Assembly: GCF_023169885.1 (NCBI RefSeq) | Contig: NZ_AP025516.1 | Coordinates: forward strand, 3,823,501-3,887,500 | Reading direction: 5' to 3' | Source: Desulfofustis limnaeus | GTDB lineage: Bacteria > Desulfobacterota > Desulfobulbia > Desulfobulbales > Desulfocapsaceae | DNA length: 64,000 nt | In this document: positions 1-64,000 of the stretch, piece after piece | How positions within the stretch are numbered: the stretch's first letter is position 1 | Layout: every line of letters starts with the position of its first letter | The notes under the pieces: generated by a model | Databases searched by the model: none | What the model was told of the DNA's origin: nothing | What the model saw: the letters and a program-made list of their open reading frames with translations, nothing else | Translations under genes and position numbers: made by a program

Positions 1-2
1 AA

Positions 3-1052
3 GACGCCGGTAAACTCATCCATGATGAACGGGAACCATATTCTTATGTTGATTTGAACCGAACCGGAACACCTCTTTTGGAGATTGTCTCCGAACCGGA
101 TATGCGTTCTCCCGAAGAGGCCGTGGCCTACCTGAAAAAGATCCATGCCATACTGCGCTACCTGGATGTCTGTGACGGAAACATGCAAGAGGGCAGCTTT
201 CGTTGCGATGCAAACATATCCTTGCGTCCTCGGGGTGAGCGAGCTTTTGGTACTCGAACTGAATTGAAAAATATGAACTCGTTCCGCAACGTGCAAGCGG
301 CGCTGGAATTCGAGGTGCGGCGTCAGCGCGACATTTTGTTGGAGGGCGACAAGGTTATACAAGAAACACTGTTATGGAACCCCGATACGGGGCGTACCGA
401 ACCTATGCGTGGGAAAGAGGATGCGCATGATTATCGGTATTTTCCTTGTCCGGATCTGGTGCCGGTGGTCATTGCTCCGGAGTGGGTGCAAGCGGTTCGC
501 CAGTCCATGCCGGAACTGCCGGATGAGAGAAGGACTCGGTTCATGACGCAATTCACCCTTAACGAGGTGGATGCCTCACTGCTCATCGAGGATAAAGATC
601 TGGCAGATTACTATGAGAAAACCGTAGCTCGTTGCGGGAATGCCAAGCGAGCTGCCAACTGGATCATGACTGAGTTGTTGCGAGAACTAAAAGGCGGATC
701 CGTTGCATCGTGCAAGGTAACCGCAGACCAACTCGGAGATCTGCTCCTCTTGATAGAATCCGGCACCATCAGCGGTAAAATTGCCAAGTCGGTTTTTACG
801 GAGATGATGGCACGTGGAGGAGATGCAAAACAGATCGTGACCGAGCAAAATCTGGTGCAGGTATCAGATGAGGATGAGTTATTGACGGTCATTCGTACTA
901 TTTTGCAGGAGCACACCGGTCAAGTGGAAGAGTATCGGGGCGGCAAACAGAAGGTGTTCGGCTTCTTCGTTGGCCAGGTCATGCGTCAGACCAAGGGAAA
1001 GGCGAATCCGCAACTGGTGAACGAGATACTCGCCAGGGAACTGAGTGGCTAA
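3..1052 (+). CDS. gatB: Aspartyl/glutamyl-tRNA amidotransferase subunit B (3' part)
   Basis: GatB transamidates Glu-tRNAGln or Asp-tRNAAsn in the cytoplasm, as part of the GatCAB complex. The reading frame is open from the window edge, so the 5' end lies outside. The first visible residues include the GatB signature VDLNRTGTPLLEIVSEPD. The DYRYFPCPDL motif follows near codon 145, then the helical GatB_Yqey tail ending KANPQLVNEIL. About 350 codons are present of the usual 475-480. radC starts 9 nt downstream on the same strand, suggesting one transcript. Family assignment is certain; only the missing N-terminus limits the call. Confidence 0.97.
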   Translation, partial: DAGKLIHDEREPYSYVDLNRTGTPLLEIVSEPDMRSPEEAVAYLKKIHAILRYLDVCDGNMQEGSFRCDANISLRPRGERAFGTRTELKNMNSFRNVQAALEFEVRRQRDILLEGDKVIQETLLWNPDTGRTEPMRGKEDAHDYRYFPCPDLVPVVIAPEWVQAVRQSMPELPDERRTRFMTQFTLNEVDASLLIEDKDLADYYEKTVARCGNAKRAANWIMTELLRELKGGSVASCKVTADQLGDLLLLIESGTISGKIAKSVFTEMMARGGDAKQIVTEQNLVQVSDEDELLTVIRTILQEHTGQVEEYRGGKQKVFGFFVGQVMRQTKGKANPQLVNEILARELSG

Positions 1053-1061
1053 AGAAGGCCG

Positions 1062-1790
1062 ATGGACAAGGGACAATGGCAACAGCGAGGGGCTGGCCAT
1101 CGACAGCGACTGCGGGACAGGTTTCTCGATCAAGGGCTGGCAGCTTTAAGCGATACGGAGATCCTTGAATTGCTGTTGTCGTTTGGTACCCCGCGAGGGG
1201 ATTGTAAACAGCAGGCACGAGAATTACTTGGACGATTTTCGTCACTTCCCGGTGTCCTCGATGCTGAAGCAGATGATCTTCTGCAGATTAGCGGGGTTGG
1301 ACCAAAAAATTGTTTTGCCCTTCGCTTCATCAAGGCTGTGGCCGATCGTTACTTGCAGCAGCGCATGAGGGGTAGATCGTATCTCCGTTCGTCGCAGGCG
1401 GTACATGATTATCTGCTCCATTCGATGCGCGGTTTACCCCGTGAAGTTTTTACCGTTATCTATCTGGATTCGTCTCTGGCAATACTTGATTCGGAGGTAG
1501 TTGCGGAAGGGACGGTCAATGTCAACACGGTGTATCCCCGGGAGATTGTCCGCAGGGCGTTGTCACGCAACGCTGCGGCGCTGATTGTCGCGCACAATCA
1601 CCCATCCGGTGCTGTTTCGCCGTCACAGCAGGACCACCATCTGACCCGGACACTCTATCTTGTCTGCAATCTGATGCAGATCAGGTTGCTTGATCACCTC
1701 ATTATCGGTGATCGTTGTTTCAGTTTTGCGGATAACGGGTTGATGGAGGAAATCTGCAGATGGTACGAAACGGTGAATGGCCAGTTGTAA
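1062..1790 (+). CDS. radC: RadC/JAB-MPN domain protein
   Basis: RadC-family (UPF0758) protein of 242 aa. An N-terminal helix-hairpin-helix region contains ISGVGPKNCFAL (about residues 76-87). The C-terminal JAB/MPN domain holds the JAMM-type metal motif HNHPSG (178-183) with the following S and D191. The family was linked historically to DNA repair, but its biochemical role is still unsettled, and a metal-dependent hydrolase fold is what the sequence shows. The ATG lies 9 nt after gatB and hemW follows after 12 nt, so the three genes are probably co-transcribed. Confidence 0.93.
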   Translation: MDKGQWQQRGAGHRQRLRDRFLDQGLAALSDTEILELLLSFGTPRGDCKQQARELLGRFSSLPGVLDAEADDLLQISGVGPKNCFALRFIKAVADRYLQQRMRGRSYLRSSQAVHDYLLHSMRGLPREVFTVIYLDSSLAILDSEVVAEGTVNVNTVYPREIVRRALSRNAAALIVAHNHPSGAVSPSQQDHHLTRTLYLVCNLMQIRLLDHLIIGDRCFSFADNGLMEEICRWYETVNGQL

Positions 1791-1802
1791 GGGATCCTGA
1801 AC

Positions 1803-2930
1803 GTGACCAGCCTCTATCTGCATATTCCTTTTTGTTCCCGCAAATGTTGTTATTGCTCGTTTCACTCAGGCGCGCACCCGGAATCCCTCCAGATCCGCTA
1901 TGGTCAAGCGATCAATCGGGAAATTGAGCAAACAGCCGTTGCCAACGGTCAGCCACGTTTGGACACGCTCTTTATCGGTGGCGGTACACCCAGTGTTCTT
2001 CCCGCCCAAGTACTCGGTTCGATCCTAGCCACCTGCAGAAAGGCCTTCTCCTGGTGTGATGAGGCGGAAGTGTCAATTGAAGTGAATCCGGAAACGGTGC
2101 TGGGGGAGCTGCTGCAAAACCTAAGATGTCATGGCGTCAATCGACTTTCCATGGGGGTTCAATCCCTGAACGACGGGGAGCTGAATTTACTGGGCCGGAC
2201 GCATACGGCCGCTCAGGGCAGGGAAGCCCTGGTACGGGCGCGGCAGGCTGGTTTTACCAATATCAACATCGATCTCATGTATGGGATACCTGGGCAGACG
2301 GTGCAAAGTTGGCGAGACACCCTGCTCCGGGCGCTCGATATGGACCTTGAGCATCTTTCTCTCTACCAGCTGAGTGTTGAAGAAGGGACGACCTTTGCTG
2401 ATCTACTAAAAAAAGGTGAGCTGGAGCTGCCGGATGAAGAAGCGATTCTGGAAATGGATGAGATCGCGAACCAAGAGAGTGGCATGGCCGGCTACCATCG
2501 CTATGAGATCTCAAATTACGCCAAGCCCGGGAAGTTCTGCCGACACAATCTAGTTTACTGGCACAATGAGCCCTACGTGGCGTGCGGGGCGGCTGCGGTC
2601 AGTTACACCGCGGGAAATCGTTGCCTACGCCAGCCCGATCCAGCTCTTTATAGCGATTGGTTGGAAAGCGGCCTTTCGCCGTTGATCGAATGCGAGCACC
2701 TTCCGGTAGAGCAGGCTTTTCGGGAGACCATGGTCATGGGGTTGCGTCTTACGGCAGGTGTTTCGCGTCAACGGCTTCAGGGCCGGTTTGGCTGTGGAGT
2801 GCAGGACATCTATGGGAACCGGCTCGATCGTCTCATCAGCAGTGGCTTGTTGTGCTTTGATGGCGAGCGCTATTTTCTAAGCGAACGCGGCCGGCTTCTG
2901 GCCAATGTGGTTATGGCTGATTTGGTGTGA
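1803..2930 (+). CDS. hemW: Radical SAM heme chaperone HemW
   Basis: HemW-type radical SAM protein of 375 aa, starting with GTG at 1803. The N-terminal CX3CX2C cluster motif is C11, C15, C18 (HIPFCSRKCCYCSF). The next residues lack the extra cysteine typical of true coproporphyrinogen dehydrogenase HemN, so HemW is the better call. GGGTPS (about residues 60-65) is the radical SAM glycine-rich segment, and the C-terminal HemN_C region is present. HemW proteins bind heme and deliver it to target enzymes. It is the third gene after gatB and radC and converges with the next gene, with a gap of only 20 nt. Confidence 0.92.
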   Translation: MTSLYLHIPFCSRKCCYCSFHSGAHPESLQIRYGQAINREIEQTAVANGQPRLDTLFIGGGTPSVLPAQVLGSILATCRKAFSWCDEAEVSIEVNPETVLGELLQNLRCHGVNRLSMGVQSLNDGELNLLGRTHTAAQGREALVRARQAGFTNINIDLMYGIPGQTVQSWRDTLLRALDMDLEHLSLYQLSVEEGTTFADLLKKGELELPDEEAILEMDEIANQESGMAGYHRYEISNYAKPGKFCRHNLVYWHNEPYVACGAAAVSYTAGNRCLRQPDPALYSDWLESGLSPLIECEHLPVEQAFRETMVMGLRLTAGVSRQRLQGRFGCGVQDIYGNRLDRLISSGLLCFDGERYFLSERGRLLANVVMADLV

Positions 2931-2950
2931 GCAGGGGGGGGACCCATCCT

Positions 2951-3742
2951 TCATGCCTGGTCAGGCGGTGCCCGGTGTTCAACGGCGACGAAGTTCAGAG
3001 TGGCGTGCACGGTCAGCAGGGGGAAGAGCAGCGCCATGAAGAAAATATTGAAAAAAGGTATCATACCGACAAAGGCAGGCAGGACGCCGATCCTGATGCT
3101 GGCGCGCAGGTGGCTGCGCAGCCAGGAGAGTTTGGCACCGAGACTCCAGCGGCGACGTGAAGCCGGGTAGTCGATGAACATCAAGGTGGAATACAAGGTG
3201 TAGAGAAAGATAACCGACAGCTGGCCGAAAATGGGAATAAAGCCAAGGAACAGGGCGAAGATCGTCACCAGGATGCCACATGAAGCTATTTTTAGGCCTT
3301 CCCACAAGTCGATGAGCATGGTTTTCAGGGTAAAGCCCTCATCGTCGACAAACGCATTACCCAAGAACAGTTTTTCAGCGGCGCTGCTGAGAATGGCATA
3401 AAATGGCGAACAGAGGCTGTAGGCAACGAGGAAGGCGATAAAAAAGGAAATTACCCGGGAAACGATCAAAAACAAAGCTTTGACGATAAACCAGCCGCTG
3501 TAGGTGAGCCAATCGAGCCAGGATTCTCTGACGGGTGCTTCTCCTAAAAAAGTGGTGGTGAGGGAGTCGAGCAAACCGGTGGAGAGAGAGAAGCCCATCC
3601 AGGTCAACAGAATGGTGCTTACCGTCAGCCCGGCCGACCAGGTCAGCAGACGCGGCTTACTGAGAAGAAAGGAGAAGGATTTGACTAGGGGGATCCAATC
3701 GTTGGATGACCCCGGTCTCTCGTGGGGAGCCGATGGTTTCAT
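2951..3742 (-). CDS. EI24/CysZ-like integral membrane protein
   Basis: Membrane protein of 263 aa with about five hydrophobic segments (roughly residues 35-55, 83-110, 150-175, 178-195, 218-245). The segment IDYPASRRRWSLGAKLSWL before the last membrane span is typical of the EI24 (PF07264) family, which includes the sulfate permease CysZ. Sulfate transport is therefore possible, but many EI24 proteins have no known role and no sulfur-assimilation gene is adjacent. It converges on hemW. The start is the ATG at 3742, since the protein aligns over full length from MKPSAPHE and no better start is visible. Confidence 0.8.
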   Translation of the reverse strand: MKPSAPHERPGSSNDWIPLVKSFSFLLSKPRLLTWSAGLTVSTILLTWMGFSLSTGLLDSLTTTFLGEAPVRESWLDWLTYSGWFIVKALFLIVSRVISFFIAFLVAYSLCSPFYAILSSAAEKLFLGNAFVDDEGFTLKTMLIDLWEGLKIASCGILVTIFALFLGFIPIFGQLSVIFLYTLYSTLMFIDYPASRRRWSLGAKLSWLRSHLRASIRIGVLPAFVGMIPFFNIFFMALLFPLLTVHATLNFVAVEHRAPPDQA

Positions 3743-3915
3743 GGGGTGTCGGTAGCGGGCCGGTTATAGGGATTTTTCCCAGTTGATTATGATGACTTCC
3801 GCCCCATACCATGCGCACTGGTCGTTTACCGTGCAAGGAAAAAGGCAGGCAGAAGCGGTTTCATCTGGATGGTCCACGGGAACAAAAGATCTTCAGCCCA
3901 CGGCCGCGCCTCGGT

Positions 3916-3934
3916 ACCCCCCGTACATGGGGGT
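3916..3934. repeat. Short GC-rich inverted repeat upstream of radA
   Basis: ACCCCC and GGGGGT form a 6-bp stem around a 7-nt loop, 40 nt before the radA ATG. It lies in the 231-nt gap between the divergent EI24 gene and radA, where no other gene was seen. Its role is unknown; it could end or attenuate leftward or rightward transcription. Confidence 0.3.
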
Positions 3935-3973
3935 GGATCATTGGCTGAGATACCATCCTGCAAGGGGTAACTG

Positions 3974-5353
3974 ATGGCGATTACGCCTAAGAGAGGGCAC
4001 GCAAAGATGGCCTTTGTCTGTCGGGAATGCGGCCATCAAAGTGGACGTTGGTTGGGCCGCTGCCCTGGCTGCGGCCAGTGGGAGTGCATGGTCGAGGAGG
4101 AGGTCGTTGGTGCCGGTCGTAGCCGAAGCCATGAATATGTGGAGCCGCAGCCGCTGACCATGGCACCGGACGGGGATCACCAACGCATCGTCATCGGCGT
4201 GAGCGAGCTTGACCGGGTACTCGGCGGCGGGATCGTGCCTGGGTCGGTTATTTTGATCGGAGGCGATCCCGGCATCGGCAAATCAACCCTGCTGCTGCAG
4301 TTGTTGTCGGCGCTGGCCGCTCGGGGGCACCAGGTACTCTACGTCTCCGGTGAGGAATCGGCACATCAGATCAAGTCGCGAGCGAAACGGTTGTCTGCCG
4401 TTCATGAGAGGCACCTGTTGGCGACCGAAACGGCCGTGGAACGCATCGCGGCCATGACCACCGCCATCAGGCCGATGGTGGTCGCGATTGATTCGATCCA
4501 AACGCTGACCTGTGCCGATTACCCATCATCGCCGGGCTCGGTGACCCAGGTCCGTGAATCCGCCTCGTATCTCCTTGATTTGGCCAAGAAGGAAAATATC
4601 CCGATGATCCTGGTCGGGCATGTGACCAAGGAGGGAACCCTGGCTGGCCCGCGAGTCCTCGAGCATATGGTCGATACGGTGCTGTATTTCGAGGGCGATC
4701 GAAGTCACGCATTTCGTATTCTCCGCACGGTAAAAAACCGTTTCGGCTCGACCAACGAGATCGGGGTTTTCTCGATGAAGGAGGAAGGCCTGGTCCCAGT
4801 GGCCAATCCATCGGAGCTGTTTCTCGCCGAACGGCCGCTGGATGTTGCCGGTTCGGTAGTGCTGGCGACGATGGAAGGGACACGACCGATTCTCGTGGAA
4901 GTGCAAGCTCTGGTAAGCCCAACCAACCTGGGGACGGCGAGGAGGACGGCGGCGGGAGCCGATCCGAAACGGTTGGCGCTGCTCTGTGCCGTCTTGGAAA
5001 AAAAGGCTGGCCTGGATTTTTACGGCCACGATATCTTTTTGAATATTGCCGGTGGCATGCAGATCGACGAACCGGCGCTCGACCTCGGGGTTATCGGCGC
5101 GCTCGCCTCGAGCCTCCTGGAGCGGCCGGTGGCTGCCGACACGGTCCTCGCCGGAGAAATCGGCCTGGCTGGAGAGATTCGTGCGGTCGGGCACATGGAA
5201 CAGCGGGTTGCCGAAGCTGAGCGGCTTGGCTTCAAACACTTTATCATGCCCAAGACCAATGCCGACCGGTTGGCAGCGGGTTCGACGAATATACGCGTCA
5301 TGGGGGTTGCAACGGTGGACGAATTCCTTAAGGTAATAGCGAGTTCCCTTTAA
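3974..5353 (+). CDS. radA: DNA repair protein RadA (Sms)
   Basis: RadA/Sms of 459 aa, a RecA-like branch-migration helicase used in recombinational repair. The order is: N-terminal zinc finger C16-C19/C30-C33, ATPase core with Walker A GGDPGIGKST (about 96-105), the RadA-specific KNRFGSTNE motif (about residues 252-260), and a C-terminal Lon-protease-like domain. The ATG at 3974 is preceded by AAGGGG at good spacing. A second in-frame ATG at 4007 (residue 12) would still leave the zinc finger intact but has a weaker ribosome site. A stem-loop follows the stop codon, so the downstream membrane gene may be expressed separately. Confidence 0.96.
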   Translation: MAITPKRGHAKMAFVCRECGHQSGRWLGRCPGCGQWECMVEEEVVGAGRSRSHEYVEPQPLTMAPDGDHQRIVIGVSELDRVLGGGIVPGSVILIGGDPGIGKSTLLLQLLSALAARGHQVLYVSGEESAHQIKSRAKRLSAVHERHLLATETAVERIAAMTTAIRPMVVAIDSIQTLTCADYPSSPGSVTQVRESASYLLDLAKKENIPMILVGHVTKEGTLAGPRVLEHMVDTVLYFEGDRSHAFRILRTVKNRFGSTNEIGVFSMKEEGLVPVANPSELFLAERPLDVAGSVVLATMEGTRPILVEVQALVSPTNLGTARRTAAGADPKRLALLCAVLEKKAGLDFYGHDIFLNIAGGMQIDEPALDLGVIGALASSLLERPVAADTVLAGEIGLAGEIRAVGHMEQRVAEAERLGFKHFIMPKTNADRLAAGSTNIRVMGVATVDEFLKVIASSL

Positions 5354-5360
5354 GGGGGCA

Positions 5361-5389
5361 TTGAAAAATTCGAAATGGCAATTTTTCAA
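5361..5389 (+). terminator. Stem-loop after radA
   Basis: Perfect 10-bp inverted repeat, TTGAAAAATT (5361-5370) and AATTTTTCAA (5380-5389), around a 9-nt loop, starting 7 nt after the radA stop codon. The stem is AT-rich and only a mixed sequence follows, so it is a weak terminator or an attenuator rather than a textbook rho-independent terminator. Confidence 0.45.
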
Positions 5390-5423
5390 GGTTCCCTTAA
5401 CAAGCGAAAAGGAGCGGTGCATC

Positions 5424-6065
5424 ATGGACATCAAGAATTTGTTCGTTTCGGCCTGGCAACACACGGTTACCTTTATTGGCCCGGTACTGCTGGTCACGTT
5501 CGTTCAGATGGTGCTCATCGTTGTGAGTCTCGGTGTTTTGGCGCCGGTAACCACCGCCGGTTATGTGCAGTCGCTGTTGTTGGCCGTGCGCGAAGGTCGG
5601 CCGCCGGAGATCAAGGATCTGTTTTCTCAGATGAAATTGTTTTTTCCGCTGCTGCTGCTCTTTATTGCGCTGGCCATCGTTATCTTTATCGGCTTCTCGT
5701 TTTTGGTCTTGCCAGGTTTCGTCGCTGCAGGATTTGTCGCCTTTGCCGCGTTTTACCTGCTGCCGTTAATGACCGACCAGGGGTTGGGGGTGCTGGATGC
5801 CCTGAAGAAATCATGGGAGATTGCCGTTCGCCCGCCGATTACCGATCACGTGATCGTGGCCATCGTCTATGTGGCGATCATGAGTCTCGGCGGATCATTG
5901 CCGTTTGCGTTCCTGCTCACGCAACCGCTGGCAACCTTTATCCAGGTGGCCGCTTACCAGGAACGGGTGGCCTTGCCCGAAAAAAGGGAGACCCCGCAGC
6001 CCATGTCGGCACCGCCACCGCCACCACCCGAGACCGGCAATGAGATCAGGGAAAAGTCTGAGTAA
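5424..6065 (+). CDS. Predicted inner-membrane protein with proline-rich tail
   Basis: Membrane protein of 213 aa. The start is taken at ATG 5424 (MDIKNLFVSAW) because AAAAGGAG lies just upstream; a longer frame would start inside the radA stem-loop. Hydrophobic stretches lie at about residues 17-40, 70-115 and 145-165. The sequence ends with a cytosolic-type tail containing a run of six prolines. The layout (paired helices, GLGVLDALKKSWEIA before the last helices) resembles DUF4013/DUF975-like bacterial membrane proteins, but I do not recognise the family firmly and give no function. A 34-codon membrane peptide gene follows after 16 nt. Confidence 0.7.
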   Translation: MDIKNLFVSAWQHTVTFIGPVLLVTFVQMVLIVVSLGVLAPVTTAGYVQSLLLAVREGRPPEIKDLFSQMKLFFPLLLLFIALAIVIFIGFSFLVLPGFVAAGFVAFAAFYLLPLMTDQGLGVLDALKKSWEIAVRPPITDHVIVAIVYVAIMSLGGSLPFAFLLTQPLATFIQVAAYQERVALPEKRETPQPMSAPPPPPPETGNEIREKSE

Positions 6066-6081
6066 AAAAGGAGAAAGCCCA

Positions 6082-6186
6082 ATGGAAACGAGCGGCCATC
6101 ATCAGGAGGACCACCAGGTCTGTTATCAGGTCGGCCTGTTTTTCATCGCGGTACTGGCTCTTGTCGTCCTGATCGCGCTCTGGTAA
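6082..6186 (+). CDS. Small single-span membrane protein (34 aa)
   Basis: Short gene encoding 34 residues. A polar, His-rich N-terminus (METSGHHQEDHQVCYQ) is followed by one hydrophobic helix (about residues 18-33) ending IALW. AAAAAGGAGAAAG lies 7-9 nt before the ATG, which is a strong ribosome-binding site and the main reason to believe the gene. It follows the 213-aa membrane protein by 16 nt, so the two probably share a transcript and perhaps a complex. Similar His-rich one-helix peptides exist, but I do not recognise a named family. The 168 nt to lon hold no other gene. Confidence 0.55.
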   Translation: METSGHHQEDHQVCYQVGLFFIAVLALVVLIALW

Positions 6187-6354
6187 CGATCGAACGAGCA
6201 GGCGGTGAGACCGGTTCACCTCGGGGTAGTATAGTTATCGGCGTCAATCGCTGCCGGCACCGGCAAAACCGACGATGCATGGTTGGTAAACGGCATACGT
6301 GCTTCACCATGGGTAAGGGTTTCATTCACAAGATAATCAGGAGCTACGATAGAA

Positions 6355-8796
6355 ATGGCAGAAGAACCGACAATTCTTGATCCGCACGACCAGCAGGAGG
6401 ACGAACAGGAAGCGGGAAAGCAGGATACCAATACCTCTCTGGTACCGGCTCGTGACCTGCTCCCGGAAATGTTGCTGATCATACCCCTGTTCGATCGACC
6501 GATGTTCCCCAAAATGATGGGGCCGATCGTCGTTGAAGATGAGCAGTTACAAGACTCCATCAGCGAGGCCCATGAGCAGGGGATCCCGATTTACCTGGGC
6601 CTGCTTCTCGTTAAACCGGTGGAGACCGGCATGGTCCAGGCGCCGCAGTCGATTGAGGATTTTCATTCGGTTGGTGTCGCCGCCAAGGTGGTACAGATCT
6701 CCACCCGGACTCAGGGACAACCGTTGCAGCTGGTGGCCCAGGCCCAGGAACGGTTTATCGTCAAGGAATTGGTGAAGGAAAAACCGATCTTCAAGGCACG
6801 GGTGGAATACCTGTTTGAAAAAAAGCGGGAGTCCAACGAGGAAATAAAGGCCTATTCGGTGGCGGTCATCGACTGCATCAAGGAGTTGGTGACGCTCAAC
6901 CCGCTGTTCAAGGAAGGCCTCGGCCTGCTCCTGGAACGGATCAACGTCAGTGATCCCAGTGCCCTGGCCGATTTCGCCGCATCCATGACCACCTCGTCTG
7001 GGTCTGAGTTGCAGACCATCCTCGAAACCGCTCCGGTGCGGCAGCGCTTGGAGCGGGTGCTGATCCTTCTGAAAAAGGAGATAGAGATCTCCAAGCTCAA
7101 GGCAGATATCTCCAAACGGATCGAGGAGCGGTTGTCCAAGCAGCAGCGTGAGTTTTTCCTCAAGCAGCAATTACGTGAGATCAAAAAAGAACTGGGCATC
7201 GCCAAGGACGACACGCAGAGCGAACTGGAAAAGTTCGAGAAGCGGCTGCGCCAGCTCAAGCCTTCTCCGGAGGCGAAGGACCGTATCGACGAGGAGATGG
7301 AGAAACTGAAGCTGCTCGAACCGTCCTCCGCCGAGTTCAATGTCACCAGAGCCTACCTGGACTGGTTGACCATTCTCCCCTGGGGCGTCTATACGAAGGA
7401 CAATTACGATATCGCCAAGGCGGAGCGAATCCTCAATCAGGACCATTACGGGCTGGAGGAGGTCAAGGAGCGCATCCTCGAACTGATCTCGGTGGGTATC
7501 GTCAAGGGGGATCTGGCCGGTTCCATCATCCTGCTGATCGGCCCTCCCGGCGTCGGCAAGACCTCGGTCGGCCAATCCATTGCGCGCAGTATCGGCCGTC
7601 AGTTCTACCGCTTCTCTCTGGGCGGGATGCGCGATGAAGCGGAAATCAAGGGCCACCGAAGGACGTACATTGGGGCGTTGCCGGGAAAATTTATTCAGGC
7701 GATCAAGACCTGCAAGACGGCCAACCCCTTGATCATGCTCGACGAAATAGACAAGATCGGGGCCAGCTTTCGCGGCGACCCCGCCTCGGCCTTGCTGGAA
7801 GTGCTGGATCCGGAGCAGAACCGCGATTTTCTCGATCACTACCTCGATGTCCGTTTCGATCTCTCCAAGGTTCTTTTTATCTGTACCGCCAACCAGATGG
7901 AAACGATCCCCAGCCCGCTCATTGACCGTATGGAGGTAATCAAGCTGCCCGGCTATATCCAGGCTGAGAAAGTTGAGATCGCCAGGCGTCACTTGCTTCC
8001 CAAACAACTGAAATTACACGGCCTGGACAAAAAGCAGGTGGCCATTTCCCGGCCGGTGATCAGCGCCATCGTGGATGGCTATGCCCGGGAGGCCGGGGTC
8101 AGGAACCTGGAGAACCGGATCAAGAAAATCCTGCGCAAGGTGGCGAAGGATCTGGTCAGCGACCCGGACAAAACGGTAAAAGTCAAAATATCCGATCTCC
8201 CCGGACTGCTCGGCCGCAAAGTCTTTTCTGACGAAAAGATCTTCAGCAAGCCGCGGGTCGGCGTCGTTACCGGGCTGGCCTATACCAGCAATGGCGGGGC
8301 GACGCTCCATATCGAAGCGGCGGCCGTTGCCACCGGCACTCCCGGCTTCAAGCAGACCGGCCAGTTAGGGCAGGTGATGATCGAGTCTTCGGAGATAGCC
8401 TATAGCTACATTCGTTCGCTGTTCACCGATGACGAGAAGACCATGGATTTCTTCCGTAAGAGCTATATCCATCTGCACGTTCCGGCTGGAGCGACGCCGA
8501 AGGACGGGCCTTCAGCCGGCATCACCATGGCCTGCGCACTCTATTCACTGGCGGTTGGCAAGCCGATTGTCGCCGATACCGCGATGACCGGCGAGTTGAC
8601 CTTGAGCGGGCTGGTTATGCCCATCGGTGGCGTGAAAGAGAAGGTTATTGCGGCAAAACGGGCAAAGCTGAAGCAGGTGATCCTGCCGGAGGAGAACAAG
8701 GAAGATTTCGATCTTCTCCCCGACCATATCCGTGAGGGCATAACGGCCCGCTTTGTTAAAACGTTTCAAGACGTTCTCACCATCTGTTTCTCCTGA
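6355..8796 (+). CDS. lon: ATP-dependent protease Lon
   Basis: Lon (La) serine protease of 813 aa, which degrades damaged and regulatory proteins in the cytoplasm. An N-terminal LAN substrate-binding domain covers about residues 40-240, followed by a long coiled helix ([20 protein letters not shown]). The AAA+ module has Walker A GPPGVGKT at 396-403 and Walker [10 protein letters not shown]. The C-terminal protease domain has the catalytic serine S720 in PKDGPSAG and lysine K763. All key residues are intact and the length is normal. GGAG lies 12 nt before the ATG. No clear heat-shock promoter was found in the 168 nt upstream. A strong 18-bp hairpin lies 57 nt downstream. Confidence 0.98.
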
Positions 8797-8852
8797 GAAA
8801 AACGGTGCCGCCCCTCGCATGGTCAGGCACCTGTTTCCCTCAGCGCCCCCCA

Positions 8853-8893
8853 CGGTACCGGATGGCAGATAGTGCATCTGCCATCCGGTACCG
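8853..8893 (+). terminator. Perfect 18-bp inverted repeat after lon
   Basis: The arms 8853-8870 and 8876-8893 (each beginning CGGTACCGGATGG) are perfect reverse complements around a 5-nt loop. It sits 57 nt after the lon stop and 145 nt before the next gene. No strong T-run follows, so it may act as a transcription stop, an mRNA stabiliser or a protein-binding palindrome (it contains two GGTACC half-sites). Confidence 0.55.
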
Positions 8894-9037
8894 CTGCGTA
8901 TTTGACAAGAACTGAAGACCACGTATACAATATCGTCGGTGTTGCGGATGTCGTGCCGCAGACGGGGAGACGGGTGATCTGGTGACATCCGGCCCCCTTT
9001 GGGATGACAGTGTTGCCAGGCATGAAGGGGAGACACC

Positions 9038-10306
9038 ATGGAAGACCGGAGTGGGTCTGAAGGGTCGCGACGGGTCGTCATCATGCTGACCGATATGGTC
9101 GGCTATTCACGGCTGACCAGTGATATGACGCCCGACGGTGTGCGTGATTTCGTCATCGACTATCATCATGGATTAGCTCGCGTTCTGAAGAAGCCGGAGT
9201 ATGAGCCGGTGGAAATAGAACCGTCAGCCGGTGACGGGGCCCTGATACTTTTCGGTAAACGGACCGGAGAAGGCGATCGGGAGGTGTGCCGGAGGGCCTT
9301 GGCGGCGGGGGCCGATCTCGCCTCTGCGGTGACCAGAAATGAAGTGGTCAAGACCAGGATCGGGCTCTTTTCTGGCGATATTGTCGAGGCTCAGATTAAC
9401 GGGAAAAAGGCCAAATTCGGCGCCGGGTTTGCGGTGGCGAGCCGCTTGGAAGAGTTGTGCGACTATTTCGATACCCCGTTGCTGATGGACCGCGACATAG
9501 CCGCCAATCAGGAGGATGACGGCTCGCTGGTGTGTATCGGGCGGGTTACCCCGTCTAATCTCAGCCATCCGCTTCATCTCTTTACCGTCTATCGCCCCGG
9601 GCTCCATCATATTCCGGCCACCGTCGATCGGGCGGGCTTGGCTCGTTTCATTTCCCTGAAGAACGAAGCGGTCGAACTGTTTTGCGGCAACAAGATGTTG
9701 GGGGTTGCGCCCGATTTCCCCCTGGTGAAAGAGAAACTGCAACAGGCCAAGGAAATCTTCTACCATCTCTGTGGATCGGTCGATCTGGCGACCGAACGCA
9801 TCCTCGAGTACATTCGAGACACGCCGTATCCGGCCCAGGACTTTGAGCAGCTGGGCATGAAGGTCCTGGGCTCCAAACAGGACAAATTGGGGGTTCGGTT
9901 GTTCCACCTGTCCAGTGAGCTGCTCAAGGCCATAGACGAAGAGTTCTATAACGCCCTGGTCATCAATACCGATTGGGAAAACTATTTCGCCCTGGAGTGG
10001 CGCAAACAGGGAGACGTCATTTTTCGGGTCAACGACGTGGCAGACGGAATCTATTATATCAACAGCGGATCGGTGGTCACCCTCGATGAAAACGAGCGGG
10101 TGATTGTTACCCTCGGTGCCGGCAATATCTTCGGGGAGATGGCCTATTTCTCGAAAGAGCGGCGGCGTAACGCCACCATTGTTGCCGCCAGTGATGTGGT
10201 CCTGCGCAAGATATCCACCAAGGACTTCGAGACGCTTCCGGTCATTCAGAAGATCTTTCGCCGTATCGCCGCCCAGCGGCAGGTCCAGACCGATGGGAGC
10301 GCTTGA
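9038..10306 (+). CDS. Nucleotide-cyclase-homology plus cyclic-nucleotide-binding protein
   Basis: Protein of 422 aa. A class III cyclase homology domain (about residues 13-180) is followed by a helical linker (about 200-315) and a C-terminal cNMP-binding domain (about 320-415) with GAGNIFGEMAYF and the RRNATIVA phosphate-binding-cassette region. The two metal aspartates are present (LTDMVGYS and AGDGAL). The usual lysine before the second aspartate is glutamate, and the GDAVNxAARLE motif reads GAGFAVASRLE, lacking Asp and Asn. Catalysis is therefore doubtful, and it may instead act as a cNMP-responsive sensor. The ATG has GGGGAG upstream. It ends in a hairpin shared with the convergent degP. 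Confidence 0.8.
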   Translation: MEDRSGSEGSRRVVIMLTDMVGYSRLTSDMTPDGVRDFVIDYHHGLARVLKKPEYEPVEIEPSAGDGALILFGKRTGEGDREVCRRALAAGADLASAVTRNEVVKTRIGLFSGDIVEAQINGKKAKFGAGFAVASRLEELCDYFDTPLLMDRDIAANQEDDGSLVCIGRVTPSNLSHPLHLFTVYRPGLHHIPATVDRAGLARFISLKNEAVELFCGNKMLGVAPDFPLVKEKLQQAKEIFYHLCGSVDLATERILEYIRDTPYPAQDFEQLGMKVLGSKQDKLGVRLFHLSSELLKAIDEEFYNALVINTDWENYFALEWRKQGDVIFRVNDVADGIYYINSGSVVTLDENERVIVTLGAGNIFGEMAYFSKERRRNATIVAASDVVLRKISTKDFETLPVIQKIFRRIAAQRQVQTDGSA

Positions 10307-10321
10307 AATAGCTCCCATCGG
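10290..10321. terminator. Hairpin between convergent cyclase-like gene and degP
   Basis: 11-bp perfect inverted repeat, CCGATGGGAGC (10290-10300) and GCTCCCATCGG (10311-10321), with a 10-nt loop. The stop codon of the upstream gene (10304-10306) lies in the loop, and degP ends at 10339 on the other strand. The position fits a bidirectional terminator, although T-runs are absent. Confidence 0.55.
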
Positions 10322-10338
10322 CCCCGGTATAGTCCCGA

Positions 10339-11787
10339 CTATTCGGTTGACAGTACCACGTATTGACTGAAGTTGCCAAAGCGGACGCGGAGCAGGATGC
10401 GGTTGCTCTGCGGCGATTTGTCGATGACCTGCTGCAGTTCCCGGATGCTGGTAATCTTCACCTGATTGATCTCCTCGATCAGGTGCCCGGCCCGCAAGCC
10501 GGCCTGTTCCGCGACACTGCCCGGTTCAACCTCGCTGACCAGCACTCCCTGCCGCCCTTCATGGCCAAGCTGCTTGGCCAGATCCGGAGTCAGCTCCTGC
10601 AGGGCCAGGCCGAACGAGCCCAGGGCTCCGCTGGCGCCGCCGTCCTGAGCGATGCCGAAGTCGCTCGGCTGTTCGCCGACCTCCACCTGAATATCGCTGG
10701 GTTTACCGTCCCTGAGGACCTGCAGGGTGACCGTGGTGCCCGGGATGGTCAGGGCGATGCGGTTACGCAGGTCGGCAACGTCCTTGAGTTCCGCGTCGTT
10801 CAGTTTGAGAATCACGTCGCCTTGCTGTAAGCCGGCCTTGGCTGCCGGGGAGTCAGGTTGTGCCTCGCTGACCAGAATCCCCTGGGCTTTCTTGAGACCG
10901 AAGGATGGGGCCAACTCTTCGGTGACATCCTGAATGACCACTCCCAGCCAGCCCCGGGTCACTTTGCCGTGCTTCTGAAGTTGGTCTTCAATGGATTTCA
11001 CCATGTTGATCGGAATGGCAAAGCCGATACCCATATAGCCGCCGGTCCGGCTGTAGAGGGCGGAGTTGATACCGATCACCTCGCCGTGAATGTTGAGCAG
11101 CGGGCCGCCGGAATTGCCGGGATTGATGGCCGCATCGGTCTGAATGAAGTTTTCGTATTCGTTGATGCCGACCCGGCTGCGCCCCTTGGCGCTGACTACC
11201 CCGACGGTAACGGTCTGGTTGAGTCCGAAGGGGTTGCCGATGGCGATGACCCATTCGCCGACTTCCAGGGCGTCGGAGTCCCCGAGCGGCAGGGTCGGTA
11301 GATCGCGGTCCACGTCAATCTTGATCAGCGCCACGTCGGATTGCGGGTCGGACCCGATGAGCTTGGCCTCGACCTTGCTGTTGTCGGCCAGGGTGACGGT
11401 CATTTTCTCCGCTTTATCGATGACGTGATTATTGGTCAGGATATGGCCGTCCTCGCTGATGATAAAACCTGATCCGGCCCCGTATTGCCTTCGCTGCTGT
11501 GGTCGATCCGGTTGCTGAAAACGGAATTGGGGCCCGAAAAACCGTTCAAAAAAGGGATTGTTGAAAAATTCCTGGATCTCGGCGGGCGGCTGTACCGTGG
11601 ATTCCACACTGATATGCACGACTGCCGGCTTGACCTCTTTCACCACTTCGGCGATCGCCTTGGCGGAACGATCGAGGATTTCGATGTCTTCCTGGTTGGC
11701 TGCACGCGCTGTCGCGACGGCTGCTAGCAATAACAGCACGGCGCAGAGAAGCGCAGTTTTGCTGGGGAGGGTGATGGTTTTTTTCAT
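10339..11787 (-). CDS. degP: Periplasmic serine protease/chaperone DegP (HtrA/Do)
   Basis: HtrA-family protease of 482 aa. An N-terminal signal peptide (MKKT..., hydrophobic core 11-25, likely cleavage after ARA at about 29) directs it to the periplasm. The trypsin-like domain has the full triad H121 (TNNHVID), D151 (DVALIK) and S226 (GNSGGP). Two PDZ domains follow (about 270-360 and 385-480), so this is a DegP/DegQ-type member with normal length. It is transcribed alone, convergent with the preceding gene, and GGAG precedes the ATG. Role: clearing misfolded envelope proteins. Confidence 0.96.
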   Translation of the reverse strand: MKKTITLPSKTALLCAVLLLLAAVATARAANQEDIEILDRSAKAIAEVVKEVKPAVVHISVESTVQPPAEIQEFFNNPFFERFFGPQFRFQQPDRPQQRRQYGAGSGFIISEDGHILTNNHVIDKAEKMTVTLADNSKVEAKLIGSDPQSDVALIKIDVDRDLPTLPLGDSDALEVGEWVIAIGNPFGLNQTVTVGVVSAKGRSRVGINEYENFIQTDAAINPGNSGGPLLNIHGEVIGINSALYSRTGGYMGIGFAIPINMVKSIEDQLQKHGKVTRGWLGVVIQDVTEELAPSFGLKKAQGILVSEAQPDSPAAKAGLQQGDVILKLNDAELKDVADLRNRIALTIPGTTVTLQVLRDGKPSDIQVEVGEQPSDFGIAQDGGASGALGSFGLALQELTPDLAKQLGHEGRQGVLVSEVEPGSVAEQAGLRAGHLIEEINQVKITSIRELQQVIDKSPQSNRILLRVRFGNFSQYVVLSTE

Positions 11788-11859
11788 GGCATGTCTCCGT
11801 TTACCGGTGAAATAAGTGCGCAGAATCGGCGCAGGTTGTCCGTCCGTTTCTGGAGATAA

Positions 11860-11887
11860 ACAGTAAGCGGTTCGGCGACAGGGTCAA
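11860..11887 (-). promoter_or_regulatory. Possible sigma70-type promoter for degP
   Basis: On the minus strand, TTGACC (11882-11887) is followed after 16 nt by TACTGT (11860-11865). This lies about 75 nt upstream of the degP ATG. The -35 box is a 5/6 match; the -10 box is weak. No sigmaE-like consensus was recognised. Confidence 0.35.
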
Positions 11888-11976
11888 GAAAGATTGCGTA
11901 CCTATCTGGTTCCAGGGAGGCGAAGGACATCGCTTCCAAAGGCTGCTCTTCGGGACTGGTCGCCGTCACGCCACGG

Positions 11977-12029
11977 CTGACAGACAGGCCATCCCTGGCC
12001 TGCTGTCAGGTGCGGACGTCCTGTCCGCA
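11977..12029. repeat. Two adjacent stem-loops in the 355-nt gap between degP and the DAHP synthase gene
   Basis: The 355 nt between the degP start and the next gene's end hold no convincing gene. The first hairpin pairs 11977-11990 with 11997-12009 (CTGACAG...CTGTCAG, one bulge). The second is TGCGGAC (12011-12017) with GTCCGCA (12023-12029), loop 5 nt. A third, imperfect GC-rich pairing involves GGCGGGCCTT near 12056 and AAGGCCC near 12084. The likely use is termination of the upstream aromatic-pathway transcript on the minus strand. Confidence 0.45.
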
Positions 12030-12142
12030 ACCCTGCGGGCCTGCTGTGGCGCGTCGGCGGGCCTTCGCGAGGCGTTTTCCAGCAAGGCCCTTCGCCGGGT
12101 CCTTTATCCGAGCTTCAACACGTACCTTGATCCAGATGGACC

Positions 12143-13489
12143 TTATTTTCTGATCATTTCGGCGATCTGGAAGGCGACTTCCAGGCTTTGCTCGGCATTG
12201 AGGCGGGGATCGCAGGTGGTGAGATAGTTGCGATCGAGATCACCGTCAACAATATCGCGGGCGCCGCCGATGCATTCGGTGACATTGTCGCCGGTCAGCT
12301 CGAAATGCACCCCGCCGGGGATCGTCCCCTCCGCCCAGTGGGCCTCGAAAAAACTGGTGATTTCAGAAAGTATGTCGTTGAACTTCCTGGTCTTGTGGCC
12401 GCTGCTCGAGGTGTAAGTGTTGCCGTGCATCGGGTCGCAACTCCACACGATATTGCGGCCTTCGCGCTTCATCTCCCGCAGCAGCGGCGGCAGGCGCTGT
12501 TCGATGTTTTTCAGACCGAACCGGGTGATGAAGGTCAGGCGGCCCGGTTCGTTGTCGGGGCTGAGCTTGTCGATCAGACGCTTGATGTCGTCGATCTCGT
12601 AGCCCGGCCCGATCTTGACGCCGATCGGATTGAGCACACCGCGCAGAAACTCCACATGGGCCCCATCCACCTGTCTGGTCCGCTCGCCGATCCAGAGCAG
12701 ATGCGCGGAACAATCGTACCAGCCGCCGGTGGTCGAGTCGACCCGGGTCAGGGCCTCTTCATAGCCGAGCAGCAGGGCCTCGTGGGAGGTGAAAAACTGG
12801 GCCTGGGTGATCTGTGGGGTGTCCATCGATATGCCGATGGTCTCCATGAAGCGGATGGCCTGGTCGATCTGTTTCGCCATCCGCTCGTAGGAACGGCCCA
12901 TGGGGGATTGCGCCACAAACTCCTGGTTCCAGGCCTGGACCCGGTGCAAGGCGGCAAAGCCGCCCCGGGTAAAGGCGCGCAGCAGGTTCAATGTCGCCGC
13001 GGACATGTTGTAGCCCTTGAGCATCCGTTTCGGGTTGGCCAGGCGGGCGTCCATGGTCGGCTCCGGGCTGTTGACCATATCGCCGCGATATGACGGCAGC
13101 ACCAACTCTCCCACCTGCTCCGTATCGGAAGAACGGGGCTTGGCGAATTGACCGGCGATCCTGCCCACCTTGATCACCGGAACTCCGCCGGCATAGGTCA
13201 GGGTGACGGCCATCTGCAGCAACACCTTGAGGGTCTCGCGGATTTTCGGGGCGGTGACCTGGGAGAAGTCTTCAGCGCAGTCGCCCCCCTGCAGCAGAAA
13301 GGCATCGCCGTTTACCGCTTTGGCCAGCAGGGCCTTCAGCGACCGGATTTCGCCGGCGAAGACCAGCGGCGGCAAGATGCTCAATTCCGCCAGAACCTTG
13401 TCCACGGCGGCCTGGTTCGGCCAGTTCGGCTGTTGTAACGCCGGAAAGGCCTTCCAACTCGATTTCGACCAATTTTCTGCAGATTCCAT
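12143..13489 (-). CDS. aroG: Class II (plant-type) DAHP synthase
   Basis: 3-deoxy-D-arabino-heptulosonate 7-phosphate synthase, class II, 448 aa: condenses PEP with erythrose 4-phosphate, the first step of the shikimate pathway. The start is taken at ATG 13489 (MESAENWSKSSWKAFPALQQ) because GGGAGAGAG lies just upstream and class II enzymes begin with this WxPxSWR-like segment; a longer frame to 13597 looks untranslated. Visible signatures are LLQGGDCAEDF (Cys metal ligand), VGRIAGQFAKPRS, SHEALLLGYE, and WSCDPMHGNT with the metal histidine. It lies 34 nt downstream of the HsdR_N-like gene on the same strand. The symbol follows common usage for class II enzymes and is a convention. Confidence 0.94.
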   Translation of the reverse strand: MESAENWSKSSWKAFPALQQPNWPNQAAVDKVLAELSILPPLVFAGEIRSLKALLAKAVNGDAFLLQGGDCAEDFSQVTAPKIRETLKVLLQMAVTLTYAGGVPVIKVGRIAGQFAKPRSSDTEQVGELVLPSYRGDMVNSPEPTMDARLANPKRMLKGYNMSAATLNLLRAFTRGGFAALHRVQAWNQEFVAQSPMGRSYERMAKQIDQAIRFMETIGISMDTPQITQAQFFTSHEALLLGYEEALTRVDSTTGGWYDCSAHLLWIGERTRQVDGAHVEFLRGVLNPIGVKIGPGYEIDDIKRLIDKLSPDNEPGRLTFITRFGLKNIEQRLPPLLREMKREGRNIVWSCDPMHGNTYTSSSGHKTRKFNDILSEITSFFEAHWAEGTIPGGVHFELTGDNVTECIGGARDIVDGDLDRNYLTTCDPRLNAEQSLEVAFQIAEMIRK

Positions 13490-13523
13490 CTCTATCTCTC
13501 TCCCTGTTCTTCCGGCGCGTCTA

Positions 13524-14072
13524 CTACAATCCGATACAACAACGTTCGAGATCGAAGGCGTTGAGGATGCGTTTTTCCCTGAGCCGTTTTTCCTCATCCT
13601 GCAGGGGAAGAAACAGCAAGGTCGGCAGCATCGCCGCTGCTGCCGAACGGGTGGGAATGGAGGTCATTCCTTCGCCGACCGTTTTGCCGGTGGCTGTTTC
13701 CAGGAGGACCGCGTCCGTGCCGTTGGTCACCACGGCAAGCGGGATCTGGTAGGAGCCGTTGAGCACCCGAGCAGCCGCCAGGGCGGCTCGTTCTCTGCTG
13801 ACCAGCGAACCCGGCCCATAGCGGATTATCATGAACTGTTTGTCGTCGAGTCTGACCGTCAGGTCGATTACCGATCTGACGAAATGTCGGGTGAACAGGG
13901 TCTCGATGCTCAGACGCGGTTCGAGTTCTTCCCTGCGATAGCCGAGCATCTCGACCATCATGCGGCTGAGTCGCTGCCGGATACGTTCGTCGTCGGTATC
14001 CACCAGTTCTTCGCCGGTCAGATAATCATGCAGTGTACCGTATACCAGGTGGTGGGAATGATGTTCCGGCAT
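13524..14072 (-). CDS. HsdR N-terminal-domain-like protein, catalytic motif degenerate
   Basis: Protein of 182 aa matching the HSDR_N_2 (PF13588) type: type I restriction R-subunit N-terminal nuclease fold found as a free-standing small protein. The start is ATG 14072 (MPEHHSHHLVYG), preceded by AGGAG. The helical DDERIRQRLSRMMVEMLGY segment near residues 25-45 is typical. The strand VIDLTVRL supplies the acidic residue, but the next strand reads FMIIRYG where active nucleases have E-x-K, so cleavage activity is unlikely. No hsdM or hsdS is nearby, so it is not part of a restriction system here. It probably shares a transcript with the DAHP synthase gene. Confidence 0.7.
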   Translation of the reverse strand: MPEHHSHHLVYGTLHDYLTGEELVDTDDERIRQRLSRMMVEMLGYRREELEPRLSIETLFTRHFVRSVIDLTVRLDDKQFMIIRYGPGSLVSRERAALAAARVLNGSYQIPLAVVTNGTDAVLLETATGKTVGEGMTSIPTRSAAAAMLPTLLFLPLQDEEKRLREKRILNAFDLERCCIGL

Positions 14073-14088
14073 GGTCTCCTGTAAGGCA

Positions 14089-14117
14089 ATACTGTTGGGA
14101 ATGCGTTTGACTGTCAA
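14089..14117 (-). promoter_or_regulatory. Possible promoter for the HsdR_N-like/DAHP synthase pair
   Basis: On the minus strand, TTGACA (14112-14117) lies 17 nt from CAGTAT (14089-14094), about 17 nt before the ATG. The -35 overlaps a perfect palindrome TTGACTGTCAA (14107-14117), which could serve as an operator. The -10 match is weak. Confidence 0.35.
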
Positions 14118-14267
14118 TAAAAAACAGCGATGGTCTGGGAAAAAAGATAGGTATGATACACGGGTTCGGCCAGTCACCATCTGGTGAACATGATCCTCGC
14201 GTTTTTGCGGTGGGTTCGGGTATGTTCAGGCAGGATGTCGGAATGGAACCGGTTAGCGGAGGAGCAG

Positions 14268-15173
14268 ATGGAGAGTGTCAAGATTACCATAGCGGGCGAT
14301 GCACGGTTGATGGAACCCCTCAGTGATTTCCTGATCGGGGTGATGGGGGCGGCCGTTGAAATGGTGGTGGACGATACTGGCTCGGTTACGGCCATGCACG
14401 GCTTTATCGAGCAAGATGCCGGTGATGAACGGTCTCGCGTTCGGGCGCTTGAACCGATTACTCGCTACGCCGCCGAGTTGGCCGGCCTGTTTGGCGTCCC
14501 GGTACCGCAGGTGGAAAGCGAACCGGTGGCCGACCAGGATTGGGCGACCAGCTGGCAGGCCTATTTCAAACCCTTTTCCCTTATTCCCGGTCTGGTGATC
14601 GTCCCCAGTTGGGAGTCGTATCAGCGCCGGGACCATGAGCAGGTGATCGTCATGGACCCGGGCATGGCCTTCGGCACCGGCCACCACGCGACCACCCGGC
14701 TCTGTCTGCGGCTGCTGGAAGCGGCCGTGCGCAAGACGGCGGACAGTTCGGTTTTGGACGTGGGGACGGGGACGGGGATACTGGCCATGGCTGCAGCGCT
14801 GTTCGGTGCCGGTTCGGTGATCGGCGTGGACAATGACGAGGTGGCGGTTGGTATCGCCACGACCAATGTGCGGAATAACGATCTGGCCGATCGCGTGGTC
14901 GTGACCTCGACCCCACTGCCGGAGCTCGGCGGACCCTTTCAGGTGGTGGTAGCCAATATCGTCCACGACACGTTGGCGGAGCTGGCCGACGAACTGACCC
15001 GACTCACCGCGCCCGGCGGAGAGCTCATCATCTCCGGCCTGATCTGTGGGGAGCAGGTGATGTCGCTGGTGCGACGTTTTGCCTCGTTGTCAATGTGCCT
15101 GGAAGAGCAGGCGCAGGAAGGCGAGTGGTGTGCACTGCGCTTGAAGAAGCAGAGTGACGGCAGGGATGGTTAA
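14268..15173 (+). CDS. prmA: Ribosomal protein L11 methyltransferase
   Basis: PrmA of 301 aa trimethylates ribosomal protein L11 using SAM. The start is chosen at ATG 14268 because GGAGGAG lies 4 nt upstream and the length then matches E. coli PrmA (293 aa); in-frame ATGs further upstream have poor sites. The diagnostic MDPGMAFGTGHHATT segment is present, then the SAM-binding loop DVGTGTGILAMAAA and the catalytic-loop-like VVANIVHDTL. It is transcribed away from the HsdR_N-like gene and its last 4 nt overlap the end of the convergent PilZ gene. Confidence 0.94.
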   Translation: MESVKITIAGDARLMEPLSDFLIGVMGAAVEMVVDDTGSVTAMHGFIEQDAGDERSRVRALEPITRYAAELAGLFGVPVPQVESEPVADQDWATSWQAYFKPFSLIPGLVIVPSWESYQRRDHEQVIVMDPGMAFGTGHHATTRLCLRLLEAAVRKTADSSVLDVGTGTGILAMAAALFGAGSVIGVDNDEVAVGIATTNVRNNDLADRVVVTSTPLPELGGPFQVVVANIVHDTLAELADELTRLTAPGGELIISGLICGEQVMSLVRRFASLSMCLEEQAQEGEWCALRLKKQSDGRDG

Positions 15174-15583
15174 TCCGAGATCTTCATGGGCGACAATTGG
15201 TAATCGTCATCGAAGATGACCGCCATCCCGGTTTCCTGGTGGCGGATCACCACCCCGGTTGCCTTTACCCAAGCCGGTCTACCGGCGCACCGGCGCAGGC
15301 TGTCGAAGGAGAGGATGAAGCGCAGCTTTTTCAGGTCGACGAACGAGATGAGGAATTCCATGGCCAGCCGGCTGGCGATCGGCACCGGGGTATCGGTGAT
15401 GATGAAGGCGCCGCCGGAGCTGATATTGGCGGTGATCAACTCGCTGAACGAACCGGTTCCCGACGAGCCGATGACCGCCACGCGAACCGGGAGCTGCATC
15501 GAGAAGCGCTCGTGCAGCCGCTGTTCTTCCGCCACCGTGTTCTGTTTCGTCCCGTTTGTCATGGAAAAGCCAGAATGAACCAT
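15170..15583 (-). CDS. PilZ-domain protein
   Basis: Single PilZ domain, 137 aa, predicted cytosolic c-di-GMP receptor. Both binding motifs are intact: RxxxR as RLHER (residues 22-26) and (D/N)xSxxG as NISSGG (about 51-56). What it controls is not shown by the neighbourhood, but PilZ proteins often regulate motility or polysaccharide output, and a large glycan locus lies 11 kb away. The start at 15583 is uncertain; ATG 15562 (residue 8) is an alternative and neither has a clear ribosome site. It converges on prmA with a 4-nt overlap. Confidence 0.85.
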   Translation of the reverse strand: MVHSGFSMTNGTKQNTVAEEQRLHERFSMQLPVRVAVIGSSGTGSFSELITANISSGGAFIITDTPVPIASRLAMEFLISFVDLKKLRFILSFDSLRRCAGRPAWVKATGVVIRHQETGMAVIFDDDYQLSPMKISD

Positions 15584-15634
15584 GAGTTATGCCGTATGGA
15601 TTGACAATAGATGAAAGCGGATTGAAAGTCAAAT

Positions 15635-16384
15635 ATGAGACGTTTTTTTATCGAACCGGGCAGCCGAGTCGACCAGGTCGTCACCCTCGACCGGGAAGAA
15701 ACGCACCACTGTCTGCGCGTTCTTCGGCTGCGTTCCGGCGAGTCGGTGGAGCTGATCGACGGGGAGGGCGGGCTCTATCGCGGCACGCTTTCTGTTTCCG
15801 GGCGCCGGGTGGATGTGCACCAGGTGGTCAAAGTGGCAGAGGAAGGGGAGCCGGAGCGGCCGCTCCTGGTTTTTCAAGGCGATCTGAAGGGGAAAAAGAT
15901 GGATGAGGTGGTGTTGCGCTGCACCGAACTGGGTGTTGCCGGATTTTTCCCGTTCACCAGCAGCCGCAGCCAAGGACGGTTGGCCGAGGAGCGCTGGGAG
16001 CGCAAGCAGCAGCGCTGGCGGGAGCTGGTTCGTTCGGCCGGCAAGCAGAGCGGGCGGCTGCGGTTCATGGAGGTGGCAGCTGAACAGACCATCGAGCAGT
16101 GTCTGGCCGCCCCGTTTGCCAGCGCTGCCGTAAAGCTGCTCTGTTGGGAGGAAGAACGCACCTGGCGCTTGTCCATGGTGGATTGGCGGTCCGGCCCCGG
16201 TGCCGTCTGCCTGATGATGGGCCCGGAAGGCGGCTTTGCCGCCGAGGAGGTGGCTTTGGGCCGACGCCACGGGTGGCAGCCGGTCAGTCTCGGCAATCGG
16301 GTACTGCGGGCTGAGACGGCAACACTGGCGGCGGTGGCCATCGTCCAGCACCTCATCGATACCCGGTCGACTCCAGGATCGTAG
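15635..16384 (+). CDS. rsmE: 16S rRNA (uracil-1498 N3)-methyltransferase
   Basis: RsmE, 249 aa, SPOUT-class methyltransferase acting on 16S rRNA U1498. The N-terminal PUA-like domain begins MRRFFIEPG and contains the family motif EETHHCLRVLRLRSGE. The C-terminal knot region has MGPEGGFAAEE and LGNRVLRAETATLAA, both diagnostic. Length is normal. It starts 51 nt from the divergent PilZ gene; the 130 nt downstream hold only a short palindrome. Confidence 0.95.
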   Translation: MRRFFIEPGSRVDQVVTLDREETHHCLRVLRLRSGESVELIDGEGGLYRGTLSVSGRRVDVHQVVKVAEEGEPERPLLVFQGDLKGKKMDEVVLRCTELGVAGFFPFTSSRSQGRLAEERWERKQQRWRELVRSAGKQSGRLRFMEVAAEQTIEQCLAAPFASAAVKLLCWEEERTWRLSMVDWRSGPGAVCLMMGPEGGFAAEEVALGRRHGWQPVSLGNRVLRAETATLAAVAIVQHLIDTRSTPGS

Positions 16385-16415
16385 GTAGGGAGAAGATGAA
16401 AACCTTGCCGAAAGG

Positions 16416-16429
16416 TTACAATGTTGTAA
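16416..16429. promoter_or_regulatory. Palindrome upstream of hpt (possible operator)
   Basis: TTACAA-TG-TTGTAA, a perfect 6+2+6 palindrome 86 nt before the hpt start, in the 130-nt gap after rsmE. The size fits a small repressor site, but no matching regulator is known from the window. Confidence 0.25.
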
Positions 16430-16514
16430 TCTTCGTCGTGGATCACCATTCGGTGTCGTCGGATCGGCGGCGGTCGGCAGGCTAATAGGTTGAGAGGGCT
16501 CGAGGAGCGGGGGC

Positions 16515-17048
16515 ATGGAGCGAGGTATCGAGCGGATTTTGGTTTCCGAGCAGGAGATCGCGGCAACGGTGGCCCGGTTGGGCCGGGAGATTACCGCCCA
16601 CTACCGGGAAGCAGGCGGTGAGCTGTTGGTGGTCGGACTGCTGCGCGGATCATTTGTCTTCATGGCCGATCTGGTGCGGCAGATCAGGTTGCCGTTGACA
16701 GTCGACTTCATGATCGTCTCCAGCTACGGTACCGGCACGACAAGCAGCGGAGAGGTGCAGCTGGTGATGGACTGCAACCAATCAATCGCCGGCAAGGATG
16801 TCCTGCTGGTGGAGGATATTGTCGATACCGGTCGGACCCTGGTCAAGGTGCTTGAGCTGCTCCGTCTTCGCGGACCCCGCTCCTTGAAGGTCTGCAGTTT
16901 TTTGAGCAAACCGTCGCGACGGCAGGTGGAGGTGGCGATCGACTTCTGCGGCTGCACCATTCCCGATGAGTTTGCTTGTGGCTATGGCCTTGACTACGCT
17001 GGAAAATACCGAAATCTCCCGTACGTGGGAGTGCTCGAGCAAACCTGA
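16515..17048 (+). CDS. hpt: Hypoxanthine phosphoribosyltransferase
   Basis: Purine-salvage enzyme of 177 aa: converts hypoxanthine (or guanine) plus PRPP to IMP (or GMP). The PRPP-binding loop reads VLLVEDIVDTGRTL (about residues 95-108). VVGLLRGSFVFMADL near residue 40 and FMIVSSYG near 73 are typical of the Hpt/HGPRT family, as is the C-terminal FACGYGLDYAGKYRNLPYVG. Length is normal for bacterial Hpt. The gamma carbonic anhydrase gene follows 12 nt later on the same strand. Confidence 0.95.
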   Translation: MERGIERILVSEQEIAATVARLGREITAHYREAGGELLVVGLLRGSFVFMADLVRQIRLPLTVDFMIVSSYGTGTTSSGEVQLVMDCNQSIAGKDVLLVEDIVDTGRTLVKVLELLRLRGPRSLKVCSFLSKPSRRQVEVAIDFCGCTIPDEFACGYGLDYAGKYRNLPYVGVLEQT

Positions 17049-17060
17049 AGGGGCCACATC

Positions 17061-17612
17061 ATGAAACAACCGTTCATGAACTATCAGGGCAACCGTCCGG
17101 ATCTTGGTGACGGCGTCTTTCTCGCCCCCGGATCACGAGTTATCGGCAGGGTCCGGATCGGCAGGGACAGCTCGGTATTCTACAACTCGGTGGTGCGCGG
17201 CGATGTGAATGGCATCGTCATCGGCAGTCGCACCAACATCCAGGACAACTGCACCCTGCACGTCACCGGGAGAAGCGGCCTGAGTGTCGGTGACGGGGTG
17301 ACCGTCGGTCACAACGCCATCCTGCACGGCTGCTCCGTCGGCAACAACGTGCTGGTGGGCATGGGGGCGATCATCCTTGATGATGCGGTGATCGGTGAGG
17401 ATTCCATCGTCGCCGCCGGCAGCCTGGTCCCTCCCGGCAAGCACTATCCGCCCGGCTCCTTGATCATGGGCAGCCCGGCAGCGGTGATCCGGCCGCTGCG
17501 CGACGACGAGCGGGAACGCAACCGGGCCTCGGCGGCGCATTACGTGGAGGTCAAGGACAGCCATCTGCGCGAGTTGGCAAAGGCCGCTGCGGACCACCCG
17601 ATCAATCGATGA
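17061..17612 (+). CDS. Gamma carbonic anhydrase family protein
   Basis: Left-handed beta-helix protein of 183 aa (YrdA/PaaY/CaiE-type). Hexapeptide repeats run through residues 20-145. The three zinc histidines of the gamma class are all present: H67 (TLHV), H84 and H89 (VGHNAILHG). The catalytic role may be carbonic anhydrase, but many relatives have no detectable activity. AGGGG precedes the ATG. Its 3' end overlaps the convergent TRAP permease gene by 11 nt. Confidence 0.9.
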   Translation: MKQPFMNYQGNRPDLGDGVFLAPGSRVIGRVRIGRDSSVFYNSVVRGDVNGIVIGSRTNIQDNCTLHVTGRSGLSVGDGVTVGHNAILHGCSVGNNVLVGMGAIILDDAVIGEDSIVAAGSLVPPGKHYPPGSLIMGSPAAVIRPLRDDERERNRASAAHYVEVKDSHLRELAKAAADHPINR

Positions 17613-18849
17613 AGGCCAGGCTGAACCAGGGGAAATAGGTGATCAGCAGCAGGGTGATCAGCAGCAGGCCGAGAAATGGCAGGGTGGCCCGGTAGAGCTG
17701 AAAAACCGGCCGCCGGAACCGGTAGGAGGCGAGAAACAGGTTGAGGCCCACCGGCGGTGTCGAGTAGCCGATCTGCAGATTGGTCAAAAAGATGATGCCG
17801 AGATGAATGGGGCTGATCTCGTAGCCGGCAGCGATGGGTAGAATGAGCGGAACCACGAGGATCAGGGCGGAGAAGATATCGAGAAAGGAACCGACGATCA
17901 GCAGGAAGATGTTGAGCAGCAGCAGAAAGGTATACTTGCTGTCGATATAGCCGCTGATGAACGCGAAGAGCCGGCTCGGCACCTGCTGGTCCACCAGGAA
18001 GTTGGTAGAGGCCATCGAGGCGGCCAGAATCACCAAAATGCCGCCGAACAGCATCATGGACCGGCCCATCAGGGCCGGCAGCCGGGACAACGCAATATCC
18101 CGGTAGACAAACACCTCGACCACCAGCACGTAGAGGGCGGTAACCGCCGCCGCTTCGCTCGCCACCAGAAAACCGCCATAGATGCCGCCGAGAATGATGA
18201 ACGGCAGCGGCAGCTCCCAGATGCTCCGGCGCAGGACCTGCCGCGGGTCGAGCCGCTGGCTGTGGTGGTCGCGGCGGATGTCCGCGCCTGACCTGATGGC
18301 ATAGCCGCACAGCAAAATCAGCATGAGCAGGCCGGGCACCAGGCCGGCCAGAAACAACTGGTCGATCCTGGTTTCGGCGACCACGCCGTAGAGAATGAGC
18401 GGTAGGCTCGGCGGGAACAGGAGCCCGAGACTGCCCGACGAAGTGATCAAGCCGAGCGAGAACCGTTCGGAATACCCGTCTTTCAGCAGCGCCGGCAGCA
18501 ACAGGCCACCCAGGGCAAAGATGGTCACCCCGGAGGCTCCGGTAAAGGCGGTGAAAACCGCGCACACGATGAGCGAGACGACAGCCAGCCCGCCCGGCAG
18601 CCAGCCGAGCAGCAGCCGTGACAGGGCGAGGATACGCCCCGGGGCGCCGCTTTCCGAGAGCAGGGTCCCGGCAAAAATGAAAAGCGGCAGCGACACGAGC
18701 AGGGGTGTGTCGCCGAGCCGGGTCATCTCGATGATCACCACCGACGGGTCGATGCCCACGGAACTAAACGACAACAGTGCCAGGGCGGCGATGACGATGA
18801 ACAGCGGGGTCCCGATCAGGGCGAGGACGATGGCCAACACCTTGGTCAT
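17602..18849 (-). CDS. dctM: TRAP transporter large permease (DctM type)
   Basis: Inner-membrane protein of 415 aa with about 11-12 hydrophobic helices over its whole length: the ion-coupled transport subunit of a TRAP system. Signatures include FIFAGTLLSESGAPGRIL near the N-terminus, FTGASGVTIFALGGLL, and the SGSLGLLFPPSLPLILYG segment typical of DctM. It overlaps the dctQ stop by 4 nt, so dctQ and dctM are translationally coupled. It is the last gene of the tatT-dctP-dctQ-dctM cluster. Confidence 0.94.
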   Translation of the reverse strand: MTKVLAIVLALIGTPLFIVIAALALLSFSSVGIDPSVVIIEMTRLGDTPLLVSLPLFIFAGTLLSESGAPGRILALSRLLLGWLPGGLAVVSLIVCAVFTAFTGASGVTIFALGGLLLPALLKDGYSERFSLGLITSSGSLGLLFPPSLPLILYGVVAETRIDQLFLAGLVPGLLMLILLCGYAIRSGADIRRDHHSQRLDPRQVLRRSIWELPLPFIILGGIYGGFLVASEAAAVTALYVLVVEVFVYRDIALSRLPALMGRSMMLFGGILVILAASMASTNFLVDQQVPSRLFAFISGYIDSKYTFLLLLNIFLLIVGSFLDIFSALILVVPLILPIAAGYEISPIHLGIIFLTNLQIGYSTPPVGLNLFLASYRFRRPVFQLYRATLPFLGLLLITLLLITYFPWFSLAFID

Positions 18850-19367
18850 GACGCGGTCGGACCTCGTTTAACAAGAGATGCACCCACCTGCAGGACATTG
18901 AGCAGGAAGTGCAAAAAAATAGCGGTGAAGGCAAGGGGGAAGATCAGGTTCCAGATCCAGGTGGGCAACAAAAACAACCCACTGCCGCCGAATTCGTATT
19001 CGCTGCGGATAAACAAAAACGTGGCCCGGACGAGAAAGAAGGCAACCACCGTGGAAAAGAGGTTGGTCAGCAGCCGCAGCCAGCGAGCCGCCCGATCGTT
19101 CAACAGGTAGCCGACCACGTCCATGGAGATGTGATGGTCCCGGGCCGTGGCCAGCGCCGCGCCGAGCAGGCCGCCCCACAGCACCAGATAACGAAGCAGG
19201 GGATCCAGCCAGAGCAGCCCGCCCTGGGTCAGCCAGCGCAGCAGGATCTGATAGCAGGCGAGTACGATGATGGCGGACAAGACGAGCGTGAGCAGCGTTT
19301 CCTCGGCTCGGATCAGGATCCGCACCACCCGCCAGCGGCCCGTCTCTCTCTGTTCAGGGCTGGGCAT
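18846..19367 (-). CDS. dctQ: TRAP transporter small permease (DctQ type)
   Basis: Four-helix membrane protein of 173 aa. The segment DPLLRYLVLWGGLLGAALATARDHHISMDVVGYLL carries the DctQ family signature (W-x-x-x-x-GAxxAxRxxxHIxxD type). It pairs with DctM to form the TRAP permease. Its start overlaps the end of dctP by 14 nt and its end overlaps dctM by 4 nt. Confidence 0.92.
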   Translation of the reverse strand: MPSPEQRETGRWRVVRILIRAEETLLTLVLSAIIVLACYQILLRWLTQGGLLWLDPLLRYLVLWGGLLGAALATARDHHISMDVVGYLLNDRAARWLRLLTNLFSTVVAFFLVRATFLFIRSEYEFGGSGLFLLPTWIWNLIFPLAFTAIFLHFLLNVLQVGASLVKRGPTAS

Positions 19368-20388
19368 GGCCGACTGGCGTGCCCCGCAGGTGGTCCAATG
19401 AAGAGGCAGCCGCCTGGTAGATCTCTTCCGAAAAGGCTTGGCCGACCAGTTTTTCCACCGTCAGATCGCGATGCTTTTCCAGCGTTGCCACCGTCTCCGC
19501 CGCGGTCGGCACAAAGGTTACGCCCCGCTCCATCAGCACCTGGCGCGATTCGTCGTTGGACTGCCGGGTCTTGCTGATCAGATCGGGAAAATGGTTCGCT
19601 GCTGCCGCGGCGACGGCTGTCCGCTGCGCCTCGGACAATCGATCGAAGGCCTTGCCGTCCAGGATGAAAGCGCCGTAGGCGTAACCGTATGGCTGATCGG
19701 TGACGTATGGCGCGGAGGTGAACCATTGCAAAACGATCGAGCCGTACAGCGAGTTGAAGGCGGTGTCGATCAGTCCGGTCTGCAGAGAGGACAGCACGTC
19801 GGGGATGGTGAGCGAGATGGGGCTGATGCCGAGGCTTTCCAGAAAGCCGGCGCTGAGTGGATCGTTGGCGGGGGACCAGGCCTTGGCCAGCTTCAGGTCG
19901 TCGATGGTGGCGCGCGGTTTGTTGGAAAAGGTGTAGATGAAGCCGACCTCGGTCATCGCAACCAGGTGCAGTCCCTTGTCGGCAAAACGGCTGGTGAACA
20001 GCGGCTGCAGGTCGCGGCTGACCTGGTCCACCTCCTCGTAGGAGCGGAACAGGAAGGGAATGGCCATGATCCGGAAGTCGGGGACGATATCGGCAATCCC
20101 GGTCATGGTGAAACCGCCGCCGTGCAATTGGCCGACCCGCATCTTGCGGTACATGGCCCGGTCGTCGCCCATGACCCCGCCCGGGTAGATGCGAAACTCG
20201 ACGGAGCCGCCGGTTTTCTCGGTGACCTCGGCGGCGAATTCCTTGAACGAGTTCACCCAGACCGATCCTTCCGGGGCCAGGCTGGCGATTTTGAAGAGAT
20301 GCTCAGGCGCAGCCGGGGTCCCACGAGGGGAGCCGAGCAGGAAGAGAACGAGGCAAAAAGCGATAAGCCAAAAGGGCTGCCGTGACAT
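19354..20388 (-). CDS. dctP: TRAP transporter substrate-binding protein (DctP type)
   Basis: Periplasmic binding protein of 344 aa with an N-terminal signal peptide (hydrophobic core about 5-20, likely cut after PAA at about 27). The mature part starts FKIASLAPEGSVWVNSFKEFA, typical of DctP. The segment equivalent to the substrate-arginine region reads DLKLAKAWSPANDP, without the usual arginine of carboxylate-binding members, so the ligand may not be a simple C4-dicarboxylate. SLQTGLIDTAFNSLYGS matches the ALQTGVVDG family motif. It follows tatT, separated by 111 nt with a small hairpin. Ligand unknown. Confidence 0.92.
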   Translation of the reverse strand: MSRQPFWLIAFCLVLFLLGSPRGTPAAPEHLFKIASLAPEGSVWVNSFKEFAAEVTEKTGGSVEFRIYPGGVMGDDRAMYRKMRVGQLHGGGFTMTGIADIVPDFRIMAIPFLFRSYEEVDQVSRDLQPLFTSRFADKGLHLVAMTEVGFIYTFSNKPRATIDDLKLAKAWSPANDPLSAGFLESLGISPISLTIPDVLSSLQTGLIDTAFNSLYGSIVLQWFTSAPYVTDQPYGYAYGAFILDGKAFDRLSEAQRTAVAAAAANHFPDLISKTRQSNDESRQVLMERGVTFVPTAAETVATLEKHRDLTVEKLVGQAFSEEIYQAAASSLDHLRGTPVGHAQP

Positions 20389-20473
20389 GCTATACTCCTG
20401 TCGACGAAGTGAAAACCAAGCGTGTGGCGCACATTATACCCGTTTTCACGGCACGGTCACCGGGATCCGGATA

Positions 20474-20495
20474 AACCCTGATGATCTTCAGGGTT
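20474..20495 (-). repeat. Small inverted repeat between tatT and dctP
   Basis: AACCCTGA (20474-20481) and TCAGGGTT (20488-20495) form an 8-bp perfect stem with a 6-nt loop, in the 111-nt gap between the two genes. It may attenuate or process the tatT-dctP mRNA and so raise the binding-protein dose relative to tatT. Confidence 0.35.
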
Positions 20496-20499
20496 CCCT

Positions 20500-21396
20500 T
20501 CAGCCCCCCGCGAAATAATCTTCGGCCAGGAGCTGGCGAGCCTTGCGCTTGGCGATCTGGTTGAGCAGCGTGTGCTCCGGTTGTTGTTCCAGCGGAAAAT
20601 CGAGAACCTCCTGCAGCAGGCGGTCATGCAACTCACGGTCGAAGACCATCCGGGCGTAGGTCTGGGCGTAAGAGGCCTGGACCAGCAGCAGGGACCGGCC
20701 GGACAGTTCCAGGGCGCGTTCGAAATGGAACCGGCTCCGCTCCGGGTCGCCGCCGGCCATGGCCGGCTTGGTTCCGTAGAGGACGCCGAAAAATAGATGG
20801 GCGCTGCCGTTTTGCACGGTTTCATCGAGTTCGAGGGTTTTCGCCATCAGCTGTTCGACGATCGGCAGGTCGGCCATGGCCGCCGGAGCCCCTTGCTGCT
20901 GCCCGATCCAGGCCAGCCAACCGGAGGCGGCCCAGAACAGGGGAAGGGCGTCACCGGCTGTCAGCACGTGAAGGGCAGCGTCGAGAGATTTCGGGTCCTG
21001 CGGCGACAGGTCATCGGGCGAAAGCGTCGCCAGTAAGCGCTGGCCGTAGAGCTTGGCTTTTTCTCCCAGGGCCTGGCGTCGTTCGAGCGGTGCCCGGCAC
21101 GACTCGAGGGCGGCGATCGACCCGCTGTAGGATTGGGCGCCGAGCAACAACAACTGACGATTGTCCGGGGCCGATTCGATGAGTGAGTCGATCATCAACA
21201 GGTAGGCGGCGGCCCCCTCGCACACCAGCTCCACGTCTTGCTGGCGCTGCAGGTTTCCCACTGCCGGTTTGATGACGGTGCCGGTGAGCAGGGTCGTACA
21301 GCCGGACAGGAGCAGGCTGCCGCACAGCAGCAAGAAAGCACCGTATCGTAAGAGGTTGGGCACCGGTCGACGATCGGTCATGATGAACATGTCCAT
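20500..21396 (-). CDS. tatT: TatT-like TPR lipoprotein associated with a TRAP transporter
   Basis: Lipoprotein of 298 aa. The signal has a lipobox LLLSGC (Cys at about residue 33), followed by alpha-helical TPR-like repeats such as DPERSRFHFERALELSGRSLLLVQASYAQTYARMVF. This matches the T_P0956/TatT component (PF16811) of TPR-associated TRAP transporters, where a TatT trimer binds the DctP-like protein in the periplasm. The gene is upstream of dctP, dctQ and dctM on the same strand, as expected. Start 21396 is likely; ATG 21381 (residue 6) is possible. Confidence 0.85.
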   Translation of the reverse strand: MDMFIMTDRRPVPNLLRYGAFLLLCGSLLLSGCTTLLTGTVIKPAVGNLQRQQDVELVCEGAAAYLLMIDSLIESAPDNRQLLLLGAQSYSGSIAALESCRAPLERRQALGEKAKLYGQRLLATLSPDDLSPQDPKSLDAALHVLTAGDALPLFWAASGWLAWIGQQQGAPAAMADLPIVEQLMAKTLELDETVQNGSAHLFFGVLYGTKPAMAGGDPERSRFHFERALELSGRSLLLVQASYAQTYARMVFDRELHDRLLQEVLDFPLEQQPEHTLLNQIAKRKARQLLAEDYFAGG

Positions 21397-21622
21397 GAAA
21401 AAGGGCAGCTACGGCAAAAAAACTCACTGCCGCTACTATGCTTCATCGGACGGCAGGCGTCAATATCCGGCCGCTCCGGGAAGACCGAATTTCCGGCCGG
21501 CCGCGCGTGCCGCCTGCCACCCGGCTGGGCGCCTCACCGTTAAATAGAGATGGACGGAAACGGTCAAACCGGCTAGGTTTAAAGGGTAAACTGACAAGAA
21601 TCATGAAGAGGGAGAGCAACCC

Positions 21623-21970
21623 ATGGTGGAACGACGTCTGTTGAGCACGACCATTCTGGGCGTGGCGGTCCTGGCGATGCTGGTGCTGTCCGGCTGCGCC
21701 TCGTCCAACAAATACGGCGCCGCGAAAATCGGCAGCATCCCGGAGGGGGCGGAGATCGTCAACCTCAAGGATCAGAGCCATCTCGGCATGACCCCGGCCA
21801 AAGTATTGTTCCCCGGAGAACCGGATACCGCTGAGTTTGTCACCATTCAGCTGCGCAAACCGGGTTATATCGACCGCATCACCTCCTTCTGGGTCAACCG
21901 CAAGCATGGCAGTCCGGAAGCCGCCGAAGCAAACGCCATCGATGTCAAGGTGGAACTCGAAAAACAATGA
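21623..21970 (+). CDS. Small PEGA-like lipoprotein
   Basis: Lipoprotein of 115 aa: signal helix at residues 10-22 and lipobox VLSGC (Cys about 25). The remainder (IGSIPEGAEIVN...LGMTPAKVLFPG...VTIQLRKPGYID) is a PEGA-type beta domain, which is thought to bind or stack on envelope surfaces. GAGGGAGAG precedes the ATG. It is the first of four plus-strand envelope genes ending in the TolB-like fusion. The 226 nt upstream, shared with divergent tatT, hold no gene and no clear promoter. Confidence 0.8.
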   Translation: MVERRLLSTTILGVAVLAMLVLSGCASSNKYGAAKIGSIPEGAEIVNLKDQSHLGMTPAKVLFPGEPDTAEFVTIQLRKPGYIDRITSFWVNRKHGSPEAAEANAIDVKVELEKQ

Positions 21971-21986
21971 TCACGGTACATTACCA

Positions 21987-22349
21987 ATGAATATGCGATC
22001 AAGTCTCAGGCCGCTGGCTCTGTTCGCCCTGGTGGTGGCGGCAGGTTTTCTGACCGGGTGTTCCTCGAAGCAACCGCTGCAATTCAGGGTCCATACCGAC
22101 CCGGAAGGGGCGCACGTTATCTATCGGCAGGATAACCTCTCCTGGATTTATCTCGGTGTCACGCCGCTGGATGTGGTGGAGGTGGTTTCCGACGAGCGGC
22201 TGGAAGAGGAAAACACCCTCAGCCTCAAGGTGATGCGCTGCGGTTACCTCGATCAGGAGAAACAGTGGACCGGCGAGGCCCTGGTGGATGAGATCGAGGA
22301 GAAGGGAGAGGTCTTCTGGACACCGCGGCTGATCAAAAACGTCGAGTGA
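21987..22349 (+). CDS. Second small PEGA-like lipoprotein
   Basis: Protein of 120 aa from ATG 21987 (MNMRSSLRPLALF); ATG 21993 is an alternative. Signal helix 8-22 and lipobox FLTGC (Cys about 25), then a PEGA-like domain (VHTDPEGAHVIYRQ...YLGVTPLDVVEV...LKVMRCGYLDQEK). It starts 16 nt after the previous lipoprotein and resembles it in plan, suggesting an old duplication. pal follows directly. The function is unknown but the context is outer-membrane maintenance. Confidence 0.78.
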   Translation: MNMRSSLRPLALFALVVAAGFLTGCSSKQPLQFRVHTDPEGAHVIYRQDNLSWIYLGVTPLDVVEVVSDERLEEENTLSLKVMRCGYLDQEKQWTGEALVDEIEEKGEVFWTPRLIKNVE

Positions 22350-22350
22350 G

Positions 22351-22953
22351 ATGGTGGTGAGCGCTATGATGGGCATGCGACAAGCAATCAGGCTGTTGGT
22401 GGCGGCGAGCGTCTGTCTGCTGCTGATCGGTGGATGCGGGAAAAAGGATGTGGACATGAAGCCGGAGGGCAATCTGCTCGGCGGTGCCGCCGAGCAGAGC
22501 GGCCAACCCGATGCGGGGACGTTTACGTCCGGTGATCTGGAATCGCTGGAGAAGACCGGCGTCAACCCGTTGCTCCCCGATACCACCTCCGATGAATACA
22601 AGGCGGTCTACGGCCGGTCGACAGCCCCCCTGTATCCGGTCTTCTTCAGCTTCGACAGCAGCGTGATCGAGCCGGATCAGTATGACAACCTGAACAGCAG
22701 CGGCGCCCACCTGCTGGTCAACGCGCAGGCCCGGCTGGTCGTCGAAGGCAATTGCGACGAGCGCGGCACCGCCGATTACAACATGGCTCTGGGCGAACTT
22801 CGGGCGCTCAATGTCAAAAAATACCTGGTCAATCTCGGCGTTGCCGAGAGCCGGATCAAAACCATCAGCTACGGCTCCGAGCGGCCACTCTACCCCGGCC
22901 ACGACGAGGAATCCTGGGCGATGAACCGCCGCGTTGATCTGGTGATGCCGTAA
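22351..22953 (+). CDS. pal: Peptidoglycan-associated lipoprotein Pal
   Basis: Pal-type lipoprotein of about 200 aa. The lipobox reads LIGGC (Cys about 30) and the OmpA-like peptidoglycan-binding domain covers residues 90-200: VFFSFDSSVIEP, VEGNCDERGTADYNMALGELRA, and the C-terminal SWAMNRRVDLVM. It anchors the outer membrane to peptidoglycan within the Tol-Pal system. The start is uncertain, because ATG 22351 is only 1 nt after the previous stop and ATGs at 22366, 22369 and 22375 are in frame. Its partner here appears to be the next gene, a TolB-like fusion, rather than a separate tolB. Confidence 0.9.
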   Translation: MVVSAMMGMRQAIRLLVAASVCLLLIGGCGKKDVDMKPEGNLLGGAAEQSGQPDAGTFTSGDLESLEKTGVNPLLPDTTSDEYKAVYGRSTAPLYPVFFSFDSSVIEPDQYDNLNSSGAHLLVNAQARLVVEGNCDERGTADYNMALGELRALNVKKYLVNLGVAESRIKTISYGSERPLYPGHDEESWAMNRRVDLVMP

Positions 22954-22977
22954 GGGGAGCCGGTTATCTCGTTGTTC

Positions 22978-25053
22978 ATGGCAATCTCGCGGCAGCGGCT
23001 GTACCAGATCGTACCGCGGCTGATCCTGTCCGGTGCGGTATCGGCAGCGCTGCTCGGCGTGCTGATCCACTTCAGCCTTTCTTCCGCCGAACCGGCGATC
23101 TGGTCCAGCCTGGTCGGGATCCTGAGTTCGTTTTCGCTCTGGTTCGTCCTGCTCTACACCGTGCTGTTGCTGATCAGATCGGTTCTGCAGGCACTGCGCT
23201 ATCGCATGCTGCTGCTCACCGCCGAGGGGACGGCCCCGTCGCTCTTTCATCTGCTGCTGGTGACCATGAGCCGCAACATGTTCGTCGATATGCTGCCGGC
23301 CCGGCTCGGCGAATTGATCTATATCGCCATGCTCAACCGCGGTTATCGGGTGAGCGCCCAGGCCTGCGTGTCTTCGCTCGCCATCAGTTTCGTCTTCGAC
23401 CTGGTCGCTCTTGCCGTTCTCATCGTGGTCCTGCTTTTCGGCCAGCTGTTCGCCGGTAACCTGCAACCGTGGCTGGCCGGGGCGCTGGTGGTCCTGATGC
23501 TCCTGATCGGCGTGCTGCTGGTGCTGCTCTTTCCAACCCTGGCGGTAATGACGCGGTTGCTGAAAAAACGAGTCTCCACCGCCGGCCGCATGATGGAGCG
23601 ACTGATAGGTCTGCTCGAGAGGATCCGGCAGGCCCTCGACGACACCCGGCACGCCGGTATTGCCGGCCGAGTGCTCGGCTTGTCCGTCGGTATCCGGATT
23701 GCCAAATACCTGGGGATGTATTGTCTGTTCGCCGGCGTGGTGCAGACAGCGTTCCCCGAACTGACTACTCGCCTCCTCGTGGTCCTGCCGGCCTTGATCG
23801 GCGCCGAGGCCGGCGCCAGCCTGCCGGTTCCCGCCTTCATGGGGTTCGGCACCTACGAGGCGGCGGGCATGCTGGCGCTGGTGGCGCTCGGGGCGACCCA
23901 GGCCACCTCCTTTCTGGTCATGCTGGCCATGCACGTGATCAGCCAGATGGTCGACTATCTGTTCGGCATTACCGGGGTGTTGCTCTTCTTGTTCAAATCG
24001 CAGGTCCTACCCCCGGTGGTTGGGGTCGGCAGAACCTCGCGCCGCTGGCCGGTGATCCTGCTGCTTTCGCTGTTGCTGGGCGCTGCCGTTCTCTTCGCGG
24101 CCTTCGAATACCGCAAGATCGCCAAGCGGGGGGCGATCCAGGCGCCGCCCCAGGGCGAGTCGGTGGCGCCGCAGGAACTGCCGGGCCGGGAGCTGCTCGG
24201 TGATCTCGATGGTTTTGTGGTGTGGAGCTCAAACCGCGCCGGCAGTCACGACATCTACCGGTTGTCGTTGCCTGACGGGCGGATCAGCAGGCTGACCAGC
24301 GATCCCCACACCGATTACTACCCGCGCATCTCCCCCGACGGGAAACGAATTGTCTTCGCCCGCTCCCACGAGCCGTGGGTCTCGCAGCGCAACGTCTACC
24401 CGTGGGACGTTTGGTTGCTCGACCTGGAGACCGGCGAAGAACGACGCATCGCCCGTAACGGCACGGTGCCCACCTGGTCCGGGGACGGCAAACGGGTCTT
24501 TTTTCAGCGCCAGGCCACCGAAGTGGTTGCATTGAACCTCGCCAGCGGCAAAGAGCAGGTCCTCTACAAAGCCGGCGATACGGTGGCCGTACCGCCCAAA
24601 ACCGAGCTGCAGACGCCGGATCTGAGCCGCCGCGGCGACCGGCTTGCCGTAACCTTTCGCCAGACCATGCGGGCCACCGCCGTTGTCGAGCCGGACGGGA
24701 CAACGAGGCAGATCGGCAAGGGCTGCCAGCTGAACTGGGGGCCGGATGACGCCTACCTGTACCGGATCGACGACGGTGGACGGATGGGCAACTCGCTGTA
24801 TCGCATCGATCCCACGTCCTATGAGGCCACCCGCTGGTTCGACGCCCCCGGCGCCTGGAGCCACGAGTACTTCCCCCGGGTGGCGGCCACCGGCGACGTG
24901 TTGGTCTACGGTGCCAGCGCCGAGGGACACGAGCATGACACCGCCGACTATGAGATCTTCCTGTGGTTCATCGACCAGCCGGAGACACAGACGGTGCGCT
25001 TGACCTACCACACCGGCAACGACTGCTGGCCGGATATCTTCCTGCGCCGGTGA
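22978..25053 (+). CDS. UPF0104/LPG-synthase-type membrane domain fused to TolB-like beta-propeller
   Basis: Protein of about 691 aa (ATG 22978; TTG 22972 is possible, with no strong ribosome site for either). Residues 1-350 form a membrane domain with about eight helices and the flippase-like motifs of the lysylphosphatidylglycerol synthase TM family (RNMFVDMLPARLGELIYI; PALIGAEAGASLPVPAFMGFGTYEA). After one more helix (about 357-373), residues 400-691 hold PD40/TolB propeller repeats such as LTSDPHTDYYPRISPDGKRIVFARS. No lysyl-transfer domain is visible. The fusion sits right after pal, so it may link Pal to a lipid-handling membrane protein; this is an inference. Confidence 0.8.
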   Translation: MAISRQRLYQIVPRLILSGAVSAALLGVLIHFSLSSAEPAIWSSLVGILSSFSLWFVLLYTVLLLIRSVLQALRYRMLLLTAEGTAPSLFHLLLVTMSRNMFVDMLPARLGELIYIAMLNRGYRVSAQACVSSLAISFVFDLVALAVLIVVLLFGQLFAGNLQPWLAGALVVLMLLIGVLLVLLFPTLAVMTRLLKKRVSTAGRMMERLIGLLERIRQALDDTRHAGIAGRVLGLSVGIRIAKYLGMYCLFAGVVQTAFPELTTRLLVVLPALIGAEAGASLPVPAFMGFGTYEAAGMLALVALGATQATSFLVMLAMHVISQMVDYLFGITGVLLFLFKSQVLPPVVGVGRTSRRWPVILLLSLLLGAAVLFAAFEYRKIAKRGAIQAPPQGESVAPQELPGRELLGDLDGFVVWSSNRAGSHDIYRLSLPDGRISRLTSDPHTDYYPRISPDGKRIVFARSHEPWVSQRNVYPWDVWLLDLETGEERRIARNGTVPTWSGDGKRVFFQRQATEVVALNLASGKEQVLYKAGDTVAVPPKTELQTPDLSRRGDRLAVTFRQTMRATAVVEPDGTTRQIGKGCQLNWGPDDAYLYRIDDGGRMGNSLYRIDPTSYEATRWFDAPGAWSHEYFPRVAATGDVLVYGASAEGHEHDTADYEIFLWFIDQPETQTVRLTYHTGNDCWPDIFLRR

Positions 25054-25123
25054 GCGCCTGTCTTGTCGCGGGCAAGACGCCCAGCTGCCAAGAAACCGGC
25101 ATATAAAAAGCAGCGACCTACCA

Positions 25124-25164
25124 TTGACAGAAGTGGCGCGGGTGATGTACATTTTAGGTGTACA
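25124..25164 (+). promoter_or_regulatory. Promoter and probable operator of the toxin-antitoxin pair
   Basis: TTGACA (25124-25129) and TACATT (25148-25153) form a sigma70-type promoter with an 18-nt spacer. Two identical TGTACA hexamers (25146-25151 and 25159-25164) overlap and follow the -10 box, 13 nt apart, which is the pattern expected for an antitoxin-bound operator. The antitoxin ATG is 33 nt further on. Confidence 0.55.
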
Positions 25165-25197
25165 CTAACTAACACCACAAAAACAGGTGCCACTCCC

Positions 25198-25440
25198 ATG
25201 CAGAAGGTAAATGTCAAAGAAGCGCGTCGAGAAATCAGCCGGCTGCTTGACGAGGTGCAGGGGGGCGGCGAAGTCATTATCTGCAGAAGAGGGAAACCGG
25301 TGGCACGTTTGACCCGGGTTGACCAACGATGCACGAAGGCGCTGCGGTTTCCCGACCGCAAAGCGTTCAGGGCCGGCTTGCCGGAGACGAAAAGTACGGG
25401 AGCGGTGTTGGTGCGGGAATTGAGAGATGAACGAGGCTGA
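25198..25440 (+). CDS. Phd/YefM-type antitoxin
   Basis: Antitoxin of 80 aa from ATG 25198; the upstream part of the open frame overlaps the promoter and is not translated. MQKVNVKEARREISRLLDEVQ and EVIICRRGKPVARL are typical of the PhdYeFM_antitox family (PF02604): N-terminal DNA-binding dimer domain, C-terminal toxin-binding tail. The toxin gene starts 14 nt before this stop codon. The usual behaviour is autorepression with the toxin; the TGTACA pair upstream is the likely site. Confidence 0.85.
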   Translation: MQKVNVKEARREISRLLDEVQGGGEVIICRRGKPVARLTRVDQRCTKALRFPDRKAFRAGLPETKSTGAVLVRELRDERG

Positions 25441-25876
25441 GGTGTATCTCGACACATCAGCCGTTCTGCCTTTTTATCGGGAAGAGCCGCTGAGTGATTG
25501 CGTTCAGCACTTCTTGAATGAACTGCAACCGCCCGTTGTCATCAGTGACCTCACCAAGGTTGAGATCGCTTCCGCTCTTGCCCGTTGGGTGCGTACCAAA
25601 GAGATCGATGAAGAGCAGGCACGGTTGCTGGAAACCACTATTGCCGATGACATCGAGGCAGGCCTGTTTGTTGTCCGCCCGGTGGCCTCGCGCCATTATC
25701 TCGTTGCAGAAAAATTCATTGCCGCGCGAACCACACCCATCAGAACCCTGGATGCGCTGCATCTGGCCTGCTGTTCTCTCTTTTCGCTACGGCTCGTCAC
25801 CTGTGATCATCTCATGCACCGGTCAGCGGAATATTTTGGTATTCAAAGCCTGCTCCTGACGCCAGCATCGCGCTGA
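25427..25876 (+). CDS. VapC-like PIN-domain toxin
   Basis: PIN-domain ribonuclease of 149 aa. The four acidic metal-binding residues are visible: D9 (YLDTSA), E46 (TKVEIAS), D109 (LDALHLA) and D127 (VTCDHLM). This is a VapC-type toxin, although paired with a Phd/YefM-type rather than a VapB antitoxin, a mix seen in other modules. It overlaps the antitoxin by 14 nt. The pair sits at the border between the housekeeping part and the glycan locus. Confidence 0.85.
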   Translation: MNEAEVYLDTSAVLPFYREEPLSDCVQHFLNELQPPVVISDLTKVEIASALARWVRTKEIDEEQARLLETTIADDIEAGLFVVRPVASRHYLVAEKFIAARTTPIRTLDALHLACCSLFSLRLVTCDHLMHRSAEYFGIQSLLLTPASR

Positions 25877-25900
25877 CCGACGACCCTCCACATTTGCGTG

Positions 25901-25928
25901 TTTGCCTTTTGCTGCGCAATGGTATAAT
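25901..25928 (+). promoter_or_regulatory. Likely promoter for the glycan locus (uxs)
   Basis: Perfect -10 TATAAT at 25923-25928, with TTTGCC (25901-25906) 16 nt upstream as a weak -35. It lies 69 nt before the uxs ATG and after the toxin stop codon. Confidence 0.5.
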
Positions 25929-25996
25929 CTTCATGGTTTTCTGCGTTACTTCGCTGGCGCGTCCAAAAATGGTTTTTCGCGGGAGAACCGCCACCC

Positions 25997-26944
25997 ATGA
26001 CAACACAAAAACGTATCGCCGTGACCGGCGGAGCCGGTTTCCTTGGCTCGCACCTGTGCGAGAAACTGCTCGGACAAGGGCATGAGGTGCTGTGTATCGA
26101 CAACTTCTTTACCGGCACGAAACAGAATATCATCCATCTGCTTGACAATCCGCTGTTCGAGCTGATCCGTCACGATGTGACCTTCCCGCTCTATATCGAG
26201 GTGGAAGAGATCTACAACCTGGCCTGTCCGGCCTCACCGGTCCACTACCAGTTCGATCCGGTGCAGACCACCAAGACCTCGGTGCACGGCGCCATCAACA
26301 TGCTCGGACTGGCCAAACGGATCAAGGCCAAGATCTTTCAGGCCTCGACCAGCGAGGTCTATGGTGACCCGCAGGTCCATCCGCAACCGGAGTCTTATTG
26401 GGGACACGTCAATCCTATCGGAGTTCGCTCTTGCTATGATGAAGGCAAGCGTTGTGCTGAAACATTGTTTTTCGATTATCATAGGCAACATCAATTGAAG
26501 ATAAAGGTTGCCCGGATCTTCAATACTTACGGGCCGAGAATGAATGTCGACGATGGCAGGGTTGTGTCAAATTTCATCATCCAGGCCATCAAAAACGAAC
26601 CGATTACCGTCTATGGCGACGGCACCCAGAGTCGCTCCTTCTGCTATGTCGATGATCTCATCGAGGGGTTTGTGCGATTCATGAATTCCGATGATGGGTT
26701 TACAGGTCCAGTGAATCTGGGTAACCCTCGTGAGTTCAGCATCTTGGAACTGGCCCGCACGATTGTTGAAATAACCGGTTCACAATCAGAAATAGTGTTC
26801 AAAGAGTTGCCAGCCGACGATCCTCGTCAGAGACGCCCGGAAATTTCATTGGTTCGCCAGAAGCTCGGTTGGGAACCGCTTGTTTCCCTCGAATCTGGGC
26901 TGATTCCCACAATTGAGTATTTTCGTGGCCTGCTCATGAAATAG
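25997..26944 (+). CDS. uxs: UDP-glucuronate decarboxylase (UDP-xylose synthase)
   Basis: Extended SDR enzyme of 315 aa. The NAD-binding [10 protein letters not shown] is at residues 10-19 and the catalytic YxxxK is Y147-K151 (SCYDEGK). [32 protein letters not shown] and [14 protein letters not shown] match UDP-xylose synthases closely. It converts UDP-GlcA to UDP-xylose for glycan assembly. By eye the first 400 nt are as GC-rich as the left half of the window, and codon use then becomes more AT-rich from about 26395, suggesting a recombination joint within the gene. It is the first gene of the surface-glycan locus. The next 185 nt hold no gene. Confidence 0.94.
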
Positions 26945-27129
26945 TAGCATAAGCGTATCTGTTTGCGTGGACCTCCGGCACCCCGCCATCTTAGCCGGCA
27001 AATTAGTCGAAGCCTGTTTGAGCAGATGACGGCTGTGACAGACGGTGAAAACGAGTTCTCGACAAAAAGGCATGGGTGCCGGTTAGGTAACATTCTGCCA
27101 TATTGGGCATACATATCTCATTCGACCTT

Positions 27130-27936
27130 ATGGTTTTTGGTGGATTCATAAGATTTTCCAAGCTGCTCTGGCATCATCGATATCTGATCTGGACGATGGC
27201 GAAACGCGAGATAGCAGCACAGTACGTCGGCTCGTTTCTCGGGTTTGTCTGGACCTTTATCAAACCATTGGTCATGATTTGCGTGTTCTGGTTCGTTTTC
27301 AGTGTCGGTTTCAAATCAATGCCAATGGGCAACATTCCTTTTGTCGTATGGCTTGCCGCTGGTCTTGCGCCATGGTTTTGTTTTGCGGATATTGTCACTT
27401 CTTCCGCTGTTGTTGTTGTCGGCAATTCACACTTGGTCAAGAAGACACTCTTTCCATCGCAAATTCTTCCCATTATTAAATTGCTCTCAGGTTTGATCAC
27501 CCACGCGGTATTCCTCTCGATTCTGTTTGGACTTTTAATCTCACAAAAGGTTCCATTGTCGTTTTATTCTCTGCAGTTTGTCTATTATTTGCTTTGTTTT
27601 TCATTGCTCGCTCTCGGAATCTCCTGGCTCGTCTCAGCTTTGCATGTTTTTGTTAGGGATACCGCTCAAATCGTTGCAGTTGTCCTGCAGGTCGGTTTTT
27701 GGGGAACCCCTATATTTTGGGATATTAAAATGATGCCGCCGTCAATACAGTTCTGGCTGAAGTTCAATCCGTTCTATTACGTGGTGCAGGGATATCGGGA
27801 ATCATTTCTGGAGTTTGTCCCATTTTGGCACCACACCTTGCATACGCTCTATTTTTGGGCAATTACCCTGTTTATCCTGCTTGCCGGAGCTTATGTATTC
27901 CGCAAGCTCAAGCCGCAATTTGCCGATGTGCTGTAA
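27130..27936 (+). CDS. wzm: Polysaccharide ABC transporter permease (Wzm type)
   Basis: ABC-2-type permease of about 268 aa, six predicted helices. The start is taken at ATG 27130; TTG 27103 and a later ATG are possible, and no strong ribosome site is visible. The segment MAKREIAAQYVGSFLGFVWTFIKP is the amphipathic gating-helix region typical of Wzm/KpsM proteins, and WDIKMMPPSIQFWLKFNPFYYVVQGYR matches the family C-terminus. With the following Wzt it exports a finished, lipid-linked polymer across the inner membrane. Confidence 0.92.
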   Translation: MVFGGFIRFSKLLWHHRYLIWTMAKREIAAQYVGSFLGFVWTFIKPLVMICVFWFVFSVGFKSMPMGNIPFVVWLAAGLAPWFCFADIVTSSAVVVVGNSHLVKKTLFPSQILPIIKLLSGLITHAVFLSILFGLLISQKVPLSFYSLQFVYYLLCFSLLALGISWLVSALHVFVRDTAQIVAVVLQVGFWGTPIFWDIKMMPPSIQFWLKFNPFYYVVQGYRESFLEFVPFWHHTLHTLYFWAITLFILLAGAYVFRKLKPQFADVL

Positions 27937-27944
27937 GGTGGGGC

Positions 27945-29321
27945 ATGGCAGAACAAATCGCAATATCGGTAAACAGGGTCGAAAAAAACTACAAGCTTTA
28001 CAGAAAACCTTCTTTCCGGGTTTTTGAGGCGTTTTATCCCGGGAAAAAGAAATTTCATGTCCCTTTCAAGGCCCTCGATGATATTTCCTTTTCCGTGAAA
28101 AAAGGCGAGTTCATCGGTATCATCGGAAAAAACGGCAGTGGCAAATCAACGCTCCTGCAGCTCATCTGCGGCATTATTCTACCAACGAAAGGGAAGATTT
28201 CAGTTCACGGCAAGATTTCAGCGCTATTGGAACTGGGAGCAGGGTTCAATCCGGAGTTTACCGGACGTCAGAATGTGTACCTCAATGCCACGATACTTGG
28301 TTTCAAAAAGGAAGAAATAGATAAAAAATTTGAAGCGATAGTGTCATTTGCCGATATCGGCGATTTTATCGATCGACCGATTAAAATGTATAGCAGCGGT
28401 ATGGTTGTCAGGCTCGCATTCGCTGTCCAGGCAAATGTAGAACCCGATATTTTGATAGTCGACGAGGCGCTGTCTGTCGGGGACTCCTATTTTCAGGCAA
28501 AATGTACCAAATTGATGAGTCAGCTGATAGAGAATGGTGTAACGATTCTCTATGTGACCCATGATATAACCTCGGTTCCGCTCTTGTGTGACAGGGCGAT
28601 TTATCTCGAGCAAGGAAGAATCAAAGCCATTGGCCCGGCTATCGAAGTCGTCGACCGTTATCTTCGTGATGTTCGTAATGATCAATATCGAGTGGATCAG
28701 GCCGAAAAACTGATTTCTGGTTCTTCACACAAGACTGAGCAAGCATCTCCTTCTGATACAGGAGTTGGCCAGTTGCCTATCTCTCTTGGTGAAAAACCCG
28801 GACGAGCAGCATATCATGTGCCTGCCGTTGACCGAATGGCATTGTTCGCGGAACGGGTCAGAAACTATCGATATGGAACCGGCGGTGCACGTGTCCTCTA
28901 TCTTGAGTTGATCAATGAGCAGGGCGAACCATCCGATATGTTCGGGTTTCGGGAGAAGGTGATTATTCGTGCGCATATTGAGGTATTGAAAGATCTCGAC
29001 GCGTTAAACTGCTGCGTCATCATCAGAAACAAACAGGGCGTCGAGATAATGCACTGTACAACCCGCGAATATGGATACCGATTTGAGACGATCCAGAAAG
29101 GAGCGAAGGTCATAGTCGATATCATTTTTGAAAATATCCTCAAGCCAGGTGACGCGTATTCTGTGCATTATACAGTCAATAATACTTACAGTCTGGAGAA
29201 CCAGGAAATTCTTGATTTGATTGAACTGGCTGCCGTTTTCAATGTAAAACCCGATTCAAATCACCCCATTTACTACCTTGTCTGGCACCCCTTTACCTTT
29301 TCCCATCGGGTTATGGAATGA
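27945..29321 (+). CDS. wzt: Polysaccharide ABC transporter ATP-binding protein with C-terminal glycan-binding domain (Wzt)
   Basis: Wzt-type ATPase of 458 aa. ATG 27945 has AAGGTGGGG upstream and lies 8 nt after wzm. Walker A GKNGSGKST is at 61-69, the ABC signature YSSGMVVRLAFAV follows at about residue 150, and ILIVDEALSVGD is Walker B. Residues from about 300 to 458 form a Wzt_C beta-sandwich, which in characterised systems reads the chain terminus (often methyl or phosphate) before export. Methyltransferase domains in this locus could make such a cap. The stop overlaps the next gene by 4 nt. Confidence 0.93.
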   Translation: MAEQIAISVNRVEKNYKLYRKPSFRVFEAFYPGKKKFHVPFKALDDISFSVKKGEFIGIIGKNGSGKSTLLQLICGIILPTKGKISVHGKISALLELGAGFNPEFTGRQNVYLNATILGFKKEEIDKKFEAIVSFADIGDFIDRPIKMYSSGMVVRLAFAVQANVEPDILIVDEALSVGDSYFQAKCTKLMSQLIENGVTILYVTHDITSVPLLCDRAIYLEQGRIKAIGPAIEVVDRYLRDVRNDQYRVDQAEKLISGSSHKTEQASPSDTGVGQLPISLGEKPGRAAYHVPAVDRMALFAERVRNYRYGTGGARVLYLELINEQGEPSDMFGFREKVIIRAHIEVLKDLDALNCCVIIRNKQGVEIMHCTTREYGYRFETIQKGAKVIVDIIFENILKPGDAYSVHYTVNNTYSLENQEILDLIELAAVFNVKPDSNHPIYYLVWHPFTFSHRVME

Positions 29322-30835
29322 ATAGATCCTCTATTCTTTTCGTCACCAGAGAAATAGTCCCCTTTTTTTACGGAGGAATCGGTACGCAGTTTCAATCTAT
29401 GGCCTCCTTGCTGGTGAACCACGGCTATCAGGTTACTTTTCTTGCGCAAAGACACGATTCGTATAATCCTGATGTGTTCTCGGTGTACTATCCGAAGTGT
29501 TCAATAGTGTTTGTGGATCTTCCCTCTGAATCGTCCTTTGTACCTTATTCCCCTTCCGGCGGCCTGGTGTCTCATGAACGGCTGGCTTATTCTGCGGAGG
29601 TCCGGAGAGTCTTTGATCGCTATTATGATTCCCACGGACCGTGCTCTATAGTCGGCGCTGATTTTGGAGCCGAATTGTTCCAATGCTTATTGAGCAAGCA
29701 GGCGGGTGCCTACGCTGGTTCGTCATTCTTTATTTTTGTCGAAGGCTCCACCTACGATGCCATCAAAACGTATGAGTCCGGAACGTCTTCTGAGGTTTCC
29801 AGTGAGTTGGATGATCCTCAGAACAGATTGACCTGTGCCATGGAAGATGCCTGCGTCCACCTTGCCGATAGAGTGATATTCCCCACACGGATAACAAGGG
29901 AAGAAACGCAGGGGCGACTTGGGATTCCTCTGGAGAATACCGTTATCCCCAATATTGTCGGGCCCGGCTTCTTGCATCTGAGCAGCGAAAAGGTTTATCG
30001 ACAGCAGACCGGAACAATGCTTTTCGTCGGCAGATTGGATTTTCATAAAGGTGCTGATACCCTGTTGCAGGCATTCTTGAGACGGTTTGCGGATACGGCA
30101 GAAGAAAATATCCCGTTTCTGCGGATGGTCGGACGGGATACGTTCTGCAAAAGTTATGGGAGGTCATTTCTGGATCACTGGTTGCCCAGGATTCCTGAGC
30201 ATCTGCTCGGCCACATCGAATTTACCGGCCAGGTCGACCCGCGCCAGGTTGGCCGATATCTCTGTGAGGCGACGTTGTGCGTATTTCCTTCTCGCTGGGA
30301 GGTTTTTGGTATCGTCTGCCTGGAGGCCATGGCCAGTGGCTGCCCGGTTGCGGTCACAAAAGCAACGGGCCTTGCAGAAGTGGTGGGCGAAGCATTTCCA
30401 GAACTTCTCATCGATTTTCCCGCTGAAGGCGACAAGGTTTTCGATTTGTTTCAAAATCTTGTGAGCATGGACGAGGCAAGGTACGAAAATTTGTGCCTCG
30501 CCATGTCGGAACGTGCCGAGGTTATGGTAGCCAAAGGCAATGATTTGTTATTGCAATTATTCGACAAGCCGATTCCTTCACCTGATACCGCTTCTGCAGA
30601 TGGAAACACAATCAGATTTTTGCAAGAATGCTTGCTTGCCGTTACCGACATAACCTCGACCATTGCCAACGATTTTAACAGGGTGACCAATCATTACGGT
30701 ATTGATGATGACACGCTGAAAAGGTTACTCTCGCCAGTTTTTCCGGGGCCTGAAAAGAGTTGGCCTAAACCGGCCTCTTTGAACGAAAGGCTTGTCGAAT
30801 TCCTGAAAAAACGGGTTTCAAAATTTCTATCTTGA
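29318..30835 (+). CDS. Glycosyltransferase family 4 protein
   Basis: GT-B fold enzyme of 505 aa. The N-terminal acceptor half starts ILFVTREIVPFFYGGIGTQFQ (glycine-rich GT4 loop). The donor half has TMLFVGRLDFHKGADTLLQAF (about 230-250) and the E-x7-E region FPSRWEVFGIVCLEAMASGCPV. A C-terminal helical extension after about residue 420 has no recognised domain. The ATG overlaps the wzt stop. Donor sugar unknown. Confidence 0.88.
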   Translation: MNRSSILFVTREIVPFFYGGIGTQFQSMASLLVNHGYQVTFLAQRHDSYNPDVFSVYYPKCSIVFVDLPSESSFVPYSPSGGLVSHERLAYSAEVRRVFDRYYDSHGPCSIVGADFGAELFQCLLSKQAGAYAGSSFFIFVEGSTYDAIKTYESGTSSEVSSELDDPQNRLTCAMEDACVHLADRVIFPTRITREETQGRLGIPLENTVIPNIVGPGFLHLSSEKVYRQQTGTMLFVGRLDFHKGADTLLQAFLRRFADTAEENIPFLRMVGRDTFCKSYGRSFLDHWLPRIPEHLLGHIEFTGQVDPRQVGRYLCEATLCVFPSRWEVFGIVCLEAMASGCPVAVTKATGLAEVVGEAFPELLIDFPAEGDKVFDLFQNLVSMDEARYENLCLAMSERAEVMVAKGNDLLLQLFDKPIPSPDTASADGNTIRFLQECLLAVTDITSTIANDFNRVTNHYGIDDDTLKRLLSPVFPGPEKSWPKPASLNERLVEFLKKRVSKFLS

Positions 30836-30839
30836 CCAT

Positions 30840-33368
30840 ATGAATATCGCGTATGTATGCAGAGAGTTTGGACCGGTTACCGGCGGAGGGATCGGAACCT
30901 ATATATTTAATGTCTGTCAAGCCATGTCACGCCTTGGCCACACGGTATTTTTGGTTTCTGATTGTTTTGAAAACAAGGACACAAAAAGTCTGCCGGCGGG
31001 TGTTGAGATTGTTCAGCCTCTCGAAACGAGGAGGAATCGTCGGGGAGACTTCTGGTCGCCGCGTCATGAATACGCTTTCAGAGTGTATGATACACTTCGT
31101 CATTTGGTTGAGCGTTCCTCTATCGACATTATCGAGTTTGCCGAATTCGGTGGGGAAGGCTTCGCAACGATTCGGGCGAAACGTCTCTTCAACGACTTTG
31201 CCGATTCAAAATTGGTTGTCAAACTGCACACTCCCGCCTCGTTGTTGTTTCGAATTAACGAAGATCGCCGCCTCCATCTCGATAGTTTCTACGATTATTA
31301 CATGGAGGATTACTGCGTCAAGCATGCTGATATGGTTACTTCACCGTCCCGTTCCCTGGGCTCCTACTATGCCGACCGTGTCGGCAGGAATGATATCCGC
31401 CAGTGCCCCTATCCGATGGATCTGCCGCACAAAGGTTTTGACAGGGTCTTTACGGAAAAGCAAATTTTCACCGTGCGGCTAATCGGTTCTGTCCAGGTTC
31501 GCAAGGGAATAGATACCTTTATCCGGGCTGCGGTTGAAGTTATTCGACAAGAACCACGTTTCACTTTTGAGATATGGGGTGCAGATCGGGGAGCCGCCTT
31601 ATTCGGGTCGAGCTACACCGAAACGTGTCGCCGCTTGATTCCCGAGGAGTTTCGCGACCAGATTGTTTTCGCCGGGCCGGTCCCCTACAGTGAAATTCCC
31701 GGGCTGTTCCTCGATTCTTGTTTTTGCGTGTATCCGTCACGCTGGGAGAATTGGGCCAATGTCTGCCTGGAAGCCATGTCTTATGGTTGCATCGTTCTCG
31801 CTTCCAAAGAAGGGGGAATGAGCGAGATGGTCGAGCACGGCCGCAGCGGTTTCGTCATCGATCCACTCGATCCGCACGATATTGCCTCAAAGATTCTCGC
31901 AACCTATCAGGACGCTGCGGCATTGGCCGAGCTGTCCCGCCAGGCGAGCCGGAGAAGTCGAGAGATCTGTGATCCGGAAAGGACGGCCCATAAGATAGAG
32001 AGCAATTATCGAGCGCCATCAATAAGACGGGAATGGCAAGGAATCGAAGGGAGGGCGCCGCTCGTATCCGTCATCATCCCCTATTTTAATCAGCCACAAT
32101 ATGTCCAGGAAGCGATCTCATCGGTTCGAAAATCGAACTATCCGAACCTGGAGATCGTGGTGGTCAATGACGGGAGCACCGGTGAGGATGCAAGGAACGT
32201 GTTTCAACAGCTTGCCGAAGTGGTAAAAATCGAAAAGAAGAACGGGGGATTGAGCTCAGCACGAAATTCCGGGATCAGAGCGGCAAAGGGGGACTTCATT
32301 CTGCCCCTCGATGCCGATGACTTACTTGAGCCCACATATCTGGAAAAAGGGGTTGCGGCTCTGGTCAACAATCCGGATCTTGGATATGTCAGCTGCCATA
32401 CCCAGAATTTCGGTGAATTCAATAACGCGTACATTCCAATCGGCTACGTGCCTGAATTGATGCCGTATATCAATACCCATGGAAAATGCTGCAACATGTA
32501 TCGGAGGGAATTGTTTGCCGATGAAACGTGGTATGACGAAGTCATGACTTCCTACGAGGACTGGGATCTCCTGCTGACATTGCATGATAAAGGCGTCGAA
32601 GGAGATGTGTTGCCGGATGAATTGTTTAATTACCGGCGTCATTTCGACTCGATGGTCTACACGACAGCCAACAGGCAACGTGCCGATCTCATACAATACA
32701 TGATGATCAAGCACGAGAAGACACTGGCACCGCATGCCGCGCAAATGGCTGTCATGCTGGCCAGATTGTGGAAGGAGACGGAAATACGGGAAGAGCATGC
32801 CGAGCAACAGGTCGTCAATCTGGTCAACGCTCCGAATCGCTTCGGAGAACTGCAGTGGGGCGATAAAATTCGTTGTCAGATTTATTCCAGAACAGGTGGC
32901 GGCTTCTGGGAGCATAATTCGATATATGCCTATATTAAAGCGAGAAAATGGAGCAGGCTCGTCATCAGTCTCCCTTTTGCCGGCCAGGAAGGGGTCTTTC
33001 GCTTTGACCCGTGCAATGCTCCCGGGATCGTAGTTGTCAAGGAAATCTCACTGATCGATAAAAAGACGGAACGGTGTCTGTACCGTTTCAACGACGCGAA
33101 GGGCTTTTCTCGATGCAGCATCGAAGGAGCATCGGAGACACGGATTCAGGATGGATTTCTAATACTTGTCGTAACCGGAAATGACCCGCAGATACACCTT
33201 CCGCAGGTCGCATCATCACGTGCGTCGAAACTGTCGGTCGTTCTGTATTGCGATGACCGTGCCGAATTGTCTGATATCGGCATGATTCTGGGAACGTATC
33301 ATTCCTGGCGAAGATCGGCGTCATCGACTCAAAAATTGAAGCGATTGCTATTTCGATCGAAGGGATAA
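30840..33368 (+). CDS. Two-domain glycosyltransferase (GT4-GT2 fusion)
   Basis: Protein of 842 aa with two complete transferase domains. Residues 1-390 are GT4 (GPVTGGGIGTYIFN; IGSVQVRKGIDTFI; YPSRWENWANVCLEAMSYG). Residues 400-640 are GT2 with VSVIIPYFNQ, VVVNDGSTGED and the metal motif DADD in FILPLDADDLL. The last ~190 residues form a beta-rich domain without a named family; its FRFDPCNAPGIVVVKEISL resembles a segment in the next gene product. Such fusions usually add two sugars in sequence to one acceptor. It starts 4 nt after the previous stop. Confidence 0.87.
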   Translation: MNIAYVCREFGPVTGGGIGTYIFNVCQAMSRLGHTVFLVSDCFENKDTKSLPAGVEIVQPLETRRNRRGDFWSPRHEYAFRVYDTLRHLVERSSIDIIEFAEFGGEGFATIRAKRLFNDFADSKLVVKLHTPASLLFRINEDRRLHLDSFYDYYMEDYCVKHADMVTSPSRSLGSYYADRVGRNDIRQCPYPMDLPHKGFDRVFTEKQIFTVRLIGSVQVRKGIDTFIRAAVEVIRQEPRFTFEIWGADRGAALFGSSYTETCRRLIPEEFRDQIVFAGPVPYSEIPGLFLDSCFCVYPSRWENWANVCLEAMSYGCIVLASKEGGMSEMVEHGRSGFVIDPLDPHDIASKILATYQDAAALAELSRQASRRSREICDPERTAHKIESNYRAPSIRREWQGIEGRAPLVSVIIPYFNQPQYVQEAISSVRKSNYPNLEIVVVNDGSTGEDARNVFQQLAEVVKIEKKNGGLSSARNSGIRAAKGDFILPLDADDLLEPTYLEKGVAALVNNPDLGYVSCHTQNFGEFNNAYIPIGYVPELMPYINTHGKCCNMYRRELFADETWYDEVMTSYEDWDLLLTLHDKGVEGDVLPDELFNYRRHFDSMVYTTANRQRADLIQYMMIKHEKTLAPHAAQMAVMLARLWKETEIREEHAEQQVVNLVNAPNRFGELQWGDKIRCQIYSRTGGGFWEHNSIYAYIKARKWSRLVISLPFAGQEGVFRFDPCNAPGIVVVKEISLIDKKTERCLYRFNDAKGFSRCSIEGASETRIQDGFLILVVTGNDPQIHLPQVASSRASKLSVVLYCDDRAELSDIGMILGTYHSWRRSASSTQKLKRLLFRSKG

Positions 33369-33381
33369 CCAATTACGCCCA

Positions 33382-35520
33382 ATGTTGCGAGAGTTTTACA
33401 GTCGTCATCCACTGCTCGCTGGTGGAGTGCTCGTTGCTCTATTGATCTGGTCGTTCATGATACTGATCAACCTTGGTCTGAGACAGGAAACCACCCTCAT
33501 TCTGGATATCGAGACCGATACTGAGGAAACGCTCCAACTCTTCTGGAAGAACAAGCATCAGGACTTCGATCAGAATCGCAGTATACGTGTTCGCTTGTAC
33601 CCTGACAAAAAGAATTATCAGTTTTCTCTACCGGGGTTTGCCAGCTACGACACGCTGCGAATAGACCCGATCGACAGGAAATCCAGCGTCATCATTCGCT
33701 CTCTTGAATTTCAAATATCCGGACGGACCGGGGTTGAGCTGCAAGCCGAAGAAGCGTTTCGAGAATTCCTGGAATTAAGGTCTGGAGCAGCACTTGCGCC
33801 CCCGCCTGCTGGCTCTGGTGCGCTCGTCACCGCTTTGGGAAATGACCCGCAACTTATTCTGGATACGAAGACCTGGTCTTTAGTGATGACGGGATATGGC
33901 CGACGTCTGTTAGCCGCCGTCACTCTCGCCGTGACAGCAGTCTACCTTCTCGCATGGGCTCGGAGAAGGTTCATCTCCCATGATGAGACGTGGAGCGATA
34001 AAAAACAACGCCTGTGCCTCGCAGGGTGCGGTCTGGCCTCAGGCTATCTGGTTCTTGTCCTGCCGGTTGCGCTCCCGGAACATCAGAAGGTCTCTTCCTG
34101 GCTTGGAGTCAGCATTGCCGGGGCCATTTGTCTCTTCATCCTGGTAGCGTATCTGGCGACCAGAAAGAGATCCTCATTGTCATACACGGCACACGTCGGC
34201 CGGTTTGCCTGGTTGCAGTATGCGCTCCCTTCTTTGCTGATCTTTTCCCTGTACCTGCTGGCGTTCTGGCCTGCTTCGATGAGTCCAGATTCTCTCGATC
34301 AGTGGAAACAGGTTCTCAAGTTCAATTTCAAGGATTGGCACCCGGTATTTCACACCCTGAATCTTTGGGTTTTTGCAAAATTATGGCCATCACCGGTAAC
34401 CGCGGCTTTGTTTCAGATTCTGCTTCTGGCATGCTCCTTTGGTTGGGCTATGGCGCGGTTGCAGAGAATGGGCGCATCCCGTCTGATTCTGTGGTGCACC
34501 TGCCTGCTCTTTGCCCTATTGCCGCTAAACGGCTTGATGTCGGTGACGATCTGGAAGGATATTCCGTACAGTGTATCGATGATGATCCTGTCAATATTCT
34601 TGTTGGAAATGGCCATAAGTTCGGGAAAATGGCTCGAGTCCAAAAAAAACATGGTCCTCTTGACGATCGTTGTCGTTCTTGTGTCGTTGTACCGTCATAA
34701 CGGCATTTTCCCGGCATTCGGTACGTTGCCTGTTTGCCTGCTCATATTCCCAACTCGGTGGCAGCGGTTACTGGTTGTTTTGGTGGCTGCCCTTTCTCTC
34801 CATATTTTCGTTCGCGGGCCCGTTTACACGTGGCTGGACGTTGAACGGAACAATCCCTTAAGCCATATATCTGCAAAAATCGAAAAAAAGCTTGAAAACT
34901 TCTTTAAGAGAAAATTACTGGCTGATGCAGAGGATCAGGAGATGGCATCTGCGCGGGGTACCTCGCAACGGACCCAGCACCCTGATGTGCTGGAAATGAT
35001 CGGGCACTCGATCGCAGTGCGATTGGACTCCAGTTCTTTGTTGTGGAGGGTGCTGCCCCTCGAGGGTTATTATAAAAGGATCGATTATGTGAACCTCTGG
35101 GAAGTTTCAAAGGAGGAAGAAAGGAAGATCCGCTATATATCAGGCAATAATCTCGATCTTCGCGAGTCCCCAAAACTTCCCGTTCTGACAACGCTCCTCT
35201 TCGATCTCTTCGAACGGACGAAGGATCATCTTTTCTTGTTCTCGATGTGGCGTCCGGCGTTTTATCTCTACCTTCTGATGTTTGCTGCTATCGTTGCCGG
35301 CCTGAGGATGAAAAAGGCTGTTCCCTTGATTCTCGTTCCTCTTCTCTTCAATTCTGTTCCTGTTCTTTTTTTTGTAAGTAAAAGCTCCATCTTCAGGTAT
35401 CACTATTCCATAACCCTCACGGCTCTTGCACTGACGCTGACACTGCTTTTTTCCCCTTTATCCAATCGAGCTATGATGAGACGATCCGATGAAATTGATT
35501 ATACAGATTCCATGTTATAA
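33382..35520 (+). CDS. Multi-pass membrane protein, GT-C-like (DUF6020-like)
   Basis: Protein of 712 aa. One N-terminal helix (about 13-30) is followed by a ~110-residue beta domain (periplasmic by inference), then a helix at 175-192 and about ten more membrane helices up to residue 690. The sequence FWPASMSPDSLDQWKQVLKFNFKDWHPVFHTL, with acidic residues just after a helix, is the type of periplasmic active-site loop seen in GT-C glycosyltransferases. A polyprenyl-linked-sugar transferase role is plausible but unproven. The next gene starts inside its last 32 nt. Confidence 0.65.
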   Translation: MLREFYSRHPLLAGGVLVALLIWSFMILINLGLRQETTLILDIETDTEETLQLFWKNKHQDFDQNRSIRVRLYPDKKNYQFSLPGFASYDTLRIDPIDRKSSVIIRSLEFQISGRTGVELQAEEAFREFLELRSGAALAPPPAGSGALVTALGNDPQLILDTKTWSLVMTGYGRRLLAAVTLAVTAVYLLAWARRRFISHDETWSDKKQRLCLAGCGLASGYLVLVLPVALPEHQKVSSWLGVSIAGAICLFILVAYLATRKRSSLSYTAHVGRFAWLQYALPSLLIFSLYLLAFWPASMSPDSLDQWKQVLKFNFKDWHPVFHTLNLWVFAKLWPSPVTAALFQILLLACSFGWAMARLQRMGASRLILWCTCLLFALLPLNGLMSVTIWKDIPYSVSMMILSIFLLEMAISSGKWLESKKNMVLLTIVVVLVSLYRHNGIFPAFGTLPVCLLIFPTRWQRLLVVLVAALSLHIFVRGPVYTWLDVERNNPLSHISAKIEKKLENFFKRKLLADAEDQEMASARGTSQRTQHPDVLEMIGHSIAVRLDSSSLLWRVLPLEGYYKRIDYVNLWEVSKEEERKIRYISGNNLDLRESPKLPVLTTLLFDLFERTKDHLFLFSMWRPAFYLYLLMFAAIVAGLRMKKAVPLILVPLLFNSVPVLFFVSKSSIFRYHYSITLTALALTLTLLFSPLSNRAMMRRSDEIDYTDSML

Positions 35521-36478
35521 CGAGGAGGATACACTGCCGATCCTCCTGCGAGAACTGCCGCGTCATGTGGATGGGTTCGATACGGTAGAGTGGCTTGTGA
35601 TTGATGATGGATGCACGGATAACACCGTTCAGGTCGCCCGGAAACATGGAGTGGATCATTTTGTTCATTTTCGTAAAAACAGGGGACTGGCGAAAGGATT
35701 TCTGGCAGGGATAGATAAGTGCCTGAGTCTCGGGGCGGACATCATCGTCAATACCGATGCAGACAATCAATACAAGTCGGAAGATATACCCAAATTGGTG
35801 AGACCGATCCTGGAGGGACAGGCTGACATCGTGGTCGGGAGCAGACCGATAGACGAAATCGAGCATTTTTCGTTTTTCAAGAAAATCTTGCAAAAGCTTG
35901 GCAGCAAAATCGTACGTATTGTAAGCAACACGAGGGTGAAGGACACGACCAGCGGCTTTCGCGCCATGAGCCGTGACGCTGCCATGCAGATGAATGTGTT
36001 CAATGAGTATACTTATACCTTGGAGACGGTGATTCAAGCTGGCCAGAAGAATCTGGCGATTATATCCGTTCCCATCGGGACGAACGAATTCCTGCGCCCG
36101 TCGCGCCTCATGAGCAGCATTCCGTCCTATCTTAGGAAATCAGTTGCCACGATTGTCAGGATTTTCGTCGTCTATAAATCTTTTCGCTTTTTCATGAGCA
36201 TCGGTGTGGTGGTATTCATGGTCGGAGTTTTGCTCGGCCTGCGATTTCTCCTCTATTTTATTTTCGGCGATGGCGGCGGCCACATTCAATCGCTGATTCT
36301 GGCATCTGTTCTTCTTGGTGCAGGATTTCAAGTGATCCTGGTGGCATTCATTTCCGATTTGTTGTCAGTCAATCGACGATTGCTGGAAGATATCCAGTTC
36401 CGCCTGAAAAGGATGGAGCAGAAGCGTTCGAAAAACGATTCTGGTCGCTTCCCAAAACCCCTGAACGATGAATCGTGA
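35489..36478 (+). CDS. Family 2 glycosyltransferase, polyprenyl-phosphate type
   Basis: GT2 enzyme of 329 aa. The GT-A domain has IIQIPCYNEEDTLP, VIDDGCTDNT and the metal motif DAD (VNTDADNQY), with TTSGFRAMSR as acceptor loop. Two C-terminal helices (about 230-255 and 265-290) and a short charged tail place it among DPM1/ArnC-like enzymes that load sugars onto undecaprenyl phosphate. It overlaps the upstream membrane-protein gene by 32 nt, a close link fitting a donor-maker next to a GT-C user. Confidence 0.87.
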   Translation: MKLIIQIPCYNEEDTLPILLRELPRHVDGFDTVEWLVIDDGCTDNTVQVARKHGVDHFVHFRKNRGLAKGFLAGIDKCLSLGADIIVNTDADNQYKSEDIPKLVRPILEGQADIVVGSRPIDEIEHFSFFKKILQKLGSKIVRIVSNTRVKDTTSGFRAMSRDAAMQMNVFNEYTYTLETVIQAGQKNLAIISVPIGTNEFLRPSRLMSSIPSYLRKSVATIVRIFVVYKSFRFFMSIGVVVFMVGVLLGLRFLLYFIFGDGGGHIQSLILASVLLGAGFQVILVAFISDLLSVNRRLLEDIQFRLKRMEQKRSKNDSGRFPKPLNDES

Positions 36479-37611
36479 AAATTCTTTATTGGGGCACATA
36501 CGACACCGGAAAGCCGCGGAATAGAATTTTATTGAGCGGGTTGCGGAAAAATGGCGCCGAGATACGGCAGTGCCACTATTCTTTGTGGGAGGGTGTTGAG
36601 GATAAGAGTCAGATCTCTCGGCTGAGCAGAAAACTAATTTTTCTCTTTCGTTGGCTGTCATGTTATCCGAAACTCATCATGCAATTCCTCAAAATGCCTC
36701 GGCATGATGTCCTTTTTATCGGCTATTTGGGCCATCTTGATGTTATTGTCATTTGGGTCTTTGCAAAGCTGAAAGGAACGCCGGTTGTATGGGACGCCTT
36801 TCTCTCGCTCTATGATACGATTGTTTGGGACAGAAGACTGGTGCACAGGTATCATCCCTTGGCTATGGTTCTCTACCTCTGGGAGAGGCTGGCATGCCGC
36901 GCTGCTGATATCGTCCTGCTCGATACCAGGGAACATGCCCTCCACTTTGTAGACCAGTTTTCCCTGGATGAGTCCAGGGTCGGAGTTGGGTTTGTCGGAG
37001 CGGAACCCGAGTTGTTCCCGAAAGCTAATCCAACTGAGCGAAAGATTCAAAATCACGGTGACCTAACGGTCCTTTTCTATGGGCAGTTCATTCCGCTGCA
37101 CGGTATAGATATTATCGTCGAGGCTGCTGCGTTGTTGCGATCTGAACCTGTGTCATGGATGTTTATTGGACAGGGGCAGGAAGAAGAGAAGATAAGGAAC
37201 CTCATTGCTCGCCATCGCCTGGAAAAGATAGAGTGGGTGCCATGGGTGGCGTACGACGAGCTGCACCGATGGATTCAACGAGTGGATGTGTGTCTCGGGA
37301 TTTTTGGTACATCAGGCAAGGCCGGTAGGGTGATTCCGAATAAAGTCTTTCAGATACTCTCATGCGGCAAGCCCTTGATAACAAGAGATTCAAAGGCAAT
37401 GAGAGAACTGATCCCAAAGCATATTCAGGGGATACATCTTATAGAGCCGGGATCGTCGGAAAGTCTGGCGGCAGTGATCAAATCGATGGTTCAATCCGGA
37501 GATGTTAAGGTTGATGCCAAGAGTCTGGATGAGGTTCAACAGATGATTACTCCGGAAGCAGTTGGCAGACAGGTGATGGAGTATCTCCACCGGGTGTCCG
37601 GCGTGGATTGA
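36475..37611 (+). CDS. Glycosyltransferase family 4 protein
   Basis: GT-B enzyme of 378 aa with a GTG start overlapping the previous stop (GTGA). N-terminal ILYWGTYDTGKPRNRILLSGL; a hydrophobic membrane-association stretch near residues 90-110 (DVLFIGYLGHLDVIVIW); donor half with VLFYGQFIPLHGIDIIVEAA and VCLGIFGTSGKAGRVIPNKVFQILSCGKP. The latter resembles GT4 enzymes of the WcaI/RfaG-like group. Specific sugar unknown. Confidence 0.83.
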   Translation: MKILYWGTYDTGKPRNRILLSGLRKNGAEIRQCHYSLWEGVEDKSQISRLSRKLIFLFRWLSCYPKLIMQFLKMPRHDVLFIGYLGHLDVIVIWVFAKLKGTPVVWDAFLSLYDTIVWDRRLVHRYHPLAMVLYLWERLACRAADIVLLDTREHALHFVDQFSLDESRVGVGFVGAEPELFPKANPTERKIQNHGDLTVLFYGQFIPLHGIDIIVEAAALLRSEPVSWMFIGQGQEEEKIRNLIARHRLEKIEWVPWVAYDELHRWIQRVDVCLGIFGTSGKAGRVIPNKVFQILSCGKPLITRDSKAMRELIPKHIQGIHLIEPGSSESLAAVIKSMVQSGDVKVDAKSLDEVQQMITPEAVGRQVMEYLHRVSGVD

Positions 37612-37646
37612 TGGCGCGTTCCGTGTAGAAGTCCATACCAATCAGT

Positions 37647-39137
37647 ATGAACATGGCCGCTACAGACCCGAGTAAGATGCCGAACATGACGGATTATTGG
37701 CCAGTGAAAGAAAGGCTGTTGCAGCAATTCGGCAAATCCAGGATTAACCACTGGAATGGGCGTGCACGAGAGCGTGAGAGATACGGACTTTCTCGTGCTT
37801 ATCATGCGCTGTTGCGGCAACGGTATAGGAATATCGTTCCGGAGAATTTACGAATCCTTGAAATCGGCTGCTATAAGGGTGATTTGTTGGCGGCCCTCAA
37901 GCCGGCATATGGCGTAGGGGTTGATTTCTCAGCGGAAGCGATCGATAGTGCGCGTAAACGGTATCCTCGCCTAACCTTTCATGTGTGCGATGCCCACCAC
38001 CTTGATATCGATCCTGAGTATTTCGACTACGTCATCATCTCTGACCTGCTCAACGATGTATATGACGTTCAGAACGTATTTGAAAGCGTAAGGCGTTATT
38101 GCGACAAGAGCACCAGAGTCGTCATTAATTCGCAGAGCCATTTGTGGTCTCCTCTACTTCGCTTGTGCCGCACGATAGGATGTGCGCCGAAACAGCTCTT
38201 GCAAAACTGGATTACCGTGCATGATGTTAAGAATTTATTGACGATCGTAGGCTTTGATGTTGTTTCTGAGACCCCGGAGTTGCTTTTGCCACTGCCGATT
38301 CCGTTGGCCGGATCCATTGCCAACAACTGCCTGGCGAAAATCTGGCCATTTTCCCATCTGTGTTTGACCCATTTTCTAGTCGCTCGACGAAGCCCCGACC
38401 TCGACGCTCGGAGGAGAGATCCTTCGGTATCGGTAATCATCGCAGCTCGTAATGAAGCCGGGCACATAGAAGAGCTTCTCAACCGCATTCCGCCGATGGG
38501 GGGCGGCACCGAGCTTATTTTTGTCGAAGGAGGATCCACCGATAATACGTATGACGAGATTGAAACGCGCCTGCGACTGTTTTCCAGGATGAAGGCGCGT
38601 CTCTTCCGGCAGGAAGGCCGAGGGAAGGGAGATGCCGTTCGCTTGGGGTTTTCCATGGCTGAGAATGACGTGGTGATGATCCTTGATGCGGATATGACCG
38701 TAATGCCAGAAGAACTGCCCAGATTTTATGATTTGCTTGTTTCCGGGAAAACGGATTTTGTCAACGGCGTTCGTCTTGTTTATCCGATGGAAGATCATGC
38801 CATGAGGTTTTTTAATCTACTCGGCAACAAATTTTTCTCGTCAGTTTTTTCCTGGTTGCTTGGCCAACCCGTCAGGGACACATTGTGCGGCACCAAAGTT
38901 CTGTATCGTAGCGCCTATCTCCGAATTGCCGAACATCGAGGCTATTTCGGTGAGTTTGATCCGTTTGGAGATTTCGATCTCATTTTCGGAGCAGTGAAAC
39001 AAAACCTGAAAATAATGGATATGCCGGTCAGGTATCAGGCACGATCCTATGGCGAGACTAATATCAGGCGGTGGAGCAGCGGGTGGCTTCTTCTCAGGAT
39101 GTTGGTGGTGGCCATGAGAAAAATAAAATTTTCTTGA
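37647..39137 (+). CDS. Methyltransferase-glycosyltransferase (GT2) fusion
   Basis: Protein of 496 aa. Residues 60-190 form a class I SAM methyltransferase domain (ILEIGCYKGDLLAAL; VGVDFSAEAI; FDYVIISDLLNDVYD). Residues 255-490 form a GT2 domain (VSVIIAARNEAGHIEELL; FVEGGSTDNT; MILDADMTV; DTLCGTKVLYR; KQNLKIMDMPVRY). A fusion of methyltransferase and transferase in one chain could couple sugar addition and O-methylation or capping. The start at 37647 has no strong ribosome site and ATG 37653 or 37677 are alternatives. The stop overlaps the next ATG by 1 nt. Confidence 0.82.
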   Translation: MNMAATDPSKMPNMTDYWPVKERLLQQFGKSRINHWNGRARERERYGLSRAYHALLRQRYRNIVPENLRILEIGCYKGDLLAALKPAYGVGVDFSAEAIDSARKRYPRLTFHVCDAHHLDIDPEYFDYVIISDLLNDVYDVQNVFESVRRYCDKSTRVVINSQSHLWSPLLRLCRTIGCAPKQLLQNWITVHDVKNLLTIVGFDVVSETPELLLPLPIPLAGSIANNCLAKIWPFSHLCLTHFLVARRSPDLDARRRDPSVSVIIAARNEAGHIEELLNRIPPMGGGTELIFVEGGSTDNTYDEIETRLRLFSRMKARLFRQEGRGKGDAVRLGFSMAENDVVMILDADMTVMPEELPRFYDLLVSGKTDFVNGVRLVYPMEDHAMRFFNLLGNKFFSSVFSWLLGQPVRDTLCGTKVLYRSAYLRIAEHRGYFGEFDPFGDFDLIFGAVKQNLKIMDMPVRYQARSYGETNIRRWSSGWLLLRMLVVAMRKIKFS

Positions 39138-41140
39138 TGAATCGACCAGTTCGATATTTGCAGGGAGCAATTATGCCCTATTTCGGCATGCTGCCCCTCA
39201 TGTTCACAAGCTTGGTGGTTCTCTGTTATTTTTTCTATCCCGTCTGGGGCCATTATCGTTTCGACCCGATTGAACGGTATCTCGCTTCTTTTGCTTTCCT
39301 TTTTGTTTTCTCAGTCATTCTTGGCTTGGTCAGGAAATGGACAAAGAAAAAAACGCACCGGCCCCCGGTGAAGCGATCGAATAGTGGGTGGCGATGGTCA
39401 TTCACTCCTCTGGTTTTGGCAACCCTGATTGGGATGACTAGTTTTCAGTTCGTGTACGTGGGTACCCCGATCCTCTCGGGAGATGATGAACCGTATCACG
39501 TCAGAAACCAGCTCATGCAGTGGCATGCCTTTCAAGGTTTTTCTTTAAGCGATATGCTCCTTCTGCTGCTTGTATGCACCGCGCTTGTTGTCGCCATGCT
39601 TGGAATATCCGGGAGTCTTGCCGGCAGATGGAAGCTTCGACCCGTAAAAACGGTGGCGGCCTTCTCGGGCTTCACGCTTTTGTTGTCCCTCTTGGTGTTT
39701 TTCTACGCCTCTCTTGTTCATAACCTTCCTCCAGAGTGGGGCCAAGAGTTGCGATGGCCACCTCTCGGGACGCTGTTGGGTGTTGCTTCTTTTACGATAT
39801 TTGGCGCAAGCGAATTGTCTGCACGCCTAGCGACTATTCTTTTCTATGGTGCAACACTGGCGGTCCTTTATCAAACAATCAGGTGCGATACCGGCTGTCG
39901 TCTAACAGGACTGCTTGCGATTATTGTCTGCATGACCAGTCCTGTCTTTTTTGCTTATGGGCACCTGGCCTATAGGGAAGTCGGCGGCTGTTTCTTCATC
40001 TCCTTGGGGATGCTGGCACTGGTGAACTATTGTAAGGATGGGGACGAGTCATGGCTGCAGTACGCTTTCTTTGCCGTTGTTGGTGGATTTCTGGAGCGAA
40101 GACCGGTGGCCATCTTTCTACTGGTGTGCCTGCTGTTCATTGCACTGCGGTTGTTTCGGAATTGGAGGGATGGCGATTTTGACAGGTTCGATTTCATCCG
40201 GCAAATCGGCTTGTCTCTGTCGTTGTGTCTTCTCGCTGTTATCGGTGTGGTGCCATGGGTGATGGCGACTCGGCACATCAGGTCATATGACGTACATCTG
40301 GAAAATTTCCTTGATGCACGGCTGCTTTTTGCTTATGCATCTGAATTTCCGCGAATGTTCTCTTGGCCTGTCCTCGGCCTGTTTATCCTTGGGGTGATTG
40401 TTGTCCTGAGGAAACGACCGACTGGTGGTTTAATTGGATTGACCGTGACAGCGGTTTTATACCTTTTTTTTACCGGCGATGAAGGCCGCTGGATTCCGGT
40501 GGAGCGCTTTACGGTTCTTTTTATTCCAGCAATGGCGGTCGTTTCATGCTATTCATTCCATATCATGAGAGCTGAAGGATTGAAAAAGAAGGTGCTCGCT
40601 CTTGCGGCGGGTGTCAGTATCCTTGGTTTGATCGGCTGGATGATCGATAAGCCGATGGTCGGGCTTGCTTCGACACGGACGAGAACTGCTGGCTTATTTC
40701 CTCATTATCCATTCGATGACATACTCACCTATATGAAACACGAAAAGACCGTTCCTCAAGGTCCCGTCCTTCATCCCAAATACTGGCAACCGGCCTCGTT
40801 GGCATATTACCCGATGTATAATATGGATGGTTTTCGAGATGAGATGCCCGGATGGAAGTCACGGAACAAGGCTGGCACAACGCTTTCCTCTTTTCAGCAG
40901 CTGTTTCATGAAAAACAATGTGTTGCTGCCATGTTGAGGCTTACGCGGGGGATCGATGGTGTTGTTGCGGTTTCTGCTCTGGATGATCTGACGTACCTGC
41001 AAGTGGCGACAAACACGATCCCTGAGTTCAACGTTGATAGAATTATCTTTAATGGCATCCACGGCTTGGCGTTACTGACGCCACTGAAAGAGAATGAAAC
41101 AGGTGGTGCAAAACAAGGGTCGGGATCGAAATACAAGTGA
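39137..41140 (+). CDS. Membrane glycosyltransferase of GT39/ArnT (GT-C) type
   Basis: Protein of 667 aa from ATG 39137, which overlaps the preceding stop codon (TGATG). About 12 membrane helices run through residues 12-500. The loop FVYVGTPILSGDDEPYHVRN carries the acidic pair of GT-C active sites, and RWPPLGTLLGVASFTIFGASELSARLATILF and FAYGHLAYREVGGCFF match PMT/ArnT-like proteins. The C-terminal ~150 residues are soluble. Likely role: transfer of a sugar from a polyprenyl-phosphate donor onto the glycan or a lipid in the periplasm. Confidence 0.78.
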   Translation: MNRPVRYLQGAIMPYFGMLPLMFTSLVVLCYFFYPVWGHYRFDPIERYLASFAFLFVFSVILGLVRKWTKKKTHRPPVKRSNSGWRWSFTPLVLATLIGMTSFQFVYVGTPILSGDDEPYHVRNQLMQWHAFQGFSLSDMLLLLLVCTALVVAMLGISGSLAGRWKLRPVKTVAAFSGFTLLLSLLVFFYASLVHNLPPEWGQELRWPPLGTLLGVASFTIFGASELSARLATILFYGATLAVLYQTIRCDTGCRLTGLLAIIVCMTSPVFFAYGHLAYREVGGCFFISLGMLALVNYCKDGDESWLQYAFFAVVGGFLERRPVAIFLLVCLLFIALRLFRNWRDGDFDRFDFIRQIGLSLSLCLLAVIGVVPWVMATRHIRSYDVHLENFLDARLLFAYASEFPRMFSWPVLGLFILGVIVVLRKRPTGGLIGLTVTAVLYLFFTGDEGRWIPVERFTVLFIPAMAVVSCYSFHIMRAEGLKKKVLALAAGVSILGLIGWMIDKPMVGLASTRTRTAGLFPHYPFDDILTYMKHEKTVPQGPVLHPKYWQPASLAYYPMYNMDGFRDEMPGWKSRNKAGTTLSSFQQLFHEKQCVAAMLRLTRGIDGVVAVSALDDLTYLQVATNTIPEFNVDRIIFNGIHGLALLTPLKENETGGAKQGSGSKYK

Positions 41141-42300
41141 ATATAATCATGATTACAGAGCGTTACCTGCCAATTTGGGGGGGCGCGGAAAATCAGTTGC
41201 ATCAACTCACCTCCAGGCTGAGCAAAGCAGGATGTGAAGTCACCATCCTCACCAGAAGGTTTACCCCAGAGCTTCGCAAAGAAGAGCTCATTGAAGGACG
41301 TTTCGTCAAGCGAGTCGGTTTTCCGGGGAAGGGTTTGATTGCAGAGTTCTTTTTCGTTGCGGGAATCATGGCATTCTGTTTTAGAAATGCGCGTTCGTTC
41401 GATATTCTTCACTCCCATGGAGCTTTGAAAATGGGGGCGGTCGTATCGTTCCTCGCTCTTGTTTTAGGCAAAAAAAGTGTTGTGAAAATAGCAACGGCTG
41501 GTCATGTTGCACGTCTCTTCGGAGCGTGGTACCGTCCGCTGGCCCTCTTTCTCATTCGCCGGATTGACGTAATCATTGCCATAAGCAAAGAAATAGAACA
41601 AGAAATGCGGGTGATTGCGGTCGATCCTTCCCGAATAGTCAGCATTCCCAATGGGGTCGATTGTTCCCGTTTCGCTGAAATGGAGGCGCAGCATAGGCTC
41701 CATACACGGTACGACATGGGTTTCACTCCTTCAGACGTACTTTTGTTGTTCGTTGGCCGTCTGGTTCAGCGCAAAGGACTGGACCTTGTTCTGCAATGCT
41801 GGCCACGACTTTCGCTAAGAGAGAATTTGCATCTACTGATTGTCGGCAGTGGAGAAAACCAGGATGATTCGATCGAACAACAAGCGAGGGATCTCATCAA
41901 TCGAAATTCATTAAGGAATATTCATTTTCTGGGGGAGGTTACTAATCCTGAGGACTATATGCCTGTCACGGACATTTTTCTTTTCCCATCCCGCCTTGAA
42001 GGATTTCCAAATGTTCTTCTCGAGGCAATGGCTTCCGGTTTACCCACTGTCGCGTCGGCGATCGGTGGAACGGTAGACCTGATAATCGATGGGCAGAACG
42101 GACTACTGTTTGACCGTGACGACAGTGAGCAAATGCTGGGAAAGATAGAAATGCTTATTGAGGATGCAGATCTCCGAAAACGGCTGGGGAAGAATGGCCG
42201 CACTTCGGTGAGGCAAAACTATGCTTTCGAAACAATTGCACAGCAGTATCTTGAGCTCTATAAACGACTCCAAGGGCAATCAGTAGCGAGCCAAACATGA
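41137..42300 (+). CDS. Glycosyltransferase family 4 protein
   Basis: Typical GT4 enzyme of 387 aa with a GTG start overlapping the previous stop. N-terminal TERYLPIWGGAENQLHQL (glycine loop), central PNGVD, donor half VLLLFVGRLVQRKGLDLVL and the E-x7-E motif FPSRLEGFPNVLLEAMASGLPTVASAIGGTVDLI. All core motifs are complete. Sugar specificity unknown. The ABC flippase-like gene follows after 6 nt. Confidence 0.9.
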   Translation: MNIIMITERYLPIWGGAENQLHQLTSRLSKAGCEVTILTRRFTPELRKEELIEGRFVKRVGFPGKGLIAEFFFVAGIMAFCFRNARSFDILHSHGALKMGAVVSFLALVLGKKSVVKIATAGHVARLFGAWYRPLALFLIRRIDVIIAISKEIEQEMRVIAVDPSRIVSIPNGVDCSRFAEMEAQHRLHTRYDMGFTPSDVLLLFVGRLVQRKGLDLVLQCWPRLSLRENLHLLIVGSGENQDDSIEQQARDLINRNSLRNIHFLGEVTNPEDYMPVTDIFLFPSRLEGFPNVLLEAMASGLPTVASAIGGTVDLIIDGQNGLLFDRDDSEQMLGKIEMLIEDADLRKRLGKNGRTSVRQNYAFETIAQQYLELYKRLQGQSVASQT

Positions 42301-42306
42301 GAAAAC

Positions 42307-44124
42307 ATGCTGGAAATAATATCTAACACTTTACGGTTACTCGACAAAAAAGAAAAAAAGCACTTGGTTGTTTTGCTTTTTCTGCTTTCTTTTTCCTCAT
42401 TGATAGAGGTTGCCGGCATCGGCTCTATCATGCCTTTTATCGCAATCGTAACCAATCCTGAAGTAATTGTCGAAAACAGGTACCTGGCGGCTATCTATAA
42501 GCAGCTTCATTTTTCGAATCAAAACCATTTTGTTATATTTGTCGGCATTAACATATTTTTGTTGCTCATCGTTACCAATGCAAGCAATGCCTTGGCTACG
42601 TGGCTCATATATAAATATTCCTGGATGAGGAATTATTCGATCTCTAAGAAGTTATTACAAAAGTATATCTACTTGCCTTATGAATTTTTCTTGATGCGAA
42701 ATACCTCTGATTTGCGGAAGAACATTATCGAAGAGGTCAGAATGGTCGTCAACGGTGTTCTTCTGCAATTACTTACCGTATCGAAAAACCTGGTCTTTTC
42801 TGTCATTGTCGTACTGATGATCTTTTATGTCGACCCCGTTCTGGCTTTCACGATTACCGTCATTTTGGGAGGAGCCTATGGCGTTCTTTTTGGTGTCATC
42901 TACCGCAAATTGAAAAAATCGGGCAGAGTGCGAGCGAAATCCAACCAGATGCGATTCAAAATTGCAGAAGAGGCTTTCAACAGTATAAAATCATTAAAAG
43001 TATTGGGGAGGGAACAGTTTTTTGTCGATGCCTTCGACAAGCACTCATTGAAACTTTCAAAGAGCCAGGCGTATAAAAATATCGTGTCGCAGTTGCCGAA
43101 ATATCTCTTTGAGGTTCTTATCCTTGGAACAATCATTCTGATCATTCTGTATTTTCTGATTACCGGGAAAGAGGTGGACTACCTGCTCCCCACCTTGTCG
43201 CTCTATGCATTTGCCGCGTATCGATTGATGCCGGCCATGCAAAGGCTCTTTGCCGGTGTCTCAGATATTCGCTTCTCCAGCATGGCGCTCGACAATGTCG
43301 TGAACGACATGATCGATTTGAGTCAAAAGGCTGGTTATCGTGTATCAGTTCCCGGGGATCATGGCGCGAAACTCGAGTTTCGGGAATCCATTGAACTGCA
43401 TATCGGGTCTTTTCGTTATCAAGGGCAAGCGGAGAATCTCTTCACCGACTTGAGGCTCGAAATCCGGGTGAACACAACGGTTGGGTTTGTCGGGTCCACC
43501 GGAGCTGGCAAAACGACCTTGATTGATATCCTTCTCGGCCTGCTGCAACTCGAAGACGGTTGGTTGAAGATCGATGGACAACCGGTAGCTCGGGATGACA
43601 TTACGCGCTGGCAGAGAAATATAGGGTATGTCCCGCAGGATATTTTCCTCGTGGACGATACCGTCAAGAAGAATATAGCTCTTGGTATAGGCGACGAGGA
43701 TATCGACGAAGACAGGGTCGTTCGGGCTGCCCGGACGGCCAAAATTCATGATTTCATCGTCAACCATTTGCCGCAAGGGTATGATACGGCCGTGGGCGAG
43801 AGAGGGATCCGGCTCAGCGGAGGTCAAAGGCAGCGCCTCGGGCTGGCCCGCTCTCTGTATCATGAGCCTCAGGTACTGGTATTTGACGAGGCTACGAGCG
43901 CCCTCGACAATGTCACGGAAAAGCAAGTTATGGAGGCTATAAGCGAGTTGGCTGGACAAAAGACGATTCTGATGATTGCCCATCGTCTCACGACGCTCAG
44001 GGAGTGCGACGTGATATTCGTATTGGACAACGGCAGGATTCTCTGTTCAGGCAGCTATAGCGACTTGATGCAGAAATGTGACATTGTCAGGAACATGCAC
44101 CAGGTTCAGAAAATGTCCTGTTGA
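42307..44124 (+). CDS. ABC transporter (PglK/MsbA-type, fused permease-ATPase)
   Basis: Protein of 605 aa: a six-helix ABC membrane domain (about 15-340) followed by an ATPase domain with Walker A GSTGAGKTT, Q-loop YVPQDIFLVDDTVKKNIALG, signature LSGGQRQRLGLARSL and Walker B VLVFDEATSALD. The N-terminal EVAGIGSIMPFIAIVTNPEVI segment is typical of PglK-like lipid-linked-oligosaccharide flippases. A second exporter beside Wzm/Wzt suggests either a separate lipid-linked product or a decorating unit moved on its own. Confidence 0.88.
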   Translation: MLEIISNTLRLLDKKEKKHLVVLLFLLSFSSLIEVAGIGSIMPFIAIVTNPEVIVENRYLAAIYKQLHFSNQNHFVIFVGINIFLLLIVTNASNALATWLIYKYSWMRNYSISKKLLQKYIYLPYEFFLMRNTSDLRKNIIEEVRMVVNGVLLQLLTVSKNLVFSVIVVLMIFYVDPVLAFTITVILGGAYGVLFGVIYRKLKKSGRVRAKSNQMRFKIAEEAFNSIKSLKVLGREQFFVDAFDKHSLKLSKSQAYKNIVSQLPKYLFEVLILGTIILIILYFLITGKEVDYLLPTLSLYAFAAYRLMPAMQRLFAGVSDIRFSSMALDNVVNDMIDLSQKAGYRVSVPGDHGAKLEFRESIELHIGSFRYQGQAENLFTDLRLEIRVNTTVGFVGSTGAGKTTLIDILLGLLQLEDGWLKIDGQPVARDDITRWQRNIGYVPQDIFLVDDTVKKNIALGIGDEDIDEDRVVRAARTAKIHDFIVNHLPQGYDTAVGERGIRLSGGQRQRLGLARSLYHEPQVLVFDEATSALDNVTEKQVMEAISELAGQKTILMIAHRLTTLRECDVIFVLDNGRILCSGSYSDLMQKCDIVRNMHQVQKMSC

Positions 44125-44166
44125 ACCGCTACAGGTGATACAGGTGGAAAATAGCGTGCTACCGAT

Positions 44167-45534
44167 ATGCGCCAACTGATACACCGTCTCTACAAGGCAG
44201 GCAAGGGGCTTACGCCTGCGATAGCAGCGTTGCGGAGCCAGCAATGGGCTTCTCCGGAAGCGATTCGGGAGCTACAGGAGCATCGCCTGAAGCAACTCGT
44301 AGTGCATGCGGCAAAGTATTGCCCCTACTACCAGGACCTTTTTAAGCGAGTCGGGCTGGTACAGGGAGAAACAGTCGCGCTGGAGCGGTTCCGGGATCTG
44401 CCGCTCCTGGACAAACCCTTGATTCGAGCTCATTTCGATCGTTTGAAAAGCACCGACCTGGAAAGCAGGAAATGGATTTTCAAAACAACTGGTGGATCAA
44501 CCGGGCAGCCCCTGAAAGTGATCCATGATGCGGAACGAACGAGATGGATAGAAGCCATTCGGGACATCCATAACGAGTGGTGCTCGATCGTTTTCGGAGA
44601 TTCGAAGCTGCGCTTATGGGGCTCCGAACGGGATCTGTTTTTCGGGAAGGAGCCGTCCAAGGTACGGTTCAACCGTTACCTGACAAACACTACGTGGCTC
44701 AATGCATTTCGGATGACCCCGGAACGGATGCGTGAGTACGTCGATACGATCAATCGTGTTCGGCCCCTCCACATCAAGGGATATGCACACTGCCTGTTTG
44801 AATTTTCCACCTTTGTGAAGGCGGCTGGCCTCTCGGTGCATGCCCCTCGATCCGTTATCAGCGCTGCTGGAACGCTTACGCCGCTGATGCGGAAAGAAAT
44901 CGAGGCCGTGTTCCAGACGAAGGTGTTCGACAGTTATGGCAGCAGGGAAATACAGGCGATGGCGTTCGAGTGTTCAGCCCACCAGGGCCTGCATGTCAGC
45001 GCTCCCTTGGTCTATTTCGAGATTCTGCGGCCGGACGGTTCTGCGGCAGATTCTGGGGAAATCGGAGAAATCGTGCTGACGCCGTTCTTTAATTATGCAA
45101 TGCCGCTGATCCGGTATCGTATTGGCGATATGGGCGTGTGGGCCGAAAATCCCTGTCCGTGTGGCCGGTCGTGGCCCCTCCTTGCTGAGGTTTCGGGGAG
45201 AGTGACAGAGTGCTTCTACCGAAGAGATGGAGGAGTGATTCCGCCCGAATATTTCATTCATCTCGTGGGGGTGGTACTCAATGATGGTTGGATTGAGAAA
45301 TTTCAGGTACTGCAATATAGTTTTGATCTCATTATCGTTAAAATTGTTTGTCAGTTAAGTGAATTTGAACCGACTATAAGATATAAAAGTCAACTTGAAA
45401 AACTTGCGGAAAAGATAAAACTAGTAATGGGAAAAGAATGCAAAGTATCGTATGAATTTGTAGAAGAAATTCCTGTGAACGCATCAGGGAAATATTTTTA
45501 TACCATTTCACAAGTTGATAGACCGAATGCATGA
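44167..45534 (+). CDS. PaaK/CapK-like adenylate-forming enzyme
   Basis: Protein of 455 aa related to phenylacetate-CoA ligase, of the kind found in capsule loci (CapK type). The AMP-binding loop reads KTTGGSTGQPLKV (about 103-115); DSYGSREIQAMAFEC, MPLIRYRIGDMG and CPCGRSWPLLAEVSGR are family motifs. It may activate an acyl group for sugar N- or O-acylation; substrate unknown. Base composition changes sharply inside the gene: from about 45300 the sequence becomes AT-rich, so the 3' quarter belongs to a different compositional block than the rest. The stop overlaps the next start. Confidence 0.85.
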   Translation: MRQLIHRLYKAGKGLTPAIAALRSQQWASPEAIRELQEHRLKQLVVHAAKYCPYYQDLFKRVGLVQGETVALERFRDLPLLDKPLIRAHFDRLKSTDLESRKWIFKTTGGSTGQPLKVIHDAERTRWIEAIRDIHNEWCSIVFGDSKLRLWGSERDLFFGKEPSKVRFNRYLTNTTWLNAFRMTPERMREYVDTINRVRPLHIKGYAHCLFEFSTFVKAAGLSVHAPRSVISAAGTLTPLMRKEIEAVFQTKVFDSYGSREIQAMAFECSAHQGLHVSAPLVYFEILRPDGSAADSGEIGEIVLTPFFNYAMPLIRYRIGDMGVWAENPCPCGRSWPLLAEVSGRVTECFYRRDGGVIPPEYFIHLVGVVLNDGWIEKFQVLQYSFDLIIVKIVCQLSEFEPTIRYKSQLEKLAEKIKLVMGKECKVSYEFVEEIPVNASGKYFYTISQVDRPNA

Positions 45535-46429
45535 AACAAAGATCACAATTCACGTTGGTTACCCGAAGGTAGCGTCAACATGGCTTCAGACTCGATTGTT
45601 GCCTTATACCAGAAATATAAAAATAGTATCCAGGGCTACTATTAAGAAATATCTACTTACAAAACAAAGCAAACGCAATATTTCCGTAGAAGGCGCAAGA
45701 ACCTACTTTGCAGAGCTTGGGCCTGGACATCTTGTTTTGTCAGATGAAGTGATTTTTTCGGGAACATATTACCAGGTACTTAGAAACATATCGAATATAA
45801 AAAAAATATTCATGGATCCAACCATCCTGATATGTATAAGACGTCAACCGGAGCTTATTGCATCTCTCTATATGTCGAATGTTAGACGAGGGGGGAAACA
45901 AAGTGTTGATAAGTTCGTAGAAAAGATACTCTCCAAATCAGAAAATAATTTATTTGATCACTTCAAACTGTTTGATTATTATCATATCATTAACCTGTTA
46001 ACAGATCAATTTGGCTCCGATAAGGTGAATTTGTTTGTGTTTGAACAATTTAAAGAAAATCAGTATGTAGCGATCAAACGCTTAGTTGAAAAATTGGATT
46101 TTGAAGTCGATTTACAAGCCATAGATTTCTCGCCAAGCAACATTTCTTATAAGGCAAACACGCTTAAAATTTCTTTGCTATTAAATAAATTCCATAGGCG
46201 AAGGTCATTGCAACGTAATGATTACATTTTAAATGTTCCATATTTGTTTAAATTATCTAACTCTTTATTGCACTATTTTAACCAGACAAGGTGGGCTGGA
46301 AAAAGACTTTCATCTAGGGAAATTCTTGGTAATAATAATTATGATAAAATTGCTAGATTATACTCAATCCCAAATGAAAAATTAGTCTGCAATAACCCTT
46401 GGTTGGAGAAGTGGGGTTACAAATTATAA
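45527..46429 (+). CDS. Sulfotransferase-family protein
   Basis: Protein of 300 aa from ATG 45527, overlapping the previous stop by 8 nt. The PAPS 5'-phosphosulfate loop reads HVGYPKVASTWLQ (residues 9-21; GYPKxxxTW is diagnostic) and the 3'-phosphate motif reads ILICIRRQPELIASLY near residue 105. It likely moves sulfate from PAPS to a glycan hydroxyl. The gene is AT-rich with codon use unlike the housekeeping genes, marking the start of the AT-rich island. The 256 nt after it hold no gene; a weak hairpin GCACAAA/TTTGTGC lies at 46463-46490. Confidence 0.82.
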   Translation: MHETKITIHVGYPKVASTWLQTRLLPYTRNIKIVSRATIKKYLLTKQSKRNISVEGARTYFAELGPGHLVLSDEVIFSGTYYQVLRNISNIKKIFMDPTILICIRRQPELIASLYMSNVRRGGKQSVDKFVEKILSKSENNLFDHFKLFDYYHIINLLTDQFGSDKVNLFVFEQFKENQYVAIKRLVEKLDFEVDLQAIDFSPSNISYKANTLKISLLLNKFHRRRSLQRNDYILNVPYLFKLSNSLLHYFNQTRWAGKRLSSREILGNNNYDKIARLYSIPNEKLVCNNPWLEKWGYKL

Positions 46430-46685
46430 GGCTGAAATCGTGTGAACCACAATAATTAATGAGCACAAATTGTTTAACGATTTTTTGTGCATACGTTGAA
46501 CGATCGGCAATGCTTCATTAAGGATTAGAATTGCTAATTTTGATATTAATAGCCTCATATGATAGCGATTAAATGGGAGAAATTGATACTAATTAAATAC
46601 AGTTTTTATATTTCTATGATTCAGTAACCTCTCAAAGTTAATGCTTGATTGACTGAAAGATTATATATGTATAAGGGAGTATCCT

Positions 46686-47303
46686 GTGCATCCTATCTTC
46701 TATCAAGAGTTCGAGAAAATATGTTCTGAAAGAAACGTTCGAGGATCGGTATTAGAGGTTGGTGCTATTCCTTCTGAAAGAAGTCTACTCTGCATGAAAT
46801 CTCTCGAGCATGTAGCGGAAAAAATGGGGGTTAATATCGATGGACCTCACGAATTTATGGATTTTAAGATAATAAAATGCAATGCAAATTCGATGGATTT
46901 GTTTGAGAATGAAAGATTTGATACAGTGTTGTGTAATGCTATGGTTGAGCACGACAAATTTTTTTGGAAAACAATATCTGAGATTAAAAGAGTTACCAAA
47001 ACTGGCGGAATGATTGTAATCGGGAGTCCGGGATATACCAATTATAAATTTGAAAAAGTCAAATCATATTTAAAAAGATGTCCTGTAATAAAAGGATTAA
47101 ATTCACATAAATACTTCAATTTTCTTTTTAATTCTACTATTACATTTCAGATCCATGCCGCACCAGGTGACTATTATAGATTCAGTCCTCAGGCTTTTAA
47201 GGAAGTTCTACTTGATGGACTGGATGATGTTGAATTGCGCGTAATTATGTTGCCACCAAGAATTATTGGCCTCGGTTTTAAAAGCAATGATGCCTTACGA
47301 TGA
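46686..47303 (+). CDS. Class I SAM-dependent methyltransferase
   Basis: Protein of 205 aa with a GTG start preceded by AAGGGAG. SVLEVGAIPSERSLLC is the SAM loop, DTVLCNAMVEHDKFFWKTISEIKRVTKTGGMIVIGSPG is the methyltransferase-11 core, and HAAPGDYYRFSPQAFKE is common in glycan-locus methyltransferases. It is strongly AT-rich, as is the surrounding island. The target is probably a sugar or lipid-linked intermediate, not determined. Confidence 0.78.
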   Translation: MHPIFYQEFEKICSERNVRGSVLEVGAIPSERSLLCMKSLEHVAEKMGVNIDGPHEFMDFKIIKCNANSMDLFENERFDTVLCNAMVEHDKFFWKTISEIKRVTKTGGMIVIGSPGYTNYKFEKVKSYLKRCPVIKGLNSHKYFNFLFNSTITFQIHAAPGDYYRFSPQAFKEVLLDGLDDVELRVIMLPPRIIGLGFKSNDALR

Positions 47304-47418
47304 TTTTTATTGGCAAAAAAGATGCTTTCCTCTAGGCGAGCTATTAATCTTTAAACTATATATTTTAATTCTCGTTGCGAGTCACTCATGATGATAACAT
47401 CAGTGGTATGAAAAACTA

Positions 47419-47718
47419 TTGAGGGTTTTCAATTTTCTGATGAAAATGCGTGATTCGAGTATTGATTTTTTGCGATCTATAATAATTTTAAATGCATTTG
47501 TTTTGCATTTAAACAGTAAGATCGGCTTGGGAATTGTTGCTTATCCATCCAGAATTATACAAGGTTTCATTTTTTCAGTAGGGGCCGTCTTTTTTTACCT
47601 TTCGGGATACTTTTCTAGGACAATTTATTATTCAAAATATGAGCAAAACCCAAAGCTTTTGTCTTGCCAGTTACTGATAAAAGGAATTCAAATCATTTTG
47701 TTGTATTTTCTCTATGTA
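47419..47718 (+). pseudogene. Acyltransferase-3 family gene, 5' fragment, cut by insertion sequence
   Basis: About 100 codons of an integral-membrane O-acyltransferase (acyltransferase_3 family): RDSSIDFLRSIIILNAFVLHL contains the conserved N-terminal Arg and His, and FSVGAVFFYLSGYFSRTI is the third-helix region. Codons run until an insertion sequence begins at about 47719, after which the frame stops inside the IS (TAG at 47731-47733). A 3' fragment is found beyond the IS elements at 49920-50436. The two fragments together lack roughly 80-100 residues expected in the middle of the family, so a deletion probably accompanied insertion. No active enzyme is expected. Confidence 0.75.
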
Positions 47719-49384
47719 GGGTCTGCTGAATAGTGTATAATAGTTTGTAATAACAAGATAAATGTTGTATGTTTTGCGTCGAAAGTGCACGAAAAATGAC
47801 AGATTCTCCTTCAAAACCTTGCACCTTCCGACCGCCCAACATGTATAAACATAACCTGAAACAGCTTGAGCTTCCCGAGTTCTCTTTACCCTTCCAAGGA
47901 GAGCTCTCCCGCGACAACAAATGGGTGAAAATGGCAGCTCTTATCCCATGGGAAGAGTTCGAGGCTCGCTACAAGAAGAACTTCGCCAAGAGTGGTACAG
48001 GATATCCTGCACTTTCTGTCAGAATGGCACTTGCCGCTTTGATCATCAAGGAAGAACTGAGGGCAAGTGACCGAGCATGCGTCGAGCAAATCACGGAGAA
48101 CCCATATCTACAGTACTTCTGTGGCCTCAAGGCTTTTATCACGTCTCCTCCGTTTGATGCCTCCCTGTTCGTCCATTTCCGCAAACGCTTCCCGGCGGAC
48201 GTGTTGAGTGAGGTCAATAATGCCATTGCCGACAGAGTTCGTAGTAACAGGCAGGACCACCCACCCAAAGATCCTCAGCCTCCCGTAAACGAGGAAGAAA
48301 CCACCACCATCTCCCCGGCACCTCCCAATCATGGCCGTTTGATGGTCGATGCAACGTGTACTCCCGCTGACATTACCTTCCCGACTGATATCAAGCTCCT
48401 CAACAAGGCCCGGGAGAAGAGTGAGCAGCTCATTGATATCCTCCATCAAGCAAGAGGAAAGGGATACAAGAAGCCTCGCTCATACCGTCAGCGCGCTCGA
48501 AAGCAATTCTTGTCCGTTGCCAAAGACAAACGGATGAGCCGTCAAAAAATACGTAGATGCCTTCGTCAACAGCTGGGATATCTGCGGCGCAATCTCAGGC
48601 ATATCGATCAACTTGCCAAGCAGGCAGGTATTGGCGCCCTGAAGCGCCGCCAATACAAGGATCTGCTGGTTATCTCAGAAGTGTTGCGCCAGCAGCAATG
48701 GATGTATGACAATCGCAGCAGGCGCATTGACGATCGTATTGTCAGCATCGAACAACCTCATGTACGTCCCATTAAACGAGGGAAAGCTGCTGCGGACACC
48801 GAGTTTGGTGCCAAAGTCAGTATCAGTCTCGTTGACGGCATTAGCTTTGTTGACACAATCAGCTGGGACAACTTCAATGAAGGTGGTGAGCTTGTCGATC
48901 AGATAGAGACCTATCGCAACCGTTTTGGCTACTACCCGGAATCGGTACATGCCGATAAGATCTATCGCAATCGTGACAATCGCCGGTACTGCAAGCAGAG
49001 AGGAATCCGCTTGTCCGGTCCCCGGCTTGGACGACCACCAAAAGTTACCGAAAGCAATGCTCAAGCTCTGAAGGATGCAGGAAAAATGGCCAGGCAGGAT
49101 GAGATCGCAAGAAATGCGGTTGAAGGTAAATTCGGTCAAGGAAAACGACGCTATAGCCTCAACCGCATCATGACCAGGCTCTCCTGCACCAGTGAGACTG
49201 CCATAATGGTGAGCTTTTTGGTTATGAACCTGAACAGGTGGCTGACCACCTTCGTTCTTTTCTTTTTTCAAAGATCAATGACGTTTTTATCGACCATACG
49301 GTCCGTCTTGTCGAGCTGGCTTGGTCCTCTATACAGGCCTGCAACCTAATGAAAAAGAAGAGGGACAACTTGTTCAGCAAGCCC
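47719..49384 (+). mobile_element. Insertion sequence, IS5/IS1182-type
   Basis: About 1.67 kb. The ends are GGGTCTGCTGAATA (left, 47719) and, read outward from the right end at 49384, GGGCTTGCTGAACA: imperfect inverted repeats of about 14 bp with three mismatches. Only TA flanks both ends, so any target duplication is 2 bp or absent. A TATAAT box at 47736-47741 may drive the transposase. The element splits an acyltransferase gene and abuts an IS200 element on its right side. If both flanks are joined they form a small palindrome (CTATG...CATAG). Confidence 0.7.
47769..49349 (+). CDS. Transposase, IS5/IS1182 type (DDE)
   Basis: Transposase of up to 526 aa; ATG 47796 (residue 10) and ATG 47841 (residue 25) are alternative starts. 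The N-terminal DUF772 domain (GYPALSVRMALAALIIKEEL; FDASLFVHFRKRF) is followed by a DDE catalytic core: MVDATCTPADI (first Asp), VHADKIYRNRDNRRYC (second Asp) and RNAVEGKFGQGKRRYSL (Glu). All three catalytic residues are present and the frame is unbroken, so the element may be active. Confidence 0.88.
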   Translation: MFCVESARKMTDSPSKPCTFRPPNMYKHNLKQLELPEFSLPFQGELSRDNKWVKMAALIPWEEFEARYKKNFAKSGTGYPALSVRMALAALIIKEELRASDRACVEQITENPYLQYFCGLKAFITSPPFDASLFVHFRKRFPADVLSEVNNAIADRVRSNRQDHPPKDPQPPVNEEETTTISPAPPNHGRLMVDATCTPADITFPTDIKLLNKAREKSEQLIDILHQARGKGYKKPRSYRQRARKQFLSVAKDKRMSRQKIRRCLRQQLGYLRRNLRHIDQLAKQAGIGALKRRQYKDLLVISEVLRQQQWMYDNRSRRIDDRIVSIEQPHVRPIKRGKAAADTEFGAKVSISLVDGISFVDTISWDNFNEGGELVDQIETYRNRFGYYPESVHADKIYRNRDNRRYCKQRGIRLSGPRLGRPPKVTESNAQALKDAGKMARQDEIARNAVEGKFGQGKRRYSLNRIMTRLSCTSETAIMVSFLVMNLNRWLTTFVLFFFQRSMTFLSTIRSVLSSWLGPLYRPAT

Positions 49385-49918
49385 TAGCATAGGTTGTATA
49401 GGATTTAGCCATGACCACGTATCGCCATGGCTCGCATACCGTTTTCTCTATCCACCTGCACGTGGTGTGGATTACGAAGTACCGTAAGAAAGTGTTGACG
49501 GAAAGTGTGGCCCTTCGAGTACGAGACATGATCCGGGAGACATGTCAACGGGAAGGGGTGGACATCATCAAAGGCCATGTGTCCAAGGACCATATCCACC
49601 TGTTCCTGTCGATTCCTCCGCAGGTGACAATAAGTCGTTTGGTGCAGAAACTGAAAGGGAAGACATCGTTCAAGCTGATGAATGAGTTTCCCCACCTGCG
49701 CAAGACGTTCTGGGGTAGACACTTTTGGGCTCGCGGGTATTTCTGCTGCAGCAGCGGCAACGTTACCGACGAGATGATCATCGAGTATATCGAGACTCAA
49801 GATGCAAGCTCCGATGATAATTTCAAGGTTGAGGGTGATGGAGAGAAGTCGGCGTAGCCGACCCCGCCAGCTTTAGCTGTTACGCGAAGCCACCGCCTTT
49901 AGGCGGTGGAGTATTCAC
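49385..49918 (+). mobile_element. IS200/IS605-type element (tnpA only)
   Basis: Single-gene IS200-like element. The right end carries the typical hairpin CCACCGCC-TTTA-GGCGGTGG (49890-49909) followed by AGTATTCAC. The left end is not resolved because the IS5/IS1182-type element lies directly against it. No tnpB accessory gene is present. Boundaries are approximate (plus or minus about 20 nt). Confidence 0.7.
49411..49857 (+). CDS. tnpA: IS200/IS605 family transposase TnpA
   Basis: Y1 HUH transposase of 148 aa. The HUH motif is H61-I-H63 (DHIHLF), and the catalytic tyrosine is Y126 (IIEYIETQ). FSIHLHVVWITKYRKKVL and the length match the IS200 family. It acts on single-stranded DNA at end hairpins; one such hairpin follows at 49890-49909. 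The reading frame is complete. Confidence 0.92.
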   Translation: MTTYRHGSHTVFSIHLHVVWITKYRKKVLTESVALRVRDMIRETCQREGVDIIKGHVSKDHIHLFLSIPPQVTISRLVQKLKGKTSFKLMNEFPHLRKTFWGRHFWARGYFCCSSGNVTDEMIIEYIETQDASSDDNFKVEGDGEKSA

Positions 49919-49919
49919 T

Positions 49920-50436
49920 CAAAATAGTTTTTTTTGATAGAAAACTTTTTTTCTATCCTTTGTTGCCCTCAATATTGATCTATTCTGCCGGATTTTTTAT
50001 ATCTGACCTAGAGTTGCGTGGAAAATTTTCATTTTATACCTTAACCTCTTTTTGGATTGCCGTTATTGCGCTATCAGCACACTTAACAGCTTGCTATTTG
50101 TTTACTGACTACAAATTTTTAGTGATAAAGAATCGTCAGATCTATACACTCATTGAAATGATCACACCGCTAATGGCAATTATCGTAATTAAGCACCTGT
50201 TTAAGGTTCGATTATTTGCAGAGTTATGTAAAAGCAAGTATTCAATATGTATTGGGATTTACAGTCTGCATTTTTATGTTATTTCAAACATGTTAATTGG
50301 CCTGCTTCAGATAAGAAATGATAACGATCGACTAGATAAAATTCTAACTTTTTTTGTAATAGCCAGTTTGTCATATCTGTGCACTTTATGGAAGTTTGAA
50401 TCTAACGCATTATCAAGGAATTATCGGTTAGAGTGA
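49920..50436 (+). pseudogene. Acyltransferase-3 family gene, 3' fragment
   Basis: The frame from just after the IS200 end to TGA at 50434-50436 encodes about 170 residues with four or more membrane helices (LFFYPLLPSILIYSAGFFI; FYTLTSFWIAVIALSAHL; ICIGIYSLHFYVISNML). The last motif, GIYSLHFYV, is the usual C-terminal signature of acyltransferase-3 proteins. It has no start codon of its own; an apparent GTG lies in the IS200 hairpin. With 47419-47718 it is one broken gene. The next 190 nt up to the IS4-type element are AT-rich with nothing recognisable. Confidence 0.7.
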
Positions 50437-50625
50437 TCAGAACCAATCTATTGTTTTCTATTCAGTTTGATAATGTATTATGTCTATTATGATTTCTTTT
50501 TATATGATTATATCGCTAATTCTTATCTGCTTCGCCACATTGAAAGAGCTTGAAATATTGACTTATATATTCATATAGAGAAATTGATTTATCCAGAATC
50601 TAGCAAGAGTAACGAGTCATTAAAA

Positions 50626-50634
50626 AGAAGCTCT
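50626..50634. repeat. Target-site duplication, left copy
   Basis: AGAAGCTCT directly before the IS4-family left inverted repeat; identical to 51961-51969 after the right inverted repeat. Confidence 0.85.
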
Positions 50635-51960
50635 CACTGGTGTCCCAACGTTGATTGAAGATCAGCGATTAACTGTTTGATAATAATATATATTTCAAAC
50701 AAAATGCCGGTTAACGATTTGAAATTCGCAGCTCTCTGCGTTACTCCCTCTCAAACTACCAAGAGGGGGGCCGGCAATGAACTCAGGCAAATTGGTCTTC
50801 TCGCAAGTGATCGATCACTTGCCCCTGCATCATCTGCGTCAGTGTATTTCTCGCTACCGCGGCAATCGCAAAGTCAAGCAGTTCAGCTGCTACGACCAAT
50901 ATCTCAGCATGGTATTCGCTCAACTCACCTATCGGGAAAGTCTACGCGATATCGAAGCCTGTCTTCGAGCCCAAAAAAGCAAGTTGTATCATATGGGCAT
51001 CCGCGGCGGTATATCGAGAAACACCCTCGCCAATGCCAACAAGGTAAGAGACTGGCGCATCTATGCCGACTTTGCTCAAGTTCTTATCGCCATTGCTCGA
51101 AACCTCTACAGCAAAGACGATTTCGGGATCGAATTGGACGAAACGGTCTACGCGCTCGATTCCACTACCATCGATCTCAGTCTCACAACATTTCCTTGGG
51201 CCCATTTCCGTTCAACCAAAGCAGCCGTCAAGCTTCATACGCTGTTGGATCTGCGTGGCAATATCCCGACATTTCTGTCGATCAGCGATGGCAAAGTGCA
51301 CGATGTCAACATCTTGGACGAACTGATCCCCGAGCCAGGCAGCTTTTATGTCATGGATCGTGGCTATCTGGACTTTTCTCGTCTTTATGCCCTGAACCAG
51401 TGGGCCTCCTTTTTTGTCATTCGAGCAAAATCAAACTTCAGATTCGCTCGCATCTATTCTCACCACGTGGACAAGGATACCGGCTTGCGGTGCGATCAGA
51501 CGGTTCGTCTCACTGGTTTCTATTCGGCCAAGGATTATCCGGCCCCCTTGCGCCGAGTGAAGTTTTACGATGCCGAAACCGACAACATCCTCGTTTTTCT
51601 GACCAACAACTTTACCCTCCCTGCACAGACCATCGCCGATCTTTATCGGTGCCGCTGGCAGGTGGAGCTGTTTTTCAAATGGATCAAGCAGCACCTGCGA
51701 ATAAAATCGTTTTTCGGCACCTCAGAGAATGCGGTCAAAACCCAGATCTGGATAGCTGTTTCAGTATACGTTGCCGTAGCGATCATCAAAAAACAGTATC
51801 GAATTGAGGCCAGCCTGTACACAATGCTACAGATTTTGAGCGTAACCGTATTTGAAAAAGTTCCACTATTACAAGTGCTTGATCAAGGCGATCACAAATC
51901 CACCCCGAGCGATACGGGCAAGCAGTTAAGATTATTCGATTAAACGTTGGGACACTAGTG
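50635..51960 (+). mobile_element. IS4-family insertion sequence (1326 bp)
   Basis: The element is bounded by inverted repeats CACTGGTGTCCCAACGTT (50635-50652) and its complement at 51943-51960, 17 of 18 bases matching. A perfect 9-bp duplication AGAAGCTCT flanks it. The transposase fills most of the length. The perfect flanks suggest a recent single insertion. It lies between the broken acyltransferase gene and a methyltransferase gene and interrupts no recognisable gene. Confidence 0.9.
50777..51943 (+). CDS. IS4-family transposase
   Basis: DDE transposase of 388 aa with a DUF4372-type N-terminal region (VFSQVIDHLPLHHLRQCISRYRGN). The catalytic residues are D128 (ALDSTTIDLS), D193 (VMDRGYLDF) and E296 within the Y-R-E-K signature (DLYRCRWQVELFFKWIKQHL). 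These are typical of the ISPepr1-like branch of IS4. The frame is intact and its TAA lies in the right inverted repeat. GAGGGG precedes the ATG. Confidence 0.93.
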   Translation: MNSGKLVFSQVIDHLPLHHLRQCISRYRGNRKVKQFSCYDQYLSMVFAQLTYRESLRDIEACLRAQKSKLYHMGIRGGISRNTLANANKVRDWRIYADFAQVLIAIARNLYSKDDFGIELDETVYALDSTTIDLSLTTFPWAHFRSTKAAVKLHTLLDLRGNIPTFLSISDGKVHDVNILDELIPEPGSFYVMDRGYLDFSRLYALNQWASFFVIRAKSNFRFARIYSHHVDKDTGLRCDQTVRLTGFYSAKDYPAPLRRVKFYDAETDNILVFLTNNFTLPAQTIADLYRCRWQVELFFKWIKQHLRIKSFFGTSENAVKTQIWIAVSVYVAVAIIKKQYRIEASLYTMLQILSVTVFEKVPLLQVLDQGDHKSTPSDTGKQLRLFD

Positions 51961-51969
51961 AGAAGCTCT
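51961..51969. repeat. Target-site duplication, right copy
   Basis: AGAAGCTCT immediately after the IS4-family right inverted repeat; pairs with 50626-50634. Confidence 0.85.
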
Positions 51970-52089
51970 AATTTTATATCAATTTCATCCTCATCTGCGA
52001 TAATATGTAGCTAAGAGATTATGATCTCTTTTCAATCGAAACTTTAAATAATTATGCTTTTATTGGTGTAGTGATTAATTGGAGTAGAT

Positions 52090-53013
52090 ATGTTAGATTT
52101 ATCAATCCGCGACCAAGATATTGATCGGGTATTCATGCCTTATGTACACCATCGACGAAAAATGAATAGCCCTTGTTCTCTCGCAGTTCTGGCCAAGGTA
52201 TATGTCCGCTGGCTGATAAAAAGGTTGCGAAAATCCACTGAACGGCTTCTTTTTGCGAAAGCACGAACCACGTCTGATGTTCAACGTGGCTATGAGGGAA
52301 AATGGAGTTCGTTTGATTATTCCTTCTACACGCCCGAGTGTTCAAGATCGGAATTGATGGAATGGAGAGGTATGCTTTATTTCGCTAATCCTTATGTCAA
52401 AGGGCGGATACAACTGCTTTTCCTTGAAAAGATCATCAAGGAACTGAGCCCAAGGAATGTTCTCGAGGTGGGTTGTGGGAGGGGAAGTATGATCGTTCCG
52501 CTCGGTCGGCGATTTACTGGGATTAAATTTTATGGTCTGGAACTGACTGCCGCAGGGGTTGGTGATGCAAGGAGATTGAGCATCAAGCAGGAGTTACCGA
52601 AAGAAATGGTAGATTACGTGCCTTTTCCAATTTCGTTCTCAGAACATGTAAGGTTGAGTTTCGTGCAGGCCTCTGGAGACCATATTCCCTTTCAAGATGG
52701 AAGCTTCGATCTCGTGTATACCAACCAGGCGCTTGAGCAGATGGATCATATAAAAGATAATGTGCTCAGAGAAATAGCCAGGGTAACGCGAAGGGCTGCT
52801 GTTTTCTCGGAACCCTTCAGGGATTGGAATGCCAGCGGAATAAGGAGAAATCGGGTTCTCGCCAGTCAATACTTTTCCGGGGCCCTCGATGATCTGAAAT
52901 CATATGGATTTGTGCCTATTTTTTCAACAGACGATATACCAAGCAAAGTTATCCTGCATACAGGCATAGTGGTGGCAGAGAAACTTGTTCAGTCGGAGTT
53001 ACGTAACAGCTGA
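52090..53013 (+). CDS. SAM-dependent methyltransferase
   Basis: Protein of 307 aa. After an N-terminal ~110-residue region without a recognised domain, the class I methyltransferase core has NVLEVGCGRGSMIVPLGR, a YGLELTAAGV acidic strand and the FQDGSFDLVYTNQALEQM motif. It probably methylates a sugar or lipid carrier in glycan assembly. ATG 52090 has a GGAG 9 nt upstream. Base composition rises back toward the locus average within this gene, marking the end of the AT-rich island. Confidence 0.8.
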   Translation: MLDLSIRDQDIDRVFMPYVHHRRKMNSPCSLAVLAKVYVRWLIKRLRKSTERLLFAKARTTSDVQRGYEGKWSSFDYSFYTPECSRSELMEWRGMLYFANPYVKGRIQLLFLEKIIKELSPRNVLEVGCGRGSMIVPLGRRFTGIKFYGLELTAAGVGDARRLSIKQELPKEMVDYVPFPISFSEHVRLSFVQASGDHIPFQDGSFDLVYTNQALEQMDHIKDNVLREIARVTRRAAVFSEPFRDWNASGIRRNRVLASQYFSGALDDLKSYGFVPIFSTDDIPSKVILHTGIVVAEKLVQSELRNS

Positions 53014-53082
53014 GATCCATTTTGTTAATAGATACCGTCAAGTAACGAAATTGCGTAGATAAAATCTCATTTCACTCAATTT

Positions 53083-53940
53083 TTACTGCCATTTGCCCTG
53101 CTTTAAACCATCTGCGGCAAGTAGAAAACGCCCCGGGTTGTCGGCATATGAAAAATCTATCGATTTCATTATCTTCTTCAGCTTGTGGAAATGAAGATAC
53201 ATGAATTCCTCCCCATAATACCCGTACACTCTGCCGTCCTCCCATTTCATTTGCCAATCAGCCGCTGAACTGTTTCGCTGGTAGCCACCGCTCGTCGTAA
53301 GAATGCGCTCCCAATAGACCCTTGGGTTACCGGAACATTTTGCTCTTCCGAGAAAATAGAGGCTTTGTTTGATTCGATTGGATGAGTTCAGAGCTTTGAG
53401 CAGCCTGCTCATGTGTTTTTCATCGACGTTGTAATGATGAGCATGGGTGACGAGTCGGTTGAAACCGAAGATCGAGCTGTAGAGCGAGTTGATCTGAGGT
53501 GTGTTGCGGTAGAGGGTGAAAGATCCCGAGAGCAGCTTGTAGCGGGAAGTTATGATATCGAAGGAATCGAGAATAGCAGGCGTTACAAAGGAAAAAATGT
53601 TACCCCAGACGACATCGATGTCGCAATGACCCCAGAAACGGTATTGGCCCAGATATTCAGCAAAAATGATTCCGAAAGCCGGGCGAAAATCACATATCTT
53701 GATCAGATTTGATGAAGAGATAGGCGGTATCACCTTGAGTCGAACAGAAACAAGTCCCTTGAATTGTTCGAGGGTCATCTGATGAAAGTAGACATTGTCA
53801 GGCTTTTCTGCTGGTTGACGATTATCTGAAAAAATATGCCAGTCGATACCCGGATTGTCTCTGCAAGAGAGCAGGAAGGCGGGCATCCAGAACGGAAAAG
53901 AACCGAAATAAGGGCTCAACAAGGCGATAGTCGAGTTCAT
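53083..53940 (-). CDS. DUF6625-like putative glycosyltransferase
   Basis: Protein of 285 aa from ATG 53940 (MNSTIALLSPYFGSFPFWMPAF); TTG 53961 would add seven residues. The opening strand PYFGSFPFWM, the NPGIDWHIFSDNR segment and the GHCDIDVVWGNI motif (a DxD-type metal site after helix RPAFGIIFAEYLGQ) fit DUF6625 (PF20330), a family predicted to have a GT-A-like fold. It is on the minus strand, opposite to the rest of the locus, and follows a sulfotransferase gene on that strand by about 30 nt. Confidence 0.72.
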   Translation of the reverse strand: MNSTIALLSPYFGSFPFWMPAFLLSCRDNPGIDWHIFSDNRQPAEKPDNVYFHQMTLEQFKGLVSVRLKVIPPISSSNLIKICDFRPAFGIIFAEYLGQYRFWGHCDIDVVWGNIFSFVTPAILDSFDIITSRYKLLSGSFTLYRNTPQINSLYSSIFGFNRLVTHAHHYNVDEKHMSRLLKALNSSNRIKQSLYFLGRAKCSGNPRVYWERILTTSGGYQRNSSAADWQMKWEDGRVYGYYGEEFMYLHFHKLKKIMKSIDFSYADNPGRFLLAADGLKQGKWQ

Positions 53941-53971
53941 GACATGACGGTACTTTTCCAAATCTGGGCGA

Positions 53972-54781
53972 TTATCTGCGAGGCGTGTAATCGAGCTCGC
54001 GCTTCCTCAGTTGTTGTTCGGTCAAGGCTTGCATGGGCTGGTAACCGAACATTTCGATGTCCTGGCCGTAAAGGTCGCCGACTATCCTGCGAGATGCTTC
54101 CGAATAGGCTTCCTGAAAAGGAACATGGTTGGTGGCAGTGGTTTTATTCTTGTGTTCAAGCGGTATTGTTCTGCCGTAGATACAATTGCTTATGTATACG
54201 AAGTCTTGTGTTAAGTGCTCGAAAAAACCGACATAATCAAGGTGCGGTCTGGATTCCAGGGGAAGACAGACGAACTCGTACTGCGGCCGGAAATGAATGC
54301 AGTGCCGAATGTCATTGCGATGCAACCCATTGCAGATAAAATCGTTGAAATCGCGATAAGCTGACAGGTGTTTCTTCGCCCACTCACGATTGTAGCCTTT
54401 ATATCCCCCCTGCAAAAGAAAATGGTAGGCCGAGAATATCTTGTCCCAAGGATTGCGGACAAAAGCGAATTTAAAGAGGGTCTCAAATTCCTTCTCGGTG
54501 AAGATCATCTGATAATCTTTCAGGCGGTTATGCCCGCCGCCGAGATGTGAGAAAAGGCTCGTACATACTGAAATGCCAGCAGCTTTCGGTATATGGATAA
54601 AGAGACATTGCAATTCAAGAAATGAACGATATGTGTAGCCTCTGGAGATCCCTGTTCGCAGGAACTGGTATCTCCGAAATTTTCGGGGGTGCAGAAGAGC
54701 AAAAATATTTTTCCGCCAGGAGTACGGAAAGGCTTGATACGCTCGGTCTGAAAGCATTTTCGGGCAGTCTTGTAAGTTCAT
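53972..54781 (-). CDS. Sulfotransferase family 2-like protein
   Basis: Protein of 269 aa from ATG 54781 (MNLQDCPKML); ATG 54757 is an alternative and neither has a clear ribosome site. The PAPS loop is FIHIPKAAGISVC (residues 61-73; HIPKxAGxS is diagnostic for the sulfotransferase-2 / carbohydrate sulfotransferase group) and the 3'-phosphate motif is FAFVRNPWDKIFSAYHF. It likely sulfates a polysaccharide hydroxyl. Upstream, in another frame, lies the N-terminus of a different sulfotransferase, so the 5' end of this gene may be a recombination joint. Confidence 0.8.
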   Translation of the reverse strand: MNLQDCPKMLSDRAYQAFPYSWRKNIFALLHPRKFRRYQFLRTGISRGYTYRSFLELQCLFIHIPKAAGISVCTSLFSHLGGGHNRLKDYQMIFTEKEFETLFKFAFVRNPWDKIFSAYHFLLQGGYKGYNREWAKKHLSAYRDFNDFICNGLHRNDIRHCIHFRPQYEFVCLPLESRPHLDYVGFFEHLTQDFVYISNCIYGRTIPLEHKNKTTATNHVPFQEAYSEASRRIVGDLYGQDIEMFGYQPMQALTEQQLRKRELDYTPRR

Positions 54782-54784
54782 AGG

Positions 54785-54923
54785 AGTAACTGAAACGGCG
54801 GCAACCGAGCAGATTGCAATAGCCGCTGATCGTGGTCGTACCCGTTTTGTTGATTCCGATGCCAAATATTTTGCGCTTTACAGGTGTTATCGTAGTATGT
54901 TCGGGATATGCGGTTGCCTGAAC
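54785..54923 (-). pseudogene. Remnant of a second sulfotransferase (N-terminal P-loop only)
   Basis: On the minus strand, in a different frame from the adjacent gene, about 45 codons read VKRKIFGIGINKTGTTTI followed by NLLGCRRFSYSYELTR. GxNKTGTT is the PAPS P-loop of another sulfotransferase class and is followed by the usual LLGxR segment. The frame begins after a TAG (54924-54926) without any ATG, GTG or TTG and soon enters the start of the next gene. No 3' half of this class is present, so it is a truncated remnant. The 343 nt from 54924 to 55266 hold no recognisable gene. Confidence 0.45.
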
Positions 54924-55266
54924 CTACAACGAAGGGGTGTGAAATACAAGCATGAACGGAAAGAGAGATGCCAGAAATGGTGACCAACATATCGATTTGA
55001 AAGGAAATGAATGAATCGAATGGAGCCGATGCTCTTGCAGCCGGTCGATCGGATGATACGTCAGATTCAGGTGGAAGCAGTTCGGGAAGCGAGCGTTTCT
55101 GTTCAAGATCATCGAAAGAACGAACACATGACTGCATCCATTGAGTTTTGAGCAAATAGATGATAAAAAGCCACACTTGGTGAACCGTGAGAAAGCCGTG
55201 ACGAAACGTGATCCCGGTTTCTCCCCTCTTGCTCACGACTACAATTAATTGAAACAAGGAGTTTTT

Positions 55267-56352
55267 ATGGTTTCGGTAAGAATATTCGGAGCCGGTTCAA
55301 TCGGTAATCATCTTGGTTTTGCGTGTCGGCAGAAAGGATGGCAGGTCGAACTGTGTGACCGAGATAAAGCCGCGCTCGAGAGGACCCGAAAGGACATTTA
55401 TCCGGGACGCTATGGCGCCTGGGACGAAGCAATACAATTGACACCGGCAGACGGTTTGGCAGACGAGTACCGGGATGTTGTCATCGTCGGCACGCCGCCC
55501 GAATATCACATTCCCGTGGCGCTGGATCAGATCAGGAAAATTTCGCCAAAGATCGTCCTGATCGAGAAACCGCTTTGTCCCCCGAGTCTGGATGGTGTCA
55601 AGGAACTGGTTGAAACTGCAAGGGAACACGAATGCCTTGTCCTCGTGGGTTACAATCATACGCTTACGAGAAATACCAGAGCAGCGGAGCAATTGGTCGC
55701 GGACAAAACTGTTGGAGACGTGGTCACTATCGATGCCGGATTTCGCGAGTATTGGGGAGGGATTTTTGCCGCCCACCCCTGGCTCGATGGGCCGAAAGAC
55801 AGTTACCTGGGCTATCTCTCCAAGGGTGGCGGAGCGACAGGCGAACATTCCCACGCCATCAACATCTGGCAGCATTTTGCCCATTTGACCGGGCATGGCC
55901 GAATTACCAAGGTTGCTGCCATGCATCAGATCGTTCGGGACGGTGGCGTCGAGTATGATCAGATCGGGCAGATGCTCGTGGAGACGGAGTCGGGATTGAT
56001 CGGAAACATCGTTCAGGATGTGGTGACCGAGCCTCCGGAGAAGAAGGTAAAAATGATTGGTACGTCTGGGTATATCGAATGGCAGGTGAACGCGACTTCG
56101 GACAGCGACGCGGTCAGATGCAAGTCGGGTGGCAAGCCGGTTCATGAGCAGCTGTTCAAGAAAACCCGGCCTGACGACTTTGTCGGGGAAATCGATCATA
56201 TTGCAATGCTGTTGGAAAATCCGAAGCTGGATTCGCCAATCTCCCTGACCAGGGGAATCGAGACCATGCTGGTCATCGAGGCGGCTTATGAGGCGAGCAG
56301 GGAGAACCGGTTCGTCGCCATTGATTACTCCCGTTTTCCATTATCTCTTTGA
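55267..56352 (+). CDS. Gfo/Idh/MocA-type NAD-dependent oxidoreductase
   Basis: Protein of 361 aa. ATG 55267 has AAGGAG 8-9 nt upstream. N-terminal Rossmann motif IFGAGSIGNHLG, the EKPL motif with the catalytic lysine (IVLIEKPLCPP), and the TGEHSHAINIWQHF segment with the conserved histidines of this family. It probably oxidises or reduces a sugar or sugar nucleotide. It leads a tight cassette with neuB-cupin, HAD phosphatase and neuA, and so may modify the nonulosonate or its precursor. Confidence 0.85.
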   Translation: MVSVRIFGAGSIGNHLGFACRQKGWQVELCDRDKAALERTRKDIYPGRYGAWDEAIQLTPADGLADEYRDVVIVGTPPEYHIPVALDQIRKISPKIVLIEKPLCPPSLDGVKELVETAREHECLVLVGYNHTLTRNTRAAEQLVADKTVGDVVTIDAGFREYWGGIFAAHPWLDGPKDSYLGYLSKGGGATGEHSHAINIWQHFAHLTGHGRITKVAAMHQIVRDGGVEYDQIGQMLVETESGLIGNIVQDVVTEPPEKKVKMIGTSGYIEWQVNATSDSDAVRCKSGGKPVHEQLFKKTRPDDFVGEIDHIAMLLENPKLDSPISLTRGIETMLVIEAAYEASRENRFVAIDYSRFPLSL

Positions 56353-56363
56353 AGGGGGTGAGG

Positions 56364-57896
56364 ATGAAGCCTTTTACATTCGAAAATCTGTTTGTTCTCG
56401 ATCTGGCCAATAATCATCAGGGCGAATTGGAACACGGACTGAGCGTGATCGAAAAGCATGGTGAGGTCGTCAAGAAACACGGGGTGCGTGCCGGCCTGAA
56501 ATTCCAGTTTCGCCAACTGGATACGTTTATCCATCCGGATTTCAAAGAGAGAAAGGACATCAACCATATCCCCCGATTTGTCGAAACGGCTCTGTCGCTC
56601 GACGATTATGAGGAACTGGTCGATGCCGTGCACCGCCAAGGAATGGTGAGTATTTGCACACCATTTGATGAGGAATCGGTCGATATCATCCTGGAAATGG
56701 GTATCGAGGTCATCAAGGTGGCTAGTTGTTCGGCCTCTGATTGGCCATTGCTCAGAAAGATAGCGCAAACCAATCGCCCGGTCATTATTTCAACGGGCGG
56801 TTTGTCCATGAGTAAGATTGATCGCCTGGTAAGTTACTTCGAATATGAGAAGGCGCATTTCGCTCTGATGCACTGTGTTGCCCTCTACCCGACGCCGCCG
56901 GAGAAGACTGAACTCAATCAGATAGACCTGCTGAAAAACCGCTTTCCCTCTCTGACCATCGGTTTCTCGACACATGAACACCCCGACAATCTGGTGAATG
57001 TCGGGATAGCATATGGGAAGGGGGCAAGAATATTCGAGCGACATGTTGGGTTCGAGACGGACAGACATAAATTGAACAAGTATTCTTCCACACCGGAGCA
57101 GGTGGATCGATGGATCACCGCCTGGCAGCAGGCGCAAGCAATTTGTGGAGGAGATTACCGGGTGCCGGCAGACCCCGCCGAGACAGCTTCGCTGCGGTCA
57201 TTGATGCGCGGAGTCTATGCCAGGCAGAACATTTCAGCAGGAGAGACCATTGAGCAAGGACAGGTCTTTTTTGCGATGCCCCTACAAGAAGGCCAATTGA
57301 CCAGCGGCGATTTCGTTGGCGGCATCACGGCCGCTCGTGACTACCAAGCAGGAGTTCCACTCGACGGCTCTTTGGCGAATCTCGAACCGAGAGATCAAGA
57401 TCGGATATTCCAGATCATGCTGCAGGTGAAAGGGATCCTCAATCAGGCACGAATCTTTATCGGCAGGGAGAGTGCCATTGAAATCTCACACCACTATGGA
57501 TTGGAGCATTTCCGGGAGTTCGGGGCCGTCATAATCACCTGCATCAATCGAAGCTATTGTAAGAAACTCATCGTCATGCTTCCTCGCCAGAAGCATCCTT
57601 ACCACTTCCACAAGAAGAAGGAAGAAACGTTTCAACTCCTCTGGGGAGATGTCGAGATCGAGTTGGCGGGAAAAAGAACCAAGCTCGAACCAGGTGACAT
57701 CTTTACCGTTCTGGGAGGAGAGTGGCATAAGTTCCATACGCTGGACGGCTGTGTCTTTGAAGAAGTCTCAACGACCCACTTCGACAACGATTCCTTTTAC
57801 GAGGATGAGCGCATAGCAAAGCTTCCGCGGGAGCAACGAAAGACGCAGCTGGATAATTGGGAATCGGTAACCCGGGATGTCATCCGCACCAGATAA
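56364..57896 (+). CDS. neuB: NeuB-family nonulosonate synthase fused to a SAF and a cupin domain
   Basis: Protein of 510 aa. ATG 56364 follows AAGGGGGTGAGG; TTG 56349 is less likely. Residues 1-270 form the NeuB TIM barrel (LDLANNHQGELEHG; LKFQFRQLDTF; ISTGGLSM; HCVALYPTPPE; IGFSTHE). Residues 285-345 form an antifreeze-like SAF domain (SLRSLMRGVYARQNISAGETI). From about residue 400 there is a cupin (HPYHFHKKKEETFQLLWGDVEIEL ... LEPGDIFTVLGGEWHKF) with metal-type histidines and glutamate. NeuB enzymes condense PEP with a hexose-type aldose. The added cupin is unusual for sialate synthases and may bind or isomerise a sugar. Confidence 0.85.
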   Translation: MKPFTFENLFVLDLANNHQGELEHGLSVIEKHGEVVKKHGVRAGLKFQFRQLDTFIHPDFKERKDINHIPRFVETALSLDDYEELVDAVHRQGMVSICTPFDEESVDIILEMGIEVIKVASCSASDWPLLRKIAQTNRPVIISTGGLSMSKIDRLVSYFEYEKAHFALMHCVALYPTPPEKTELNQIDLLKNRFPSLTIGFSTHEHPDNLVNVGIAYGKGARIFERHVGFETDRHKLNKYSSTPEQVDRWITAWQQAQAICGGDYRVPADPAETASLRSLMRGVYARQNISAGETIEQGQVFFAMPLQEGQLTSGDFVGGITAARDYQAGVPLDGSLANLEPRDQDRIFQIMLQVKGILNQARIFIGRESAIEISHHYGLEHFREFGAVIITCINRSYCKKLIVMLPRQKHPYHFHKKKEETFQLLWGDVEIELAGKRTKLEPGDIFTVLGGEWHKFHTLDGCVFEEVSTTHFDNDSFYEDERIAKLPREQRKTQLDNWESVTRDVIRTR

Positions 57897-58542
57897 AGAT
57901 TGCCAGACCGGTTGTACCGCTGATGCGGGCGGCACGATCAAAGTCATCGTGTTTGATTTCGATGGGACGCTCGTTCAGTCCAACCTGATCAAATCACAGG
58001 CATGGCATGACCTGTTTGCCGGCGATGCCGTTTGCCGTGCAGTGCTGCCAACCGTTCTCAGACAGCACGGGGAGGCATCGCGTTACATCATCATCGGAAA
58101 GGTTTGGGAGCGCGCCTTTGGCGAGAACTTCGATCAGGAGCTATTATCTGGAATCATAGCTGATTATGCCCGGCGGTATAATCAGCTCGTATCGGATCGG
58201 GTCAAGATGTGCCCCGAGATGCCGGGAGCCTCCGAAACAATACAGAACCTGTTCGCAAAGGTGCCGCTTTACTGCAGCTCGCAAACGCCCGAAACAGAGC
58301 TGCAAACCATTCTCCACCACCGTGGATGGAGTCGTTATTTCAAAGGAATGTACGGATACCCCAGGATAAAAAGGGAAACAGTGGAACGCATCATGTCTGC
58401 CGAACAGGTGTTTCCGGAAGAACTACTCGTTGTCGGGGACGGAGAGTCGGATCGGGAGGCGGCGGAAAAAGCGGGAGCCCGATTCTTTCCTGTCGTCGCG
58501 AATACCGACTTGCGGAGCTTGCTGAAGCTGTGCGGCGAATGA
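57877..58542 (+). CDS. HAD-superfamily phosphatase
   Basis: HAD hydrolase of 221 aa. The catalytic motif is VFDFDGTLVQS (D27 nucleophile, D29), a cap domain follows (about 40-110), then YCSSQTPE (motif II), a lysine in GYPRIKRETVE (motif III), and VVGDGESDREAA (motif IV). It overlaps neuB by 20 nt. The context suggests removal of a phosphate from a nonulosonate-9-phosphate or a similar precursor; a phosphatase step is needed when a NeuB uses a 6-phosphate sugar. Confidence 0.85.
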   Translation: MSSAPDKDCQTGCTADAGGTIKVIVFDFDGTLVQSNLIKSQAWHDLFAGDAVCRAVLPTVLRQHGEASRYIIIGKVWERAFGENFDQELLSGIIADYARRYNQLVSDRVKMCPEMPGASETIQNLFAKVPLYCSSQTPETELQTILHHRGWSRYFKGMYGYPRIKRETVERIMSAEQVFPEELLVVGDGESDREAAEKAGARFFPVVANTDLRSLLKLCGE

Positions 58543-58592
58543 CCCGTAAGGTTTCAGGCCAATTTCTAAACAGGTGACTGTTACGACCGGAT

Positions 58593-59303
58593 ATGTTGTT
58601 CGATAAGAGAATACTCGCCGTGGTCCCGGCGCGAGGCGGCAGCAAAGGGATCAAATTGAAGAATCTGCGTGAAGTCGGTGGTGTTCCGCTGGTCGCTATC
58701 GCCGGGCGATTGCTCCGTGATATGCCGGAAATCGACCGTGCGGTTGTTTCCACTGACCATGAACTCATCAGAGATGTTGCCGTGGCTTCGGGATTGGAGG
58801 CTCCGTTCATGAGACCGGAAGCTATTGCCGGAGACAGGATCGGGGACCTCGAGGTGCTCACCCATGCCCTGCATGCCGTTGAGGAAGATGATGGCCAGCG
58901 ATACGATATTGTCGTTATGATTCAGCCGACTTGCCCCTTGCGCACAAAAGCGCACATCCTGGATTCCATCGGGAAGCTGATCGAGGGGGGGTATGATGCC
59001 GTCTGGACCGTGAGCCTCACAGATTCCAAGGCACACCCGCTGAAGCAACTGGTCTTACGCAATGATCACCTGGATTATTACGACCAGCGGGGAGCAGCGA
59101 TTATCGCCCGGCAACAGCTGGAACCACTGTACCACCGCAATGGCGCCGCATACGCGATAAGCAGAGAATGCCTGCTGCACAAGAAATCGATCAAGGGAGA
59201 TCGAACGTCAGCAATCGTTGTCGAAGAGTTTTTGCCGAACATCGACACAGAGCTCGATCTTCACTTCGCCGATTTCTTTTTGACCAGGTTATCGAACCCG
59301 TGA
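58593..59303 (+). CDS. neuA: Acylneuraminate cytidylyltransferase-like (CMP-nonulosonate synthase)
   Basis: Protein of 236 aa with the NeuA/KdsB-type nucleotide motif VVPARGGSKGIKLKNL (residues 10-25), the VVSTDHELIRDVA segment, PEAIAGDRI, MIQPTCPLRTKAHI, and the late RNGAAYAISREC. It activates a 2-keto sugar acid as the CMP derivative. It is 50 nt after the HAD gene. The downstream surface-carbohydrate gene starts with GTG overlapping this stop. Confidence 0.9.
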   Translation: MLFDKRILAVVPARGGSKGIKLKNLREVGGVPLVAIAGRLLRDMPEIDRAVVSTDHELIRDVAVASGLEAPFMRPEAIAGDRIGDLEVLTHALHAVEEDDGQRYDIVVMIQPTCPLRTKAHILDSIGKLIEGGYDAVWTVSLTDSKAHPLKQLVLRNDHLDYYDQRGAAIIARQQLEPLYHRNGAAYAISRECLLHKKSIKGDRTSAIVVEEFLPNIDTELDLHFADFFLTRLSNP

Positions 59304-60775
59304 CAGACACATCCACCTCGTTGAGATTGATTCCCCCGCTTCACTGGCTCATTATCCCCATCGAAACGAAGGTCAGGGAGTTCGATGCGAAACTCTTGCT
59401 CAGTTGTGCCGCAGCGGAGGCGGGTTACGGGGTCGTTCTCGGTCATCAGCATACGATTCAACGAACATGGCGGAAGATGCCCTGCAGCATCGTTTTCGAC
59501 AAGAGCGTGGTGAAATCGAACGAGAAGAGATTCGCGGCTTACAAAAGGCTTGGAAACGGTGTTTTCGCCTGGTGCGAAGAAGGTCTTTTGCTTGCGGACG
59601 AGCAGGACTATGCGAACAGGAAGCTCTATCAGCCGACACTGCGACAGCTTGATCTGTTTTGTTCCTGGGGCGCCAACCAGACGCGAGTAGTGCTGAACAA
59701 GATTCCTGAAATCAAGGACAGATTGCATAATGTCGGCAATCCGAGAATGGATCTGCTGCGGCCGGAAGTCCGCGACTATTTTGCCGAGGAAGCGGAGGCG
59801 ATCAAAAAGGTTTTTGGCCCGTTCCTGCTGATAAACACCAATTTCGCTGCGTACAACAACATACGCGGGTCCGAGACATCGCTTGAGATCCAGAAGCGAA
59901 GCGGCAAGATACGTTCTTCCGAAGGGGAACGGCTTTTCCGTGAGTTCGTGCAATTCAAGGAAAGGATGTTCCATGCATTTATCTCCCTGGTGGAAGCACT
60001 CGCCAAGGCTTTTCCCGCGTACACGATCGTTGTTCGACCCCATCCAGCCGAAGATCATGAGGTATGGCGAAAAACTGTTTCGAGCTGGTCAAATGTCCGG
60101 ATAGTGCATGAAGGAAACGTGGTCAATTGGATCCTCGCGGCTGAAGTGACCATTCAAAATGGATGCACGACCGGGATCGAATCGTTTTTGCTGGACAGGC
60201 CGACCATTTCTTATCAGCCGTTTGCCGCGAAGATTTATGAGGACTATCTCCCTGATGTTCTCGGTATGGCTGTCAAAAGTGAAAAAGACCTGATTGAACT
60301 GGTACGTTCCATCTGCTCAGGGACCCATGTGGCGGACGAGCAGGAGCAGGTGCGAAAACGAGAGCTCGCCAGACACTTCATAGAAAACATCGACGGTGAC
60401 CTTTGTATCGATCGCATCGTCACCCTCTTGCCCCTTCTCAGAAAAAAAGAAGATGTCATCGCGGGAAACATTTTCGTCCAGACCGCAAGGCAGGTGCGAA
60501 ACTGGCAGACGACCTGGCGTTATTTTGCCCGATCCGTCAAGGACCGACTGATCGATGGGCAGAGCATGACACTGAAAAAAGCCGGACGGAAGAGCCTGGC
60601 AAGCGTGCAGGAAAAAGTTGTCAAACAGGTTTTCCCCGGACTTGCCCTTGATGAGGTGAATGCAGCTGTGCGCAGATTTCAACTGGTCATGCAACGGTTT
60701 GACAACGTGCAAGTTTTACCGTACGAAAAGAACTGTTTCGTGATTGCTCCGTGGAGGTACGGTGGAGACGATTGA
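59300..60775 (+). CDS. Surface carbohydrate biosynthesis protein (GT-B-like)
   Basis: Protein of 491 aa with a GTG start at 59300 overlapping the neuA stop. It resembles the surface carbohydrate biosynthesis family (TIGR04396) and polysialyltransferase-like GT-B proteins: N-terminal LHWLIIPIETKVREFDAKLLLSC, central FLLINTNFAAYNN, and donor-half VVRPHPAEDHEVW followed by NGCTTGIESFLLDRPTISYQP, the pattern of CMP-sugar or glycerophosphate transferases. The position right after neuA makes a CMP-nonulosonate transferase role plausible, but this is inference from context. Confidence 0.75.
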   Translation: MTDTSTSLRLIPPLHWLIIPIETKVREFDAKLLLSCAAAEAGYGVVLGHQHTIQRTWRKMPCSIVFDKSVVKSNEKRFAAYKRLGNGVFAWCEEGLLLADEQDYANRKLYQPTLRQLDLFCSWGANQTRVVLNKIPEIKDRLHNVGNPRMDLLRPEVRDYFAEEAEAIKKVFGPFLLINTNFAAYNNIRGSETSLEIQKRSGKIRSSEGERLFREFVQFKERMFHAFISLVEALAKAFPAYTIVVRPHPAEDHEVWRKTVSSWSNVRIVHEGNVVNWILAAEVTIQNGCTTGIESFLLDRPTISYQPFAAKIYEDYLPDVLGMAVKSEKDLIELVRSICSGTHVADEQEQVRKRELARHFIENIDGDLCIDRIVTLLPLLRKKEDVIAGNIFVQTARQVRNWQTTWRYFARSVKDRLIDGQSMTLKKAGRKSLASVQEKVVKQVFPGLALDEVNAAVRRFQLVMQRFDNVQVLPYEKNCFVIAPWRYGGDD

Positions 60776-60779
60776 CGGT

Positions 60780-61733
60780 ATGGCAAAGTCAAAGAAAGAG
60801 CCATGCCTGGTTTTTTTGTTGTACATGAACCGGTCCGGCTCGACCCTGCTTGCACAAATGCTGGATCGCTACCGGGAAATAGGTGTGACGCCGGAGGCCA
60901 ATATTCCCGACGGCCTGTTGCTTGGTAAAGCCGATATCCGAGAGCACAGCGATATCTCAGCTTATCTCGACAAGCTCTACCAGGATCAAAAATTCTGCAG
61001 TTGGAACGTTGATCGGGGGAAACTGGAGGAAGCGTTGCAGCGCACGACCCTTCCTTTCGGTTATGAGCATATCCTCACGGAAATTTTAAACACTTATTTT
61101 CCCCGAGCAGAAGCATCGATACGGGTCTACAAACGGGGTCACTATATCACCTGCGTGCCGGGGCTACGCAAGCTTTTTCCCGGCTGCCGGTTCTTGTTCA
61201 TCGAAAGGGACCCCCGGGCAATTTTTGAATCCCAGAAACGGAGTATCGATAGTGTCACCGGTCGGGTCATGGCCGTCAACCCAGCCGAAAGGGCAATCAA
61301 GTACGTCCGAACGATGAGATTGGTGAAAACCTACTCGAAGGACGAAGATTTCTTCGTGGTGCGATATGAAGATCTGGTTGTAGATCCTGATCGGATAATT
61401 CGTTCAGTTTTGGATTTTCTTGAGGTCGGTACGAGGGCGGTCGAGCAGTCCCACTATTTTGCAAAAATCCCCGAAAGCCAGCATCATCTGCACCAGGGTA
61501 TTCTGGGGAAGCCCACCGTTCAGAAGGTCGATGCTTGGAAAAAGAAATTGAGTCAAAAGGAGATAGCGGTGATCCAGTTGCTGGCGGCCCCAACCCTTCG
61601 TTCACGAGGTTATGAGTTACTCCGGACACATGCGGGCTTCTGGGAATGTGGCGTGTATTTTCTGGGGACAATCAGCCATCTGCTGTTTTGTCATCTGACA
61701 GCAGAGGTGTTCCGGCGACTGTCAAAACGGTAA
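60780..61733 (+). CDS. Sulfotransferase-family protein
   Basis: Protein of 317 aa. ATG 60780 is used; GTG 60762 has a better-spaced GGAGG and would add six residues. The PAPS loop is LYMNRSGSTLLAQML (about 14-28; RSGST type), and the 3'-phosphate motif is FLFIERDPRAIFESQKRS near residue 145. VVRYEDLVVDPDRIIRSVLDFL is typical of sulfotransferase_1/3 members. It has a C-terminal hydrophobic stretch. It is the third intact sulfotransferase of the locus and probably sulfates a glycan. Confidence 0.85.
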   Translation: MAKSKKEPCLVFLLYMNRSGSTLLAQMLDRYREIGVTPEANIPDGLLLGKADIREHSDISAYLDKLYQDQKFCSWNVDRGKLEEALQRTTLPFGYEHILTEILNTYFPRAEASIRVYKRGHYITCVPGLRKLFPGCRFLFIERDPRAIFESQKRSIDSVTGRVMAVNPAERAIKYVRTMRLVKTYSKDEDFFVVRYEDLVVDPDRIIRSVLDFLEVGTRAVEQSHYFAKIPESQHHLHQGILGKPTVQKVDAWKKKLSQKEIAVIQLLAAPTLRSRGYELLRTHAGFWECGVYFLGTISHLLFCHLTAEVFRRLSKR

Positions 61734-61792
61734 TGATCGATGTCTAGCTCCGCATCGGCAGGTATAAATCGTGTTCATTGTCGCTGTTTGGT

Positions 61793-62953
61793 ATGAGAGC
61801 GAATGATTCCAGACTGCAGCAGGTCCAATCTGACGGATCAAAAGAATCAACTGGTCCCGGCGGGATCATCAGGGTCGCGATCATAGCCGATGGGATGCCG
61901 GCAGGAGGAACCGAGCGACAGATCGTTGCTCTCCTGAAGGGATTGAGGCAGTCGTGCCGGGGTATCGAAACCCTTTTTGGCACCTTGGTGAAGGGTGGTG
62001 CCCGTGAAAAGGAAGCGATGCTCTGGGCGAACGAGGTCCTGCCGATACGGCAGCGGCATCAATTCGATATTTCCCTTGCGTGGTCTCTTGTCCGGTTTGT
62101 CAAACGTTATCGCATCGACATCGTTCATTCTTTTGGAAGCATCGCTGATCTTTCGGCACTTGTTGCTTCCAGGGTGACCGGAGTCAAGTTCGTCAACGGT
62201 TCGATCAGGTCGGCAAGAAGAAAGCTTACGAGACGCGACTGGCTCAGTAAGCTGACCATGCCCTTTGCCGACGCGATCGTGGCCAATTCCAAAGCCGGCC
62301 TACGGGCTTTCGGGATGGACCGGAAGGCAAAGGCACAGGTGATATACAATGGGATAGATTTTCCGCCGGTTGCCGGTGTGAAAAAGACAGATTTTCCTGG
62401 TCCGTATATCTGTATGGTTGGAAATTTCTCGTCAAAAAAGGACCATAAGTCGCTCATTGAAGCATTTCCCTTCGTGCTTGAAAAGCAACAGGACTACCGA
62501 CTCGTGCTTGTTGGCAGAGGGGAGCGGGAAGATTGCTGCCGGCAGTTGATCGATCAACTAGGCATCGAGGATCGCGTCTTTATCGTCAACGATTGCGATG
62601 AACCGGCACCATGGGTAAAGGGGGCATCTATCTGCGTTCTCTTGAGCCCTGATGGGGAAGGGTTGTCCAACGTTATCATGGAATACTGTGCTCTCGGAAA
62701 GCCGGTTCTCGCCAGCGATCTTGGAGGGAATGCCGAAATAATCGAAGATGGGGTCTCGGGAATTCTGTTGCGATCGCATGACCCGCTTACGGTCAGTTCA
62801 GCTCTTTTGGCTCTTTTGAGCGACGAAGGGAAAATGAAGCGAATTGCAGGAAAGGCTAGAGACGTGATCAAAGAGCGCTTTCTCCTGCAAAGAATGATTG
62901 ATGACTACTGTGAACTGTACACTCATTTGATAAAAAAAACAGGTTTGTCCTGA
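61793..62953 (+). CDS. Glycosyltransferase family 4 protein
   Basis: GT-B enzyme of 386 aa from ATG 61793. N-terminal VAIIADGMPAGGTERQIVALL, then a short DIVHSFGSIADL motif, VIYNGIDF, the donor-half start CMVGNFSSKKDHKSLIEAF, and the E-x7-E region LLSPDGEGLSNVIMEYCALGKPVLASDLGGNAEII. The first ~25 residues are low in similarity to GT4 enzymes and the true start could be further in. galE follows after 8 nt. Confidence 0.88.
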   Translation: MRANDSRLQQVQSDGSKESTGPGGIIRVAIIADGMPAGGTERQIVALLKGLRQSCRGIETLFGTLVKGGAREKEAMLWANEVLPIRQRHQFDISLAWSLVRFVKRYRIDIVHSFGSIADLSALVASRVTGVKFVNGSIRSARRKLTRRDWLSKLTMPFADAIVANSKAGLRAFGMDRKAKAQVIYNGIDFPPVAGVKKTDFPGPYICMVGNFSSKKDHKSLIEAFPFVLEKQQDYRLVLVGRGEREDCCRQLIDQLGIEDRVFIVNDCDEPAPWVKGASICVLLSPDGEGLSNVIMEYCALGKPVLASDLGGNAEIIEDGVSGILLRSHDPLTVSSALLALLSDEGKMKRIAGKARDVIKERFLLQRMIDDYCELYTHLIKKTGLS

Positions 62954-62961
62954 CTGGGGAA

Positions 62962-63954
62962 ATGATGAAACCCACCATTCTCGTTACCGGGGGGGCAGGT
63001 TATATCGGGAGTCATACCTGCAAGGCATTGCGGGAGGCTGACTGTTTGCCGGTTGCCTACGACAACTTGATATACGGTCACAAAGAGGCTGTTCAATGGG
63101 GCCCTCTGGAGTGGGGAGACATTCTCGACGAGGCCCGGCTTGAGCAGATATTCCAGGCCTACCAACCGGAGGCCGTTATCCATTTTGCCGCTTTTGCATA
63201 CGTTGGTGAATCGGTGACCGATCCGGGAAAATATTATCGGAATAATGTGGCAGGGACGATCAATTTGCTGGAATCGATGCGCAGGCATGGGTGCCGTGGG
63301 ATCATTTTTTCGAGCACGTGTGCGGTGTTTGGAGAACCAAAAATGATGCCGATTGATGAAACAGCGGTGCAAAATCCGATCAACCCATATGGGAGAAGCA
63401 AGCTGATGGTGGAGCGGATCCTCAGGGATTATGATGAAGCATATGGTGTCAGGCACATCGTTCTTCGCTATTTTAACGCTGCCGGTGCCGAGCCAGGAGG
63501 AGGTATCGGAGAGAAGCATGTGCCGGAAACCCACCTTATCCCTCTCGTTATTGATGCTGCTCTTGGCAAAAGGGATAAGGTTGAAATATTCGGAACAGAT
63601 TACGCCACAGCGGATGGAACCGCTATCCGCGATTATATACATGTGACAGATCTTGCCGACGCTCATGTAAAAGCATTGAAGAAATTAAGGCGTGATGACA
63701 CCAGCGATCATTTCAATCTTGGAACGGGCATCGGGACATCCGTCAGGCAGATTATCCAGAGAGTTGAAGCTATAAGCAGGAATACAGTACCTGTACGCGA
63801 AAGACAAAAACGGCCGGGAGATCCACCGGAGCTGGTTGCCGACCCCTGCAAGGCTCTGCAGTACCTCGATTGGCGGCCCCGCTTTTCAGATCTGGAGACG
63901 ATTGTTGAAACGGCTTTTCGTTGGCATGAGAGTGGCGAGTTTCGGGTTACCTGA
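62962..63954 (+). CDS. galE: UDP-glucose 4-epimerase
   Basis: SDR epimerase of 330 aa. NAD loop TGGAGYIGSH (about 9-18), HFAAFAYVGESV, catalytic serine in FSSTCAVFGEP, YxxxK in NPYGRSKLMVE, RYFNAAGAEPGG and DYATADGTAIRDYIHVTDLA: full GalE signature. It interconverts UDP-Glc and UDP-Gal (or the GlcNAc/GalNAc pair) for glycan assembly. ATG 62962 and ATG 62965 are adjacent; GGGGA lies just upstream. It is the last complete gene of the window. Confidence 0.95.
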   Translation: MMKPTILVTGGAGYIGSHTCKALREADCLPVAYDNLIYGHKEAVQWGPLEWGDILDEARLEQIFQAYQPEAVIHFAAFAYVGESVTDPGKYYRNNVAGTINLLESMRRHGCRGIIFSSTCAVFGEPKMMPIDETAVQNPINPYGRSKLMVERILRDYDEAYGVRHIVLRYFNAAGAEPGGGIGEKHVPETHLIPLVIDAALGKRDKVEIFGTDYATADGTAIRDYIHVTDLADAHVKALKKLRRDDTSDHFNLGTGIGTSVRQIIQRVEAISRNTVPVRERQKRPGDPPELVADPCKALQYLDWRPRFSDLETIVETAFRWHESGEFRVT

Positions 63955-63959
63955 GAGTG

Positions 63960-64000
63960 ATGAGCAGTTGCGATTCACACCTTATCCCCTCAGGAATGGT
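63960..64000 (+). CDS. Possible start of a further gene (truncated by window edge)
   Basis: An ATG at 63960, 5 nt after the galE stop, opens a frame of 13 codons (MSSCDSHLIPSG...) that runs off the window. There is a GAG upstream but no strong ribosome site. It is listed only because tight gene packing in the locus makes a new start likely. Confidence 0.2.
   Translation, partial: MSSCDSHLIPSGM

Follow-up and report, generated by a model that had tools for sequence, protein, structure and literature searches.

A NeuB-cupin fusion cassette as a candidate route to a Kdn-type ulosonic acid in Desulfofustis limnaeus

Five neighboring genes of Desulfofustis limnaeus very probably make an activated sialic-acid-like sugar for the cell surface, and the product is probably nitrogen-free. 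At the core of the set is a protein that joins a NeuB-type synthase and its SAF domain to a cupin of the D-lyxose/D-mannose isomerase type. We tentatively favor the reading that the cassette forms a self-contained pathway to a CMP-activated Kdn-type 3-deoxy-2-ulosonic acid, for which we infer the substrates, the order of the steps, and the product. The route that fits best is Kdn-like and starts from a hexose phosphate, as suggested in the original prediction. Both partners of a Kdn-9-P pathway, a phosphatase and a CMP synthetase, are present in the window with the synthase, and no NeuC, Pse, or Leg route was found among the families searched.

Organization of the cassette

The cassette and its neighbors lie as follows in the window, which is the whole stretch of 64,000 nucleotides that was analyzed.

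53083..53961, - strand: DUF6625 protein, upstream of the cassette (profile match)
53972..54865, - strand: sulfotransferase, upstream of the cassette and divergent (PF03567)
55267..56352, + strand: Gfo/Idh/MocA oxidoreductase (GFO), 361 aa (Pfam GFO_IDH_MocA and GFO_IDH_MocA_C3)
56349..57896, + strand: NeuB-SAF-cupin fusion, 515 aa (start TTG 56349) or 510 aa (start ATG 56364)
56388..57158, + strand: NeuB TIM-barrel domain of the fusion, roughly residues 14-270; keeps the PEP and metal residues, D247 equivalent N243
57186..57389, + strand: SAF (antifreeze-like) domain of the fusion; R314 equivalent M310
57456..57833, + strand: cupin domain of the fusion, D-lyxose/D-mannose isomerase type (Cupin_2, PF07385)
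57877..58542, + strand: HAD phosphatase, phosphoglycolate-phosphatase-like (HAD_2)
58593..59303, + strand: NeuA/PseF-like CMP-ulosonate cytidylyltransferase (CTP_transf_3)
59300..60775, + strand: GT-B-like surface carbohydrate protein, candidate ulosonate transferase (TIGR04396)
60744..61733, + strand: sulfotransferase, directly downstream of the TIGR04396 gene (PF13469)
61778..62953, + strand: GT4 glycosyltransferase (profile match)

Two starts were refined by eye: the GFO gene begins at ATG 55267, with AAGGAG in front, and the glycosyltransferase gene at GTG 59300, which overlaps the NeuA stop and was preferred over a longer open reading frame from 59168. The five genes had been described as tightly packed with overlaps. 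All five are present, on the same strand, and close together, but overlaps exist at some joints only (20 bases between NeuB and HAD, 4 bases between NeuA and the glycosyltransferase), because HAD and NeuA are 50 bases apart. A scan for promoters and terminators gave nothing better than shuffled sequences.

The predicted GT-B-like surface protein belongs to TIGR04396, "surface carbohydrate biosynthesis protein," with 367.7 bits against a cutoff of 125. The best NCBIfam match of the NeuA homologue is PseF, at 116 bits and under the cutoff of 205.7. The PF13469 sulfotransferase and the cassette probably share their target glycan. Desulfofustis glycolicus, too, has a DUF6625 gene upstream of its cassette.

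A NeuB-family synthase with two replaced residues

The synthase half is a member of the NeuB/sialic acid synthase superfamily, with a PF03102 barrel (E = 1.7e-41, Pfam), PEP and Mn residues, and a SAF domain. It scored well under the family cutoffs both for N-acetylneuraminate synthase (TIGR03569, 137.4 of the 399.65 bits needed) and for pseudaminate synthase (TIGR03586, 117.5 of 340.25). We compared an AlphaFold2 model of the fusion (mean pLDDT 92.8) with solved structures. The nearest, 3g8r, a "putative spore coat polysaccharide biosynthesis protein E" of Chromobacterium violaceum, gave Z 40.1 at 42 to 43% identity, compared to Z 32.8 over 325 residues for Neisseria meningitidis NeuB (NmNeuB) and about 23 for KDO8P synthase. 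Like the window protein, 3g8r has an asparagine at the D247 place, and it has a phenylalanine at the R314 place; unlike the fusion, the solved chain carries no cupin. NmNeuB and Campylobacter jejuni PseI share the TIM barrel, the SAF domain, and the PEP and metal residues with the window protein, but they are 21 to 24% identical to it and lack a cupin, and R314 and D247 are replaced in the window protein.

We counted residues in 120 NeuB-cupins of 480 to 560 aa, drawn from 128 NeuB-cupin open reading frames, and compared them with 12 cupin-less proteins from the same loci, taken from 31 other NeuB-like proteins (>=325 aa kept) that were left unclassified as to family by model. The equivalents of nine PEP- and metal-site residues (K53, Q55, T110, K129, S132, S213, H215, E234, and H236) are kept in all 120 NeuB-cupins. 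R55, H62, and R76 are likewise invariant in the NeuB-cupins, whereas no more than 2 of the 12 cupin-less proteins have the same residue.

The two replaced positions may bear on the substrate. In NmNeuB, R314 is reported to contact the N-acetyl group (PMC6795526). Its equivalent is hydrophobic in 120/120 NeuB-cupins (M in 88, including M310 of the window protein, F in 12, W in 12, and I in 8), and it is R in 10 and K in 2 of the cupin-less proteins. By this residue, the window protein does not fit the NmNeuB type of bacterial N-acetylneuraminate synthase. Loss of R314 alone is no proof of a nitrogen-free acceptor, because human sialic acid synthase (1wvo), which accepts both ManNAc-6-P and Man-6-P, also has no arginine there (V or G by alignment). 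The D247 equivalent is N in 120/120 NeuB-cupins, whereas D247 is retained in the solved structures of PseI, Leptospira NeuB, and SpsE; the substrate or chemistry may therefore differ from all of the characterized synthases compared, perhaps including ordinary Kdn synthases.

The cupin is an isomerase homologue

The cupin half matched the D-lyxose isomerases 2y0o, 7nzp, and 7nzo by Foldseek (E = 3e-12 to 1e-11) and 7nzo by phmmer (E = 6.3e-9). Eight active-site residues of D-lyxose isomerase are named in PMC8378251, and the window protein matches every one of them. K62, H75, H77, K86, E88, H143, and E156 of 7nzo correspond to window K406, H419, H421, K424, E426, H460, and E472. The three His and one Glu metal ligands and the catalytic Lys and Glu of a D-lyxose/D-mannose isomerase are thus present. 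Among the 120 relatives, six of the eight residues never vary; the H75 position has H 102 times and Q 18 times, and D163 is D in only 11. The fold and the metal and catalytic residues are shared with 7nzo and 2y0o, which are free-standing, whereas the window domain is fused to NeuB. D-lyxose isomerases act on free sugars, which counts against a role of the cupin on phosphate sugars.

Judged by these residues, the cupin is a homologue of aldose-ketose isomerases that can provide NeuB with the aldose for its condensation. The original prediction had called both the cupin and the GFO "extra"; with its catalytic residues kept and a possible supply of the NeuB substrate, the cupin no longer merits that description, and the GFO remains unexplained, yet it is a dedicated and conserved partner.

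There is a small chance that the cupin is a binding or oligomerization module lacking isomerase activity, with NeuB using mannose 6-phosphate from a bifunctional GMP/PMI. The genome encodes that enzyme, so the cell could, strictly, do without another supply of mannose 6-phosphate; a cupin-less homologue of this NeuB subfamily exists (L016/L027), and the solved 3g8r chain has no cupin either. No isomerase gene was recognized by eye beside the cupin-less homologue in genome G317. A mere scaffold would have no need of six active-site residues kept in 120/120 relatives, yet one metal ligand is Q in 18 of them.

It is similarly improbable that the product is an eight-carbon, Kdo-like ulosonate, in which case the cupin would act on a pentulose phosphate to yield lyxose or arabinose 5-phosphate, which NeuB would then condense. 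The best solved homologues of the cupin do act on lyxose and xylulose, and the barrel resembles KDO8P synthase, though more distantly. Against this, by both sequence and structure the synthase, with its SAF domain, belongs with NeuB and PseI, its cytidylyltransferase partner is NeuA/PseF-like, and the genome encodes a separate KdsB.

Distribution and gene neighborhood of the fusion

The NeuB-cupin fusion is widespread, a point missing from the original prediction: it was confirmed in at least 556 of at least 589 pattern matches. We counted co-occurring genes by tblastn with the window proteins around the best 80 of the at least 556 loci, and these counts lean toward the cassette type of the window because the loci were picked by likeness to alignment A1. 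Of the 63 flanked loci in this set, 57 had GFO, 51 had HAD (undetected in 12), 58 had NeuA, and 45 had all three. The frequencies of HAD and NeuA suggest that the acceptor carries a phosphate and that a CMP-sugar is formed.

By their titles, which may be wrong because many are metagenome bins, the records with the cassette belong to Desulfobacterota/Deltaproteobacteria, Alphaproteobacteria, Planctomycetota, Verrucomicrobiota, Nitrospirota, and candidate phyla. With the same gene order found in records of several phyla, the cassette is more than chance. In 395 genomes of the phylum, the cupin occurred 14 times, always fused to NeuB, and no free cupin adjoining an unfused NeuB (a Rosetta-stone case) was found there. 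GFO adjoined 6 of these 14 matches, 2 were at contig ends, and 6 lay in another type of neighborhood. Viral relatives of the fusion had HAD in 0/55 and GFO in 3/55. These partner counts, like the 12 flanked loci with undetected HAD, speak against the pathway that we favor. The plasmid search gave 90 records and the phage search gave 3, none with a match covering 80% of the query; the matches in the 30 plasmid records listed and in all 3 phage records were <30% identical.

Other nonulosonate routes in the genome

As predicted, the window contains no NeuC-type epimerase and no Leg/Pse aminotransferase. We extended the search to the organism's own genome (4.23 Mb, 97.8% complete), which has a single NeuB, using PF02350, PseG, PseB, and DegT; models named NeuC and LegB were outside this set. 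The best matches all fell under the specific cutoffs. Epimerase_2 (PF02350) had one match, which is WecB-like; PseG had none in the 97.8% complete genome, PseB had none over its cutoff, and the three best DegT genes were below the PseC/LegC cutoffs, with five weaker DegT genes left unclassified. As far as these searches reach, we reject a standard Neu5Ac, Leg, or Pse pathway.

An N-acetylated product, made by an animal-type ManNAc-6-P route or by an ordinary Neu5Ac, legionaminic, or pseudaminic acid pathway with genes elsewhere, is very improbable. The human enzyme shows that a synthase without the R314 arginine can use ManNAc-6-P, a WecB-like epimerase is present, and NeuA and NeuB match best to PseF and to NeuB/PseI models, respectively, all far under cutoff. 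These points have to be set against the lone NeuB, the lack of a NeuC-like match and of Pse or Leg partners over cutoff among the families searched, and a mannose/lyxose-type isomerase with no evident use in such a route.

A dedicated oxidoreductase and the proposed pathway

The GFO subfamily occurred 7 times in the 395 genomes of the phylum, in every case adjoining this NeuB, and its EKP and EHSH motifs are conserved in 27 aligned relatives. No function can be assigned from its fold, because many other GFO enzymes score equally: levoglucosan, scyllo-inositol, GenD2, WlbA, aldose-aldose, and sialic acid oxidoreductases all gave Z 33 to 36 at 16 to 22% identity. RgNanOx and Escherichia coli YjhC, GFO enzymes with a role in sialic acid metabolism, share the fold (Z 33.1 and 33.8, respectively) but are 17 to 18% identical. 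Among loci with a residue call, GFO was present in 56 of 60 with D at NeuB position E25 and absent from 52 of 58 with E. The tree needs just two changes of this residue, so the coupling amounts to about one clade and is not independent evidence.

In the pathway that we favor, the cupin would convert a ketose phosphate, most likely fructose 6-phosphate, to a 2,3-cis aldose phosphate, for which mannose 6-phosphate is the likeliest candidate. Within that one polypeptide, the NeuB-SAF half would condense the aldose phosphate with PEP to an ulosonate phosphate (Kdn-9-P or an isomer), which HAD would dephosphorylate and the NeuA homologue would convert to a CMP-sugar. The TIGR04396 glycosyltransferase would then transfer the sugar to a glycan of the cell surface, which probably carries sulfate as well. 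GFO would probably carry out a redox step, either oxidation or oxidation-reduction epimerization, on the hexose phosphate or the ulosonate, and with such a dedicated enzyme the likely end product is a Kdn isomer or a keto or epimer derivative.

It is possible, if on the unlikely side, that the cassette is a widespread and as yet undescribed route ending in a new CMP-ulosonic acid. Here GFO would act first to give a keto or epimerized hexose phosphate, the cupin would form the acceptor aldose from it and pass it to NeuB, and the NeuB site would have been rebuilt to match (R314 lost, D247N, and E25D in the GFO-bearing clade). If so, environmental surveys would have recorded the product as "Kdn" or as an unassigned nonulosonic acid.

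Plain CMP-Kdn as the product, with GFO acting elsewhere, for example on another glycan residue or in cofactor recycling, seems unlikely to us. Every core step has a described precedent (PMC9000132, PMC6200933), and Kdn is reported in prokaryotic glycans and is abundant in granular sludge EPS. No requirement for a GFO was found in the Kdn pathways as the cited literature describes them, and yet the GFO subfamily is tied to this NeuB both in the phylum and in the flanked loci; D247N, moreover, is absent from solved PseI, Leptospira NeuB, and SpsE.

Comparison with known Kdn systems and significance

Two described systems resemble the favored Kdn-type pathway. In Bacteroides thetaiotaomicron, Kdn is made via Kdn-9-P from Man-6-P; Prymnesium is reported to share the synthase and CMP synthetase activities (PMC6200933). 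This route likewise combines a synthase, a phosphatase, and a CMP synthetase and starts from a hexose phosphate, but as described there it has neither a fused isomerase nor a GFO partner. A Kdn-containing capsule of Serratia marcescens depends on a NeuB whose fusion partner is another kind of sugar-phosphate isomerase domain (PMC9000132). The KL1/KL2 NeuA-NeuB system thus shares with the window both Kdn and the fusion of NeuB to an isomerase-type domain; it differs in that its fused domain is COG1082 rather than a cupin, that Neu5Ac is also found (about 1:20), and that the distinguishing genes described are neuA and neuB only. No description of a NeuB-cupin fusion was found in literature on sialic acid synthase or NeuB with a cupin domain.

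About 50 prokaryotic glycan structures, most of them from environmental bacteria, are reported to contain Kdn (PMC7845648), and in three of four types of granular sludge EPS Kdn ranks second in abundance among the nonulosonic acids (PMC10483923). The bacterial Kdn genes in the literature cited here are those of B. thetaiotaomicron (PMC6200933) and Serratia (PMC9000132). The cassette is a strong candidate for the environmental Kdn-type genes, and its four or five enzymes make the question of those genes directly testable. It would also provide an annotation for a large protein family that has no NCBIfam model of its own.

A conserved five-gene cassette

Five tightly packed genes occupy one strand at 55267-60775 of the window.

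Gene 1, start codon ATG at 55267: Gfo/Idh/MocA oxidoreductase (GFO)
Gene 2: NeuB-SAF-cupin protein
Gene 3: HAD phosphatase
Gene 4: NeuA/PseF-like cytidylyltransferase
Gene 5, start codon GTG at 59300, on the NeuA stop: TIGR04396 glycosyltransferase

The surrounding genome is a single contig of 4.23 Mb (97.8% complete). In the closest named relative, Desulfofustis glycolicus DSM 9705, the NeuB-cupin is 89% identical and the surrounding gene set is the same. A scan of genome contigs gave at least 589 pattern matches and at least 556 confirmed relatives, of which we kept the best 80; these are the top matches to the alignment from this phylum, so the counts describe this cassette type. Among the 63 of these 80 loci that extend 1.5 kb or more upstream and 2.5 kb or more downstream, we found GFO in 57, HAD in 51, NeuA in 58, and the TIGR04396 gene in 21; GFO, HAD, and NeuA occurred together in 45. 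The five-gene cassette is a conserved unit. A methyltransferase (PF13489) lies within the examined stretch of 23 of the 80 loci, often between HAD and NeuA (e.g., L080:8241-9140), and O-methylation of the ulosonate is possible.

The cassette is flanked by two different sulfotransferases. One (53972-54865, minus strand) lies upstream with a gene for a DUF6625 protein, both on the opposite strand; the other (60744-61733, plus strand), also matched at two loci of relatives (L031 and L049), lies 3' of the cassette and is followed by a GT4 glycosyltransferase and GalE. This arrangement suggests a glycan that carries both sulfate and the ulosonate. Three transposases, IS5 (47769-49349), IS200/IS605 (49411-49857), and IS4 (50777-51943), sit between Wzt/PglK-type polysaccharide genes and the cassette, in a stretch with GC below that of the first 26 kb of the window.

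The cupin domain resembles D-lyxose isomerases

We searched 395 genomes of this phylum and found NeuB-like matches (E <= 1e-30) in 16 and the GFO subfamily (E <= 1e-30) in 7, including the window's genome. In 7 of 7, GFO lies directly 5' of a NeuB of this subfamily, although the G338 contig stops before a cupin could show. The cupin (E <= 1e-8) was detected 14 times in 13 genomes, always in one open frame with NeuB (502 to 556 aa); six occurrences are beside GFO, two at contig ends, and six in a second group. Another genome of the phylum carries a member of this NeuB subfamily that lacks a cupin (L027:7654-8757, minus strand, 44% identity); no isomerase gene was recognized among its neighbors.

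The AlphaFold2 model of the fused protein has a mean pLDDT of 92.8. Its barrel and SAF part matched 3g8r best (Z 40.1, 333 residues, rmsd 1.4) and also NmNeuB (Z 32.8, 325 residues, rmsd 4.2) and PseI (Z 29.9), with KDO8P and DAHP synthases at Z about 23 to 24, and its C-terminal part matched the D-lyxose isomerases 2y0o, 7nzo-7nzq, and 3kmh. The Thermofilum enzyme is described as contacting sugar through K62, H75, H77, K86, E88, H143, E156, and D163 (PMC8378251). The window protein has the same residue at all eight aligned positions; among 120 relatives six are invariant, position 75 is H in 102 and Q in 18, and position 163 is D in only 11. We consider this strong evidence, short of proof, that the cupin would act as an aldose-ketose isomerase. 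The GFO model (pLDDT 93.9) fits many sugar dehydrogenases equally well, and the enzyme may work either ahead of NeuB or following it.

The synthase active site and its acceptor

Mapping site residues from NmNeuB, we found nine PEP- and metal-site residues unchanged in 120 of 120 NeuB-cupins. The D247 position is N in all 120, versus D in 12 of 12 cupin-less NeuB-type proteins from the same loci. PseI, Leptospira NeuB, and SpsE also have D there, which argues against simply equating the fusion with any characterized synthase compared. The R314 position is hydrophobic in the NeuB-cupins (M 88, F 12, W 12, I 8); the cupin-less proteins have R (10) or K (2). Since R314 is reported to touch the N-acetyl group of ManNAc (PMC6795526), its loss suggests that the acceptor may not be N-acetylated. 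Human sialic acid synthase (1wvo) also lacks R314, with V or G there by gap position, and accepts both ManNAc-6-P and Man-6-P; the missing arginine is thus compatible with a phosphorylated acceptor whether or not it is N-acetylated. This precedent lowers the weight we give to our main reading, a Kdn-type ulosonate, and raises that of an N-acetylated product, which we still regard as very improbable. At the E25 position, the GFO-bearing clade has D and other NeuB-cupins have E; the tree needs just two changes, so this only hints at a different acceptor in that clade.

A putative Kdn-type pathway

Our tentative reading, to which we give slightly less than even chances, is that the cassette makes a CMP-activated Kdn-type ulosonate, probably nitrogen-free. 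The cupin would convert a ketose phosphate to an aldose phosphate, NeuB would condense this with PEP, HAD would remove the phosphate, NeuA would transfer CMP, and the TIGR04396 protein would transfer the product onto a surface glycan. That last protein also matches NCBIfam BFO_1060_trans, under cut-off, and we take BFO_1060 to be GtfS-like. Tannerella GtfS is described as a GT-B ulosonate transferase (PMC6120980). The proposed steps have precedents. Kdn is reportedly made from Man-6-P via Kdn-9-P, a phosphatase, and CMP-Kdn synthetase, and the same paper describes the Prymnesium phosphatase gene as not found (PMC6200933). In Serratia marcescens, NeuB is likewise fused to a sugar-phosphate isomerase domain, but one of COG1082; the capsule contains Kdn, and neuB deletion abolishes sialic acid (PMC9000132). 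Our literature search, with most subscription papers outside its scope, returned no paper on NeuB and a cupin with nonulosonic acid, or on sialic acid synthase with a cupin domain.

We searched the genome for other routes using PF03102, Epimerase_2, PseG, PseB, and DegT rather than models named NeuC or LegB, and these searches revealed none. PF03102 and Epimerase_2 each had one match, the latter scoring 184 bits to WecB, under the cut-off of 210. PseG had none, and every PseB match was under cut-off, the top one being dTDP-glucose dehydratase. DegT had nine matches in eight genes; classification covered the best three, leaving aside five weaker ones, and all three were under the PseC and LegC cut-offs. 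Since the genome also encodes KdsB and a bifunctional GMP/PMI, neither Kdo activation nor mannose 6-phosphate depends on the cassette.

A second group of NeuB-cupins

The second group comprises NeuB-cupins from 55 viral contigs and some bacteria, which lack this HAD and for the most part GFO as well. Among the 55 viral loci, none has a HAD of the cassette type and three have GFO. With neighbor families assigned from one representative per cluster, a full-length thiamine-diphosphate (TPP) enzyme and a DegT enzyme were each present in the stretches examined of 18 viral loci, while 14 loci had a C-methyltransferase (PF08484) and 5 a Nudix gene. Examples from the viral contigs (L112-L165) are as follows.

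L122:3043-4824
L138:3032-4192
L123:12167-12733

Phage contigs with a NeuB-cupin can also carry a separate NeuB that is about 277 aa long and lacks SAF (L137:5501-6334; PF03102, E 5.5e-79), with similar proteins in L125, L139, L141, and L156. Given viral loci without HAD, mostly without GFO, and with other neighbors, the NeuB-cupin fusion appears to function in two or more pathways. The phage loci may encode a second one, and we speculate that it perhaps uses the ulosonate as a donor for the TPP enzyme.
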